Shown: piece after piece, positions 1 to 64,000 of the stretch
Layout of the letters: every line of letters begins with the position of its first letter
Position numbering within the stretch: the stretch's first letter is position 1
From: Bdellovibrio sp. GT3
GTDB taxonomy: Bacteria; Bdellovibrionota; Bdellovibrionia; Bdellovibrionales; Bdellovibrionaceae
NCBI RefSeq assembly: GCF_037996765.1
Contig: NZ_JBBNAD010000005.1
Location: 280,001-344,000, forward strand
Direction: 5' to 3'
DNA: 64,000 nucleotides
The notes under the pieces: model-generated
Databases searched by the model: none
Told to the model about the DNA's origin: nothing
What the model saw: the letters and a program-made list of their open reading frames with translations, nothing else
Position numbers and translations under genes: made by a program

Positions 1-8940: not shown

Positions 8941-10224
8941 TTGAATGCTTTAGGTCGCCATATTTTGGTTGAGTTCAGCGGGTGTAACGCTGAGGTGTTA
9001 AACGACGTTTCTATCATCGAAAGAAGTATGATTGAAGCGGCACAAATCGCAGGGGCTACTGTGATTAACTCGACATTCCACCACTTTTCCCCTTGGGGAG
9101 TGAGCGGTGTGGTTGTTATTCAGGAAAGCCATTTGGCAATCCACACATGGCCGGAATACAGATACGCAGCGGTGGATCTTTTCACATGCGGCGAAACTGT
9201 GGACCCTTGGGTTTCTTTTGAACACCTGAAAAAAGCATTCCAGGCAAATTACTCGGCGATCGAAATGAATCGCGGTTCTTTGCACGTGATCCAAAAAACT
9301 GACTTTAAACCTAAAACAATCCGCGAAAAACCGACTTTTGATTTGTCCAAAGGCGTGCAAATCGAACGCAACGTTTGGTTCACCGATAAGGACGAGAACC
9401 AAGCCTTGTCTCTTCGTTACACAGGCGACGTCTTATTTGATGAAACAAATCCGTTCCAACGTGTTCGCGTATTGGAATCTTACTCACATGGAAAATTCCT
9501 GGCGATTAACAACATGGTTATGTGTTCCGAGCGTGATGAGTTTCATTATCATGAAATGATCACTCACCCGGTTATGCAGTCCCACGGAAAAGCCAAAAAC
9601 GTTTTGGTTATTGGCGGCGGCGACGGCGGAACGATCCGTGAGTTGTTTAAGTACGACGTTGATAAAGTGACGATGGTGGAAATCGATGAAGCCGTTGTTC
9701 GCGCTTCAAAACTTCATTTGCCACAAATCGCTTCTGAGTTCGGCAACCCGAAATTGAATCTTATTATCGGTGACGGCATCCAGTTTGTGAAAGATGCGGC
9801 TCCTAACTCTTACGATGTGATCATCGTTGACGGTTCTGACCCGGTAGGACCTGCTGAAGGCCTATTCACGGCAGAGTTCTATGATAACTGCAAAAAAGCG
9901 CTGAAAGATGGCGGCATGGTGATCACTCAAGGTGAATCGCCGATGTTCCATGAGGGCACTTTTGTTGAGCTTAATAAGTGCCTAAAAGGCATTTTCGGCG
10001 CTTCCAGCGTTCACACTATGCTATTCCACGCCACGACTTACCCGTCTGGAATGTGGAGCTTGCAAATGGGCGTGAAGGGTTCCACTCACCCAGCGACCGA
10101 TTTTAACAAAGACCAAGCGCGCCAATTTGCTAAAGCAAAGGGCTTGAAATACTACAATGAGGATTTGCACTCTGCGGCGTTCTCTTTGCCGACGTTTGTT
10201 AAAACAATGTTGGGCCAAAACTAA
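8941..10224 (+). CDS. Fused S-adenosylmethionine decarboxylase / spermidine synthase
   Basis: Bifunctional polyamine enzyme of 427 residues. Residues 1 to about 125 are a prokaryotic AdoMet decarboxylase proenzyme close to the Thermotoga type: the self-cleaving Glu62-Ser63 pair in [13 protein letters not shown] yields the pyruvoyl cofactor, with His68 and Cys83 also conserved. Residues about 140-427 are spermidine synthase with the SAM-site GGGDGG (about 224) and [10 protein letters not shown] (about 296). One chain would make decarboxylated SAM and use it to turn putrescine into spermidine. The start is TTG at 8941, with GGAGGG seven bases upstream; a TTG at 8926 precedes that site and is unlikely. 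Confidence 0.93.
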
Positions 10225-10244
10225 AATCACCAATTGTCTTTTGG

Positions 10245-10270
10245 GGACTCCGTCTTATTGGGCGGGGTCC
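10245..10270 (+). other. Hairpin after the spermidine gene
   Basis: GGACTCCGTC (10245-10254) pairs with GGCGGGGTCC (10261-10270) through ten positions including G-U pairs. It lies 20 bases after the stop codon and may end the transcript, but no T-run follows. Confidence 0.35.
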
Positions 10271-10355
10271 TGAAGCTCTCTAAATCGTAGACCTCTCCTC
10301 ATTTTCAATATAGTTTCATTTAAGATTATCAACCTGGACTATTTAGGAGATGTAA

Positions 10356-10979
10356 ATGTTCAAACTTCCAACACTTCCGTATGCAAAAACAGATTTGGCT
10401 CCTTTGTTCAACGAAGAACAAATGACATATCACTATGACAAACATCACAAAGCTTATATCGACAATTTGAATAAGGCGATGGAGACAGACTCTTCTTTGA
10501 AAGGTAAATCCCTTGAAGAGATCGTTCTTTCTTCTTCTGGTGGTAACTTCAATAACTCGGCTCAAGCTTGGAACCACACATTCTATTGGTTCAACATGGC
10601 TCCAGTAGGAAAAGGCGGCAAAGCCTCTGCTGATCTTGAGACTGCAATCAAACGTGATTTCGGCTCCATGGACGAACTAAAAGCTAAGTTCGTTGATGGT
10701 GGCATGAAAACTTTCGGTTCTGGCTGGATCTGGTTGTGCACAGATGCTTCAGGCAAACTAAGCCTGGTATCCACTTCCAACGCTGCAGTTCCGTTCACTA
10801 ACAACGGCCCAGCTCCAATCATGGTTGCTGACGTTTGGGAGCACGCTTACTACGTTGATTACCGCAACCTTCGTTTGAAATATCTTGAGACTTTCTGGGC
10901 ACAAGTTAACTGGGATTACGTATCTCAATGTTACGCTTCCAAAAAAGTTCAAGACCTAACGAAAGCAATGACTGCTTAA
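10356..10979 (+). CDS. sodB: Iron superoxide dismutase
   Basis: Cytosolic enzyme that converts superoxide to oxygen and hydrogen peroxide. The four metal ligands are His26, His74 (AWNHTFYW), Asp159 and His163 (DVWEHAYY). Gln70 in NNSAQAWNH occupies the position diagnostic for the iron type. The length of 207 residues is standard and there is no signal peptide. The ATG at 10356 follows TTTAGGAGATGTAA, a good ribosome-binding site. A strong terminator follows at 11016-11044, so it is probably transcribed alone. It complements katG at 56-58 kb, which removes the peroxide formed. Confidence 0.97.
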   Translation: MFKLPTLPYAKTDLAPLFNEEQMTYHYDKHHKAYIDNLNKAMETDSSLKGKSLEEIVLSSSGGNFNNSAQAWNHTFYWFNMAPVGKGGKASADLETAIKRDFGSMDELKAKFVDGGMKTFGSGWIWLCTDASGKLSLVSTSNAAVPFTNNGPAPIMVADVWEHAYYVDYRNLRLKYLETFWAQVNWDYVSQCYASKKVQDLTKAMTA

Positions 10980-11015
10980 GAGGTAACAGTTCCCTTTTTG
11001 GAACTCACCGCAATT

Positions 11016-11044
11016 AAAAGGGAGCCCACTGGCTCCCTTTTTTT
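11016..11044 (+). terminator. Intrinsic terminator of sodB
   Basis: GGGAGCC and GGCTCCC form the stem around a CACT loop, flanked by AAAA and followed by seven T. Confidence 0.92.
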
Positions 11045-11168
11045 GTGTCTTCGCAAGCCCACATCTTCCAAAAGACAAGCCAGCAGTTACTTTCCTTTCA
11101 TACAACAGTTCCGTACTTGTCGCTCCCCACAGCTGTTTCACAATAGAGACAACCTTAAGGAGGTTTCT

Positions 11169-11576
11169 ATGAAAAACCTTTTAGCAGTATTTCTGGTTAG
11201 CACATTTTCGTGGGCATCTTTTGCAGCTCCCTCTCAAACATTTGCTCAGACACCGATTCAAGTTTCCGAAGACATCGTCATTGATTACGATTTTGGCGAA
11301 GTGGCCGTGGGCAGTGGCAGCTCGACGTCCTGGGAACTTTACGCTCCCGCAGACAAATCAATCTATATTAGCCAAATCACCATGAGTGGTGGTGACTATT
11401 GGGCAGATACAGATTGTCTGGGATTTTTGGAGGCGGGTTACTCATGCACTTTTACACTGTACTTCGTGCCATCCCAACAAGGTGAATCCAACGCCACAGT
11501 CAAAGTTTTAGCCAACGAAGATAGTGTCACAATGAATATTAAAGGAACCGGAATCCCCGGCGGCGAACCTCAGTAG
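11169..11576 (+). CDS. Exported protein with an ASH/HYDIN-type immunoglobulin-like domain
   Basis: A 135-residue exported protein. AAGGAGG seven bases before the ATG at 11169 fixes the start; the first 20-odd residues form a Sec signal peptide ending in SFA. The mature part carries DFGEVAVGSGSSTSWELY, DCLGFLEAGYSCTFTLYFVPSQQG and VKGTG-like endings, the pattern of the 'choice-of-anchor D' (ASPM-SPD-2-Hydin) beta-sandwich. The two cysteines (DCLG and YSCTF) may form a disulfide bond. Such domains are usually structural or adhesive. It has its own start after the sodB terminator and converges with the flavoprotein gene. Confidence 0.8.
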   Translation: MKNLLAVFLVSTFSWASFAAPSQTFAQTPIQVSEDIVIDYDFGEVAVGSGSSTSWELYAPADKSIYISQITMSGGDYWADTDCLGFLEAGYSCTFTLYFVPSQQGESNATVKVLANEDSVTMNIKGTGIPGGEPQ

Positions 11577-11584
11577 CTACCGAG

Positions 11585-12160
11585 TTACTTAAACCATTTA
11601 CGGCGAGGGTCTTTCTTGTCGACGGGCCAAGTGGTCCACTCAACTTTTAAGGCCATCGCTGTTTTTATATTTTCAAGAATAAGTTCGGCGTCTTCGATTT
11701 GCCAAAAATCTTTGGCGTGAGTCGTTTTTGTTTTCAAGGCAATGTCAGACACCAAAGAATAAACCATGCCACTCATTGGCGGGATCAAGAATCCCATCGT
11801 GCTTAAAACGCCCTGCAGGCGCGACAGCACGGACTTCCCACCCACTGAATGCATCAGCACCATCACTGCACAGGGCTTCCCCATAATGGCCGGAGTGGCT
11901 TCCATATCAGTCATTTCCTCAAGCAGCCTTTGCAGCGGACTCCCCCAAGAATCCCAATAGGTCCCGGTCACAAAAATGACCGAGTCACAATCCGCAATCT
12001 TCTTCTTAACCGAAAGCCAAAAGGCGCCAGCCGGTTTTTGCGCCAGATGAACAACCTCATAATCCAACGTCCGATCCAGTTTCCGAACTTTGGAAATGAA
12101 TGCCGCGCAATTGCCTTTATCGCCAGATGGACTGCCATTAAGAATCAAAACTTTTTTCAT
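11585..12160 (-). CDS. NADPH-dependent FMN reductase-like flavoprotein
   Basis: Flavodoxin-fold protein of 191 residues. The phosphate-binding loop for FMN is LNGSPSGDKGNC near the N-terminus, and TGTYWDSWGSPLQ corresponds to the second flavin-contact loop (TPxYxGSxP-like). Family members reduce FMN, quinones or azo compounds with NAD(P)H. The start at 12160 gives MKKVLILNGSPS, the standard family N-terminus; an upstream start at 12196 would translate through the palindrome and is rejected. A perfect 8-bp dyad lies seven bases before the start, suggesting a repressor site that would cover the translation start. Confidence 0.8.
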   Translation of the reverse strand: MKKVLILNGSPSGDKGNCAAFISKVRKLDRTLDYEVVHLAQKPAGAFWLSVKKKIADCDSVIFVTGTYWDSWGSPLQRLLEEMTDMEATPAIMGKPCAVMVLMHSVGGKSVLSRLQGVLSTMGFLIPPMSGMVYSLVSDIALKTKTTHAKDFWQIEDAELILENIKTAMALKVEWTTWPVDKKDPRRKWFK

Positions 12161-12166
12161 ACTCAA

Positions 12167-12185
12167 AAAGGTACGCCGTACCTTT
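12167..12185. promoter_or_regulatory. Dyad (candidate operator) before the flavoprotein gene
   Basis: AAAGGTAC-GCC-GTACCTTT is a perfect 8-bp inverted repeat seven bases upstream of the flavoprotein start codon. Confidence 0.5.
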
Positions 12186-12260
12186 GGGGATTGCATCGCA
12201 GAACCGCATCAGTTTCGCGGTGTGTATCAAAAAACCGGCAGGCGCCTTTTGGGAAAAAGG

Positions 12261-12287
12261 AAGGCGCCCTTGATTGGGGCGCCTTTT
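12261..12287. terminator. GC-rich hairpin with T-run
   Basis: AAGGCGCC and GGCGCCTT form a stem around a short loop and are followed on the plus strand by TTTTATT. A further GGCGCC copy lies 20 bases upstream. It sits in the 198-base gap between the flavoprotein promoter and the end of the BON gene. Confidence 0.6.
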
Positions 12288-12358
12288 ATTCATGGAGGGA
12301 TATTTGGGAAAAGGACCGCATGATTTAACTATCTATCACCATCAATGATCCTCCTTTG

Positions 12359-12877
12359 TTAGGAAGGCCCAGGCCCATTCATCAGGTCCCGGTTTTCGTT
12401 TACAAAAGAAGGAGCTCGGCGGGGTGGTTCTATGATCAATATATTATTAACCACATCGGCCACTCCGGAGAGCTCCCATGCCGATCCGACTGCTAAAGCT
12501 TTTAATCGTGGTCTGAACACTTCGCCTTCAAGGGTTACGATTCCGTCCTCAACGAGGACCTCTATTCGTTCTCCCCCGATTTTTACGAAGTCCTCTAAAG
12601 ACTGTTCGATCAACATCTTTAGCTCTTCATCGGAGCGATAATAGTCAGATGGAACCACAATGCGATCTTCAATCGACCACACTCCCTCAATATTGGAGAC
12701 GAGTTCCAGGGCTGCCATTTTTTTAAATGAGGTGTCGCAACTGCCTGTGACAATCACGGCACACCCTCGCACGATCACATCGAAGTCCGCAGGACTCACT
12801 CTCTTATCCCATTTCAATCTTTCACAGATTTTTCGTCTGAGATCGGTATCAATTGGATTGATCTTTTGAGTACCCAT
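12359..12877 (-). CDS. BON-domain protein
   Basis: A 172-residue protein with two BON-like repeats: residues about 12-75 (LRRKICERLKWDKRVSPADFDV to GVWSIEDRI) and about 82-150 (KMLIEQSLEDF to GVADVVNNI). BON domains bind membranes or phospholipids and are common in stress-induced envelope proteins. There is no signal peptide, so the protein would be cytosolic or act on the inner leaflet. GAAAGGAG lies nine bases before the ATG at 12877. It is downstream of the ribosome hibernation gene on the same strand with a 90-base gap, and both may belong to one stress unit. Confidence 0.85.
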   Translation of the reverse strand: MGTQKINPIDTDLRRKICERLKWDKRVSPADFDVIVRGCAVIVTGSCDTSFKKMAALELVSNIEGVWSIEDRIVVPSDYYRSDEELKMLIEQSLEDFVKIGGERIEVLVEDGIVTLEGEVFRPRLKALAVGSAWELSGVADVVNNILIIEPPRRAPSFVNENRDLMNGPGPS

Positions 12878-12967
12878 GGGCCGACTCCTTTCTGATCGTT
12901 CGGTTAAACTAATTCAATTTCAATATTAACTAATTACTCATTCCCATCTCATCCAAGCTGGGGAAAC

Positions 12968-13366
12968 CTACCCAGCCTGGTTTTCTGCCATCATCTCTGC
13001 TTCTTCCCAAGTAGGGAAATAGTTCAGCATAGGATCGTGTCTACGATGCATGGCTTTTTTCGAAGAACGGCGACGCAAAACAGATTTCAAAGAGTCTACT
13101 GTTTTCATCACTGCTTTTTTGAAACTCTCGTCAGATTTCGAGATTTTTATAATCCCCTTGCTGTGAGTCGGTTTCAAAATTACCTCGCAAGTATAACTAG
13201 GTTTGCGAGATTGTGTGCGATGTCGATCTGTCTCAATCCGCACAGTGAGGTGAGCAGCACTGTCGTATTTGAAGAAGTCCTGGATTGAAGCCTCCACTTT
13301 CTCAAGTAAGTAAGCTTCTAGGTTTTCAGTACGAGTGATGTCTCTGTAGTAGATGTCTGTTTGCAT
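12968..13366 (-). CDS. hpf: Ribosome hibernation promoting factor
   Basis: A 132-residue protein of the HPF/YfiA (RaiA) family, which binds the decoding centre of the 30S subunit and silences ribosomes in stationary or starved cells. The pattern beta-alpha-beta-beta-beta-alpha is visible: IYYRDI, NLEAYLLEKVEAS, AAHLTVRIETDRHR, PSYTCEVILKP, and a final basic helix KKAVMKTVDSLKSVLRRR. It lacks the long C-terminal dimerisation domain, so it is a short form. AAGGAGG stands six bases before the ATG. In a predator such silencing would fit the free-swimming attack phase, but that is inference. Confidence 0.88.
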   Translation of the reverse strand: MQTDIYYRDITRTENLEAYLLEKVEASIQDFFKYDSAAHLTVRIETDRHRTQSRKPSYTCEVILKPTHSKGIIKISKSDESFKKAVMKTVDSLKSVLRRRSSKKAMHRRHDPMLNYFPTWEEAEMMAENQAG

Positions 13367-13569
13367 ATCTACCTCCTTGTTCTTTCATTATCGTTGATGG
13401 CAAAGGATTATTTAAATATATAATTCAAATGACATACATAAGTTAAAGTTATAGGTTGAGTCTGGGCCCATAGGGAATCCCTAGTGCTATCGGGCAGTTG
13501 GGGGACCAGGGTCGTGGTCTGGGTGCCAAACTGGAGCCGATTTTTCACTCTCAAACCGGGTGGTATTTT

Positions 13570-14493
13570 ATGTTTAATTTTAATCATTTATATTATTTCC
13601 ACATCACAGCGAAAATTGGCGGTGTCTCAAATGCAGCAAAGTATCTGCGCATTTCCCAGCCCAGCCTGTCCTCGCAACTGAAAATTCTCGAGAGCAATTT
13701 AGACACAAAACTCTTCGAAAAAAAAGGTCGCGTCCTGCAACTCACACCCGACGGAGAGCGTGCTTACTCTTACACAAAGAAAATGTTCGACGTTGCCAAA
13801 CAATTCGAGGACTCGCTGAAATCCCCAGGAGATAAAATGAGCGAACGCCTGCACGTGGGAATTTCCGAACAAGTGGAGCGTCCTTTTATCGCTGATATTC
13901 TTTCGCCCGTTATTCGCGACAATAAAGGCAAGACTGATAAAATCATCTCCATCACCTCTGCTCCTGACGAGGATATTCTGCAGCTCTTGCGTTCGCAGGA
14001 GGCCGATCTGATGCTGACCAATAAACCCATGTATGCCGAAGATGTGGTGGAGCTGGCTTCAATAGCAGCCCCTGTAAATCTGATGGTTTCCACTCAGCTT
14101 CTGAAGAACCTTAAGATGCGCGTTTCCAGAAACACCAGTGTTCAGGATTTTCTGACAGCTTTCCCCGGTGGCTTGGTAATTCCGACTTACAAAATGAAGC
14201 TTCGCCATGAGACAGATTTATTTGTTGAGGAAATCAAGGTTCGTAAAAAAATCTCTTTTGAATCCGACATCATGTCTGTCGTGGGTCGCGCCATCGTCGA
14301 TGGTGCCGGCTGTGGTTTCCTGCCCGTGCCTTATGTATTGGAAGAAATCAAATTGGGTCTAATCACGGTCATCGGTCCGAAATCAGGTTTATGGAAGCAT
14401 TCGTTGTACATGCTGGCCCATAAAGAAGACGAGTACGATGATCTTACAGAAGATATCGTGAAACGATTTAAGCAGCTGGATAAGTGGAGTTAA
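13570..14493 (+). CDS. LysR-family transcriptional regulator (NhaR-like)
   Basis: A 307-residue regulator. The N-terminal winged helix-turn-helix runs from FNFNHLYYFH through GGVSNAAKYLRISQPSLSSQLKILE to LFEKKGRVLQLT, closest in wording to NhaR. The C-terminal half is the usual two-lobed effector-binding domain. The start at 13570 places the HTH at the family's normal position; an open frame extends upstream to 13498 but adds a nonconserved stretch. It is divergent from hpf with a 200-base gap. No metabolic target is adjacent: the next gene is a TIGR02147 regulator on the same strand, separated by a palindrome. The effector is unknown. Confidence 0.88.
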   Translation: MFNFNHLYYFHITAKIGGVSNAAKYLRISQPSLSSQLKILESNLDTKLFEKKGRVLQLTPDGERAYSYTKKMFDVAKQFEDSLKSPGDKMSERLHVGISEQVERPFIADILSPVIRDNKGKTDKIISITSAPDEDILQLLRSQEADLMLTNKPMYAEDVVELASIAAPVNLMVSTQLLKNLKMRVSRNTSVQDFLTAFPGGLVIPTYKMKLRHETDLFVEEIKVRKKISFESDIMSVVGRAIVDGAGCGFLPVPYVLEEIKLGLITVIGPKSGLWKHSLYMLAHKEDEYDDLTEDIVKRFKQLDKWS

Positions 14494-14504
14494 CCAATAG
14501 TTTC

Positions 14505-14524
14505 TGAGAGCAGTTTTGCTCTCA
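14505..14524. promoter_or_regulatory. Palindrome upstream of TIGR02147 gene (site 1)
   Basis: TGAGAGCA-GTTT-TGCTCTCA, 8-bp perfect arms, lies 45 bases before the TIGR02147 start and 12 bases after the LysR stop. The same half-site GAGAGCA recurs in the palindrome after the gene. It could be an operator, or a terminator for the LysR gene. Confidence 0.6.
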
Positions 14525-14568
14525 AAATTATTCTTTACAGCGCTTCTAAGGTGCGCGGTAATTGTCGA

Positions 14569-15405
14569 ATGACCAAGACTGCACCAAAGAAACCACTATT
14601 AAGAGACTACCTGAATATAGCTTTCTTTCTTCATGACCTTTATCAGTACCGCAAGGCAACTGAAGAACAGTTTTCTTACGAAACCTGGGCCCATGAACTT
14701 GGTTTTCAACATCGGTCATTTCTTCGTCAAGTGGTCATTGGTCGTCGCGCGCTGACGGACACAACAGCCAAACAAATTTGCGAGCGTCTTTTCTTTACTC
14801 AGGCCGAGCAAGAGCACTTTATGATTCTTACCCACTATTCCAGAGCGCGCAGTTCACGGGAACGGGAAGCTTTCGGAAAAAAGCTGATTCAGCTACTGGA
14901 ACAAAACTACTATCAAAATGAAATCGAAGCCTCTGAGGAGTTTGTCAGCACTCCACTGATTCCCCGCCTGCAAGCCCTGCTTAGTTTGGGCGATGATGCA
15001 AAGACGGCGGAAGCACTGGCGCAGTTCTTAAATGCAGACTCATTACAAGTCGCAAAAGGACTGATGATTTTGACCAAACTGGGACTGGCAGAATCTACCC
15101 CTGATGGTCACAAAGCGACGGTCAGCAATTTCAAGGTCCCGAACAACCTTGGAAGCCAAGCACTTTTGGAATATCACAAACAAAGCCTGCAAGAGGCGAT
15201 TGATGCACGCACCCTTCCCCATCATTTGCGCCGCTATAAAAGCATGATTCTGCCGATGTCCCAGGAGGAATTTGATTCATTCCTGAAGAACATGGATGGT
15301 TTCGTGAAAGAACAGCTGCATAAATTTGACACCCCAAAGACAACCGGTCGCCGTTTGTTTCAAGTGAACTTGAACCTGTTTTCAGTCAGCGAGGAACTCT
15401 CTTAG
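14569..15405 (+). CDS. TIGR02147 family protein (DUF4423), putative transcriptional regulator
   Basis: A 278-residue protein of the TIGR02147 family, abundant in Bdellovibrio and Fibrobacter. Residues about 10-90 form an HTH-like N-terminal domain (LRDYLNIAFFLHDLY ... FSYETWAHELGFQHRSFLRQVVIGRRALT ... ICERLFFTQAEQEHF). The rest matches the DUF4423 part, with a winged-helix-like block (AEALAQFLNADSLQVAKGLMILTKLGLAEST) and an RRLFQVNLNLFSVS ending. The ATG at 14569 is preferred over a start six codons upstream. Palindromes sharing one half-site flank the gene on both sides, and an exported-protein gene follows on the same strand. DNA binding is inferred, not shown. Confidence 0.85.
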   Translation: MTKTAPKKPLLRDYLNIAFFLHDLYQYRKATEEQFSYETWAHELGFQHRSFLRQVVIGRRALTDTTAKQICERLFFTQAEQEHFMILTHYSRARSSREREAFGKKLIQLLEQNYYQNEIEASEEFVSTPLIPRLQALLSLGDDAKTAEALAQFLNADSLQVAKGLMILTKLGLAESTPDGHKATVSNFKVPNNLGSQALLEYHKQSLQEAIDARTLPHHLRRYKSMILPMSQEEFDSFLKNMDGFVKEQLHKFDTPKTTGRRLFQVNLNLFSVSEELS

Positions 15406-15406
15406 C

Positions 15407-15428
15407 TTGAGAGCAATTTTGCTCTCAA
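15407..15428. promoter_or_regulatory. Palindrome downstream of TIGR02147 gene (site 2)
   Basis: TTGAGAGCAA-TT-TTGCTCTCAA, 10-bp perfect arms, begins two bases after the TIGR02147 stop codon. It shares GAGAGCA/TGCTCTC with the site at 14505. A terminator function is possible but the stem is AT-ended and lacks a T-run. Confidence 0.6.
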
Positions 15429-15533
15429 ACCTGTAGTTTCAGACAAAAAATTTCATTTCGTTCATACCTTGTTCACGGAAATTTTGCCCAAAACTTAGCA
15501 AGTAATTGAATTTACTATTCAGCCCTCCTTGGC

Positions 15534-15566
15534 TTGGGTATTGCTTCCTTCACAGAGCAAACCCAA
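15534..15566 (+). other. 5'-UTR stem-loop before an exported-protein gene
   Basis: TTGGGT-A-TTGCT pairs with AGCAA-ACCCAA, an 11-bp stem with one bulged base and a ten-base loop. It lies about 60 bases before the start codon at 15625, in the 219-base gap after the TIGR02147 gene. Confidence 0.4.
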
Positions 15567-15624
15567 AACTCAAGGCCTTCCCCGCTTCGGCGTGCTCTGC
15601 GAGTTAACTATACAGAGGTAGAAA

Positions 15625-16080
15625 ATGAAAAAGGTGATCGTAACTCTATTGGTGTCCCTAATGTCGGTTGCAGCATCAGCGACTGGCGGCCAAATCGGTT
15701 CAGGCAATGTGGGCTTGAAAATTGGCGACTTCGCTAACTCATATATCGTAGCTCGCCTGGCGATTGAAGGGCCTTACTATGTTGCCCAATTTGAAGTAAA
15801 CGGTAATGGCGACACCGTCATCTTCCGCGATGCAAATATGGATGCGGCTAGAGATAATCAGGACTGCGTCGGTAAAAATATCAATCTGAAGAACAATATT
15901 TTACAAGTTAGCGTAAATTGCAAAAGCCTGGGCAATGCTCCGCTGAGCTTTGAAATCGACGTCAAAGGCTTAACCAAAGCAGACCTTGAAAAAGGCGCGA
16001 AGGTTAACGTTCGCAGCGATGCCACCGGCGGCGAATGGTTCCCTTTTGATATCGTTAAAAGAAATAAGTCGTTCTTTTAG
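15625..16080 (+). CDS. Small exported protein of unknown function
   Basis: A 151-residue protein with a Sec signal peptide (MKKVIVTLLVSLMSVAASATG, cleavage near residue 20). The mature part is small, with many beta-prone stretches and two cysteines (QDCVGK and VNCKS) that could form a disulfide bond. I recognise no family. CAGAGGTAG lies before the ATG. It follows the TIGR02147 gene after a palindrome and a leader hairpin, and ends in a strong terminator. Secretion to the periplasm or beyond is likely; the regulator next door is the best clue to its control. Confidence 0.75.
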   Translation: MKKVIVTLLVSLMSVAASATGGQIGSGNVGLKIGDFANSYIVARLAIEGPYYVAQFEVNGNGDTVIFRDANMDAARDNQDCVGKNINLKNNILQVSVNCKSLGNAPLSFEIDVKGLTKADLEKGAKVNVRSDATGGEWFPFDIVKRNKSFF

Positions 16081-16092
16081 TCTGAACAAATA

Positions 16093-16121
16093 AAAAAAGC
16101 CTCGGTCTCCCGAGGCTTTTT
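16093..16121. terminator. Bidirectional intrinsic terminator
   Basis: AGCCTCGG-TCTC-CCGAGGCT with A-run before and T-run after. It serves the exported-protein gene and possibly the convergent aminopeptidase gene. Confidence 0.9.
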
Positions 16122-16137
16122 CGCTTAGCAATAAGAT

Positions 16138-16171
16138 GTAGGACCTGGCACCTAGTACGTGGCACCTAGTA
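16138..16171. repeat. REP-like element with internal 12-bp tandem repeat
   Basis: GTAGGACCTGGCACC (16138-16152) matches the RAYT right repeat at 2903-2917 over 15 bases. Its continuation TGGCACCTAGTA occurs twice, at 16146-16157 and 16160-16171. The last copy contains the stop codon of the aminopeptidase gene (minus strand, 16166-16168). Confidence 0.75.
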
Positions 16172-17404
16172 TGGTTGGCGAGATGTTGAGTTCGCTAGAT
16201 CCATCGCAAACACCACTGCAAGTTTTGAGTAGACTGCTGAGTGCTTGAAGTTTGTTTTGTCGTTGATCACGTCTTTCACTGTGTGAATGAACGGATTGTC
16301 GTTACGCATAGTTGCTTCGAACGGCATCAATGCCGGGAAACCCTGACGGTGCCATGAAGCGTGGTCACTACAGCCGTAACCACATTGATCGTCAACGATA
16401 CGAACGTGCAAGTAAGTCTCATTCACGGCACGAAGGTAGTCATGCAACCAGCGGCTGGTGAAGTCAGTCATGTTACCCATCACCAACTCCCCTGCGCCCG
16501 GATAAGAAGTCATGTCCAATTGAAGAACGGCAACCACATCGCGCTTTTCAGCTTTATAGGCTTTTGCGATTTCCGCAGAACCCAAAAGACCGGACTCTTC
16601 ACCTGCATACCACATGAACTCGATCGTGCGGTCAGGCTGAGCTTTTTTGCTGATGATACGCAAAGTTTCTAGAAGGTTCGCGGATCCAGAAGCATTGTCG
16701 TCAGCACCCGGCGCATTCCCGCCGCTGCCGCCACCCCAGCCACCTTGAACGATAGAATCCAAGTGGCCGCCCAAAACGATGATTTCATTTGGACGAGTTT
16801 TACCCGTCAAACGCACACGCACTGTCTTTTGCGGAGTCGTGTTGTGATCAATCAAAGAAATTTCGTAAGGAATGTCAGATCCAGCCAACAAAGTTTCCAA
16901 ACGTCTTTTCATGTCATCAACATGCAGGTTCGGAGTTTTGCCACGGTTGTATCGAGTTGGATAAGACGACAACCAAGTCACCCACTCACGCAGGTTTTGT
17001 TCACTAACTTCACCTACCGCGGATTCAATTTCCGCATTTTTTTCCATGGAAAGCGCTGCAAACGGGGCTCTTTGGTAGAAGTCGTTTTTAGCCTGAATTT
17101 GCGCCAAAGAACTTAGCATTGAAGGGATATTCAAAGAATGAAACGCCGGCTCCGTAGTCAAATCTTCAAACCCGCCACATTTGCCCACTTTATGGGCTCT
17201 TTCTTGGATTTTTAGTTGCATTTCCGGAGTGATAACCGCATATCCGACACCAACAGATTCTTCTTTTTCAATAACCGGGATGTCCAAGGCTTTTAGGTCC
17301 GAAAGATCAGCCAATACAGGTTTTGTGTTGAAGTTTTCAAGGATCGCCTGGTGAGCAGACGCCTGCGCCGCGAAAAGTAAGATAGCCATCATGGCTGTTT
17401 TCAT
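16166..17404 (-). CDS. Secreted M28-family (leucyl-type) aminopeptidase
   Basis: Exported zinc aminopeptidase of 412 residues. It starts with a signal peptide (MKTAMMAILLFAAQASA) and has a propeptide-like region to about residue 130. The catalytic M28 domain shows GGHLDSI, PGADDNASGSAN (bridging Asp), EESGLLGS (catalytic Glu pair), LDMTSYPG and FIHTVKD (last His ligand), the set of the Vibrio proteolyticus aminopeptidase. Two cysteines in DQCGYGCSDH probably form the family's disulfide. It would trim N-terminal residues from peptides, useful for digesting prey protein. The stop codon lies within a REP-like repeat, so the last residues may have changed through its insertion. Confidence 0.93.
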   Translation of the reverse strand: MKTAMMAILLFAAQASAHQAILENFNTKPVLADLSDLKALDIPVIEKEESVGVGYAVITPEMQLKIQERAHKVGKCGGFEDLTTEPAFHSLNIPSMLSSLAQIQAKNDFYQRAPFAALSMEKNAEIESAVGEVSEQNLREWVTWLSSYPTRYNRGKTPNLHVDDMKRRLETLLAGSDIPYEISLIDHNTTPQKTVRVRLTGKTRPNEIIVLGGHLDSIVQGGWGGGSGGNAPGADDNASGSANLLETLRIISKKAQPDRTIEFMWYAGEESGLLGSAEIAKAYKAEKRDVVAVLQLDMTSYPGAGELVMGNMTDFTSRWLHDYLRAVNETYLHVRIVDDQCGYGCSDHASWHRQGFPALMPFEATMRNDNPFIHTVKDVINDKTNFKHSAVYSKLAVVFAMDLANSTSRQPY

Positions 17405-17513
17405 GGATTCATTCCTTTGAATTAAGATTACCTGTTTTAAATGTTAGCTAATTGTCCGCAGAGGGCAAAGTTAAATCTTGAGTTGTACGAACGGTGACAC
17501 TGGTGAGAGCGCG

Positions 17514-19082
17514 ATGAAAAATGACATTCTTTTGGTAACTTTGAATTCTACATACCAACATTCCTCGTTTGGATTGCGTTACCTGTATGCAAATTTGAAG
17601 GAGCTTCAAGCCCACGCATCGATCATGGAGTTCACCACCGCGAAGGATCCACGCGATATTGCCGAGCAACTTTTAAAGTTAAACCCCAAAATCATCGGAC
17701 TTGGCGTATATATCTGGAATGCCAACGAAAGTTACGAACTGGTGAGTCTGATTAAACGAATCAGCCCCCAGACAATCGTGGTCCTTGGCGGCCCGGAAGT
17801 GACCCACGAAAGTGAGACTCAACCGATCTGTCAAACAGCGGATTTCACGTTCAAGGGCGAAGCTGATTTCATGTTCTATGACTTCTGCCACAAGTACCTG
17901 GCAACGGGGCAATTGCCCGAACAGAAATTTATTAAAGACATTCTGCCTGAAATAAAAAATATCGCATCGCCCTATGAATTCTACTCCGACGAAGACATCA
18001 AGAACCGCGTTTTATACGTGGAGGTTTCTCGCGGTTGCCCGTATCGCTGTGAATACTGTCTTTCTTCACTGGATAAATCCGTACGTAACTTTGACATTAC
18101 TCAGTTCCTGGCTGACATGCAGATCCTTTTGGATCGTGGCGCACGACAATTCAAATTCATCGATCGCACTTTCAATTTAAGCCCCACCATCTGCACTCAG
18201 ATTTTGAATTTCTTTTTGGAACGCATCGAGCTGGGCTTGTTTCTGCATTTTGAAATGGTGCCGGATCGTCTGCCTAACGAGATTCGCGAATTGATTAAAA
18301 AATTCCCGCATGGGTCACTGCAATTTGAAATCGGCATCCAAACCTGGAACACCGATGTCGCAAAACTTGTCAGCCGCAGAAATGATCTGGAAAAAGTGAA
18401 AGAGAATTTCAAATTCCTGGCTGATGAAACCGGCATTCACTCCCATGCGGATTTGATCGTGGGTCTGCCAGGTGAGGATATTTACAGCTTTGCCAAGGGC
18501 TTTGATATTCTTGCAGGACTTCGCCCCGACGAAATCCAGGTCGGCATTTTAAAACGCCTGAAAGGCGCACCGATTTCCCGCCACGATAAAGAGTGGGAAA
18601 TGGTTTATTCGGAACATCCGCCATTTCAAATCCTGCGCACCAAGATGATGGATTTCGAAACCCTGCAAAAGATGAATCGCTTTGCAAAGTACTGGGACTT
18701 GTTTGCGAACAGCGGTAACTTTAAAAACTTTGTGGCTGCCCTAAAAAGCAGATCAGAAGTGTCTGCCCAACAGTCCTTCTTCTGGGAGTATTTCGCATTC
18801 ACTGAATATATGTCCGCCCGCCATGCTCAATCATTTGGTATTTCATTAATCAATCTGGTTGAGTCCGCGTTGATTTATCTGACCGAACACCTGCACTGGC
18901 CGCACGAAGAAGCCCGTCAGTTGCTGATCTCGGATTACATGGCTCCGGGCACTCGTGAACTACCGAAGGTGTTAAAGGTTTATCCGGAACCGAAGAACAA
19001 AGGACTTCCGCCGGAAGCCCGTGTGAATCTGCCTAAACGGCAACAGCGACATCTTTCAAAATCGGAGACTCAGTCCTCCTAA
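17514..19082 (+). CDS. B12-binding-domain radical SAM protein (DUF4080 type)
   Basis: A 522-residue radical SAM enzyme. The first 140 residues are a cobalamin-binding-like Rossmann domain (ILLVTLNSTYQHSSFGLRYL, VVLGGPEVT). The radical SAM core has the iron-sulfur motif CPYRCEYC (about residue 178-185) in EVSRGCPYRC. The C-terminal 130 residues match the DUF4080 region. The substrate is not known for this family. The start at 17514 is chosen since GAGAGCG precedes it and the protein begins MKNDILLVTLNST. The 3' end overlaps the convergent membrane-protein gene by 50 bases. Confidence 0.9.
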   Translation: MKNDILLVTLNSTYQHSSFGLRYLYANLKELQAHASIMEFTTAKDPRDIAEQLLKLNPKIIGLGVYIWNANESYELVSLIKRISPQTIVVLGGPEVTHESETQPICQTADFTFKGEADFMFYDFCHKYLATGQLPEQKFIKDILPEIKNIASPYEFYSDEDIKNRVLYVEVSRGCPYRCEYCLSSLDKSVRNFDITQFLADMQILLDRGARQFKFIDRTFNLSPTICTQILNFFLERIELGLFLHFEMVPDRLPNEIRELIKKFPHGSLQFEIGIQTWNTDVAKLVSRRNDLEKVKENFKFLADETGIHSHADLIVGLPGEDIYSFAKGFDILAGLRPDEIQVGILKRLKGAPISRHDKEWEMVYSEHPPFQILRTKMMDFETLQKMNRFAKYWDLFANSGNFKNFVAALKSRSEVSAQQSFFWEYFAFTEYMSARHAQSFGISLINLVESALIYLTEHLHWPHEEARQLLISDYMAPGTRELPKVLKVYPEPKNKGLPPEARVNLPKRQQRHLSKSETQSS

Positions 19083-19542
19083 TGAGGGCTGAGAGGATCA
19101 AGAACGAGAATCCTGCGGTCAAAACCGCGCAACGCCAATACATCAGATTCAGCCACTGGGAGCGAATCGCCTCCCAGTCGTCAGGTGGCCCCTGGAAGCC
19201 CCAAATACGAATCAGCTGATTCAAAGGCACAAAGCCAGTCCACGTGATCACCAGGTCATTGACCACACAAAGCAACGTAAACAGCACGAAGAAAAACTCA
19301 AGGTGCTTCCACTGCTTGCGAAGCATTAACAAATGAGTAATCAATTTAAATAATACAACCGCGCACAACAAAGGCGTCCACGATAAGAAGGACCTCTGCA
19401 TCGACTCATGGAAGGCGATATAGGAGGTTGCCGACAACTTCTCCATGACCGACCCCATCCCCATGACGAAGGCGAATGCATTCCCCGCAAGCGCTCCGAT
19501 CAGGAACAAGCTTGTGTACTTCAAAAAATGATTAATTTTCAT
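19033..19542 (-). CDS. Four-helix membrane protein of unknown function
   Basis: A 169-residue inner-membrane protein with four hydrophobic helices (about residues 8-30, 52-72, 82-102 and 133-153). The layout resembles DUF1772-type proteins but no motif settles it. A conserved-looking segment between helices 3 and 4 contains PDDWEAIRSQWLNLMYWR. Its last 50 bases overlap the convergent radical SAM gene. No neighbour suggests a role. Confidence 0.75.
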   Translation of the reverse strand: MKINHFLKYTSLFLIGALAGNAFAFVMGMGSVMEKLSATSYIAFHESMQRSFLSWTPLLCAVVLFKLITHLLMLRKQWKHLEFFFVLFTLLCVVNDLVITWTGFVPLNQLIRIWGFQGPPDDWEAIRSQWLNLMYWRCAVLTAGFSFLILSALIRRTESPILKDVAVAV

Positions 19543-19605
19543 TCGCCCTTTATAAGGCCCCTGAATAAAAAAACACGTTTCAAATTATCCACATAACGTT
19601 AGTGG

Positions 19606-20385
19606 TCAGTGCTCTCGGAATTTTTTGGCGTATCCGGTGTAGGAAATAATCTTTCTTTTGCTCCATACAAATCGAAAATCTGGATGAAACTCCCGCGAGC
19701 GAAGAAGACGCCAGAACCCGGGTTGAAGGAAGGCCGGTCGCATGCCCCGAACCCTTTGCATTTCCAAATCACATTGCTCGCACCAGAACTCGATTTCTTC
19801 GGGTTTTCGAAATAATTTGTAATCAAAAAAGGCCGACCCTTGGTTTCTAGCCAGCCAGCGAATCACCCGGTTAATCCAAAAGTAGGATGCAGCGTTCTTG
19901 TTGATGGTTCGATAAAAAAGCAAGCCACCGGGCCGCAACACCCGGCTCATTTCTGAAATGATCAACTCGGGGTCGGAGACATGCTCAAACAAGTCCAGGG
20001 CCACCACCACATCAAAACTTTCTTTCGGAAAAGGCATGCGATACGCATCCCCTTCCACATACTTAACCCGCCCGGATTTATCCATCAGCTCAGCCACACG
20101 AAGACTGGTTCTTGAAATATCCAGCCCCGTGACCTCGTAACCCGCCTCTACTGCCGTATTTGAAAAAAAGCCGGCACCACTGCCGACATCCAGAATTTCT
20201 GCGTGATAGCCGATGTATTTGCGAATTTCTGAAAGAATCCACTTCATTTGAAACGAAGTTTCCAGACGTAAAAGCGCCATGGGACCTTCATTCGAGGAAT
20301 ACCACTGTCGAGCCAACTCCTGATAGAATTCGCCCTTGGCGAGGTCCGCCTGACCGACTTTGTAAAACTCGAAATCTTCCTCCAC
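19606..20385 (-). CDS. SAM-dependent methyltransferase (UbiG-like class I)
   Basis: A 259-residue class I methyltransferase. Motif I is ILDVGSGAGFFSN, motif II is around FDVVVALDLFEHVSD, and motif III is RVLRPGGLLFYRTINKN, wording typical of UbiG/UbiE relatives. The substrate is unknown. The start is a GTG at 20385, because GAGGAG lies five bases before it and the upstream extension to 20571 is low-complexity and basic, running into the promoter area of the divergent DoxX-like gene. The C-terminal RKIISYTGYAKK also recalls UbiG (FxxYxG). Confidence 0.85.
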   Translation of the reverse strand: MEEDFEFYKVGQADLAKGEFYQELARQWYSSNEGPMALLRLETSFQMKWILSEIRKYIGYHAEILDVGSGAGFFSNTAVEAGYEVTGLDISRTSLRVAELMDKSGRVKYVEGDAYRMPFPKESFDVVVALDLFEHVSDPELIISEMSRVLRPGGLLFYRTINKNAASYFWINRVIRWLARNQGSAFFDYKLFRKPEEIEFWCEQCDLEMQRVRGMRPAFLQPGFWRLLRSREFHPDFRFVWSKRKIISYTGYAKKFREH

Positions 20386-20506
20386 CAACACTCCTCGTTT
20401 CAAACTAACAAGGAGAGCGGCGATCCGACGAATCCTGCGAAGTCCAGTGACAATAATCAACTGAAGACCTCGACAACAGGGCAAAGGACCGGATACACTT
20501 TTCTCA

Positions 20507-20878
20507 ATGGAAATAATTGAAACTGCCTGTCGAGTTGTGTTCGGTTTACAGATGGTCTTCTGGGGTCTCAACGGCTTCTTTAATTGGCTGAAAATTCCGC
20601 CATCCCCGCCTGTTATCGAAAGATTTGTGGGCGCGTGCTACGAAACACGATTCATTATGCCCACAACTAAAATCGCAGAGATCCTATTGGGCCTGTTGAT
20701 GATTGTTGGTTTTGCAGTGCCACTGACGATTTTGCTGATTGCACCCATCGTGTTTGTGATCACATTCCTGCATCTGCTTCACAATCCAAAGCCTTGGGGC
20801 GTGGTGATACCAATCACTCTGCCCTTCGCCATCGTCGTCGGATTTCATCTGCCGGCTATATTCGCTCGTTATTTTTAA
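20507..20878 (+). CDS. DoxX-like four-helix membrane protein
   Basis: A 123-residue integral membrane protein with four hydrophobic helices and little outside the membrane. The N-terminal helix (VVFGLQMVFWGLNGFFNWL) and the following Phe/Gly pattern resemble DoxX-type proteins. No catalytic residues are seen. The stop codon overlaps the convergent DUF1304 gene by four bases. It is divergent from the methyltransferase gene. Confidence 0.75.
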   Translation: MEIIETACRVVFGLQMVFWGLNGFFNWLKIPPSPPVIERFVGACYETRFIMPTTKIAEILLGLLMIVGFAVPLTILLIAPIVFVITFLHLLHNPKPWGVVIPITLPFAIVVGFHLPAIFARYF

Positions 20879-21231
20879 AGCATGGCTATGACTGCCAGAA
20901 TAGCCGGCAACGCCTGCACAAAGAAAATGCGGCGATTCACGCTATAAGCTCCGTAGAATCCGGCGATGATCACACAGATAAGGAAGAACATTTTAATCTG
21001 ATAAGCAAAGGCTTCATCCTGATGGAACAAGCCCCACAGCAGGCCCGCGCCCAAGAATCCGTTGTACAATCCCTGGTTCGCAGCCAGAACAGCCGTGTCC
21101 TGGGCTTTTTCAAATGTGTTTCTGAAAACTCTAAGTCCTACCGGGCGCTTCCACAGGTACATTTCGATGTACATGATGATGAAGTGTTCAATCGCAACAA
21201 TCGCAACCAATGTCAGGCCCAGTATCTTCAT
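20875..21231 (-). CDS. DUF1304 family membrane protein
   Basis: A 118-residue protein with four hydrophobic segments. The pattern AIEHFIIMYIEMYLW, then FEKAQDTAVLAANQGLYNGFLGAGLLWG, is typical of DUF1304, whose function is unknown. The start at 21231 (MKILGLTL) is preferred to 21252 as it leaves a one-base gap to the CBS gene stop. It is the last gene of the recQ-SDR-trpS-CBS run on the minus strand. Confidence 0.85.
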   Translation of the reverse strand: MKILGLTLVAIVAIEHFIIMYIEMYLWKRPVGLRVFRNTFEKAQDTAVLAANQGLYNGFLGAGLLWGLFHQDEAFAYQIKMFFLICVIIAGFYGAYSVNRRIFFVQALPAILAVIAML

Positions 21232-21232
21232 T

Positions 21233-21697
21233 TTAAATCCCTGTTTGTGCAATCTTGTAAGCTATTTCGTCCAGACTTTCGATATCAAACAAAGTGGAAA
21301 GAGGACGTTTGTGGCTGTCCTTACGCAGAGCCTGCCCCAGGACCTGAATCAGATCCTCAGTAGTGACGATCCCCACCAGTTCCTCGTCGTCATTCACCAC
21401 CAGGACAGAACCTATTTTTTTCTCCACCATGGTATCAACAGCATCCATCAGTGAGGCGCTTTGATTCATAGTCTGGACCGGTTGGCTCATAAAGTCCTCG
21501 ACCGGATACATTTTGCTATCTTTAAAAAAAGACAAATCACTATTTGAAAGGATACCAACAATTCTTTGTTCCTGATCAACAACAGGAAGATGGCGAATAC
21601 CATGCTCCTTCATCAGTGACTGGGCCGCAGCTAAAGAACTGCCGACCGCAATCATAATCACATTGTTGGTCATCACATCACGAGCAAGCTTTGCCAT
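21233..21697 (-). CDS. CBS-domain pair protein
   Basis: A 154-residue protein consisting of two CBS domains (about residues 1-60 and 66-125) and a short tail. Typical CBS wording is seen in MKEHGIRHLPVVDQEQRIVGILSNSDL and VEKKIGSVLVVNDDEELVGIVTTEDL. Tandem CBS pairs bind adenosine nucleotides or SAM and act as sensors of cell energy state. There is no effector domain, so it probably regulates another protein. It lies between trpS and DUF1304 in one run of minus-strand genes. Confidence 0.92.
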   Translation of the reverse strand: MAKLARDVMTNNVIMIAVGSSLAAAQSLMKEHGIRHLPVVDQEQRIVGILSNSDLSFFKDSKMYPVEDFMSQPVQTMNQSASLMDAVDTMVEKKIGSVLVVNDDEELVGIVTTEDLIQVLGQALRKDSHKRPLSTLFDIESLDEIAYKIAQTGI

Positions 21698-21723
21698 AAG
21701 TACTCCTTTGACGGTCTCAGTAC

Positions 21724-22719
21724 TTAGTAGACAATACCCATCGCCTTTTTGACATCAGAAAGAGTCTTAGCTGCCACATTGCGGGCTGCTTCTGTGCCAT
21801 TTCGCAAAACTTCCTGAACATAACCCATGTCCTTGGAATACTCTTCACGACGCTGGCGCATAGGAGCCAGCTTTGCCTCCAAGATCTCCAGGATACGTTT
21901 TTTTAGAACGCCATCACCCAAACCACCGCGGCGATAGTGTTCTTTCAATGCTTCCACTTCCGCTTTGTTCGTATCGAACACATCCAGGAATGTGAATGGC
22001 ACGTGTCCTTCAACTGTACCTGGATCTTCCACTTTCAAGTGATTTGGATCCGTGTACATTGCATTTACTTTTTTCTTAAGTTCATTCGGAGTATCGCCCA
22101 AGTAGATCGCGTTCCCCAAAGACTTGGACATTTTCGTTTTACCATCGATACCAGTCAGGCGCCCCGTTGTGCCAACCATAGCTTTTGTATCGTGGAAAAC
22201 TTCTTTTTTATAAAGATGATTAAATCTGCGAGCAATCTCGTTCGTTTGCTCGATCATTGGTTGTTGGTCTTCACCCACAGGAACCAAGTCTGCTTTAAAT
22301 GCCAAAATGTCTGCCGCTTGGCTGACAGGATATGTAAAGAAACCCGCCGGAATGGAGTCCTTCATGTTTTTCTGACGAATCTCATCCTTCAGCGTTGGGT
22401 TTCTTTCCAAGCGCGCCACTGTCACCAGATTCATGAAGTAAAAAGTCAGCTCAAACAATTCCGGAACTTGAGATTGAATAAAGATCGTACTTTGTTTCGG
22501 ATCAATACCCACCGCCAAATAATCCAAAGCCACTTGCTCGACGTTTTTACGAACGTGTTCTGGATTTTCATAATAATCAGTCAATGCCTGCGCATCTGCG
22601 ATAAGTACGTACTGATTATACTCTTCCTGCAATTTCACGCGATTTTGCAAAGAGCCAACATAGTGTCCAAGATGTAAAGGGCCGGTCGGGCGATCGCCCG
22701 TCAAAATGATCTTTTTCAT
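21724..22719 (-). CDS. trpS: Tryptophanyl-tRNA synthetase
   Basis: Class I aminoacyl-tRNA synthetase of 331 residues that charges tRNA(Trp). The HIGH-type motif is PLHLGHYVG (residues about 14-22), and the KMSKS motif occurs in [23 protein letters not shown] at the N-terminus and [18 protein letters not shown] are specific to TrpRS. The length is normal. It is co-directional with the SDR gene upstream (9-base gap). Confidence 0.97.
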
Positions 22720-22728
22720 TCCAACAAT

Positions 22729-24117
22729 TTACCCTAACTTGCGCCGCGGCTCAAGCGGACGTGCAAGATGTCGTGCAAATTGCTTCATCACCCAAAGATG
22801 CACATAGGCCTGCGTCACTTTATAGAAGTACCAGGGCAATCGCGGCCTGAAGTCATGTATTGCCGCCAGGCACGCTGTGCCCCCCAAAACTTCGCGAAAC
22901 TCGAGGCGGCCTCGGCCACTTTTCTTGGAAAACAAGCCTCCCCGCACATAGAAAAGTTCCCGATGCCCCCAACTGCGCTCTGGTGAGTATTCCAAAACCA
23001 GCAAACGGAAGTAGGGAAATGCATTGCAGAAGTAAATCCAGCGGTCCTTAACTTCCACTTTCATAAATCCCGGCTGCATCACCGGCAGAAACTTCATGTA
23101 CTCCTCGGCCACATCCTTGGCGGTCCAACCCTCTGGGAGCGGCATGCGCTGCACAGATCGAACCTCATGTTTCGGACTTTGCGGAGCTTTAAAGGCATGG
23201 GGCTTTTGGTCCTCGCGGTAATTACCAATTGCCGAGCGCAGAGCCTCATCAACTCCCATGAATTTGTGATCAGGAATATTTAGTTGATGATCCGGGCGGA
23301 CCATCAATGGATTGCGCAAGCTTTCGATCAGGGGATTGATCAAATCTTTGGGTGCCCTTGTTACCAAACGCACCCACAACGCTGACAGATACGGCGTCAG
23401 AAACGGCACCTGAATTAAGTGCCTGCGCTTCCCGAGCAGTTCCGCGACCCTTAACATCATATCGCGGTAACTTAAAATATCGGGCCCACCAAGATCATAA
23501 ATCTTGTTATCCGTTTCAGGGGTATCAATACAATAGCGAATGCTTTTTAAGACGTCCTCGACCGCCACCGGCTGACTGGGCGTCGAAGTCCATGTTGGAC
23601 AAAGCATCACCGGCAAACGCTGCACCAAGCGGGTCATAATCTGAAAGGACGAACCACCGGCTCCCAAAATCAAAGCCGCCCGCAGAATTGTCGTGGGAAT
23701 GCTGCCTTTCAAAAAAACATTTTCCACTTCCTGCCGACTTTGCAGATGTTTGGAAAGCTGTTTTTGATTCTGCGGTATTAAGCCGCCGACATAGATGATT
23801 TTTCTTACTTTGTTCTTTTCAGCGGCTCTTAGAAAGTTATCCGCGACGATCAGGTCAAAATCCTCGAAGGATCCCTGGGAAAGATGGGCTGAGGGTCGCA
23901 TGGAGTGAACCAGATAAATGGCGACATCCGCTCCGGCCAAAGCCTTTTCAGCATCCAGCAAACTGAACAAATCACAATTGCGCCATTCGCAGCTGGAGTG
24001 CTCTTCGGAATGTGTATAGTGTGAGCGACTTAAGCCCACAATCGAATAAGCACCCTTAAGTTCTGCAATCAGGGCCTTGCCAATAAATCCACTGGCTCCG
24101 GCTATCGCAATCTTCAC
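22729..24117 (-). CDS. NAD(P)-binding SDR protein with C-terminal DUF2867
   Basis: A two-domain protein of 462 residues. The N-terminal 290 residues form an atypical short-chain dehydrogenase with the dinucleotide-binding loop AGASGFIGKALI at the start and YVGGLIP. Residues about 320-455 match DUF2867 (FMKVEVKDRWIYFCNAFPYFRLLVLEYSPERSWGHRELFYVRGG). Such fusions are widespread; the substrate is unknown. It follows recQ after 14 bases and precedes trpS by 9, so the three are probably cotranscribed. Confidence 0.88.
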   Translation of the reverse strand: MKIAIAGASGFIGKALIAELKGAYSIVGLSRSHYTHSEEHSSCEWRNCDLFSLLDAEKALAGADVAIYLVHSMRPSAHLSQGSFEDFDLIVADNFLRAAEKNKVRKIIYVGGLIPQNQKQLSKHLQSRQEVENVFLKGSIPTTILRAALILGAGGSSFQIMTRLVQRLPVMLCPTWTSTPSQPVAVEDVLKSIRYCIDTPETDNKIYDLGGPDILSYRDMMLRVAELLGKRRHLIQVPFLTPYLSALWVRLVTRAPKDLINPLIESLRNPLMVRPDHQLNIPDHKFMGVDEALRSAIGNYREDQKPHAFKAPQSPKHEVRSVQRMPLPEGWTAKDVAEEYMKFLPVMQPGFMKVEVKDRWIYFCNAFPYFRLLVLEYSPERSWGHRELFYVRGGLFSKKSGRGRLEFREVLGGTACLAAIHDFRPRLPWYFYKVTQAYVHLWVMKQFARHLARPLEPRRKLG

Positions 24118-24131
24118 AACGCCTCCGGGCG

Positions 24132-25694
24132 CTACTGACCCAACTCGGCCATAATGTCCCAGCCAAATTTTGCCAGCTTTGCCTCGCCGATGCCATGAAC
24201 ATTTTTAAGATCGTCCAGACTTTGGGGATTCTGGATTGCCAGGTGCTTCAGAGTCAAATCGCCAAACACCACAAAGGCCGGAACGTCGAGTTCCTTGGCT
24301 TTTTCTTTGCGCCATTTTTTAAGAAGTTGAAAGCGCGCCTCTTGTGCTTCATCAAAGACCACACCATCCATATCGACAGTGGTCTTTGACACTTTTGAGC
24401 GTGTTTTTGTTTTCGCTGGAGCCTTCAAAGCCGCCACTGGACGAGAAATGCGTCGCTCGGAGTGAGGCAGGCATGTATCACAGTGCCCACATCGTTCGAT
24501 TCGTTGCGCATCTTTGTAGTAAGTTAAAATCTCGGCATGACGGCACTCACCGCCCTCCGCATAATTCACCAGGGCATCAAGATTGCGCCAACGGGCGTTC
24601 TTGATTTCCTTAGGTGCTTCGGAGCTGGTGATAAAGTATGTCTGCAGTCCCTTGTCTTTTTTGGAGTACAACATCAAGCAGGTTGAATCCAGGCCGTCAC
24701 GACCCGCACGTCCCATTTCCTGATAAAGCGAATCGATATTGGCCGGCATTTGGTAATGCACAACCAAACGCACATTGGGCTGATCGATTCCCATTCCAAA
24801 GGCATTGGTCGCCACTAGAATTCTTAAAGCACCGCGTTCATAAGCCTCTTGAGTTTCGGTGCGCTCGGCTGTTGAAAGACCGGCATGATAGTAACCCACT
24901 TGCTCGATCCTTTTTTGAAGTTTCGCCGCCAGCTCTTCAGTCACTTTGCGGGTTCCGCAGTAAATGATCACACGCCCTTCCGGCGCTTGGCGAAGAGCTT
25001 GCATCAACAACGCCGCCTTGGCTTCTTCATCCGCACAAAACTCAACCTGATAGTACAAATTGTTGCGATAGAATCCGTGAACCCGACGCTCAGGACTTTT
25101 TAATTTCAAATTAATTGAGATATCTGCAAGCACTGTTGGCGTCGCCGAGGCCGTTAACGCCAGCACCGGAATATCCGGGCGCAGTCTTTTTAGAAGTTCC
25201 AACTGACTGTACTCTTCACGGAAATCATGGCCCCATTGCGATACACAGTGAGCTTCATCAATCGCGAATACGGCAATCGAGCGATTCTGAATCCAACGCT
25301 GAAAACCTTCTTTTTGCACTCTCTCCGGAGAAAGATACAACAGGTAGGTGCCACCTTTTTCAATGTCCTGAAAAATCTGACGTTTTTCCTGATCCGTTTG
25401 ACCTGCATACAGACAACCCGAGGGAATGCCTTTTCTTTGCAAGGACATCACTTGATCCTTCATCAAAGCGATCAAAGGCGAAATAACGATTACAAGCTTA
25501 TTGGTGAACACCGCCGGGAATTGAAAGCACAAAGACTTTCCTCCCCCTGTCGGCAACACCGCCAGAACATCCTTGCCGGATAAAATTCCCGCGATGATTT
25601 CCTGCTGTCCGATCCGGAATTGAGATAAACCAAACGCCTTTTTCAGCGTGGGTTCAAATTGATCGAAAGTTATCGCAGGTGCAACTGGGTTCAT
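24132..25694 (-). CDS. recQ: ATP-dependent DNA helicase RecQ
   Basis: 3'-5' DNA helicase for recombination and replication-fork repair, 520 residues. Walker A is PTGGGKSLC (about residue 48), the DEAH box is FAIDEAHCVSQWGHDFR, and motif VI is YQEMGRAGRDG. The RecQ zinc site follows (CRHAEIL ... ERCGHCDTC). The C-terminal HRDC-like region (EARFQLLKKWRKEKAKELDVPAFVVFGDLTLKHLA) is present, while the winged-helix part is shortened or diverged, making the protein shorter than E. coli RecQ (609 residues). It is the first gene of the minus-strand run ending at 20875. Confidence 0.95.
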   Translation of the reverse strand: MNPVAPAITFDQFEPTLKKAFGLSQFRIGQQEIIAGILSGKDVLAVLPTGGGKSLCFQFPAVFTNKLVIVISPLIALMKDQVMSLQRKGIPSGCLYAGQTDQEKRQIFQDIEKGGTYLLYLSPERVQKEGFQRWIQNRSIAVFAIDEAHCVSQWGHDFREEYSQLELLKRLRPDIPVLALTASATPTVLADISINLKLKSPERRVHGFYRNNLYYQVEFCADEEAKAALLMQALRQAPEGRVIIYCGTRKVTEELAAKLQKRIEQVGYYHAGLSTAERTETQEAYERGALRILVATNAFGMGIDQPNVRLVVHYQMPANIDSLYQEMGRAGRDGLDSTCLMLYSKKDKGLQTYFITSSEAPKEIKNARWRNLDALVNYAEGGECRHAEILTYYKDAQRIERCGHCDTCLPHSERRISRPVAALKAPAKTKTRSKVSKTTVDMDGVVFDEAQEARFQLLKKWRKEKAKELDVPAFVVFGDLTLKHLAIQNPQSLDDLKNVHGIGEAKLAKFGWDIMAELGQ

Positions 25695-25801
25695 AGAGGC
25701 TACTTTCCTTGAAAACAGCCTGTTTTTGCAACCAAGATTCCCGCGTTAACCGGTATTATTTTCCTTGCGAGCCTGGAGCCTGAAGGATTCTCGGACAATC
25801 C

Positions 25802-26751
25802 CTAATATCGACTCTCAAAATCAAGCTTCTCGACCTCTACAGTGGCCAATTTAATAGAGGCCGCCTTGGTCAGGTCTTTTAACTGCTCCAAGGAGGTGGC
25901 GCTGGCGATAGGAGCCGTCACCGACTTTCTTTGCATCAGCCAAGCCAGTGCAATGGTCGCAGGCTTCACCTGATGCGCTTTGGAAATATCATCCATAGCC
26001 GCCAGGATCTTCAATCCGCGTTCATCAAGATAGCTCAGGGCTTTTTCGCCGCGGGCACTTTTCTTGACGTCCTCTTTGCTGCGGTATTTTCCCGTCAGGA
26101 AGCCACTGGCCAAAGAATAATAGGGGATCACACCGACATTGTTTTTCAGGCAAATTGCTTCGAGTTCTTTTTCAAAATATTCCCGGTCATGCAGATTGTA
26201 TTTTGGCTGTAACGTCACATAGGAGGGATAACCCTCTTTCTCGCTGATATGCAGGCTTTCCTGAAGCCGTTGCCATTGAAGTTTGAGGCACCAATCGCAC
26301 GAACCTTGCCTTCTTTTAGCAAAGAATCGTAGGCAGCCAAAGTCTCCTCTATCGGGGTTTCGATATCATCTGTGTGCGACTGATACAAATCGATGTAATC
26401 GGTTTGCAGACGCGCCAGAGAATCCTCCACCGCTTCTTTGATATAAGCGGCCTTAAGGCCTTTCTTATCAGGGGACATTTCCATTCCGACTTTTGTGGCG
26501 ATAACCACTTCCGAGCGGATTTTTCGTTCTTTCATCCATTTACCAATGATGACCTCGGATTCTCCGCCCTTATTACCAGGCACCCAGCGCGAATAAACGT
26601 CAGCTGTATCAATAAAGTTGAAACCCGATTCATGGAAGCTGTCCAGGATTGCAAAGGATGTCTTTTCATCAATGGTCCAACCAAAAACATTCCCACCAAA
26701 ACAAAGTGGTGCGACTTCAATTCCCGTTTTTCCAAGCTGACGTTTATGCAT
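25802..26751 (-). pseudogene. Aldo/keto reductase broken by a one-base frameshift
   Basis: Two adjacent frames together give one complete aldo/keto reductase. The first (from 26751) has the N-terminal LGKTGIEVAPLCFGGNVFGW, catalytic DxxxY (DTADVYSRW) and the motif GASNFN, then turns into nonsense and stops at 26215. The second frame continues with LQESLHISEKEG, VTLQPKYNLHDREYFEKELEAICLKN and the normal C-terminus to 25802. Reading across about 26266-26268 needs one extra base to restore the frame. The catalytic lysine region (VVIATKVGM) is intact. It is either a recent pseudogene or a base-calling error. The upstream neighbour is a VOC-family gene 18 bases away. Confidence 0.9.
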
Positions 26752-26769
26752 GTTGTGAGTTCTCCTGTT

Positions 26770-27141
26770 TTACATCGAATGCAAACCCACTCGGTTGCCT
26801 TCGGTGTCTTCAAAAATACCAATGTTGCCGTATTGCCCGATGCTCTTTTTCGATGCCAGGATTCGACCGCCATTATCCTGCACCCGCTTCAAAGACGCAT
26901 CGATGTCTTTAACCGGGATATATGGCAAACTTCCATCCGTGGAGGGTACATATCCCGGCCCCTTTACCAACGCACCTGAAGCCCCATAGGACTTCATATC
27001 CCCCGCCGGAAAGAACGCCATCTTCAAGGCACCCATCTCTTCTGTTTTGAATTTTAGATCGAATGACTTTTCATAGAAAGTCATAGCGCGTGAAATATCG
27101 TCAGTCGCAAGCTCAACCCAATTGAAAATATTGGATGCCAT
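26770..27141 (-). CDS. VOC-family (glyoxalase-like) protein
   Basis: A 123-residue vicinal oxygen chelate protein with the paired beta-alpha-beta-beta-beta units: NWVELATDDISRAMTFYEKSFDLKFK and LPYIPVKDIDASLKRVQDNGGRI, ending GIFEDTEGNRVGLHSM. The final Glu in EDTEGN and an early position are usual metal ligands. The start at 27141 has GGAGG upstream. Function (glyoxalase, dioxygenase or resistance protein) cannot be decided. It is next to the aldo/keto reductase on the same strand, and the two may form a small carbonyl-detoxification unit. Confidence 0.88.
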   Translation of the reverse strand: MASNIFNWVELATDDISRAMTFYEKSFDLKFKTEEMGALKMAFFPAGDMKSYGASGALVKGPGYVPSTDGSLPYIPVKDIDASLKRVQDNGGRILASKKSIGQYGNIGIFEDTEGNRVGLHSM

Positions 27142-27225
27142 AATAAAAAACCTCCATGCGTTTGATCTCAAGAATCAAAAGCAATGGAGGTCTTCGTCAA
27201 TATGGCATTGAACAACTATGACAGG

Positions 27226-27990
27226 TTATCCAGTTAATGCTTTATTGGCGCGCTTCAGGCGTAACGACAGTGTTTTCACAAGGGCTTTGGCCCAGCTGGG
27301 CTTGGAGAAAATAACACTGTCCAATGAGCTCATGGGAATTTCAATTAGCTCCACCTCGGTGACAGCTTCCACTGTTGCCGAACGAGGCTCGTGATTAAAG
27401 TGACCCATCTCTCCCACAAACTCCCCGGGGCCGATTTCACCCAGACGGATGCGATCCCCTGTTGTGGCTTCGGAATAAGCGCTCAGCGTTCCGTGCTTCA
27501 CGATATAGACAACTTCCGTGGTGTCGCCTTCCTTGAACAAAGTTTCGCCGACATCCAAATTGCGCAGACGATACTGCGAACCTTCCTTGATGGGCTTTGG
27601 TGCGATGATTTTGGAAACAACTTCCAACAAGGCCCACTCGCGATTAGGTTCCGACAAGAAGGACAGTCTTCCTGACTGAACTTCATGCGGAAATACATCA
27701 TGATCTGGAACATAGGACATCATCACTATGAATATATCGTTGTTATTCTTTTCTTTTAGAACTTTACCGACAATGTCATAACCGGAGCCTTTGGGAAGAT
27801 ACTCATCCACAAATAGAATCTTGGGTCTGACATTGTCTATCTTGTATTTGGTCGCGAACCAATCACTGCCATGAAAGACCGAGCAGTTATTGAAATGCTT
27901 GTTAAGGATATCGGAGATAGCCGTGATCCTGTTGGGATCTCCACTAACGATCAAAAACGTGTTTTTATCCTGGCCGCGTCCCATATACAC
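27226..27990 (-). CDS. Receiver-like domain plus cyclic-nucleotide-binding domain protein
   Basis: A 254-residue signalling protein. Residues about 10-125 resemble a response-regulator receiver (LIVSGDPNRITAISDIL, then ILFVDEYLPKGSGYDIVG with the candidate phospho-acceptor Asp in VDEY). Residues about 135-250 are a cNMP-binding domain (GETLFKEGDTTEVVYIVKHGTLSAY and GPGEFVGEMGHFNHEPRSATVEAV, which covers the phosphate-binding cassette region). No DNA-binding helix follows, so it is not a CRP-type regulator. The start may be 27990 or the Met two codons later. A 6-bp dyad lies 21 bases upstream. Confidence 0.85.
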   Translation of the reverse strand: MYMGRGQDKNTFLIVSGDPNRITAISDILNKHFNNCSVFHGSDWFATKYKIDNVRPKILFVDEYLPKGSGYDIVGKVLKEKNNNDIFIVMMSYVPDHDVFPHEVQSGRLSFLSEPNREWALLEVVSKIIAPKPIKEGSQYRLRNLDVGETLFKEGDTTEVVYIVKHGTLSAYSEATTGDRIRLGEIGPGEFVGEMGHFNHEPRSATVEAVTEVELIEIPMSSLDSVIFSKPSWAKALVKTLSLRLKRANKALTG

Positions 27991-28010
27991 AAACCTTCCA
28001 TATTATTTTT

Positions 28011-28026
28011 GTCTCATTCCTGAGAC
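28011..28026. promoter_or_regulatory. Short dyad upstream of the REC-cNMP gene
   Basis: GTCTCA-TTCC-TGAGAC lies 21 bases before the start codon at 27990. It may be an operator; nothing else is seen in this 158-base gap. Confidence 0.35.
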
Positions 28027-28149
28027 CAACAGACGTGCCGAATAGATATATTATCTACCCAAACTGTCTATCACTCAACCTTCTGTCAAAAAGTTGCCCA
28101 GGAATTCTCAGGTTGGAGCAATGGAAGGTGTATCGATTAGGGAATATGA

Positions 28150-28911
28150 TTAATTTAACTGATAGCGCGCCAGATCTGCAACGAACGTTTGTTTGTCATT
28201 CGGGAAACGCTTGTAGACGGCAGCAATCAAAGATGCGCGCATATTATGGTTGTTATTGTTGGCAATCACAGTCAGCAGCCCTTGCTGGCAAGTGGAATAG
28301 CCACCGCAGTTATTTAAATAAATATCGTAGGCGACCAGCACCGGGATATCATTTGAATCTGTGGACGCCGCAATATTGCGCTCTTCTTCAGTGCGCGCTT
28401 CTTCCATTTTGATTTTTTCAGCAGGAGCGTATTCAAGCGCTTCAGCCAGTGCGACTTCCGCGAGCTGCGCATCACCGCCACCGCCATTCATCATGTCCAG
28501 GGCTTCGACTCGGTCAAAGTGAGCTGAGTTGGCCCCTTGCAGATCGCGGTAATAGTCCCACAGTACAGCTTTCTTATTTGGAAGAGCATTGATCTGCGCA
28601 CGCAATTGCGCCGCTCTGGCGCGCAACTCTGATTTCATTTCGGCTGCACGTGTGGTCTTGATCAGATCTATTAATAGTGCGCGCTCTTTTGTCTGAACCG
28701 GGATGTCCGTATAACTTGCAATACTACGAGTTGGAGCTTTTTGAGGCGTTCCAGAAGCCTCTGCTGGAACGGGTTTGATATCATTCACAACCATATTGGA
28801 ATTCGTAGTTTGGGGATCGCCTGAATGCTTGACGGTTTTATCACCATCACGATTAAAAAGGACTGCCAAACCCACTGCAACGACAACCAAAACGATTAAA
28901 ATCTGCTTCAT
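28150..28911 (-). CDS. Single-pass membrane or lipidless exported protein of unknown function
   Basis: A 253-residue protein with one N-terminal hydrophobic segment (ILIVLVVVAVGLAVLF), which could be a membrane anchor or an uncleaved signal. The rest is soluble, with a Pro/Thr-rich linker (residues about 25-75), helices rich in Ala, Glu and Arg, and one cysteine pair (NNCGGYSTCQQG). I recognise no family. The start at 28911 (MKQILIV) is preferred to 28998, which would add a nonhydrophobic tail in front of the signal. It is divergent from the C39-like peptidase gene. Confidence 0.7.
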   Translation of the reverse strand: MKQILIVLVVVAVGLAVLFNRDGDKTVKHSGDPQTTNSNMVVNDIKPVPAEASGTPQKAPTRSIASYTDIPVQTKERALLIDLIKTTRAAEMKSELRARAAQLRAQINALPNKKAVLWDYYRDLQGANSAHFDRVEALDMMNGGGGDAQLAEVALAEALEYAPAEKIKMEEARTEEERNIAASTDSNDIPVLVAYDIYLNNCGGYSTCQQGLLTVIANNNNHNMRASLIAAVYKRFPNDKQTFVADLARYQLN

Positions 28912-29075
28912 ATTTAGATTATCCCCGTGTGCCCCAAGGATTTGCAACTGGAAACGAAGTCTAGTTATTAGCCACCCATCAAGAGTTATACACCTCAAAT
29001 TGAATCCACGCAGCCTACAGGAGTTATCAGCCCTTGGTCCTCAATTTGCTTCATAGCCAAGGTATTGGGGGGCCA

Positions 29076-30125
29076 ATGAAGTTAACAACAACGACTGTAT
29101 TTGCAATCACCGTTCTCACATCGCATATCGCCAACGCTGGGATCACCTGCTCTGCATCTGAATGTAAAGCTGAAACAATGCCTTTACTTAATCAGATGGA
29201 ATCATCTGTAAAAGCAAAATTTGGATCAATGGCCTGCGTGCCTACATCTTCAATGATGGTAATGGAATCCATTTTCTCGGATAAGAAAGATATCCTGGCT
29301 GGTAGCTTTGCTGACAGCATCTATCAACAAAGTTCCTATGGTGCAATTTTGCTCATGGGTTCTGATATGAAAACGACTTCTCAAAACGGTACCTATGTAA
29401 GTGATGCGCAAAAAACTTTCACCAAAATCGCTCAAGGATTTTCTGGTGGCGCCTCTTCATTCAGCGTAACCAACGCAAAAAGATCCATCACTCCAGCAAA
29501 TCTGATGGCCGATATGAAATCAGGAATGGTGGGTTCACTGCTTTTCGCTTCATATATTCCTAAATGTTCTTCCATGGCGAGCGGCCGCAAATCCTGCAGC
29601 TTTACTCGTCAATATGGTCACTCGGTTGCAGTTCAAGCTGCATCTGCATCCTCAGTTCAAATCTTTGACCCGAGCGATGATAAATGGACTTCAGGTCTTT
29701 TGAGACTTTCTGAAGATTCAGGCTATGTGGATGCCACTCTTTCATTGGCTTCTCATATCGGTTCTGATGCACGCATTCTTGCGAAAAACTACTACACTCA
29801 AGGAGAAGTGGATCTTGCAGAATACTACTACGGTCTGAAAGTGGCGGCAGCTGAATCCAGTGCCCCGGTTGTGGTTCAACCATCACCGACACCAACGACT
29901 CCTGTAGTGGTGCAACCGTCCCCAACTCCGACGACTCCAGTGGTAGTTCAGCCTAAGCCAACCCCAACTACACCAGTAGTGGTTCAGCCAAAGCCGACTC
30001 CTTCGGTACCAGTTGTGACTCAGCCAAGACCTACAACTCCGGTTGTATCTATGCCGAACTCACAAATTTGGCAGCAATGGGTGAAATACTTCAAAGCTAA
30101 AGGGAAATACGCTTCCCGTAGATAA
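29076..30125 (+). CDS. Exported C39-like cysteine peptidase with Pro-rich repeats
   Basis: A 349-residue exported protein. A signal peptide (about 22 residues) is followed by a C39/papain-like domain: nucleophile candidate Cys54 in ACVPTSSMMVM, His near residue 182 in QYGHSVAVQ and Asp near residue 196 in IFDPSDDKW. Residues about 264-325 are four near-identical copies of VVVQPxPTPTTP and a degenerate fifth, a rigid extended spacer. A basic C-terminus (KYFKAKGKYASRR) could bind anionic surfaces. The start at 29076 follows GGGGGG. The peptidase assignment is from motif order; no known family name is certain. A terminator follows at 30153. Confidence 0.7.
   Translation: MKLTTTTVFAITVLTSHIANAGITCSASECKAETMPLLNQMESSVKAKFGSMACVPTSSMMVMESIFSDKKDILAGSFADSIYQQSSYGAILLMGSDMKTTSQNGTYVSDAQKTFTKIAQGFSGGASSFSVTNAKRSITPANLMADMKSGMVGSLLFASYIPKCSSMASGRKSCSFTRQYGHSVAVQAASASSVQIFDPSDDKWTSGLLRLSEDSGYVDATLSLASHIGSDARILAKNYYTQGEVDLAEYYYGLKVAAAESSAPVVVQPSPTPTTPVVVQPSPTPTTPVVVQPKPTPTTPVVVQPKPTPSVPVVTQPRPTTPVVSMPNSQIWQQWVKYFKAKGKYASRR
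29868..30048 (+). repeat. Coding tandem repeat, 36-bp unit
   Basis: Tandem 36-bp units encode VVVQPxPTPTTP. Four are close copies and the fifth is degenerate. Synonymous differences between units show it is not very recent. Confidence 0.85.
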
Positions 30126-30152
30126 GAAATCCATGAAAAAACAGACAAACCA

Positions 30153-30184
30153 GGCGGCAGTTTCGACTGCCGCCTTGCTATTTT
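30153..30184 (+). terminator. Intrinsic terminator
   Basis: GGCGGCAG-TTTCGA-CTGCCGCC followed by TTGCTATTTT, 28 bases after the C39-like gene. Confidence 0.85.
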
Positions 30185-30210
30185 AGGGGTTTTTACGTAG
30201 AACTTGCCCC

Positions 30211-31803
30211 ATGATCAGCACCTCCAATATCAGCCTCCGCTTCGGTGGCAAAAAGCTTTTTGAAGACGTTAATGTGAAATTCACTCCGGGCAACTGTTAC
30301 GGCCTGATCGGCGCCAATGGGGCCGGTAAATCCACATTCCTGAAAATCCTTTCCAAGGAAATCGAGCCTAATACCGGGGAAGTTATTATCCCAGGAGGCT
30401 TGCGCCTGTCTGTGCTTAAGCAGGATCACTATGCCTATGATGAGTTTCCGGTTCTAAAAACCGTCCTGATGGGTAACGAAGTTCTTTACAAAGTAATGAC
30501 CGAGAAAGACGAGCTTTACGCGAAAGCTGATTTCTCTGAGGCTGACGGCCATCGCGCCTCTGAGCTTGAAGGTATCTTTGCTGAACTTAATGGCTGGGAA
30601 GCTGAATCCGAAGCTGGTGTTATGCTTGCGGGTTTGGGAATTGGTGACGAGTTCCATCACAAATTGATGAAGGAACTAAATCCCGGCGAGAAGGTTAAAG
30701 TCCTTTTGGCTCAGGCTCTTTTCGGTCGTCCTGACATTCTTCTTCTGGATGAGCCGACGAATCACTTGGACATCTATGCGATCAACTGGCTTGAGGAATT
30801 CCTTTTGAATTTTGATAACACAGTCATCGTGATTTCGCATGACCGTCACTTCCTGAACAAAGTCTGCTCGCACATTGCGGATATCGACTACGGTAAAGTG
30901 ACGACTTTCACTGGTAACTACGATTTCTGGCGCCAAGCCAGCGAATTAAAACAGCGCATGCTTTCTGATCAGAATAAGAAAAGTGCTGACAAGGCGGATG
31001 AGCTTAAAGCCTTCATCGCGCGCTTTAGCGCCAACGCTTCAAAATCCGCACAAGCCTCTTCCCGTCAAAAGATGTTGGAAAAGCTTGAGTTCAATGACTT
31101 GCCAGCCTCTTCACGCAAATCCCCGTTTATTGGTTTTGATATCAAACGCGACTTGGGTAACGACGTGTTGGTGGTTGATAAGATCAACAAAACTTGGGAG
31201 GGCGAAACGGTTCTTAAGAACGTCAGCTTCTCTTTAAGAAAAGGCGACAAGGTTGCCCTGATGGGCCGCAATGACCTTGCCAAGACTTTGCTAATGGAAA
31301 TTATCGCAGGCGAGCTGGCTGCGGATTCTGGAACTTACACCTGGGGTATCACTACAAACCGTGGTTACTTCCCTACAGACAATTCCAAGTACTTCCAAGG
31401 CTCTGAACCAACTCTGGTTGATTGGCTGCGTGAGTTCTCTGAAGACAAAGACGAAAGCTTCTTGCGTGGCTTCTTGGGTAAAATGCTGTTCTCTGGAACA
31501 GACGCCCTGAAACAACCGACAGTGCTTTCCGGGGGCGAGAAGGTTCGCTGCATGTTCTCTAAACTGATGCTTTCAGGTGCCAATGTCCTAATCCTGGATG
31601 GTCCGACGAATCACTTGGATTTGGAAAGCATCACGGCTGTGAATGAAGGTTTGGCGCGCTTTAAAGGTACCGTGATCTTTACGTGCCACGACCATGAGCT
31701 GTTGCAAACTGTGGCCAACAGAATCATCGAGATCAATGAGACTGTCACTTACGACAATCACATTGATTACGAAGGTTACGTTCAGGCGACAAAGAAGCAC
31801 TAG
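30211..31803 (+). CDS. ABC-F protein, YbiT-like, with degenerate second ATPase domain
   Basis: Cytosolic ABC-F protein of 530 residues, of the ribosome-associated YbiT/EttA group. NBD1 has intact Walker A (GANGAGKST), Walker B (LLLDEPTNHLD) and SHDRHF, but signature LNPGE. NBD2 has signature LSGGE, but Walker A reads GRNDLAKT and Walker B reads LILDGPTNHLD, so the catalytic glutamate is glycine. One composite ATP site is therefore canonical and the other degenerate on all three counts. The linker between domains (SRFSANASKSAQASSRQKMLEKL) is typical of ABC-F. ABC-F proteins act on the ribosomal E site or give antibiotic protection; which applies is unknown. Confidence 0.95.
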   Translation: MISTSNISLRFGGKKLFEDVNVKFTPGNCYGLIGANGAGKSTFLKILSKEIEPNTGEVIIPGGLRLSVLKQDHYAYDEFPVLKTVLMGNEVLYKVMTEKDELYAKADFSEADGHRASELEGIFAELNGWEAESEAGVMLAGLGIGDEFHHKLMKELNPGEKVKVLLAQALFGRPDILLLDEPTNHLDIYAINWLEEFLLNFDNTVIVISHDRHFLNKVCSHIADIDYGKVTTFTGNYDFWRQASELKQRMLSDQNKKSADKADELKAFIARFSANASKSAQASSRQKMLEKLEFNDLPASSRKSPFIGFDIKRDLGNDVLVVDKINKTWEGETVLKNVSFSLRKGDKVALMGRNDLAKTLLMEIIAGELAADSGTYTWGITTNRGYFPTDNSKYFQGSEPTLVDWLREFSEDKDESFLRGFLGKMLFSGTDALKQPTVLSGGEKVRCMFSKLMLSGANVLILDGPTNHLDLESITAVNEGLARFKGTVIFTCHDHELLQTVANRIIEINETVTYDNHIDYEGYVQATKKH

Positions 31804-31854
31804 ACCAAAGTCAGTTTCCTATTAAGAGCAGAGATCTATTTCCGATAAGAAAGA

Positions 31855-32781
31855 ATGGATTTTCTGCTCTTACTTTTTCTATCAATATCACCGAGTTATG
31901 CCGTCGAAGCGTACTCGTACCCAAAGCAGAATAAGGTCTCCATTGATTCCGAAGTGCTGGCTGGCTGCTTCCTAAAAGAGATCAATAAGTACCCAAATCA
32001 AACCCGCACGACCGAACCCAACTTTGTCTATCGCGATAATAAAATTGAGCAGAGAACCGGCAAACTCGCACAATGCGACTTCGATCATGATCAGTTTTTC
32101 CATTATATGATTGGCGGTCCCGACCGTTGTGACTACAGCACAGGACAGGAAAGCAAACTTCGCGCTTGGGTGATAAGCCAAAGCGACAACACGATCGACC
32201 CCGTGAAGCTATTCAGGGAAGCCTTAAAGCTCAATGGCGGCTCAACATTTAACGCCACTTTGACAATCCATCAACTTTTACGCAACGAAGCCCGCTACAA
32301 AAGCAAAGCTTACTTCTATAAATCCACGCCAGCGCAAGAGAAAGCCTTCTGGAATAAGTTTGTTGATATCCGCGGAGACCTTGAGGAACGCGGCAAAGAT
32401 AAAGGCTTTGAAGCAGATCACCAGGGTTCTTGGTATCGCATGTGGGGCATCATGGGTTATCGTTTTTCCCTCAATAGAGGCTCTTATAATGACCAAGAAT
32501 CCATGACCTGTGGGTATTCGGAAAAAGGGCTGATAAGTTCTCAAATCAAAGCCTTAAAGGCGAACAGCACTGCCATTGCGGCAGAAGCTATCAAATATCC
32601 CATGGACTTCATCGGTGATTATCAGCCCGGTGCCGACCGCCCGGGCAAGATGGCCGTAAACTTGGCTGGATCCCACATCGCGACGATCATTGAGGATTCA
32701 ACCCACAAGCGGGCCCTGAGCTTACAAACTTTTCCTGATGACAACGTCTGCGAAAACCAAGGATATCTGGAACAGGATTAG
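31855..32781 (+). CDS. Exported protein of unknown function
   Basis: A 308-residue exported protein with a short signal peptide (MDFLLLLFLSISPSYA). The mature part has five cysteines, an Asp/His-rich stretch (CDFDHDQFFHYM) and a Trp/Tyr-rich segment (EADHQGSWYRMWGIMGYRFSLN). I recognise no family. It starts 51 bases after the ABC-F gene and ends at a strong bidirectional terminator shared with the convergent zinc-protease-like gene. Confidence 0.7.
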   Translation: MDFLLLLFLSISPSYAVEAYSYPKQNKVSIDSEVLAGCFLKEINKYPNQTRTTEPNFVYRDNKIEQRTGKLAQCDFDHDQFFHYMIGGPDRCDYSTGQESKLRAWVISQSDNTIDPVKLFREALKLNGGSTFNATLTIHQLLRNEARYKSKAYFYKSTPAQEKAFWNKFVDIRGDLEERGKDKGFEADHQGSWYRMWGIMGYRFSLNRGSYNDQESMTCGYSEKGLISSQIKALKANSTAIAAEAIKYPMDFIGDYQPGADRPGKMAVNLAGSHIATIIEDSTHKRALSLQTFPDDNVCENQGYLEQD

Positions 32782-32786
32782 GAAAT

Positions 32787-32819
32787 AAAAAAGGGCAGAT
32801 TCAATCTGCCCTTTTCTTT
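32787..32819. terminator. Bidirectional terminator
   Basis: GGGCAGAT-TCA-ATCTGCCC flanked by six A and by TTTTCTTT, between convergent genes. Its edge overlaps the stop codon of the minus-strand gene. Confidence 0.92.
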
Positions 32820-33873
32820 AGTTTCCAATTGGATTTGGTTCAAATCCCATCTCGCCCCAAGACATTCTCTGAAATGGCAAACGAATCACTTTGTACCATG
32901 GTTCGCGGTACTGCTCGACTTTTAAGGAACCTGGATCGTAGGTCCACTTGTTATTGATCTTCGTCGCTGAGAACGCGATAGACATCTTGAAATCATTGCT
33001 ACGAAGAAGAATGTTCGTTTTAAACAAGCACGAGTTGGAGATGTTCCCAATCAGCTTCACTTTGATTTTCGTGTCGCTGTCGCTGAATTTGTCCCAATGC
33101 AGATTATAAAGAACTGAACCCGCTGGTTTTTTGCTGATCAAATCCAAATCCGGAATTGGCAATACTGGAATTGGAATCGAATAGCGATAGCACATCGCCT
33201 CGTCAGCGACCGCTTTAGTGATATCAATCAAATCATCGCCCACTTGCAGGATCACTTCAGGATAAGCCGTGTAAACGTCTTTAGTGAAGACCATCGCAGA
33301 AACATCTTTGCTCCATGGAAGAAGTGGAGTCACAGAAGTTTTGGTTTGCACCAACATGGAGATACGAACCCCCAGCAGGTCCAACTCTTCATGGGAGTAA
33401 CCACCGTGGTGATGACCGAACTCATGGATCAGGATCGCAACTGCTTCAGCAATTGAAACCGCTGAATATTCGCCATCTGCATTTTTGCTGTAAAGAAGAT
33501 CCGAGTTGATATAAATCGGTGAACCCGGCGTGCTGCCCGTTTTTGCAACGCGAACCAAGCCGTCGATAATGAAGAAGCCCGGAGTTTTCTTTTCAGAACC
33601 AAAGTACAACATACGGCCTTTGATTTCTTGTGGAAGAGTCTTGGCGATTCTTGCGATGATCTCACGCTCACGTGAACTCAATTTGCAACCGTCTGATGTC
33701 AGGCAAACTTCGATGTAATTTTCCAAACGCTCGTATGCGAAAAGAACGTTCTTTTCAGCAATACCGCCACCGTTGCCAATCCAGTCACTTCCAGGACCCG
33801 CAAATGCGCTGGCAGACACAGTCGCCAAAGCCAGCATTAGCGCGCTTTTCAGGGTTTTAGTTAAATTAAACAT
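32818..33873 (-). CDS. Exported zincin-like protein (HEFGH motif)
   Basis: A 351-residue exported protein. The signal peptide ends near residue 25 (SASAFA). The zinc motif His150-Glu151-x-x-His154 (HEFGHHHGGYSH) is followed by His161, as in zinc metallopeptidases, although the third-ligand spacing is not exactly that of metzincins. The C-terminal 120 residues are beta-rich. Catalytic activity is plausible but not certain. The ATG at 33873 overlaps the end of the TIGR02147 gene by eight bases, with GGAGG inside that gene, so the two are translationally coupled and the regulator probably controls this protein. Confidence 0.8.
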   Translation of the reverse strand: MFNLTKTLKSALMLALATVSASAFAGPGSDWIGNGGGIAEKNVLFAYERLENYIEVCLTSDGCKLSSREREIIARIAKTLPQEIKGRMLYFGSEKKTPGFFIIDGLVRVAKTGSTPGSPIYINSDLLYSKNADGEYSAVSIAEAVAILIHEFGHHHGGYSHEELDLLGVRISMLVQTKTSVTPLLPWSKDVSAMVFTKDVYTAYPEVILQVGDDLIDITKAVADEAMCYRYSIPIPVLPIPDLDLISKKPAGSVLYNLHWDKFSDSDTKIKVKLIGNISNSCLFKTNILLRSNDFKMSIAFSATKINNKWTYDPGSLKVEQYREPWYKVIRLPFQRMSWGEMGFEPNPIGN

Positions 33874-34633
33874 TTTGCTCCTCCGCAGAGTTCTCAAGCT
33901 TCGTTAACGGAAATAATAGAAACGAGAGTGTGTAAACCTCAGATAACGGCCCGTCTTGTAGCAGATCCTCGATCTTTTTTCGAGTTTTTAATAAGATATC
34001 AGTCACCTCAGGGATTTTCTTGGGATTTACCGCCATAGTCATCGAGTTGAACAAGCGTGTATCGATCGAATCCCTATGGAGTGATTGCTCTGCTAAGTGC
34101 AAATTCTGGTTGTGGTACTTGCGTATTGCAGCTGACGGGACATCTTTCAATAGTATGGGTTTCGTTGTTCTAACCAAGCGATTGCGACTTTTTTTCAAAA
34201 GCTCCAACCTGAATAAACGCTCTAGTGCGTCCTCCGCCTCTGCTTCCTTAATCCCCAGGCGTTTTGCAATCCATTGAGGATGTGCTTTATTGGTAGGTAT
34301 CTGCGCCAGATTCATTATTGCCATATAATACCAATCAGAAATCATTCGGAAGGTATCTTCCTTCAGCAACAAGTCCTTATCTATTTCAATTTTTGTGGAG
34401 CCTTGTCTGTACTCTGCCCACAACAGCTCTCTCTCTAATGGAGATAGTAACAGGCGTTCCATCACTTTCTCCAAGTTCGTCTTCGAAAGAGATCTTCTTT
34501 CACCCATTACATCTGACAATGTGGTCGAACCAACTCCCAGATCACGCGCGAAAGCCCGTAATGAATACGACGAATTCCGGGTTTGCCGCTTCGCCAGTTC
34601 CTGCATCAATAGACTTTTTATAGTGATATCCAT
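33866..34633 (-). CDS. TIGR02147 family protein, second copy
   Basis: A 255-residue paralogue of the gene at 14569. The N-terminal HTH-like domain reads SYSLRAFARDLGVGSTTLSDVMGERRSLS and aligns with both other copies; the DUF4423-type remainder carries PQWIAKRLGIKEAEAEDALERLFRLELLKKS and the SMTMAV block seen in the family. The start at 34633 is preferred, since an upstream extension would cross the operator area. Two 7- to 9-bp palindromes lie 41 and 67 bases upstream, between it and a divergent exported-protein gene. The downstream overlapping gene encodes an exported zincin. Confidence 0.85.
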   Translation of the reverse strand: MDITIKSLLMQELAKRQTRNSSYSLRAFARDLGVGSTTLSDVMGERRSLSKTNLEKVMERLLLSPLERELLWAEYRQGSTKIEIDKDLLLKEDTFRMISDWYYMAIMNLAQIPTNKAHPQWIAKRLGIKEAEAEDALERLFRLELLKKSRNRLVRTTKPILLKDVPSAAIRKYHNQNLHLAEQSLHRDSIDTRLFNSMTMAVNPKKIPEVTDILLKTRKKIEDLLQDGPLSEVYTLSFLLFPLTKLENSAEEQNV

Positions 34634-34673
34634 GCACCCTATATAGACACAAAACTCTAATAACGCAACATCT

Positions 34674-34690
34674 CGGGACACTTTGTCCCG
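34674..34690. promoter_or_regulatory. Operator-like palindrome A
   Basis: CGGGACA-CTT-TGTCCCG, perfect 7-bp arms with 3-base spacer, 41 bases upstream of the TIGR02147 start at 34633. Confidence 0.75.
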
Positions 34691-34699
34691 ATTTGTTAG

Positions 34700-34720
34700 A
34701 ACGGGACACATTGTCCCGTT
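34700..34720. promoter_or_regulatory. Operator-like palindrome B
   Basis: AACGGGACA-CAT-TGTCCCGTT, perfect 9-bp arms. It shares GGGACA-N3-TGTCCC with palindrome A and its centre lies 28 bases further on. It lies 100 bases before the divergent start at 34821. Confidence 0.75.
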
Positions 34721-34820
34721 CGGGGTCTAGACAACCCTTTTGAACCGGAATATCTACTGGCCCATACCGCAGCGGCGGAAAAGTAAACGATTAACAAAAC
34801 AATCCTTAAGGAGGATTAAA

Positions 34821-35315
34821 ATGAAAAAAGTATTCTTGGCGATCGCAATGGTTCTTGGTGTTTCTCAAGCTCACGCATACACAGCTCCGGCATGGGCTTG
34901 TAACCTGAACTTCAAAGGTACTGCTTCTGGTATCAAAGTTATCCTTGGTCACTACCAATACAACGGTAAAGGGACATTGGCTTGTATGTCTCCAACAGGT
35001 CAGACTGCTGAATACCCAGTAACTGTTACAATGAAAGCTAAGCCTTTCTCTCCACAAATCGCATTGGGCAAAATGGAATTGACGGGTCAAGCGGCTGAAA
35101 TCGCTCTTTTCGATTCTAACCCTGAATCCATCCTTGGTACTTACTACGTGGCACAAGCTCAAGGCGCAATCCTTGGTGGCGTTGGTGTTATCACTGCGAC
35201 TCGCGTAGATCTTCCAACAATCGCTCTTAAAGTGTCTTTCCAGTTCGCTAAAGGTTTCGGTGTAAACCTTGGTGTTAACAGAATGGAAATCGCACTAGAT
35301 CAAGACCGTAACTAA
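34821..35315 (+). CDS. Exported protein of unknown function
   Basis: A 164-residue exported protein with a signal peptide (MKKVFLAIAMVLGVSQAHA). The mature part is beta-rich with repeated patterns such as VTVTMKAKPFSP, IALGKMEL and GAILGGVGVITATRVDLP, and two cysteines near the N-terminus (WACNL and LACMS). I recognise no family. AAGGAGG is nine bases before the ATG, which fixes the start and suggests strong expression. It is divergent from the TIGR02147 gene, with two palindromes between, and ends in a terminator. Confidence 0.75.
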   Translation: MKKVFLAIAMVLGVSQAHAYTAPAWACNLNFKGTASGIKVILGHYQYNGKGTLACMSPTGQTAEYPVTVTMKAKPFSPQIALGKMELTGQAAEIALFDSNPESILGTYYVAQAQGAILGGVGVITATRVDLPTIALKVSFQFAKGFGVNLGVNRMEIALDQDRN

Positions 35316-35352
35316 TTCATTGAAGAATTGGAAAGCGTGAATCTCAAAAAAA

Positions 35353-35380
35353 CCGGGGACTTTAACCTCCCCGGCTTTTC
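35353..35380 (+). terminator. Intrinsic terminator
   Basis: CCGGGGA and TCCCCGG form a stem around an eight-base loop, with A-run before and CTTTTC after. It lies 37 bases beyond the exported-protein stop. Confidence 0.85.
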
Positions 35381-35492
35381 CTTCCCGAGATTTATTTTAA
35401 ATTTATTAACCGAAATGGTGATGAAAATGTTCACAGAACTGTCCGGAGAGGCGCTCGCCCTTCCTAATTCAATCAAATACAAAGAGTTATAT

Positions 35493-35852
35493 ATGGTCCA
35501 ACCTTTAAACAACGGTACATTTCCGGATTACCGAGACTTATTAAAAGAAAAATTTGCTGCAGAGAAGGCAAAGAAATACTCGTTCTCTCTGCAATACTGT
35601 GCGGATAGGCTTCAGGTATCGAAAACTTTCGTGAAGCTTGTTTTTGACAAGAAAAGACACTTCTCCATGGATACACTTCCTCGCCTTTGGGATCTGTTCA
35701 AGTTGACTCACAAGGAACGTCTGCATTTGACATTCTTGTTCTGTCACACAATCTCAGACAGCGATTTGTTGAAAAACCAATTCGCCCTTGTCATGAAAAA
35801 TGTAGAAAATGAAACGTTAGTGGTTTCTGACGCTACACAAGTCTCGTATTAG
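35493..35852 (+). CDS. Short TIGR02147-like protein with only the N-terminal domain
   Basis: About 119 residues from ATG 35493. The region YSFSLQYCADRLQVSKTFVKLVFDKKRHFSMDTLPRLWDLFKLTHKERLHL aligns with the HTH-like N-terminus of the two full-length family members in this window. The DUF4423-type C-terminal domain is missing. The start is uncertain: a Met at 35415 is also in frame, whereas the full open stretch from 35328 runs through a terminator and is excluded. A 7-bp palindrome and an L,D-transpeptidase gene lie immediately downstream on the same strand, repeating the regulator-palindrome-exported-protein arrangement. Confidence 0.7.
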   Translation: MVQPLNNGTFPDYRDLLKEKFAAEKAKKYSFSLQYCADRLQVSKTFVKLVFDKKRHFSMDTLPRLWDLFKLTHKERLHLTFLFCHTISDSDLLKNQFALVMKNVENETLVVSDATQVSY

Positions 35853-35873
35853 CCTAGGTCCACCTCGGTTTTT

Positions 35874-35889
35874 TGTACGCAAGCGTACA
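35874..35889. promoter_or_regulatory. Operator-like palindrome before the L,D-transpeptidase
   Basis: TGTACGC-AA-GCGTACA, perfect 7-bp arms, 41 bases before the transpeptidase start. A second, smaller hairpin (GTGGGT ... ACCCAC, 35892-35910) follows it. Confidence 0.65.
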
Positions 35890-35930
35890 CTGTGGGTAAG
35901 TTAAACCCACTCAAAAAATTGAGGTGCGAC

Positions 35931-36578
35931 ATGAAAACAAGCCATCACATAACATGTTTTAGCCTTTCCCTGCTGTTACTAGTGGGGAATTATGCGCAAG
36001 CGGAAGAGTCCACATACATCGATGATGACCGCATTCCTAACATGCTCGAAGATATCGACCCCTTTGATCCCAATGTTGAACAAGTGCTGGATCATTACGA
36101 TAAAATCTATGAACAAGAGACCGGGAAATCCGCTCACATCAATACTGTGATGGATGACATCCTTGGACCTTTTGCAGGTTGCCGACGTAACGCTTGTGCC
36201 GTTTGGGCCCAGGTTGTGAAAAGCTCACAGCGCATGTACCTTTACGTGAACGGAAGTTTACGAGGTTCATGGAAGGTTTCGACCGGTATGAAGGGGTACG
36301 GGACACCAAATTTTGATCGCCATCCAAACGGTCGCATCTACGATCGCTATACTTCTTCAAAATATCCAGAAGGTGACTACAACGGACTCGGCAATATGCC
36401 ATACGCGGTGTTTATCACTGGTGGCTATGCCTTACACGGCACTCCACGTGGCAATTGGCCTAAGCTAGGTACACCAGCATCTCATGGTTGCATCCGTATG
36501 CACCCAGATAATGGGTATACCTTCAACCGCCTGGTAAGATCCTATGGCATCAGCCGGGTTTGGATAACTGTACAGTGA
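35931..36578 (+). CDS. Exported L,D-transpeptidase (YkuD)
   Basis: A 215-residue exported enzyme that cross-links or edits peptidoglycan, or attaches proteins to it. The signal peptide ends near residue 26 (AQA). The YkuD domain shows MYLYVNGSL, HGTPRGN and the active-site block SHGCIRM with the catalytic Cys. The order and spacing of catalytic His and Cys are normal. GAGGTG lies seven bases before the ATG at 35931. In a predator such enzymes could modify the prey or bdelloplast wall; that is inference. Upstream lie a palindrome and a short TIGR02147-like gene. Confidence 0.92.
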   Translation: MKTSHHITCFSLSLLLLVGNYAQAEESTYIDDDRIPNMLEDIDPFDPNVEQVLDHYDKIYEQETGKSAHINTVMDDILGPFAGCRRNACAVWAQVVKSSQRMYLYVNGSLRGSWKVSTGMKGYGTPNFDRHPNGRIYDRYTSSKYPEGDYNGLGNMPYAVFITGGYALHGTPRGNWPKLGTPASHGCIRMHPDNGYTFNRLVRSYGISRVWITVQ

Positions 36579-36587
36579 TGATTTGAA

Positions 36588-37085
36588 TTAAAGAAATCTA
36601 CTCGAAGTGACCTGAGTGGGAACGCCTTTCCCACTCCACTTCGTATATTGATATTTTCCGCCGGGCTTTACTTTCTCATGATTGATTTCAACATCCACCA
36701 GAGCATTGTATCCAGCCTCCACAGCCAAGAAACCCAAGCGCAGCAAAACTTCCTCGCGATCCGGGCAGTCTTTTATTTCAATCGCTTTTTCTTTACGGCT
36801 GAATCTGGAGGTGATCTTAGAATCCGAAGTCATGAAAATGGAGATGGTCTTAGCCTTTTCGATATCGGCTTCGTATTTCGCAAGAACTGGCGCCACGTTC
36901 TGGTCATAGCAGGGACCACAGTAAACGGTATGCTTCACAATCGCTGGAACCACTTTCATGAAGGAAAATGAATCCTCATCCAAAAACTGCGCGCATTTCT
37001 TGCAAACATGCTCGCGACAGATCCCACAATCTAAATTTGCCTTAGGTTTTTGACAGACTACGCAGTTCGTATTTTCCATTTTCAT
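36588..37085 (-). CDS. Zinc-binding protein with C-terminal YbjQ-like region
   Basis: A 165-residue cytosolic protein. The first 60 residues hold several cysteine pairs (NCVVCQK, DCGICREHVCKKC, YCGPC), suggesting two zinc sites. The C-terminal part (EVLLRLGFLAVEAGYNALVDVEINHEKV) reads like the YbjQ family, whose function is not established. The start may be 37085 or the Met two codons later. It is divergent from the ClC gene with about 100 bases between. Confidence 0.7.
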   Translation of the reverse strand: MKMENTNCVVCQKPKANLDCGICREHVCKKCAQFLDEDSFSFMKVVPAIVKHTVYCGPCYDQNVAPVLAKYEADIEKAKTISIFMTSDSKITSRFSRKEKAIEIKDCPDREEVLLRLGFLAVEAGYNALVDVEINHEKVKPGGKYQYTKWSGKGVPTQVTSSRFL

Positions 37086-37187
37086 GATTCCTTGAGAGAA
37101 AATTACATGACACACCGTTTCGATGCAAGGTCCAAAGCATTGAAGCTTCCGTAGAAACAGCGCAGATTCGCCAAATTGGAGATAACA

Positions 37188-38525
37188 ATGGCAGAACACG
37201 AGCTCAGCAGAAAACGTCAGGTTCTTTTTATATACTCAATCACCTGTTTAATTGGCGTGGCGATGGTGTTTGTCGCAAAAGCGCTACTCATGATGATTCA
37301 GCTTTGCACTAATTTATTCTACTTTCAGGAATTCTCCTTTCATGAGCGCTCTCCGGAAAACCACACACTTGGGATAATTTCAGTCATCATTCCGGTTCTG
37401 GGAGGGTTGATTGTCGGAGTCATGGCGCGCTGGGGTTCAAAAGCCATTCGCGGACACGGAATTCCTGAAGCCATGGAAAATATTCTGGAGCGCGACAGTC
37501 GCATTCCGCGCAGAATAACTTTGCTAAAACCCTTGTCTTCAGCCATTGCCATCGGATCCGGCGGTCCGTTTGGTGCCGAAGGACCGATCATCGCAACTGG
37601 TGGAGCCCTGGGGTCATGGATTGGGCAAATCCTTCCAGTCAGCTCCTATGAAAGAAAGATTTTACTGGCATCCGGTGCGGCTGCGGGGATGGCTGCCATC
37701 TTTGGAACCCCACTGTCGGCTGTGATGATTGCCATTGAACTTTTGCTATTTGAGTTCCGCGCCAAATCCTTTGTCCCCGTCGCCTTGGCAACAGTGATTG
37801 CTGCCACACTTCGCGGAGTCTTCATAGGCAACGAATCCTTCTTTCAAATGCCAGCTCTAGGTGAAACATCGCCAATCCAACTCGTGGTCTTTTTGCTGTT
37901 TGGCGCCGTCATGGGGCTTTTGTGTATAGTTGTGACGAAGTCCATTTACTGGATTGAGGATGCGTTTGAAAAATTACCGATACACTGGATGTGGTGGCCC
38001 GCGCTGGGTGGTATCGCCGTGGGTGTGATCGGTTTGGTTGAGCCGCGAAGTCTTGGGGTTGGTTATGGGAATATCTCCATGAGCCTTGGCGGCAGCCTGA
38101 CAATCGGCGCAGCCGTCAGTATTTTGGTTTGGAAATTTCTTTCCTGGGCAATTGCTCTGGGAAGCGGAACATCCGGAGGCACGCTCGCTCCGCTTCTGAC
38201 CTTGGGTTCCGCATTCGGATTTATTGTTGGCAGTGGCTTAAGCCTGATGTTTCCAGAATGGGGCATTGATCCGCACGCGATGGCCTTGGTCGGCATGGCG
38301 GCGCTTTTTGCGGGTTCTGCGCGGGCACTTTTGACTGCCGTTATCTTTGCATTGGAAGGAACCAAACAACCACTTGGCCTGGTGCCCCTGTTAGGCTGCT
38401 GTTCAATTGCCTACATTGTGTCTTCGCTATTGATGAAAAATTCCATTATGACCGAGAAGATTGTACGTCGTGGCCTGCAGGTCCCGCACGAATACTATCC
38501 TCCTGCGCGAAAAACGCAGGAGTAG
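37188..38525 (+). CDS. ClC-family chloride channel or transporter
   Basis: Integral membrane protein of 445 residues with about ten to twelve hydrophobic segments. ClC selectivity motifs are GSGGPFGAEGP (the gating Glu of GxEGP kept) and GSGTSGGTLAP. The second Glu that marks H+/Cl- antiporters is not evident. There are no C-terminal CBS domains. The ATG at 37188 has GGAG seven bases upstream. The last codons lie in an 8-bp hairpin (38500-38522). It converges with a small exported-protein gene. Confidence 0.93.
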   Translation: MAEHELSRKRQVLFIYSITCLIGVAMVFVAKALLMMIQLCTNLFYFQEFSFHERSPENHTLGIISVIIPVLGGLIVGVMARWGSKAIRGHGIPEAMENILERDSRIPRRITLLKPLSSAIAIGSGGPFGAEGPIIATGGALGSWIGQILPVSSYERKILLASGAAAGMAAIFGTPLSAVMIAIELLLFEFRAKSFVPVALATVIAATLRGVFIGNESFFQMPALGETSPIQLVVFLLFGAVMGLLCIVVTKSIYWIEDAFEKLPIHWMWWPALGGIAVGVIGLVEPRSLGVGYGNISMSLGGSLTIGAAVSILVWKFLSWAIALGSGTSGGTLAPLLTLGSAFGFIVGSGLSLMFPEWGIDPHAMALVGMAALFAGSARALLTAVIFALEGTKQPLGLVPLLGCCSIAYIVSSLLMKNSIMTEKIVRRGLQVPHEYYPPARKTQE

Positions 38526-38528
38526 TTC

Positions 38529-39044
38529 CTAAGGTCGCAGCTCCGCACATTTGGCTGCTGCGATCTCAGTGACTTTTTCATTCTCCGATACCAGGGGAAC
38601 ATAGTGCTTTAGCAAAAGCTTGGATTCACCCTGGTCAAACCATCCATCAACTGAATACTCCACCACATCTCCTCTCATCGATAGTGATGAACTGGTGTGG
38701 GTGATTTTGATATCTCTTCCTACAGGCGAACAGTCTTGAATATTGACGCCGAATATCTCTGATCCCTCAAAGACCACAAAGGTATTTTGAATCGCAGACT
38801 CCCGATCCGTACCAGTATAAGCAAGACAAAAACCCACATTGGTTTCTCTGGATGAAGTCCAACCGCCGACAATAGCCGCAGACTGACCGTTCTCCAGTGC
38901 AAGGCCATCCCGATTGTAGTTAACGGCTGAAAATTCCCACGCGGAGTCAATTTGCTGATACTCACAAGTGATGTGATTAAATCTCTCCGCAGCCATGGAA
39001 ATGGAAGAGAGCAGGAAGGACAATATGATTACCCAATACTTCAT
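38529..39044 (-). CDS. Small exported protein of unknown function
   Basis: A 171-residue exported protein with a clear signal peptide (MKYWVIILSFLLSSISMAA). The mature part has four cysteines (ITCEYQ, GFCLAY, QDCSPV, AKCAEL) and is beta-rich. I recognise no family. The start at 39044 is the first Met before the hydrophobic segment. It converges with the ClC gene with three bases between. Confidence 0.7.
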   Translation of the reverse strand: MKYWVIILSFLLSSISMAAERFNHITCEYQQIDSAWEFSAVNYNRDGLALENGQSAAIVGGWTSSRETNVGFCLAYTGTDRESAIQNTFVVFEGSEIFGVNIQDCSPVGRDIKITHTSSSLSMRGDVVEYSVDGWFDQGESKLLLKHYVPLVSENEKVTEIAAAKCAELRP

Positions 39045-39153
39045 TCGTTCACCTCTGTTTGATTTCAATAAGCGCCCAAAACTATGTCAAGGATTCACTG
39101 GGCAATATTAGCTCCCTCTGCGACAATCGAGGTATCAATCAGGAGAATTTGCC

Positions 39154-39333
39154 ATGCCGGAAAAACCGCAAGCCCCCGATAAGCCCGAGGAACCAAAGAA
39201 TCCCGTCGAAAATCCCGACAAAAAGGATCCACGCAAAGACACCCCGGAAATAGATCCTCAACCTAACAAAGTTCCTGAAATAGATCCTCCCCCAGGCCAA
39301 CCGGAGAAAAGACTGCCACCCGATCCGCAATGA
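39154..39333 (+). CDS. Small proline-rich, charged protein
   Basis: A 59-residue frame that starts at ATG 39154, eight bases after AGGAG. It is composed mainly of Pro, Asp, Glu, Lys and Asn, with a repeated PEIDP motif, has no cysteine, signal or hydrophobic stretch, and is probably disordered. It is followed after 12 bases by the CoA-binding protein gene, so the two may be cotranscribed. A real gene is likely from the ribosome-binding site and biased composition, but there is no family support. Confidence 0.5.
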   Translation: MPEKPQAPDKPEEPKNPVENPDKKDPRKDTPEIDPQPNKVPEIDPPPGQPEKRLPPDPQ

Positions 39334-39345
39334 AAGGCTGAATTT

Positions 39346-39756
39346 ATGAACGTAGCTGAAAATGAAATCAAATCCGTCATGGATAAGTACAGAAAATTTG
39401 CGGTCTATGGGTTAAGCCCTGATCCGACGAAACCCAGTCACTATGTCCCGCTTTATATGCGTGATCATGGGTGGGAAATGGTGGGCACTTATCCCAAACC
39501 TCACGAGGCCAACGGATTTACAATCTACAAATCCCTGACCGAGATCCCCAAAGAGTATCGAAAGTTCATTGATGTCTTCAGAGCCTCGGAGAAAATTCCG
39601 GAAGTGGTGGATGAGGCGATTGCCCTTGGGGGTGTTGAAGTTTTGTGGTTGCAGCTGGGAATTCATCACGCTGCGGCCGAGGCAAAAGCAGAAAAGGCAG
39701 GGATCAAAGTGGTCTCCAATCGCTGCCTTATTATCGAACACAAGAAATGGTTCTAG
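39346..39756 (+). CDS. CoA-binding-domain protein (YccU-like)
   Basis: A 136-residue protein with a single CoA-binding Rossmann domain: KYRKFAVYGLSPDPTKPSHYVPLYMRDHGWEMVGTYP at the start, then DVFRASEKIPEVVDEAIALGGVEVLWLQLGI, and VSNRCLIIEHKK at the end. This is the YccU type; members bind CoA and may regulate acylation, but no activity is established. The length is normal. It follows the small proline-rich gene. Confidence 0.9.
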   Translation: MNVAENEIKSVMDKYRKFAVYGLSPDPTKPSHYVPLYMRDHGWEMVGTYPKPHEANGFTIYKSLTEIPKEYRKFIDVFRASEKIPEVVDEAIALGGVEVLWLQLGIHHAAAEAKAEKAGIKVVSNRCLIIEHKKWF

Positions 39757-39757
39757 A

Positions 39758-40315
39758 CTACTGGCCCGGAGTTGGAGGCGTCGCGGTTGGCGCTTCTACA
39801 ACTTTCTTCAGGTTCTCGAAGCCTTTTTCCATCTGACCTCTAAACATCGCCTCACAGTCAATCAGCACAGTCATTAACTTGGTCATAAACCCGCCATCAC
39901 CGTACATCGTCCATGTAAATCGTGTGCCGTCACCTTCGGGTGTTAGTTTATACTCAACCATTTGCTCGGCATTCATTGGTTTCGTCATAGTCAATTTTAT
40001 CGCCACGAATTCGTTAGGCTTGATATCTTTCATTTCCAGACGCCCGGAACCCGCCTCACTGTTACCCTCAAAATCCATGATGGATCCGACTTGCCCATCT
40101 TCTCCGGAGAAAGTCTTCTTCATATCAGGGTCCACTTGCTCATAAGGACTCCACTGACCGCCCATTTTGAAATTACTCAAGTAAGGAAAGATCTTGTCCG
40201 CTGACGCATTAATAACGGTGCTGTTTTCATAGCGGAACGTACCACTGCGAGTTGCCACATATCCCAGGAACAGGACAAACACTACCAGAAAACCTATCAG
40301 AATTTTTTTAACCAT
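39758..40315 (-). CDS. Membrane-anchored SRPBCC (START-like) protein
   Basis: A 185-residue protein with one N-terminal hydrophobic helix (FLVVFVLFLGYV) and an SRPBCC domain (TVINASADKIFPYLSNFKMGGQWSPY to TRFTWTMYGDGG). The domain folds around a hydrophobic pocket for a lipid or polyketide-like ligand. A short Pro/Thr-rich tail ends the protein. It converges with the CoA-binding gene at one base distance. The ligand is unknown. Confidence 0.85.
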   Translation of the reverse strand: MVKKILIGFLVVFVLFLGYVATRSGTFRYENSTVINASADKIFPYLSNFKMGGQWSPYEQVDPDMKKTFSGEDGQVGSIMDFEGNSEAGSGRLEMKDIKPNEFVAIKLTMTKPMNAEQMVEYKLTPEGDGTRFTWTMYGDGGFMTKLMTVLIDCEAMFRGQMEKGFENLKKVVEAPTATPPTPGQ

Positions 40316-40366
40316 AATGATGCTAACCTCCGTGAGCTAACATCGTCTCCCAAAAAATGTTCAAGA

Positions 40367-40804
40367 TCAAATGGCTAATCCGGCATCACGATAGGTTTGC
40401 ATTTCATCCCCAGAGACAAAGGCAAATATTCTTGGCCCCGATTCCCCTTGTTGCATGAAATAGGTCACATCGAAATCGATGGACTTTATCGGTGCACCAT
40501 CGGGACTGTACTGTGCACGGTAGTAAACTTTAACCATGTCATGGTAGCGATCAATCGGAGTGACCACCAAATTGCGAATATTGAGCTCGCGAGCCCCAAT
40601 CTTTTGATAGAACGAATAGGCTTTTCTTAAGGTCGCAGAAAAAAAGTGATTATTGGAACCCGTCTGAACGTCATCAGGTCCCGCTGCAAGAAAGTGATCC
40701 GTAAAGAAGCTACGGATCAGATCTGTATCCGGCTGGCCTTGCAATCCTTGATTATAGGCCCCGACGTATTTGGAAAAAAAGTCTTTGTACTGCCGTGCTG
40801 GCAT
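40367..40804 (-). CDS. SnoaL-like NTF2-fold protein
   Basis: A 145-residue protein with a conical NTF2-like fold pattern: YVGAYNQGLQGQPDTDLIRSFFTDHFLAAGP, then a string of beta-strands ending in PRIFAFVSGDE. Many such proteins are of unknown function. The start at 40804 is supported by GGAGGAAC upstream. It is on the same strand as the LysR gene at 40868-41785. Confidence 0.75.
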   Translation of the reverse strand: MPARQYKDFFSKYVGAYNQGLQGQPDTDLIRSFFTDHFLAAGPDDVQTGSNNHFFSATLRKAYSFYQKIGARELNIRNLVVTPIDRYHDMVKVYYRAQYSPDGAPIKSIDFDVTYFMQQGESGPRIFAFVSGDEMQTYRDAGLAI

Positions 40805-40867
40805 GAGTTCCTCCATGAGAGGTCTCATGATATGGCAACGGCAGACAAGACTCACATGACATTCCTG

Positions 40868-41785
40868 TCACTTAGTGCGCGGACTTTTTTTGGCTTGTAC
40901 AGCAATGCAATTCTTCAGTAGTTGAGCCCACACAGCACGAGCCACCGGCCCCATTGGTTTGTGCTTTAGGCGCATAATATGCAAATCCAAAGAGAAAGGC
41001 TTTACCTGCTCGTCCTCGATCAGCAACAGGCTTTCTTTTTTCAATTCCTTTTCAATCTCGTTCAGTGGCAGGCGCCCCCAACCAAATCCACTCATGATCA
41101 TTTTATGCTTTAATGCATGATCAGTGACATAGCTTTTCTTGGAATCAGCAACCACACCCTTGCGATCGCGTTTCAGCAAGTTGGTTTTATCCCCTTGTTG
41201 AAGAACCACAATCTGCGGGAATGGTTTTAAGGATTTATAGGAAAGATCCGGCAATGATTTAGCCAAGGACTTTGCAAGCACCGGAACCATCTCAATTCTG
41301 TCAAATGCAACACTCTCGACATTGTCGTTTTCTTCGGATTTGGTTGAAATCGCAAAGTCAGCTTCCTCTGACAACAAAGAATTCAATCCACCACTCATAA
41401 TCTCTGTGCGAAAAGTCATTTCAGTCGGATACTTACTAAGAACGGTTTCCTGAAACACACCTTCAATCGCCTCAAAGCGCACCAAAGGATCCAATACCAC
41501 CGTCAAATACGGTTCCACTTTCTTGGAACCCAATTCGATTCCCACTGTCTGCAATTCACGAAATGAAAAAAGACATTGTTTTGCCCAGTTGTAGAAGACA
41601 AGTCCTTCTGGTGTAAGCTTGGGTCTGTACTCTTCGCGATTAAAAAGTCGCAGGTTGAATTCCTCTTCCAGCTTCTTAATTGCAACACTCAGGCTGGGTT
41701 GGGTTTTATGGAGATGTTCGGCTGCCGATTTAAAACTTCCTTTTTCCACAATCATTTCAAGTGTTTCCAGCTGATCTATGGTCAT
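40868..41785 (-). CDS. LysR-family transcriptional regulator
   Basis: A 305-residue regulator. The N-terminal winged HTH reads DQLETLEMIVEKGSFKSAAEHLHKTQPSLSVAIKKLEEEFNLRLFNRE, standard for the family. The C-terminal domain is a two-lobed effector pocket. It is divergent from the pirin gene, and the 104-base gap between holds an AT-rich dyad (41801-41823), the normal site for a LysR regulator that controls its neighbour and itself. Confidence 0.92.
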   Translation of the reverse strand: MTIDQLETLEMIVEKGSFKSAAEHLHKTQPSLSVAIKKLEEEFNLRLFNREEYRPKLTPEGLVFYNWAKQCLFSFRELQTVGIELGSKKVEPYLTVVLDPLVRFEAIEGVFQETVLSKYPTEMTFRTEIMSGGLNSLLSEEADFAISTKSEENDNVESVAFDRIEMVPVLAKSLAKSLPDLSYKSLKPFPQIVVLQQGDKTNLLKRDRKGVVADSKKSYVTDHALKHKMIMSGFGWGRLPLNEIEKELKKESLLLIEDEQVKPFSLDLHIMRLKHKPMGPVARAVWAQLLKNCIAVQAKKSPRTK

Positions 41786-41800
41786 AAATTACCCCTTAAA

Positions 41801-41823
41801 CTATATAAATATAATATATATAG
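41801..41823. promoter_or_regulatory. AT-rich dyad between LysR and pirin genes
   Basis: CTATATA at 41801-41807 and TATATAG at 41817-41823 are inverted 7-bp arms around a nine-base spacer, in the LysR-pirin intergenic region. Confidence 0.5.
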
Positions 41824-41889
41824 ATTATAAAAACATATTAATTTTTTTGGAAGTAAATTTCACCGATACTCTATTCATGGGAGGCACTC

Positions 41890-42693
41890 ATGAACTTGAA
41901 GATTCCCCTTAAGCGCCGGGCATTTATGATCGGCGCAACAACGACAGCAATTGGTTTGATTGCAGGGGCTGTGCCTCTCACAAGAAAGGAAAAAGGTATG
42001 TTAACAATTAGAAGATCCAACGACAGAGGTAATGCAGAACACGGCTGGTTGAAATCCCGTCATACGTTTTCTTTCGCCGAATACTATGATCCTGAACACA
42101 TGCACTTCGGTCCACTTCGTGTCATCAACGAAGATAGAATTTCCGGAGGCTCGGGTTTTGATACTCATCCCCACCGCGATATGGAAATCATTTCCTACGT
42201 GGTTTCGGGTGGATTGCAACATCGGGACTCCATGGGCAATGTGGCAGTGATTAAACCTGGCGAAGTGCAACGCATGAGCGCTGGCACAGGAGTCATGCAT
42301 TCAGAATACAATGACGAAGATAAAGAAACTCACTTCTTTCAAATCTGGATCATGCCGAAAGTGCGTGGCGTGCAACCCGGCTATGGACAGAAATCTTTTG
42401 AGACCGAGTTGAACACGCAAAAACTTGTTCACGTGATTTCTCCGGATGGCAAGGATGGCACAATTGGAATTCATCAGGATGCGGATATGTATATATCGCG
42501 ATTGAAAAAATCCGAATCCCTGGACTTCAATATCGGCGACGACCGCCGCATGTGGCTTCAGGTTGTCAAAGGCAACGTTCAGGTTAATGGTGAAAAACTT
42601 GAAACGGGCGACGCGATTGCGGCCACTGATGTTGCCGTAGCGAACATCAAGGCCAGCGAGGATTCTGAAATGATCCTCTTCAAACTCCCTTAA
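41890..42693 (+). CDS. Pirin-family protein with Tat-like N-terminal extension
   Basis: A 267-residue YhhW-type pirin, a cupin that in relatives binds iron and oxidises quercetin. Metal-ligand wording GFDTHPHRDMEI (two His), then HSEYNDE (His and Glu), is intact. The first 36 residues are extra: KRRAFMIGATTTAIGLIAGAV resembles a twin-arginine signal. Both possible starts have good ribosome-binding sites: GGGAGG before 41890 and AAGGA before 41998, the latter giving a pirin of usual length. The longer form would be exported, the shorter cytosolic. The gene is divergent from a LysR gene and ends in a terminator. Confidence 0.88.
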   Translation: MNLKIPLKRRAFMIGATTTAIGLIAGAVPLTRKEKGMLTIRRSNDRGNAEHGWLKSRHTFSFAEYYDPEHMHFGPLRVINEDRISGGSGFDTHPHRDMEIISYVVSGGLQHRDSMGNVAVIKPGEVQRMSAGTGVMHSEYNDEDKETHFFQIWIMPKVRGVQPGYGQKSFETELNTQKLVHVISPDGKDGTIGIHQDADMYISRLKKSESLDFNIGDDRRMWLQVVKGNVQVNGEKLETGDAIAATDVAVANIKASEDSEMILFKLP

Positions 42694-42709
42694 AACCCTC
42701 CCCAGAAAA

Positions 42710-42736
42710 GGCGGGCCACCCGGCTCGCCTTTTTTC
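42710..42736 (+). terminator. Intrinsic terminator of the pirin gene
   Basis: GGCGGGCC-ACCC-GGCTCGCC (one G-U pair) flanked by AAAA and followed by a T-run. Confidence 0.88.
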
Positions 42737-42822
42737 TTTAAAAACCGCTCGGACTCAGCGTTTCCCGGGTTGACGAAGCTTGGGTAGTTAAGTCAAATGC
42801 CCCTCCATCAGGGGGAAATCAC

Positions 42823-43233
42823 ATGAAAAATCTATTCTTGGCTTTGGCCATGGTCCTTGTCTCTTCCACGGCTTTTTCGGCTCCGGAAATGATTCGCTGC
42901 AAATCCCAAAAAGGCGATGTTCTTTTCAACTTCTATCCACTTTCCGCAAGCTGGGTTCATGCCGATGGCACGACGACTGAATTTCTTCGCTATGGCAACA
43001 TCTGCAATCAAGATGTTGAGAAAGTAAATCCAAAACCAAATTGTCGTGTTGAAGACATTTCCGAAGATCACTACATGATTCAAACTCTGGCATGCCAGCA
43101 TGAAGGTCAGTGGTTTGCTGACGCCTTCGTTGAGGTCAGCAATATTTCCAAAGAGGGTCGCTTTCAGTGCAAGACAAAATTTGGCAGCCAAGCTGACATC
43201 AATTTAAATCTTAGCGAGTGTCAGGCTTACTAA
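42823..43233 (+). CDS. Small exported cysteine-containing protein
   Basis: A 136-residue exported protein with a signal peptide (MKNLFLALAMVLVSSTAFS). The mature part has six cysteines (MIRCKS, NICNQD, NCRVED, LACQHE, FQCKTK, SECQAY), which suggests three disulfides. I recognise no family. Its last 23 bases overlap the convergent ATL gene. GGGGGAAATCAC lies before the ATG. Confidence 0.75.
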   Translation: MKNLFLALAMVLVSSTAFSAPEMIRCKSQKGDVLFNFYPLSASWVHADGTTTEFLRYGNICNQDVEKVNPKPNCRVEDISEDHYMIQTLACQHEGQWFADAFVEVSNISKEGRFQCKTKFGSQADINLNLSECQAY

Positions 43234-43594
43234 ACATTCTGGGTTGCGCCCGATCTCTTTTCTGGGCTGGGCGCTTACTCCACTGGTACTTTTTCAAATC
43301 CAGCTTTCCCATCGTATCGAAAGCAACGCCTTCCTTCGCAAGCTTCTTTTTCTGCTCCTGATAGTTCCTGCTTTTAATATCAAAAGAGATTTTTCCCTGT
43401 GAGTTTAAAACCCGGTGCCAGGGCAATTTGTACTTGGTCGAAGAGGAGTGCAATATCCACGACACTCCACGGGAGCCCTGAGGTTTCCCGGCAAGCTCAG
43501 CAATCTGTTTATAAGTCGCAACTTTGCCTTCTGGAATCTTCAGAATCGTCTCTATCACCTTTTTGGAAAAGTCAGACAACTGAACGACGGTCAT
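43211..43594 (-). CDS. Alkyltransferase-like protein (ATL)
   Basis: A 127-residue member of the MGMT family without the alkyl-accepting cysteine. The usual PCHRV is KLPWHRV, so Trp59 replaces Cys; the rest of the family wording is kept (VIETILKIPEGKVATYKQIAELAG, SRGVSWILH with the Arg finger). ATL proteins flag O6-alkylguanine for nucleotide-excision repair. The ATG at 43594 shares four bases with the stop of the upstream MBL-fold gene, and GGAGG precedes it, so translation is coupled. Confidence 0.9.
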   Translation of the reverse strand: MTVVQLSDFSKKVIETILKIPEGKVATYKQIAELAGKPQGSRGVSWILHSSSTKYKLPWHRVLNSQGKISFDIKSRNYQEQKKKLAKEGVAFDTMGKLDLKKYQWSKRPAQKRDRAQPRMFSKPDTR

Positions 43595-44913
43595 AACACC
43601 TCCTCCCTCTTGATTCTGGCTAACTGGGCCTTTTGATAAGATCCAAACTCCGCGCTGAATAGACAGCGAATCAAAGGGTCTTCCACCGCATCGACGTCGG
43701 AATCTTTCACGACACGAATATACAGTGATGACAGACTCTCCCCCGTGTTCAAGGCAGAATGCAGTTTTGCAGCGGTCACTTCCGTACACCAATCAGGATT
43801 CACGCCTGACGCAGGTACGGGTTTCATTTGATCATCATTCAATTCATAACAGCGAACTGTCTCTAGGCCCTCTTTAGAAAAAACCGACAGCTTCCAAATT
43901 CGGCGTTTATTAAAAAACGTATCTGCGGAGGGACCGATCTCCAGAAATTTTTCCAAAATTCCTTTATCGCAATAGTCGTTTACTTGCTTCATCTGGCTAT
44001 CGCTTAGTTTTGTAAAATGACTGGCAATACTGGCCGTGGAGGGAGGTTTCAAATCCGGCACATACTGATAATCAGATTCAGGATTTCCAATAACTTTGAT
44101 CCACGGAAGACTTTCACAGCTTTGCACTTTATCTTTACCTAACAATATCCCGCTGGCAGGAGTCAGATTTATAATATTAACTGTTGGCAGGACGCTTTTT
44201 ACTTGCGAATGAAAATCAGCATAAGAAATCGGAAAAAATGCGTGGTTGTACCAAGACCAATCCTCCATACGGAACTGGCAAGAACTGGGAATGATGTTTT
44301 TCGGATTTAATACTTTCAACTGTGACAGCCATTCCTCGGGAAGTTTCCGATCAGAGGGTGCCGCTTTGTAGGGTTCCAGGACTTCAAGCTCGCGCATCAT
44401 TTGAAAAGGCCACATCACTAAATCCCAAGGCCCTTGTTTCGCCAGATTCGCAAATGTGTCTTCATCAATCCAGGAATCCACAACATTTAGAATATTCAAA
44501 CCCTGAACTCTGATCTGAAATAAAGAATCCACATCAACGTCCAATGCGGGACGAGATATGACTTCAAAATCCCCAATGGAAACTGATGAATTCAAAACCA
44601 CTGGATGCACATTTACAAAACCAAGTTCACGAATCCAGGAAAACATTTCCTGATGAACGCAAAACATGTAAATAGGCGTCGCACGATCCAACAGCTTCAA
44701 ACTGTCAAATGAGCAGTGATCGTCATGAAAATGAGAAATAAAGACCGCATCAAAACGAAGCTGTCTAACCGCTGCCAGATCAAATTCGATTTCCGGGAAT
44801 GAGAAGCAGTTTCTACTGAATGGATTCTCAAAAATCGGGTCAAAGGCGATGCGCACGCCCCGGCTTTCGAAAACATATCCAGCATGAAAGATCCGCGAAA
44901 TCTTAACGGCCAT
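43591..44913 (-). CDS. MBL-fold metallo-hydrolase
   Basis: A 440-residue protein whose N-terminal 230 residues are an MBL-fold domain close to the UlaG type: first strand ISRIFHAGYVFESRGVRIAFDPIF and metal motif SHFHDDHCS (HxHxDH). The C-terminal 200 residues have no recognised domain. The substrate is unknown. It is downstream of ldhA by 2 bases and overlaps the ATL gene, so the three may be cotranscribed. Confidence 0.85.
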   Translation of the reverse strand: MAVKISRIFHAGYVFESRGVRIAFDPIFENPFSRNCFSFPEIEFDLAAVRQLRFDAVFISHFHDDHCSFDSLKLLDRATPIYMFCVHQEMFSWIRELGFVNVHPVVLNSSVSIGDFEVISRPALDVDVDSLFQIRVQGLNILNVVDSWIDEDTFANLAKQGPWDLVMWPFQMMRELEVLEPYKAAPSDRKLPEEWLSQLKVLNPKNIIPSSCQFRMEDWSWYNHAFFPISYADFHSQVKSVLPTVNIINLTPASGILLGKDKVQSCESLPWIKVIGNPESDYQYVPDLKPPSTASIASHFTKLSDSQMKQVNDYCDKGILEKFLEIGPSADTFFNKRRIWKLSVFSKEGLETVRCYELNDDQMKPVPASGVNPDWCTEVTAAKLHSALNTGESLSSLYIRVVKDSDVDAVEDPLIRCLFSAEFGSYQKAQLARIKREEVL

Positions 44914-44915
44914 AT

Positions 44916-45902
44916 CTAATTAACTTCGTTGTTACAGGATTCACCCCGCATCAGCGACTTGATATTGTCCCGAGTGGTCTCTGCAATATTTACGAGGGCT
45001 TCATGGGTTAAGAAGGCTTGATGGGACGTAAGAATGACGTTAGGGAATGTAGTCAGACGGGCTAGCACATCATCCGTAATTCCCTCTGCGGATTGATCCG
45101 TAAAGAACACGCCTTCTTCTTCCTCGTAGACATCCAGACAGGCACCAGCAATACGGTGGGACTTCAAGGCTTCAATAAGCTCCTTGGTGTCAATAAGTGC
45201 TCCCCTTCCCGTATTAATAATCACGGCGTTTTTCTTCATCACTTCAAAAGCCGAGGACGAGAGCATGTGTCGAGTTTGGTCATTCAACGGACAGTGCAGG
45301 GAGATAACATCTGATTCTTTCAAAAGATCCTGCAAGGCAACGTACTTCCCGATTTTCTCCATTTCAGGATTAGGAAAGGGATCATAAGCCAAAACCTTGC
45401 AGCCAAATCCATTCATAATCTGGGCAAAAGCCCGTCCGATTTTTCCAGTTCCGATCACGCCGACCGTTTTGCCATAAAGATCAAATCCGACCAGACCCTC
45501 CAATGAGAAATTCAAATCACGAATTCGCCCATGGGCACGGTGAGTTTTGCGGTTTAGCGTCAAGAGCAAAGCCACCGCATGTTCCGCAACCGCATGAGGC
45601 GAGTATTCCGGCACACGCACGACACGCATTCCCAACTTTTGAGCAGTGCTGATACTTACGTTATTAAACCCAGCACAGCGTAGGGCAATATTGCGAACCC
45701 CTTGCTCCTTAAGCTTCATCAGGACTTCTTCATTTAGAATGTCATTCACAAAACAGCAGATCGTGTCATAGCCCTTGGAAAGCTGTACAGTCTTGGGAGT
45801 CAGTCGAAGTTCCAAGAAATCAGGTTCAATTCCTGATTGTTTGAAAACTGAGCTAAAGACTTCCTCTTCATATTTTTTAGAACTGAAAAACCCGACTTTC
45901 AT
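44916..45902 (-). CDS. ldhA: D-lactate dehydrogenase (2-hydroxyacid dehydrogenase)
   Basis: A 328-residue NAD-dependent enzyme that reduces pyruvate to D-lactate. The NAD-binding loop is VGVIGTGKIGRAFAQ (about residue 147), and the catalytic set is Arg in INTGRGALID, Glu in CLDVYEEEEG, and His in TSHQAFLTHE. FTDQS in the C-terminal region is typical of the fermentative D-LDH type. The length is normal. It starts the run with the MBL and ATL genes. Confidence 0.93.
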   Translation of the reverse strand: MKVGFFSSKKYEEEVFSSVFKQSGIEPDFLELRLTPKTVQLSKGYDTICCFVNDILNEEVLMKLKEQGVRNIALRCAGFNNVSISTAQKLGMRVVRVPEYSPHAVAEHAVALLLTLNRKTHRAHGRIRDLNFSLEGLVGFDLYGKTVGVIGTGKIGRAFAQIMNGFGCKVLAYDPFPNPEMEKIGKYVALQDLLKESDVISLHCPLNDQTRHMLSSSAFEVMKKNAVIINTGRGALIDTKELIEALKSHRIAGACLDVYEEEEGVFFTDQSAEGITDDVLARLTTFPNVILTSHQAFLTHEALVNIAETTRDNIKSLMRGESCNNEVN

Positions 45903-45992
45903 GACAGCTCCTCCGTTGCGAGCTAAATGTTACATTCACTCAGCTATGAAATCCATAGGTTCTTTGCTATACTGTAGCTTCTGAGGTGACAG

Positions 45993-46766
45993 ATGAAATT
46001 GATTTCCTGGAATGTAAACGGTCTTCGCTCCGTGCATAAAAAGAACTTCCGTGAATGGTTTGAAAAAGAGAAGGCCGACGTAGTTTGTTTGCAGGAAATC
46101 AAAATTACTGACGATGCGATTAAAAAGGACGAGGACTTCTATCACCCCGCAAAATACCACTCTGCCTGGTCCTTTGCAGAAAAGCCCGGCTATTCGGGGC
46201 TGGCAATCTATTCCAAAAAGGAACCTGATAATGTGCGCATCGGAATGGGCATCGATAAGTTCGACAATGAGGGCAGATGGCTGGAGGCCGATTTCGGCCC
46301 CATCACGCTAGTGAACAGCTATTGGCCAAACAGTCAGCGCGAACTCACCAGACTTCCCTTCAAGCTTGAATTCTGCAAGGCTGCGGAAAAGCGTCTACAA
46401 AGCCTGCGCAAAAAAGGACGTGAAGTTATTATTTGCGGTGACTTCAATATCGCTCACAAAGAGATTGATTTAAGAAATCCAAAAACAAATATGAAGAACG
46501 CCGGTTTCTTGCCAGAGGAGCGGGCTTGGATGAGCCATTTTCTGGAAAAGCTTGAGTGGGTGGACAGCTTCAGACAGTTCGAACAAGGACCGGAACACTA
46601 TACTTGGTGGAGCTATCGTCCCGGCGTTCGCGAAAAGAACGTTGGTTGGCGATTGGACTACTTCCTAGTTAACAAGGAATCTTCGGACCGCCTGAAAGCA
46701 GCCGCGCACTGCCCCGATGTCATGGGATCAGATCACTGCCCGGTTCGCTTGACTCTAAAAAAGTAA
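45993..46766 (+). CDS. xthA: Exodeoxyribonuclease III
   Basis: AP endonuclease and 3'-5' exonuclease for base-excision repair, 257 residues. Motifs are WNVNGLRS at the start, LQEIK (catalytic Glu), GYSGLAIYSK, YWPNSQRELTRL, CGDFNIAHKEIDL, and VGWRLDYFLV with SDHCPVRLTL at the end. All active-site residues are in place. It is divergent from ldhA. TGAGGTGACAG lies before the ATG. Confidence 0.95.
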   Translation: MKLISWNVNGLRSVHKKNFREWFEKEKADVVCLQEIKITDDAIKKDEDFYHPAKYHSAWSFAEKPGYSGLAIYSKKEPDNVRIGMGIDKFDNEGRWLEADFGPITLVNSYWPNSQRELTRLPFKLEFCKAAEKRLQSLRKKGREVIICGDFNIAHKEIDLRNPKTNMKNAGFLPEERAWMSHFLEKLEWVDSFRQFEQGPEHYTWWSYRPGVREKNVGWRLDYFLVNKESSDRLKAAAHCPDVMGSDHCPVRLTLKK

Positions 46767-46772
46767 AACAAA

Positions 46773-47270
46773 TCAGTCTTGTTTGTAGTTACTGATATTC
46801 TCAAATAGCTTTGCCATTTTATGGTAAAGCTCATGAATGTGTTTTTCCGGGCTTTTTCCAGCCCGGGTCGCATTTTCCTCGATTTTTTCAATACAACGCA
46901 GATCGTGGCAAATCAGATAAGAATTGCTGACATTCGCACTCATTGCCACGGAAAGAAGTCCGATATCTTCCGAGGAGCCATAGGCGTTGCACCAATTGCA
47001 AAGTCCGCCAGTGGGTTCACCACTTGAAGGTGTTCTTTTAAAAGCCACACCCCGAGGCATATCCCAATTGGGCATTTTACAAACCAGATATGTGTAAACA
47101 CCAGAAGACTCTTTCCAGGTAAAATAGGACTGCACATTGAAGGGGTATCTTAGATTGTCCGGCAAAATGAGCTTCTTCTGATCTCTTGCACGAAAGCACT
47201 GAATCAATTCCTCTTCAGATGAAATGGAAAAGAAATGTTCATTTTGAAAACTTGAAATCTGGGATTGCAT
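46773..47270 (-). CDS. FBP-type treble-clef zinc-finger protein
   Basis: A 165-residue protein whose C-terminal half carries CNWCNAYG ... CHDLRC, the four-cysteine treble clef of the FBP (FusB C-terminal-like) domain. FusB-type proteins bind elongation factor G, and relatives are widespread with unknown role. The spacing, with SSEDIGLLSVAMSANVSNSYLICHDLRCIEKIEE, is typical. The start at 47270 (MQSQISSF) is preferred to 47285. It converges with the exonuclease III gene. Confidence 0.85.
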   Translation of the reverse strand: MQSQISSFQNEHFFSISSEEELIQCFRARDQKKLILPDNLRYPFNVQSYFTWKESSGVYTYLVCKMPNWDMPRGVAFKRTPSSGEPTGGLCNWCNAYGSSEDIGLLSVAMSANVSNSYLICHDLRCIEKIEENATRAGKSPEKHIHELYHKMAKLFENISNYKQD

Positions 47271-47359
47271 AAACACCAACCTCACTCAATTCAATGGTAA
47301 CTGGCAAAATGTCAGAAGTCATGCAGACGGTCCAAGGTAGGTACGAATACACTTAGGCG

Positions 47360-48661
47360 ATGAAATTTCTGACTCTCCTTCTATTCTTCATCATAACTCC
47401 GCAAATTGCCACTGCTGAATCGGAGTGGAGTTTCGGTGCCGATATGAATATGACTGAGTTCTATTATCCGGAACAATACGGAGAGGATACCAATGACAGC
47501 TTATTCAAACTTGAGTTGGATCCAATGGTGCGCTGGAAAAAGGGAGATCGCTGGCGCGTGTACTCAAAGCCCGTGCTTGTGGCCAATCCTGATAACAAAT
47601 CCACAGAAGAGCAGTTTTATTTTGATCCGTCCGAAACCTATATCAAGTTTCAAAAAGATGTTCTGGATATTTACGTGGGATACAATGTCGTCACCTGGGG
47701 GATCACCGATGGCTACAACCCCATAGATATCGTCAACCGACGGCAACTTTATGATCCCCTCAGATCCAAGAAAATGGGTACGCCCTCTATCTTGATCTCT
47801 GAATCCCTGAAGTGGATCGACTATGATTTGATCTACATCCCCTCGGCACGCGAGGCCATTTTACCCGGTGAAAACAGCAGATGGTTACCTCGTGAGGTTT
47901 TCGTACCACAGGTTCCCGGCAATGACCTGGTCCTGCTCCTACCACCCAATTTGCGCTATACTTGGGGAAACGAAGCTATTCTTGATGATGCACTAGAAAA
48001 CAACTTTGCCATCAGACTGCAAAAAACTATTTCAATTTTTGATTTCGCCATCACCGGCTACGACGGCGCAGCCTCAGCTCCCATCATTGAACCCCAAGTC
48101 ACCGGAACCATTGTCGAAGTTTCTCCAAAAACCGTCATTCAAGTGGACCCTGATGTCCGACTCGACACCAAACAATACAGAATTCGCCAAGGAGGTTTCT
48201 CATTGGTCAGCCGCCAATGGGACTTTCTATTCAAGTATGCCACGACCTATTCTGACAACTATGGTGACTACGTGAATCTGCCCGGTTGGATTCATGAAAG
48301 CATATTGGGTGTGGAGAAAACCTTCAACTTCAGCGATGCCATGCTGATTGCAGTTGTTCAGTATTCATTCCTGGATACCGAAAGAAAAAATGATTCGAAT
48401 ATCTCAATCACGGAAATATTTCGTCGCGCCTGGATGGCGGGAGGGCGACTCTCCTGGAAAGAGGTTTGGAATGCCTCCTTGTTGGGCCTTTATGACACCG
48501 TCCACTCAAGTACATTTGTGGAAGTCACATTAGGCCGGCGCTTCTTTGATTCGTGGAACGCCAGCCTGACTGCGAATTTCATTTCCGGAGATATTGAAAA
48601 TCCCCTGGGCTTATACTCGAAGAATGATGCCTACATACTTTCTGTAGGCCGATCATTTTAA
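47360..48661 (+). CDS. Outer-membrane beta-barrel protein (DUF1302-like)
   Basis: A 433-residue exported protein with signal peptide (MKFLTLLLFFIITPQIATA) and C-terminal Phe (ILSVGRSF), the mark of an outer-membrane barrel. Alternating polar and aromatic strands run throughout, and GYNVVTWGITDGYNPIDIVN is the conserved block of DUF1302-like proteins, which are often encoded with RND-type exporters and LolA-like proteins. Those partners occur at 50364-53390, which supports a common export function. It overlaps the convergent gene by four bases. Confidence 0.8.
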   Translation: MKFLTLLLFFIITPQIATAESEWSFGADMNMTEFYYPEQYGEDTNDSLFKLELDPMVRWKKGDRWRVYSKPVLVANPDNKSTEEQFYFDPSETYIKFQKDVLDIYVGYNVVTWGITDGYNPIDIVNRRQLYDPLRSKKMGTPSILISESLKWIDYDLIYIPSAREAILPGENSRWLPREVFVPQVPGNDLVLLLPPNLRYTWGNEAILDDALENNFAIRLQKTISIFDFAITGYDGAASAPIIEPQVTGTIVEVSPKTVIQVDPDVRLDTKQYRIRQGGFSLVSRQWDFLFKYATTYSDNYGDYVNLPGWIHESILGVEKTFNFSDAMLIAVVQYSFLDTERKNDSNISITEIFRRAWMAGGRLSWKEVWNASLLGLYDTVHSSTFVEVTLGRRFFDSWNASLTANFISGDIENPLGLYSKNDAYILSVGRSF

Positions 48662-50172
48662 GGAGCCAGCTGTAATAGCAGATCCGAATTGGACAATGAC
48701 GTGGCTTTGTTAATTTTCAAGCTCACTCCATCAGTCAAAGGGATTGCCGGAAGCTGAAAGCTGAAAGCTTTTCCAGCAATGGCAGAAAGCGCCTTGCTCT
48801 CAATAGTGGACGCCGCAAAGCGGGTCTTTGGATAGTAATACTTCACATACCAGGAATCCCATCCATAACGCAAATCCAGCGAAGTGTTGGAAAACTTCAC
48901 CGATGCTTTGCTATTGGAAATGCCCAGACTAAGTCCACTGCTGAAAGGAACAACGAAGTTCATAAATGGAACATATTGCCCATTTTTAGGTGCTTTCATT
49001 TGAGAGAGCAAATTCACTTTCATCTGATACGACAATCCAGAACCAGAAATCACGGGATCCTGATTTGAGTAGACGTTGAACAGGAACTTGCTTGATTTTG
49101 GGTAGTCCATCAACTCGGGCCAAACAAAGAACTGCATGAAGCGTGAACCCATCACAGAAGACAGTCCTGAGATCTGGCTTGAATAAAACTGATGCACCCA
49201 GGTATTTGCTGCGTAAGCACGACTTAATAGTTCTTTGGCAAAGCCACCCGGCAGACGAATCATCGCTTGGCCGGAGGTGCCATAGTTCACAGCTTCCTGG
49301 GAAAGCTGCAGCTTTTTAGTTTCTGCCTGCGGGGCTCTTGTGAACTCCACAATCACGCGGCCTTTCGCAAGCGCCTTTTCTGAATTTGAATCATCGAATG
49401 AATCCACAATCATGCTGATATTCACATCGGATCGCGAACTGACAAGTTGTCGCGGCTTTGCAAGATCAAATGAATACTTACCCACGTACCCATTCAGATA
49501 AGATAGAATCAAAGTTCTTTGCGGATTAACGAAAGATGCAGAATCCGCCGAGATCTGAGCGATCTGCTGATTTACGATATCAGCAAAGCCCGCTGCGCCC
49601 GTGCAACCGAATGCTGCTGCCGACCACGCCTCTTTATCCCATACTAAGGAGAAGTCCTGAACCACGCCTCCGGCTTTACTGGAGTTGATTTCCGGGCTCA
49701 AGCTCACAGAAAATGAGCCCGCTCCAGATTTCATATTTAACACGACGTTAGGGCACTCTGCCACCAGATGAAAGCGACCGGTAATACCACCGACTGTTTG
49801 CTCCACCCATTGATCAACAGAAATACTTGCGATCGTCATTTGTGCCGCAAGCTCCTTGGACTTCAAGATTACTTGAGTTTCAGAAGAACCCAGCCCTGGC
49901 TTTTCCAGCTCAGTATTTAAAGAAACTGAGATTCCTTTTAACTGAACCTGGACGCCATTCTGAGCCTCCACGGTTTGATCAGGAAATTGCCAATTTGCCT
50001 TAAATTCCTGATTGGCCAGAGACTTCCATTTCTCTTCAATAAGATTTTGCTGGAACTGCTTAGGAAGAACGATCTCAAACTCTGACTCTACAGTGGCAGA
50101 AGAGAATGCCTGCTGCGAGAACAGAAAAGCAGCAAACACGAAAACATTTCTGGTGATTTGCTTTTTACTCAT
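48658..50172 (-). CDS. Large exported protein of unknown function
   Basis: A 504-residue exported protein. The start at 50172 (MSKKQITRNVFVFAAFLFSQQAFS) gives a regular signal peptide, while 50232 would precede it with a basic stretch. The mature part is beta-rich with alternating hydrophobic residues, one early cysteine pair (AECPNV, FGCTGA), and a C-terminal VSLKINKATSLSNSD. The overall pattern recalls BPI/lipid-transfer-like sandwiches, but I cannot assign a family. It is divergent from the RND fusion gene. Confidence 0.7.
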   Translation of the reverse strand: MSKKQITRNVFVFAAFLFSQQAFSSATVESEFEIVLPKQFQQNLIEEKWKSLANQEFKANWQFPDQTVEAQNGVQVQLKGISVSLNTELEKPGLGSSETQVILKSKELAAQMTIASISVDQWVEQTVGGITGRFHLVAECPNVVLNMKSGAGSFSVSLSPEINSSKAGGVVQDFSLVWDKEAWSAAAFGCTGAAGFADIVNQQIAQISADSASFVNPQRTLILSYLNGYVGKYSFDLAKPRQLVSSRSDVNISMIVDSFDDSNSEKALAKGRVIVEFTRAPQAETKKLQLSQEAVNYGTSGQAMIRLPGGFAKELLSRAYAANTWVHQFYSSQISGLSSVMGSRFMQFFVWPELMDYPKSSKFLFNVYSNQDPVISGSGLSYQMKVNLLSQMKAPKNGQYVPFMNFVVPFSSGLSLGISNSKASVKFSNTSLDLRYGWDSWYVKYYYPKTRFAASTIESKALSAIAGKAFSFQLPAIPLTDGVSLKINKATSLSNSDLLLQLAP

Positions 50173-50363
50173 AGGACTAAGGTTACGGTGCTTTGAGCAA
50201 AATCTAAAGCGACTTTTTTCGATAGGATGCATTCTCAGTTTTCATATTTGAAATTCGGACCAACATCGAAGAACTTTTAGTCTTTTTATCAGACATTATA
50301 GAAATGAAAGCACCGTCCGATATAATAAATCTGTTATCCACACTCAAGGGAAGGAACAATGGG

Positions 50364-53300
50364 ATGCGACTGCCTTTAAAAGTTTCCAGAAAAAATCTGG
50401 CGATCATCTCCTTGATGGGCGTAGTTCTTATAACAATTCTAAGTTTGTTTGCCCTGCCAAAACTAACCACACAGTACAGCCTAAAACAATTTCTTCCCAA
50501 AGATAACCCTCTATTGATGCTGGATGAAAAGAGTCGCCAGACGTTCCAGCTTTCTGAGGTTCAGCCCTTCATCATCACAGCAAAAATAAATCAGGAAAAC
50601 GGCGGCAACTGGTTTCGTCAGGATAGAATAACTGAACTGGAAAAACTAACCGATCTGATTTCAAAGTATCCCGGCGTTCGCAACACGCTGTCTCTGGCCA
50701 ATATTCAAGGGGCTATAAATAACAACCAGGGACTGAGTGTGGGTCCCCTTTTGAAAAATCTTAGCATCGATCGCTGGGAGCCGGAGACTACTTCGAACCC
50801 ACTGATTGCTCCCACTCTTATATCCAAAGATGGGAAAACCGCTTCGGTTATTGCGAATATCAACAGACTCACCAACAAGGAGCTTTTGGCACTCCGCCAG
50901 AATCTGCAAGTGACGGCAACTGCGGCACTGCCTTTTGCAGACGTACAAATGGGCGGAACCCCGGCGGTACAAACTGACATCAGCTTGCTTCTGCAATCTG
51001 AGCTGCGAAACTTTGTCATCCTGGGCTTCCTGTCCTGCTTTGTCGTGCTTGCGCTGATTTTTTCAAACTTTGCGCCACTGATCATTTCCTTCGTTATCAT
51101 TCTTTGTGCAAATATTCTGGTGCTAGCGGTGATGGCAGTGGCGGAACTTCCATTCTCGATTCTTTCCACGACGATTCCGATTCTGACCACCATTGACGTG
51201 GTTTCCCTTTGTATTCACACCTTGCTTCGCTATGCCGAAGAAAGAAAAGCAAACCCGTTTGAGTCCCACGAGAATCTGGTCAGCAAAACACTTAAAGCCA
51301 TTATCAGACCCAACTTGATTGCATCGACGACAACAATGATTGGATTTCTGAGCCTTTTAACCACTAACGTTCCTCTTATTCGTGAGTACGGTGTCACTGC
51401 GGCAATTTCCATTGTCATTGGTTGGATCACCACAACTGTACTCTTGTTCCCACTTCTTTTGTTTTTACCAGGACCACGTGCCCGCGAGTGGGCGTGGGCT
51501 AAGGCGCGCTGGGGTCTTTACCTGTTCAGACGCAGTGGTCTTTGGACCACTGGTATTATCATAGTCTCCTTGGCATTGGCCCTGAAAGGTGGAAACCTGT
51601 CCTGGTCAGCAAAACTATTTGATGACCTCCCACAGAATCACCAAGTACGTCTATCGACTGAAACCATCGACAGAGAGCTGGGCGGAATGATTCCCGTCGA
51701 TATCGAAATAGATGGCAGTAAAGAAGCTTGGAATGATCCAAGTTTGATTTCCCGTCTGGATTCGCTTTCTGCAGAAATCCGACAACTGCCTTCCGTAGGC
51801 AGCGTGGTCAGCCTGCCCGATTTGGTTGCAGCAGCCTCACTTCACAACACTCGTCTGCCAGCGAGCCGCAGCTCCACAGCAGAGATTTACTTCCTATACT
51901 CCCTGGCAAGCGACAGCCCGCTTAAGAACTTTCTAAATGCAGACAGTTCTAAAACCAGAATCTCGGTCAGAACCCAGGATTTGCCAGGCAATCAACTGCA
52001 TGATCTGGTCGAGAACGTTCGACAAATGACGGAAAAAGCGTTCCCGGACATGAAAGTCCAAACCACCGGAATGGGCTCGACTATTCATCATCTTAATAAT
52101 GAGCTTTCCCGCGAGCTGATTTTTGGATTCTGGCAATCCATGGTTGCCATCATCGCCGTTTTGATTTTCGTGTTTAAATCCCTGCGCTGGTCCCTGGTCG
52201 CCTGTATTCCAAATTTGGTTCCGCCAGCAGCTCTGCTTGGATTCTTAGCCATCTCTCAAACTCCAATCAAACCAAGTGTTGCAATTATTTTCTCGATCGC
52301 TCTGGGATTGGCATTCAACAATACGGTTTATCTTCTGGAAAGACTGCGCGCCATGCAGAAAACCAAAAACAGCCGCACTCTGGATATTGAAAAGATGATC
52401 TGGCTGGAGGGCAATCCCTGCCTGATCTCGACCATGACCTTGCTTGCAGGATTTTCGGTCTTTATGGCTTCGTATTTTGCCATGAATCGTATCTTTGGAT
52501 TCTATATGGTCTTGTCAATGCTGACTGGTCTGGTAGGGGATTTGATTCTTTTACCAACAATGTTGAAAAGTTGCCCATGGCTGCTTCGCCCATTAGTTTG
52601 GAAGAAGGAGAAAGTTATGGCAACAGCAGCGTCCTTTATTTTTGCATTCGTTCTTCTTTTCAACCATCAGGATGCCCTGGCTCAGCAATTGACTGTTGAT
52701 AAAGTCGGTCAGGAAATGAGCACACGCATCAAAGCGAAAGATGAAACGTTCACAGCTTCCATGAAAATCATAGAAGCTGATGGCTCCAGCAAAGACCGTG
52801 AAATGAAAATCTGGAGAATGAGCTCTGGAAAAAAAGACCATTCCTTGATGGTGCGCATGCAGAAGCCCGCTGATCTTAAAGGCACGGCACTGCTTGCGAC
52901 AATGAAGAACGACACCGAGGAGAAATGGATTTACCTTCCATCCAATAAACAGGTTCGCCGTTTGACCGGCGAAAACTCCAAAGGTGGCATTCTTGGATCT
53001 GAGTTGAGTGCAGAGGATTTTGACTTTAATCGTGATTCCTCAGCAACCACGACGATCAAAAAAGAAATGGAAATCAAAGGCAGTAAGTACATCCTGATGG
53101 AAAGCGACGTCACCGCAAGCTCTCCGAACTACTCGAAAGTCATCAGCTACGTTTCTGCCAAAGAATTTTTGCCAATTAAGGCAGAGTGCTACGACAAACA
53201 AGGCAAACTTCTTAAGGTCATCGACTTTGGCGGTTATAAAAAACTGGGCGGCGGCAAGTTTCGCGCCTCGAGCATTAAAATCAAGAATGTTCAGAATAAA

Positions 53301-53390
53301 CGTGGCACTGACATTCAGCTTGCAGATATCAAGCTCAATCAAAACTTAAAGGCCAGCAGCTTTTCACCAAAGGCCTTGTCCGACGACTAA
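50364..53390 (+). CDS. RND/MMPL exporter fused to a LolA-like lipoprotein-sorting domain
   Basis: A 1008-residue fusion. Residues 1 to about 745 are an MMPL/RND exporter with two halves, each with a periplasmic loop and about six membrane helices (first block [19 protein letters not shown], second [19 protein letters not shown]). Residues from about 752 are an outer-membrane lipoprotein-sorting (LolA-like, COG2834-type) domain with its own signal-like start ([22 protein letters not shown]). Directly before that Met (52617) lies AGAAGGAG, so a separate translation start may be kept inside the gene. The overall start at 50364 has AAGGAA upstream; 50304 is also possible. It overlaps psuG by four bases. 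Confidence 0.88.
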
Positions 53391-54301
53391 CGAGACAAAG
53401 CCACGGCAATCTCTGCAGCGAGTTTGGCATTATTCAGCACCAACTGAATATTTGTCTCCAAGCTCTTGCCTGCAGTCAGTTCTTTGACTTTTCCAAGCAG
53501 GAACGGTGTTGATTCTTTCCCTTTAATCCCTTTGGCATTCATCTCTTTTAAGGCATTCTCGATCACAGCCTCCATGGATTTTAAATCCAACGAATATTCC
53601 ACAGGAACGGGATTTGCGACAACCACGCCACCCTGAAGACCCAGATTCCACTTGGCCTTCAGAATATCTGCAAGTTCCTGCGCTGAGTCCACTTTCGCGT
53701 CAACTTTGAAACCGCTTTCTCGAGTATAAAATGCCGGAAGCTCCGCAGTTTGAAAACCCAGTACCGGCACACCTTTGGTTTCGAGATACTCCAAGGTCAA
53801 ACCGATATCCAAAATTGATTTAGCTCCCGCACATATGACAGCCACATTGGTTTGTGCCAGTTCCTCAAGATCCGCGGATACATCCATCGTTTGCTCGGCG
53901 CCACGATGCACGCCACCGATCCCACCCGTTGCAAAGACCGGGATCCCCGCAAGCTCGGCAATGATCATCGTACTGGCAACAGTTGTCGCACCGTCTTTTT
54001 TTGCTGCTACGACAAGAGGGATGTCTCGACGACTGACTTTCGTGATCTGCAATCCCTTTTTGGCAAAACTCTCAATTTCTGTTTTAGACAGGCCCGCTCT
54101 AAGTTCTCCATTGATAATCGCAATTGTCGCTGGCACCGCACCATGGGCACGAACCTTGTCCTCCACGGCCAGAGCCATTTCGTAATTCTGGGGATATGGC
54201 ATGCCGTGTGAAATTATCGTCGACTCCAAAGCCACAACAGGAAGTCCCTTTGCCAGGGCTTGTTTAACTTCATCAGAGAGTCTAACTTTATGCGTATTCA
54301 T
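53387..54301 (-). CDS. psuG: Pseudouridine-5'-phosphate glycosidase
   Basis: A 304-residue enzyme that splits pseudouridine 5'-phosphate to uracil and ribose 5-phosphate. Family blocks are [59 protein letters not shown] and [11 protein letters not shown]. Catalytic Glu (ALESTI) and Lys (AGAKSI) are present. The partner kinase PsuK is not adjacent. It converges with the RND fusion gene with a four-base overlap. Confidence 0.95.
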
Positions 54302-54466
54302 TTAAGCTCCGTCGAAAAATTCACTAAGAATCATGCACCATTGATGTGTGGAAAAACAAATAATTAATACCTCACCGTAGATTGCGTCAGCTGCATATAG
54401 ATTAAAAGGTTGAAATTACGTAATGGGAATTTGCTCCCTCGCACTTTGCTAAATAAATTTTAGTTC

Positions 54467-55708
54467 ATGAAAACACTACTATTCGTCTTTGGCACACGCC
54501 CTGAAGCTATCAAAACCGCCCCGGTCATCCTAAAAGCCCAACAAGATCCACGATACAAAGTTCTGGTTTGTTCAACAGGACAACATCGCGAGATGATTCG
54601 CCCGTTGTTTGACTTTTTCGGCATTAAACCGGATTTCGATCTGGACCTGATGCGCCCGGGCCAGTCCTTGACTGACATTTCCACCGGTGTGATGTCTGGT
54701 TTGAATAAAATTTTACTTGAGAACAATGTGGATGCCGTCGTCGTTCAAGGTGACACAACCAGCGGGTTTATTGGAAGCCTTGTTGCCTTTTACCACAAAA
54801 TTGCGGTCGTCCATATTGAAGCCGGCCTGCGCTCTGGAGATATCCTCTCCCCATATCCGGAAGAATTTAATCGCAAAGGCACAGCCTTGGTTGCAAATGT
54901 GCACTTCGCACCGACTGACACCGCTCGCGACAATCTTTTGCGCGAACACCATGCCGCTGAAGACATCTACGTCACTGGCAACACCGGAATCGACGCGCTA
55001 TTTGAAGTAAAAAGAAAAATTTCAACAACGCCGGAAATGCAAGATGCCATCGCCGGAAGATACGCGTTCTTGAATCCGAAAAGAAAAATGATCCTGGTAA
55101 CAGTTCACCGTCGCGAATCTTTTGGTACTCCGATGGAAGAAGTCATGAAGGGTCTTTTGGATCTTTCACGAAGGGAAGATGTGGAGTTGCTAATTCCACT
55201 CCACATGAATCCTCAGGTGCGTGCTTCGGCGGCAAAAATTTTTGGTAGTCAGGCTCAGTGGGTTGACAAAGACAGCTTCATCAATCCAGAGAATAAAATC
55301 TGGCTCTGCGAGCCGGTGGATTATGTACCATTTATTTACCTGATGGACCGGGCTCATATGATTATCACCGATTCCGGTGGTGTTCAGGAAGAAGCTCCTT
55401 CGTTGGGAAAACCGATTCTTGTCGCCAGAGAGAAAACAGAGCGTCCTGAAGCTATCGTCGCGGGCACTTCAAAACTAATTCCTTTGGAACAGAGGCGCTT
55501 TTTAAAGCTTGCGACGGAAATTCTGGATTCTGCTGATTTATACAACAGTATGTCCCAGGCAAAGAACCCCTTCGGCGACGGCCGTGCCTCAGAGCGGATC
55601 TTGGATATTTTGCAAATGACTCTTCGAAATGAAGACATGGTAACGACCCCAGAACCACCAGTCAGATCGCCAATTGAACCGTACGATTCCCAACATCTTC
55701 ACATATGA
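54467..55708 (+). CDS. wecB: UDP-N-acetylglucosamine 2-epimerase (non-hydrolysing)
   Basis: A 413-residue enzyme that interconverts UDP-GlcNAc and UDP-ManNAc, used for surface polysaccharide. Hallmarks are FGTRPEAIKTAPVI at the N-terminus, QHREMI, VQGDTTSGF, HIEAGLRSGDILSPYPEEFNR, VTVHRRESFG, and TDSGGVQEEAPSLGKP. The length is slightly above average due to a Pro/Glu-rich tail. A strong terminator follows. It is not next to other polysaccharide genes in the window. Confidence 0.95.
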   Translation: MKTLLFVFGTRPEAIKTAPVILKAQQDPRYKVLVCSTGQHREMIRPLFDFFGIKPDFDLDLMRPGQSLTDISTGVMSGLNKILLENNVDAVVVQGDTTSGFIGSLVAFYHKIAVVHIEAGLRSGDILSPYPEEFNRKGTALVANVHFAPTDTARDNLLREHHAAEDIYVTGNTGIDALFEVKRKISTTPEMQDAIAGRYAFLNPKRKMILVTVHRRESFGTPMEEVMKGLLDLSRREDVELLIPLHMNPQVRASAAKIFGSQAQWVDKDSFINPENKIWLCEPVDYVPFIYLMDRAHMIITDSGGVQEEAPSLGKPILVAREKTERPEAIVAGTSKLIPLEQRRFLKLATEILDSADLYNSMSQAKNPFGDGRASERILDILQMTLRNEDMVTTPEPPVRSPIEPYDSQHLHI

Positions 55709-55715
55709 TATTTAG

Positions 55716-55753
55716 GGAGCCTCTGATCTCTTAATCAAAGGCTCCTTTTTTTT
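55716..55753 (+). terminator. Intrinsic terminator of wecB
   Basis: GGAGCCT and AGGCTCC pair around a 16-base loop that can extend the stem with TGAT/ATCA; eight T follow. The katG gene ends eight bases beyond on the other strand. Confidence 0.88.
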
Positions 55754-55760
55754 AGTTTCT

Positions 55761-58031
<2,271 letters not shown>

Positions 58032-58076
58032 TCAATTTTCCAATTTCAAATATGAAAAGCAGTATAATGACAAACT

Positions 58077-58157
58077 CTAATTCAGATCGATAAACTGGTT
58101 GATGTAAGAAGCCGACAACTCAGGATATTGATGCTGAGGCCCATGATTTAATGCGCT
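58077..58157 (-). pseudogene. Possible C-terminal remnant of an alpha/beta-hydrolase
   Basis: The minus strand reads in one frame as SALNHGPQHQYPELSASYI and onward to a TAG at 58077-58079, with no start codon available. The HGP..QYPEL...I..FI pattern resembles the last helix of alpha/beta-hydrolases after the catalytic His. The upstream part is absent, replaced by the unrelated gene that ends at 58156. It occupies part of the 190-base katG upstream gap. Confidence 0.4.
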
Positions 58158-58608
58158 AGTTCTTATCGTCAATGTACTTGAAGTAGGCTCGGCACAGAGG
58201 ATTGTCTTCTTTGATTCTGTTGTAGCGAAGAACTTTATCCATGCGTCGGGCCTTACATCTGTTCACCATAGGACCAATCAAAGCACCAGGTCGCTCCTTT
58301 AATACGGGAGCCGCCTCATCTCTACAGGATTGATCGACACTATTCCAGGCAGTTTCACAAACTTCCCGAGTTAGATTGTAACAGACTCCTTGAGGACTGG
58401 ATGCTCCACATGGTTGTTTGGCCACACTCTCTTCGATCTCGGCTTCGACCACATAGGTGTTCATCACATAAATCAGACAGAACACCAGCAGCAGAGAGCC
58501 GACACCGATATCCCAGTAAATCGAAACGCGTAATAGCTTCGCACTGGGACGAAAGTAAATTAACAACGTACCGATTATGAAAAGTGCCAGATAAAATAGA
58601 ATAGTCAT
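58156..58608 (-). CDS. Two-helix membrane protein with cysteine-rich domain
   Basis: A 150-residue protein with two N-terminal membrane helices (about residues 2-20 and 33-52) and a soluble part with six cysteines (KQPCGAS, GVCYNL, EVCETA, QSCRDE, NRCKAR, PLCRAY), probably periplasmic and disulfide-bonded. I recognise no family. It starts at the ATG at 58608, with the ParA-downstream gene ending 75 bases upstream on the same strand. Confidence 0.7.
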   Translation of the reverse strand: MTILFYLALFIIGTLLIYFRPSAKLLRVSIYWDIGVGSLLLVFCLIYVMNTYVVEAEIEESVAKQPCGASSPQGVCYNLTREVCETAWNSVDQSCRDEAAPVLKERPGALIGPMVNRCKARRMDKVLRYNRIKEDNPLCRAYFKYIDDKN

Positions 58609-58682
58609 AATTAAAGCCTACAGAAATTTGAGCTTTATCACAATTAGAGTCTTCTCTTATTCCATAACGTGGCTAGTCCCGA

Positions 58683-59192
58683 CTAAAGAAGATCGTCAAA
58701 CAACGATTTGATCTGACTTAGAATATGAGGTTCACAAAGAGGTTTTGCAGCTGTCGCCTTGATCACTGGCGCTGCGTTCTTGTCCTTAGGCTGCGCCACA
58801 GTAACCGACTGTGTGGATTTGCGTTTGGATTTTTTGCTTTTAACGAATTCACCAGCCGCGCATGGTTCCCATTTTTCAGAAATAATATGCCCAGCACAAA
58901 TATCGCGCATCGCTGAAGTCTGAACTTCCGCCCCTTCCGCGACCACCAAGAAACGATAGTGAATGGGATGTTGGTACTTAAGCCAAACCTCAGTGGTGTA
59001 TTTCACTGACTTTTTGGTCTCAAGCTTCTTCATTTCGTACTTTTGCTCGAAACCAAACTCATCAGTGAGTTCGAAGAATAAGGACTCCCCTGGCTGTAAG
59101 GAAACAGCCAGAAGCTCCACATTGGTAACTACTTTGTCACCAATGGGTTTTGTTGAGTCTACAAAGAGTGGATTGATGGTGCTCAAACCCAC
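58683..59192 (-). CDS. ParA-coupled protein of unknown function
   Basis: A 169-residue cytosolic protein, overlapping the ParA gene by ten bases, hence almost certainly cotranslated with it. The first 95 residues look like a beta-sandwich (LLAVSLQPGESLFFELTDEFGFEQKYEMKKL, YTTEVWLKYQHPIHYRFLVV) that may be a carbohydrate-binding-module or isoamylase N-like fold, followed by a basic linker (KSKKSKRKST) and a short C-terminal helix. It is not a ParB: no HTH or CTPase motif is seen. It could be the cargo or adaptor of the ParA. Confidence 0.7.
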   Translation of the reverse strand: MGLSTINPLFVDSTKPIGDKVVTNVELLAVSLQPGESLFFELTDEFGFEQKYEMKKLETKKSVKYTTEVWLKYQHPIHYRFLVVAEGAEVQTSAMRDICAGHIISEKWEPCAAGEFVKSKKSKRKSTQSVTVAQPKDKNAAPVIKATAAKPLCEPHILSQIKSLFDDLL

Positions 59193-59932
59193 ATTTCCGT
59201 TGCTAGATTAGCCAGCGCCAAACCTGCCGGATTCTTTGGCGAATATTGCAACATCGGCTGATGATTGTGATGGGCTTCCTCAACCACAATGGATTCAGGA
59301 ATGTAGTTATTGAATACCGGGATCGTGTAGATTGTGCGCAAATCATTGATCACTTTTTCCACGATACGACGGTTGCGGTATTTGGAAATAATGATTCCAC
59401 GTACGTCGATCTTGTGACCAAGGCCCGTGTGAATGTGCTTCAAAGTGTCCAGAATCAAATCAATACCTTTAAGAGAGAAGTATTCAGGACAAATTGGAAT
59501 TACGATGTCTTTGGATGCGATCAGGGCGTTCACAGTCAAAAGACCCAAAGATGGCGAACAATCGATCACGACGATGTCGTAGTTTTCTTTGATTTCAGCC
59601 AAAGCTCTTTTAAGAATGCTCTCACGGCCGAACTTGGTCGCCATGTGAATTTCAATACCGCTCAGCATGATTTCTGCCGGAATCACGTCAATTCCGAAAG
59701 CTTCTGATTGAACGATGGCATCCTGTGCTTCAAGCTCGCCTGTTAGCACATCATAAATAGTGTTTTCAAAATCAACGTCACCAAACATTGCACGAGTCGC
59801 CGAGGATTGAGGATCCAAGTCGATAAGAAGAATTTTCTTACCCTCTTTCGCCCATTGTGCTGACACGTTGATAGCTGTCGTCGTCTTAGCAACGCCACCC
59901 TTTTGATTGATAAATGAAACAACACTTCCCAT
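59183..59932 (-). CDS. parA: ParA-family ATPase
   Basis: A 249-residue Walker-type ATPase that positions cargo on the nucleoid or poles. The deviant Walker A is FINQKGGVAKTTTAINV (residues about 7-23), followed by LLIDLDPQSSA (A') and VVIDCSPSLG (Walker B), all canonical. The start at 59932 has CCGGAGGAA upstream, and earlier in-frame residues are not family-like. No parB or centromere-like repeat lies nearby, so it is an orphan, or positions something other than chromosome DNA. It overlaps its downstream partner gene by ten bases. Confidence 0.93.
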   Translation of the reverse strand: MGSVVSFINQKGGVAKTTTAINVSAQWAKEGKKILLIDLDPQSSATRAMFGDVDFENTIYDVLTGELEAQDAIVQSEAFGIDVIPAEIMLSGIEIHMATKFGRESILKRALAEIKENYDIVVIDCSPSLGLLTVNALIASKDIVIPICPEYFSLKGIDLILDTLKHIHTGLGHKIDVRGIIISKYRNRRIVEKVINDLRTIYTIPVFNNYIPESIVVEEAHHNHQPMLQYSPKNPAGLALANLATEMWV

Positions 59933-60098
59933 GGGATTCCTCCGGTATTGGTAATTCCCCAATACTTTAGGCCAGCTTTTGGCGGATGAGAAGAAATCTA
60001 CGGGGGTTACGGGTGCTTTTCGCGACAAAGGTCTAGGTCGGCACAGGGGTTGCAATTCTATGGCGCTTTACCTATTCGTCAAACTGGGAGAACCCACT

Positions 60099-60905
60099 AT
60101 GCGTCTTTTGAATTTAGTTCTTACTGTGTCAATTGCGTTTACACTGTCCGCTTGTGGCGACACCACCGGAGGACAGCTGACTGCAGCCAACACGGACAGC
60201 ATAGTTAACGGCAAAGTGGTCACCAAAACCACGGATCTTAGCCAAAGCACTGTTGCCATTTTATTTGAAGATGGTGGCAAGTTTCTAAGTCTATGCACAG
60301 GAACGTTCATCGCAGAAAACGTCGTGCTGACCGCCGCTCACTGTGTCGAAGAGGGCAATTTGTATCTTACTCAGAACAAATCCCATCCCAATGGTATTAA
60401 AAACAAGAAAGACCTTATGGGCGTCGTAACGAAATCCATCGTTCACGATGAGGCTGATATCGCACTCCTGCAATTCAGTACCTACTCGGCTTCAGCCAGC
60501 TACAAAGTTCGCGCTCTTCCAAAAGAGGATTTTGTGATTCCTAGGGATGGAAAGTTTGAATTCATTGGATACGGATTAACTGGCGTTTATGATGACGACG
60601 CCGGCATTTTGCGATCAACGTCTTTGCCGACAAAGACCATGTTCAAATCCCTGAAGATTGAGGGCGAGCAGCAAGTAGAACTGGGCACGATTATCATTGA
60701 TCAGACCGAAGCAGGAATTTGCATGGGAGACTCCGGTGGACCGTTGTTTGTTAGATCGAAATCTGGTGAAGTCACTATGGTTGGCAACATCAGTGCCATG
60801 AAGTTCTGGTTCAATGACGAGCTTGTTCAAGTAAATCTGCTAAAAGCAACTGACCTTAGAACTCACCTGACTTGGATCAAGAAGTCCGTAAAAGCCCTTC
60901 AATAA
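60099..60905 (+). CDS. Lipoprotein trypsin-like serine protease
   Basis: A 268-residue exported S1-family protease. The signal peptide ends in a lipobox (LSAC, Cys about residue 19), so it is tethered to a membrane by lipid. The chymotrypsin triad is His in LTAAHCVEEG, Asp in DEADIALLQF, and Ser in CMGDSGGPLF. SIVNGKVV follows the linker like an activation site, so it may be synthesised as a zymogen. GGGAGA precedes the ATG. Cell-surface proteases of this kind are common in predatory Bdellovibrio, but the substrate is unknown. Confidence 0.92.
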   Translation: MRLLNLVLTVSIAFTLSACGDTTGGQLTAANTDSIVNGKVVTKTTDLSQSTVAILFEDGGKFLSLCTGTFIAENVVLTAAHCVEEGNLYLTQNKSHPNGIKNKKDLMGVVTKSIVHDEADIALLQFSTYSASASYKVRALPKEDFVIPRDGKFEFIGYGLTGVYDDDAGILRSTSLPTKTMFKSLKIEGEQQVELGTIIIDQTEAGICMGDSGGPLFVRSKSGEVTMVGNISAMKFWFNDELVQVNLLKATDLRTHLTWIKKSVKALQ

Positions 60906-60955
60906 GAGCTTGAGATTCAGTTGACCGCGCAACCTTTTGATCTGAATATTCAGAA

Positions 60956-61405
60956 ATGTTGAATATCTATATAGATGCTGACGGTTGCCCGGTTAAAGAC
61001 GAAACATACAAAGTGGCTGAACGCTATCAACTGAAAGTATTCGTCGTCGCCAATAAGTATCTAAATGTTCCCCAAAGTTCCCGTATTGAAATGGTCGTCG
61101 CCTCCAGCGACTTCGATGCCGCTGACGATTGGATCGTGGAGCACGCTCAAGCCGGCGATATTGTTATTACCGCCGACATCCTACTTGCCGAAAGATGCGT
61201 TAAAAAGCAGGTCCGTGCCATTGGCAGCAAAGGTATTGAGTTCACTGAAGACAGTATCGGCTCGGCTGTCGCAACCCGCGAACTTATGCAAAACCTAAGA
61301 CACATGGGTGAGGTCCGCGGCGGCCCCGCCCCGATGGATAAAAAGGATCGCTCAAAGTTTCTAAGCACACTGGATCAGGTCATCCAGCAACTGAAGCGGT
61401 CCTGA
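60956..61405 (+). CDS. YaiI/YqxD family protein (UPF0178, DUF188)
   Basis: A 149-residue protein with the family's PIN/NYN-like nuclease-type motifs: [56 protein letters not shown] and [15 protein letters not shown]. The conserved Asp residues suggest a metal site, but no activity is established. The length is standard. It starts 50 bases after the serine protease gene. Confidence 0.92.
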
Positions 61406-61548
61406 ATAAGTTAAGTATTGGATTTACGTCGGCGCCTTTTCATACTGCAACCGCACCCATCAACAAATGTGAATCCGCGTCAGCTAATTGTTTTGACCTA
61501 TTAAATACCTCCTGAAATCATTGTCCCATCTACATTTGAGGGGGATCA

Positions 61549-62484
61549 ATGAAGACAGTGCTTATCGCGATTGCAACTTTGTTTTGTACGCAGGCCTTTG
61601 CCCAAGAGACTTCGACATCAACAACCAAGGTTTCAAGTCCAACGCAAACATCTTCGGTGCCTGCTGCCAATAGCAGCATTACGACCACCGCTCCAAAACA
61701 AGAAAATCCATGGCATTTCACTCTGGGTTCTGAAAACTACAACTACGAAGCAGACAACCGCAGCACCGACTCAGGAAACGTTACCTCCTACAACTTTGTA
61801 GGTGCTCGCTATGCCCCTTCAAAACTTTGGGAACTTGAACTTCGTCAGCATTTTCAAATCGTCTCTAGCCGTGACCGCCTGGGTGGTCGTGACGCAATTC
61901 TTCATCGCGACTCTGCAACAGCCATGGCCGAAACAGTTCTGCGTGCAGCCTTGAAGCCGACAGGGTTTTTGGGATCCAGTGCTGCCCTTATTGATCTTAG
62001 ATACTATGCCCCTACTGACAATGTCGGCCGTGAAAATCACGAACTGGGTCGTATTCGTCTTGATAACTATTTCGAGTGGACGGTGACTCCGAAGTTCACG
62101 ATGGCGGCCTACGTGTCTCCACGTGTCCTACTTAACAGCCAGGACAATCCAAACAAAGCCGTCGGTGCTGATGCTGAATACTATCAATTGAAAGCAGCAC
62201 CTTACTTCATCTATACCATGAACGATCACATCAATCCGTACTATGCCTACACCGTTTCCGGCAGATCCAGCCAAGCTCAACGCGGGAATTGGGATTTGGA
62301 TATGGCAAACACAGGTTCTCACGAAGTCGGATTGAATCTTTATTATGGCGCCTTCTATATCAATCCAGCGGTGATCAGCGATACGAACCTGGATGACGGC
62401 AGCGGATCTGTAGTTAGCAACGACTCGCGTGCGTTCTCTTATGATAACTTAAGCTATAATTTTAACGTTTACGCCGTTTTCTAA
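61549..62484 (+). CDS. Exported outer-membrane beta-barrel-like protein
   Basis: A 311-residue exported protein. The signal peptide (MKTVLIAIATLFCTQAFA) is followed by a Thr/Ser-rich linker to about residue 50, then repeated amphipathic strands (WELELRQHFQI, SAALIDLRYYAP, YFEWTVTPKFTMAAYVSPRV, HEVGLNLYYGAFYINPAV) and a C-terminal Phe (YAVF). This is the pattern of an outer-membrane barrel of about 12 strands. I recognise no family. A terminator follows. GAGGGGG lies before the ATG. Confidence 0.75.
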   Translation: MKTVLIAIATLFCTQAFAQETSTSTTKVSSPTQTSSVPAANSSITTTAPKQENPWHFTLGSENYNYEADNRSTDSGNVTSYNFVGARYAPSKLWELELRQHFQIVSSRDRLGGRDAILHRDSATAMAETVLRAALKPTGFLGSSAALIDLRYYAPTDNVGRENHELGRIRLDNYFEWTVTPKFTMAAYVSPRVLLNSQDNPNKAVGADAEYYQLKAAPYFIYTMNDHINPYYAYTVSGRSSQAQRGNWDLDMANTGSHEVGLNLYYGAFYINPAVISDTNLDDGSGSVVSNDSRAFSYDNLSYNFNVYAVF

Positions 62485-62513
62485 ATTCATAAAAAGTTAA
62501 ATCTTAGAATTTG

Positions 62514-62541
62514 AAGCCTCCCAATTGGGAGGCTTTTTTTA
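62514..62541 (+). terminator. Intrinsic terminator
   Basis: AAGCCTCCC-AATT-GGGAGGCTT followed by a T-run, 30 bases past the barrel gene. Confidence 0.92.
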
Positions 62542-62653
62542 TTTAACGTACGCTGGTGAACAAATGACCACACTTCGCGTGGCATACCCCTTGCTTTGTG
62601 AGTTCCTCAAAACATATTGGAGCAAATTGGCTCCGTTACTGAGGGGAATCACA

Positions 62654-63994
62654 ATGAATCGATTTTTTACCTTGCTGTGCGGCGTTTTGATCTGCTCATC
62701 CACATGGGCAGGAACATTTGGAAGACCAGGTCAGTCCGGTCAAACTGGAAACTCGGGCCACTACGGTGGCAACGGAGACGACGTCACTATCTTTGCTCCA
62801 AACGCTCAAGGCGGAAGATACAATCTGAACGGTGGCGATGGTGGTGATGGTCACCCCGGAGAAGATGGCGGTGACGCCTACTTTTGCAGTCAAGACCGTG
62901 TCTCCGAAGACCTTTTTGGAGCTAATGCAGGCGACGGTGGAGCCGGCGGTAACGGTGGTAGTGGTGGTCATGGCGGTGATGCAACCATTTATTATACTGA
63001 TATATCTCAACTCAAAAAAATATTGATCATCTCTGAAGGCGGCGAAGGCGGCCGAGGCTCCTATGGTGGGCGCGGCGGATCACGAGGTTGCCGTTGCGAC
63101 TACAGAAACTGGGAAATGCCCCCACGTTGTTATGACTATAAAGATAAAGACGGAAAACTGTGCCGCCGCTGCGACCCACCTCCCCGCTTTACCTGCGACG
63201 ATGGATATTCCGGTCGCGACGGTTCCCGTGGTAACGATGGCAATGATGGACACAACGGCTCTGTCACACTTATCAAATCCGCAACGCCACTACTGGAAGA
63301 AAACAGTATTGCAGCAGTTTCTGTAAATAAACTGAACACAAACCAAACCGTGCGTGCAGTTCTGACAGAAAATCTTTTCACAGGAAAAGCAGGCATTCGC
63401 TCATTCCTGGCGCCCGGCTCAAAGGTAAACGACAACTACGATGAGTTTGTTCGTCGTGCCTCTGAAAATGTCGCGATCGTTTGGCAAGCGCCCCGCAAAC
63501 CAGCAGATCACACAGGTAAAGTTGCCGCATACATCCGCAATGGCAAAGTAGGTTTCGAAGTCAGCTCCAATGATATTCTGATCACCGAAAGATCAGATTC
63601 AACACAAGAGCACACACTGACGATTAAAGAAGCTTACAAAGTCGACGAGTTTTCACGCATTGGTATCACCAAAGAGGGCTTGGGCAAGAATTCAAAGATC
63701 AAAGTACAGGCGATTTCACCAAGACCGGATATGGTCACTGACTCTTACCATGTGACGATCACTTATGTGCGTTTGATCCTAAGAGACAAAGTCGTTTTCT
63801 CGGGTGCAGTTCCAAAACAATTCATCACCAAAAGCGGCAATCAAACGATTGTGAACATCGGCCAGATCAAGTTCGAAGACTCGGACAAGATTTGGAATAA
63901 GAAGCTGGTAATCAACTTCTCATTCAACCGCAAAATCGCAAACAGCTACGAGAACATCTCGAAGTCTGCGACTTATAAGCAGGATAAGCTGTAG
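62654..63994 (+). CDS. Exported glycine-rich, collagen-like protein
   Basis: A 446-residue exported protein. The start at 62654 has GAGGGG upstream and gives a regular signal peptide (MNRFFTLLCGVLICSSTWA). Residues about 20-115 are rich in Gly, Asp and Asn (GRPGQSGQTGNSGHYGGNGDD, NGGDGGDGHPGEDGG, GDGGAGGNGGSGGHGG) and include Cys-rich turns (RGCRCDYR, KLCRRCDPP). Residues about 210-446 are a larger beta-rich domain (TVRAVLTENLF, KAAYIRNGKVGFEV, YHVTITYVRLILRDKVVFSG) without a known family. A surface or matrix role is plausible. Confidence 0.75.
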   Translation: MNRFFTLLCGVLICSSTWAGTFGRPGQSGQTGNSGHYGGNGDDVTIFAPNAQGGRYNLNGGDGGDGHPGEDGGDAYFCSQDRVSEDLFGANAGDGGAGGNGGSGGHGGDATIYYTDISQLKKILIISEGGEGGRGSYGGRGGSRGCRCDYRNWEMPPRCYDYKDKDGKLCRRCDPPPRFTCDDGYSGRDGSRGNDGNDGHNGSVTLIKSATPLLEENSIAAVSVNKLNTNQTVRAVLTENLFTGKAGIRSFLAPGSKVNDNYDEFVRRASENVAIVWQAPRKPADHTGKVAAYIRNGKVGFEVSSNDILITERSDSTQEHTLTIKEAYKVDEFSRIGITKEGLGKNSKIKVQAISPRPDMVTDSYHVTITYVRLILRDKVVFSGAVPKQFITKSGNQTIVNIGQIKFEDSDKIWNKKLVINFSFNRKIANSYENISKSATYKQDKL

Positions 63995-64000
63995 GAGCAT

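Follow-up and report, generated by a model that had tools for sequence, protein, structure and literature searches.

Within the 64,000 nucleotides of the Bdellovibrio sp. GT3 genome analysed here (the window), three genes resembling TIGR02147-type regulators adjoin perfect palindromes and genes of exported proteins. The arrangement raises the question of whether the palindromes are private operators of paralogous regulators, as a sequence-only reading of the window had proposed. The window also contains the class A RNA of RNase P (2932-3313, minus strand; Rfam RF00010, 225.6 bits).

Family membership and domain architecture

The three genes, designated R1, R2 and R3, and their neighbours are arranged as follows.

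14569-15405, plus strand: R1, TIGR02147/DUF4423 regulator of 278 amino acids with an XRE-type helix-turn-helix (HTH) and a winged helix
15625-16080, plus strand: R1 partner, a small exported protein with a signal peptide and the mature N-terminus GGQIGSGN
32818-33873, minus strand: R2 downstream partner, overlapping the stop codon of R2, with a signal peptide, the N-terminus GNGGG and a zincin-like HEFGHH
33866-34633, minus strand: R2, TIGR02147/DUF4423 regulator of 255 amino acids
34821-35315, plus strand: R2 divergent partner, an exported protein of 164 amino acids with a signal peptide and no assigned family
35493-35852, plus strand: R3, a relative of the HTH half only, 119 amino acids; upstream in-frame starts exist
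35931-36578, plus strand: exported YkuD L,D-transpeptidase with a signal peptide (PF03734, 65.5 bits)

All three genes had been assigned to the TIGR02147 family, but the assignment holds for two of them. R1 and R2 score 96.4 and 93.8 bits against TIGR02147 (curated cut-off 50), and 102 and 141 bits against DUF4423 (PF14394; gathering score 30). R3 matches only the N-terminal half of the TIGR02147 model (positions 7-114) and, with 31.9 bits, is not a member; it has no DUF4423 match at the gathering score of 30. The exported nature of the neighbours was confirmed at all three genes by signal peptides on 15625-16077, 32818-33873, 34821-35312 and the YkuD protein at 35931-36575. The R1 partner matched no Pfam or NCBIfam family, and the R2 downstream partner gave only a weak match to Peptidase_M48.

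A profile of 50 family members matches the HTH of HigA and of lambda repressor (E 7e-5 to 1e-3, positions 12-90), as well as a winged helix of the ArsR/MarR type, and by profile comparison R1 and R2 appear to carry an XRE or lambda-repressor-like HTH. Structure prediction from three sequences yielded a mean pLDDT of 54, with only the helices in 5-60 confident. None of the papers searched mentions TIGR02147 or describes a function, operator or target for the family. A DUF4423 protein, Bd3700, is listed as up-regulated during growth in prey (PMC12546842).

Palindromes at R1 and R2

Each regulator had been described as sitting beside a perfect palindrome. Such palindromes are present at all three genes, but R1 and R2 have two each rather than one. 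The promoters of both genes listed or mentioned below are consensus matches read by eye.

14505-14524: putative R1 operator, copy 1, TGAGAGCAGTTTTGCTCTCA, ending about 10 nt 5' of a TTTACA box (14534-14539)
15408-15427: putative R1 operator, copy 2, just 3' of the R1 stop codon, in an enhancer-like position for the exported-protein gene
15530-15545, plus strand: sigma54-like -24/-12 promoter of the R1 partner, TGGC-N7-TTGCT, a sequence match at equal distance in four orthologues
15567-15605, plus strand: hairpin in the 5' leader of the R1 partner mRNA, AACTC..CGCTTCGGCG..GAGTT, kept in loci L061-L064
34674-34690: putative R2 operator, copy nearer R2, CGGGACAnnnTGTCCCG, 5 nt 5' of a -35-like TTGCGT (minus strand, 34663-34668)
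34702-34718: putative R2 operator, copy nearer the divergent gene, CGGGACAnnnTGTCCCG, 9 nt 5' of the -35-like box of that gene
34728-34733 and 34751-34756, plus strand: -35-like TAGACA and -10-like TATCTA boxes of the divergent gene

R2 occurs in 8 of the 24 genomes of the genus, namely its own and seven others with 64-79% identity. The closest named relative in a scan of genome contigs comes from a Bdellovibrio sp. MAG (71% identity, one locus), and a viral scan found no relative. The perfect palindrome CGGGACAnnnTGTCCCG stands twice between R2 and the divergent exported-protein gene, and both copies occupy the same places in all eight R2 genomes, with one mismatch in two of the second copies. 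Across the 24 genomes the exact motif is found in precisely the eight genomes that contain R2, at R2 loci only, while a reversed control pattern has 0 matches. The arms of the palindromes are invariant in 27 of 28 alignment columns; for the rest of the intergenic alignment the figure is 32 of 154 (p=9e-15). The divergent partner lies beside R2 in seven of the eight orthologous loci.

The palindrome TGAGAGCAnnnnTGCTCTCA is present on both sides of R1 (14505-14524 and 15408-15427), in the form TGAGAGCAn4TGCTCTCA, 5' of the gene and again directly past its stop codon. The orthologues in L062-L064 share 61-66% identity with R1, and GAGAGCAn3-4TGCTCTC flanks the gene on both sides in 4/4 orthologues, with a spacer whose length is the same at the two sites of a genome, 4 in two genomes and 3 in the other two. 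All 16 arm columns of copy 1 are invariant among the four, against 23 of 93 columns elsewhere (p=6e-9); for copy 2 the figures are 14/16 and 44/180 (p=8e-7). In the 24 genomes the motif is confined to R1 loci and two unrelated places in other genomes, exact matches with no family gene nearby, and the reversed control pattern again has 0 matches. Copy 1 precedes a putative promoter with a -35/-10 spacing of about 18-19 nt. In the four orthologues copy 2 and the -24 element TGGC-N7-TTGC are 112, 112, 112 and 111 nt apart, and the intervening DNA shows merely 37-46% ungapped identity. The same exported partner follows in 4/4 orthologous loci. Hairpins resembling that of its leader are found in relatives L066 and L076 with variable stems; the leader hairpin has no Rfam match.

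Half-sites and recognition helices

Within a subfamily of R1-like regulators the half-sites vary and track the recognition helix: GAGAGCA, GTGnGCA, GTGYAGC and GTGCTCY accompany the helices QHRSFLRQ, TN[RK]SFLRQ, SRSFLRM and SRSY[LV]RM, respectively. Covariation of half-site and HTH, which the sequence-only reading had put forward as a test, is upheld in this subfamily by a partial Mantel test controlling for C-terminal divergence (r=0.46, p=6e-4, n=14 genes; r=0.33, p=0.017, n=11 for distinct genes only), with half-sites partly picked by eye; an automatic search agreed in 12 of 14 cases and preferred a different site at L079 and L090. Across much of the subfamily the site lies 8-11 nt 5' of a box of the TTTAC/TTTGA type, and in its remaining members no clear site was seen. 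At L084 the gene downstream of an R1-like regulator appears, by eye, to encode a subtilisin-like exported protease.

R3 and the predicted leader of the L,D-transpeptidase gene

R3 is found at this locus in 5 of the 24 genomes. L,D-transpeptidase homologues are present in 23 of 24, mostly without R3. The perfect palindrome on the R3 side, TGTACGCnnGCGTACA (35874-35889), lies between the two genes.

35858-35930, plus strand: predicted RNA leader of the L,D-transpeptidase gene, in which the palindrome 35874-35889 forms one inner hairpin

In the outer stem of the predicted leader CACCTC pairs with the Shine-Dalgarno sequence GAGGTG of the transpeptidase gene. The fold has a minimum free energy of -33 kcal/mol (z=-4.3), its outer stem is kept in all five R3 genomes, and 86% of its cells are paired against 30-56% in slid controls. 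Two pairs have changed on both sides among four distinct sequences, a covariation not above that of shuffles (79/500). By inspection the fold is absent upstream of transpeptidase orthologues without R3, and the leader has no Rfam match. The palindrome might instead be an operator of R3 after all, since it sits between R3 and an exported neighbour and its exact copies occur at R3 loci only, in two genomes; it is perfect, however, in just two of the five orthologous loci and is nested in a longer conserved structure, and we regard an R3 operator as unlikely. The palindrome is more likely part of an RNA leader, as judged from the predicted fold, and would thus stand outside the regulator-operator scheme.

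The family in the genus and the phylum

The 24 genomes of the genus contain 2-45 TIGR02147 matches each, with 32 matches (about 28 genes) in the GT3 genome, and of 114 genomes sampled from the phylum, 98 contain a family match at E 1e-10. The comparison covered 176 family genes and, as controls, 261 genes in 20 stretches positioned blind to the family; related genes were counted separately, which renders the p-values of these comparisons somewhat optimistic. Perfect palindromes with arms of at least 7 within 120 bp upstream were found at 29 of 176 family genes (16%) and 16 of 261 controls (6%; p=7e-4). The enrichment of palindromes near other members, without which the sequence-only reading would have been refuted, is thus present by a narrow margin and modest: against intergenic-matched controls p is about 0.05, and identical palindromes recur in just 3 of 90 clusters. 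A family-wide palindrome rule was rejected on these grounds. TGTTTCAN5TGAAACA, a candidate for a third private operator, was likewise rejected, with four of its seven matches at family genes and the others elsewhere. Elsewhere in the GT3 genome (contig C1, 72251-73824), the perfect palindrome GGTGTCCCCTCAAGGGACACC lies between two tandem TIGR02147 genes, L014 and L019.

The pairing of regulators with exported proteins proved general and stronger than had been claimed. Exported neighbours accompany 85% of family genes against 36% of controls; by a crude signal-peptide caller, they make up 93 of 112 downstream neighbours (83%) against 52 of 160 in controls (33%), and 49 of 77 divergent neighbours against 24 of 81. 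The downstream neighbour overlaps the regulator in 65 of 112 cases against 43 of 160 in controls. Many exported partners (L003-L254) are rich in Gly and Asn just past the signal peptide, often with a degenerate zincin LHE, and none of those scanned matched a Pfam family above its cut-off. In the genus, GN[GP] or NGG within 30 residues past the hydrophobic core was found in 50 of 96 exported downstream partners and 5 of 92 controls (p=2e-13, overstated by the post hoc selection of these patterns from the partners themselves); one of the five control matches itself adjoins a family gene. Divergent exported partners show the motif in 2 of 51 cases, and outside the genus, in further genera and families of the phylum, all 14 coupled partners read contain GN there. 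The new findings on this point are that partner and regulator overlap in most cases and that many of the partners have a Gly/Asn motif directly past the signal peptide.

Proposed mechanism and alternatives

The conserved sites, their exclusivity to regulator loci (with two unrelated exceptions for R1) and the tracking of half-site and helix in the R1 subfamily support operators at R1 and R2. The proposal of private operators of paralogues is strongly supported for these two by orthologue footprints, occurrence across 24 genomes and helix covariation, whereas at R3 an RNA leader fits better. The palindromes of R1 and R2 very probably serve the adjoining regulators as private operators. We consider it likely that R1 and R2, though not R3, are one-component regulators in which an XRE/lambda-repressor-like HTH and a winged helix are followed by a DUF4423 segment at the C-terminus, and that each would bind, as a dimer, the private palindrome at its own gene and control that gene together with the adjoining exported-protein gene or genes. 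The C-terminal part may sense a signal. For the majority of family members a single site would be enough, the regulator and the exported protein being encoded in one operon of two overlapping genes. R1 and R2 are probably activators, at least mainly, given where the sites lie: 5' of -35-like boxes at R1 and at the two divergent promoters of R2, and, for the R1 partner, 111-112 nt 5' of its sigma54-like promoter. Points that weigh against this scheme are the -35/-10 spacing at R1, the modest enrichment of perfect palindromes in the wider family and, for a sigma54 promoter, the missing AAA+ match in R1.

Autorepression is the usual mode of XRE-type proteins with operators at their own gene, and lambda repressor and HigA are among the matches of the family HTH profile; bound as dimers, R1 and R2 could keep their own promoter and that of the partner blocked, to be released by a signal. 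The sites, however, lie 5' of the -35-like boxes and not over them, and at R1 one site is separated from a sigma54-like promoter by 111-112 nt, so that we hold autorepression to be somewhat unlikely. A fixed spacing from a -24/-12 element, here 111-112 nt, is what enhancer sites typically show and would also suit palindromes bound by some other protein (a sigma54 enhancer-binding protein at R1 copy 2), the TIGR02147 genes being mere members of its regulon. Such a protein is very improbable given that the motifs are found essentially only beside R1 and R2, tracking their presence by genome, and that changes in half-site go with changes in the TIGR02147 recognition helix. A role as RNA hairpins is not readily reconciled with the R1 and R2 palindromes either: it is the sequence of their arms that is conserved, no compensatory changes are seen, and three of the four copies are located 5' of -35-like boxes. 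This reading does fit the palindrome of the L,D-transpeptidase leader, with its structure and its nesting round the Shine-Dalgarno sequence, and R1 copy 2 comes after a stop codon, but for R1 and R2 we find it extremely unlikely.

With private operators of R1 and R2 as the preferred reading, the combination of regulator and secreted protein suggests a repeated, self-contained module across the phylum. A bolder version, in which the TIGR02147 genes of Bdellovibrionota form one system of two-gene modules with a private operator, a coupled exported partner whose mature N-terminus bears a Gly/Asn (GN) tag recognised by the system, and R1-type members acting at a fixed enhancer distance on sigma54 promoters without an AAA+ domain, strikes us as quite doubtful. 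A widespread and undescribed regulator family gains its first testable operators and targets, and its members travel with exported proteins, many of which share an N-terminal motif. In predatory bacteria, where a genome may contain as many as 45 family matches, these would provide a way to study the switching on and off of individual exported proteins.

Relation to known systems

R1 and R2 exceed the curated cut-offs of TIGR02147 (Fsuc_second) and DUF4423, whereas R3 is a partial relative only. The leader beside R3 resembles anti-Shine-Dalgarno leader RNAs in placing its palindrome in a fold predicted to sequester the ribosome-binding site, but differs from them in having no Rfam match. A search of an anti-phage library gave no meaningful match. 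Sigma54 enhancer-binding proteins share with R1 copy 2 the enhancer distance to a -24/-12 promoter; R1 differs from them in that no Pfam or NCBIfam match to the AAA+ sigma54-interaction domain was found in it, and without a recognisable domain of this kind R1 would be unable to drive a sigma54 promoter alone. In ImmR-ImmA an XRE repressor is coupled to a zinc peptidase, and R2, likewise of the XRE type, overlaps the zincin-like gene downstream of it. Most partners here, however, have a degenerate HExxH, and the R2 partner differs from a cytoplasmic zinc peptidase in its signal peptide, because of which it should not cleave a cytoplasmic regulator. The XRE autoregulators lambda repressor and HigA are similar to R1 and R2 in the HTH fold, by profile, and in having palindromes at their own gene; R1 and R2 are set apart from them by the added winged helix and DUF4423, the coupled exported-protein gene and the 2-45 matches per genome.
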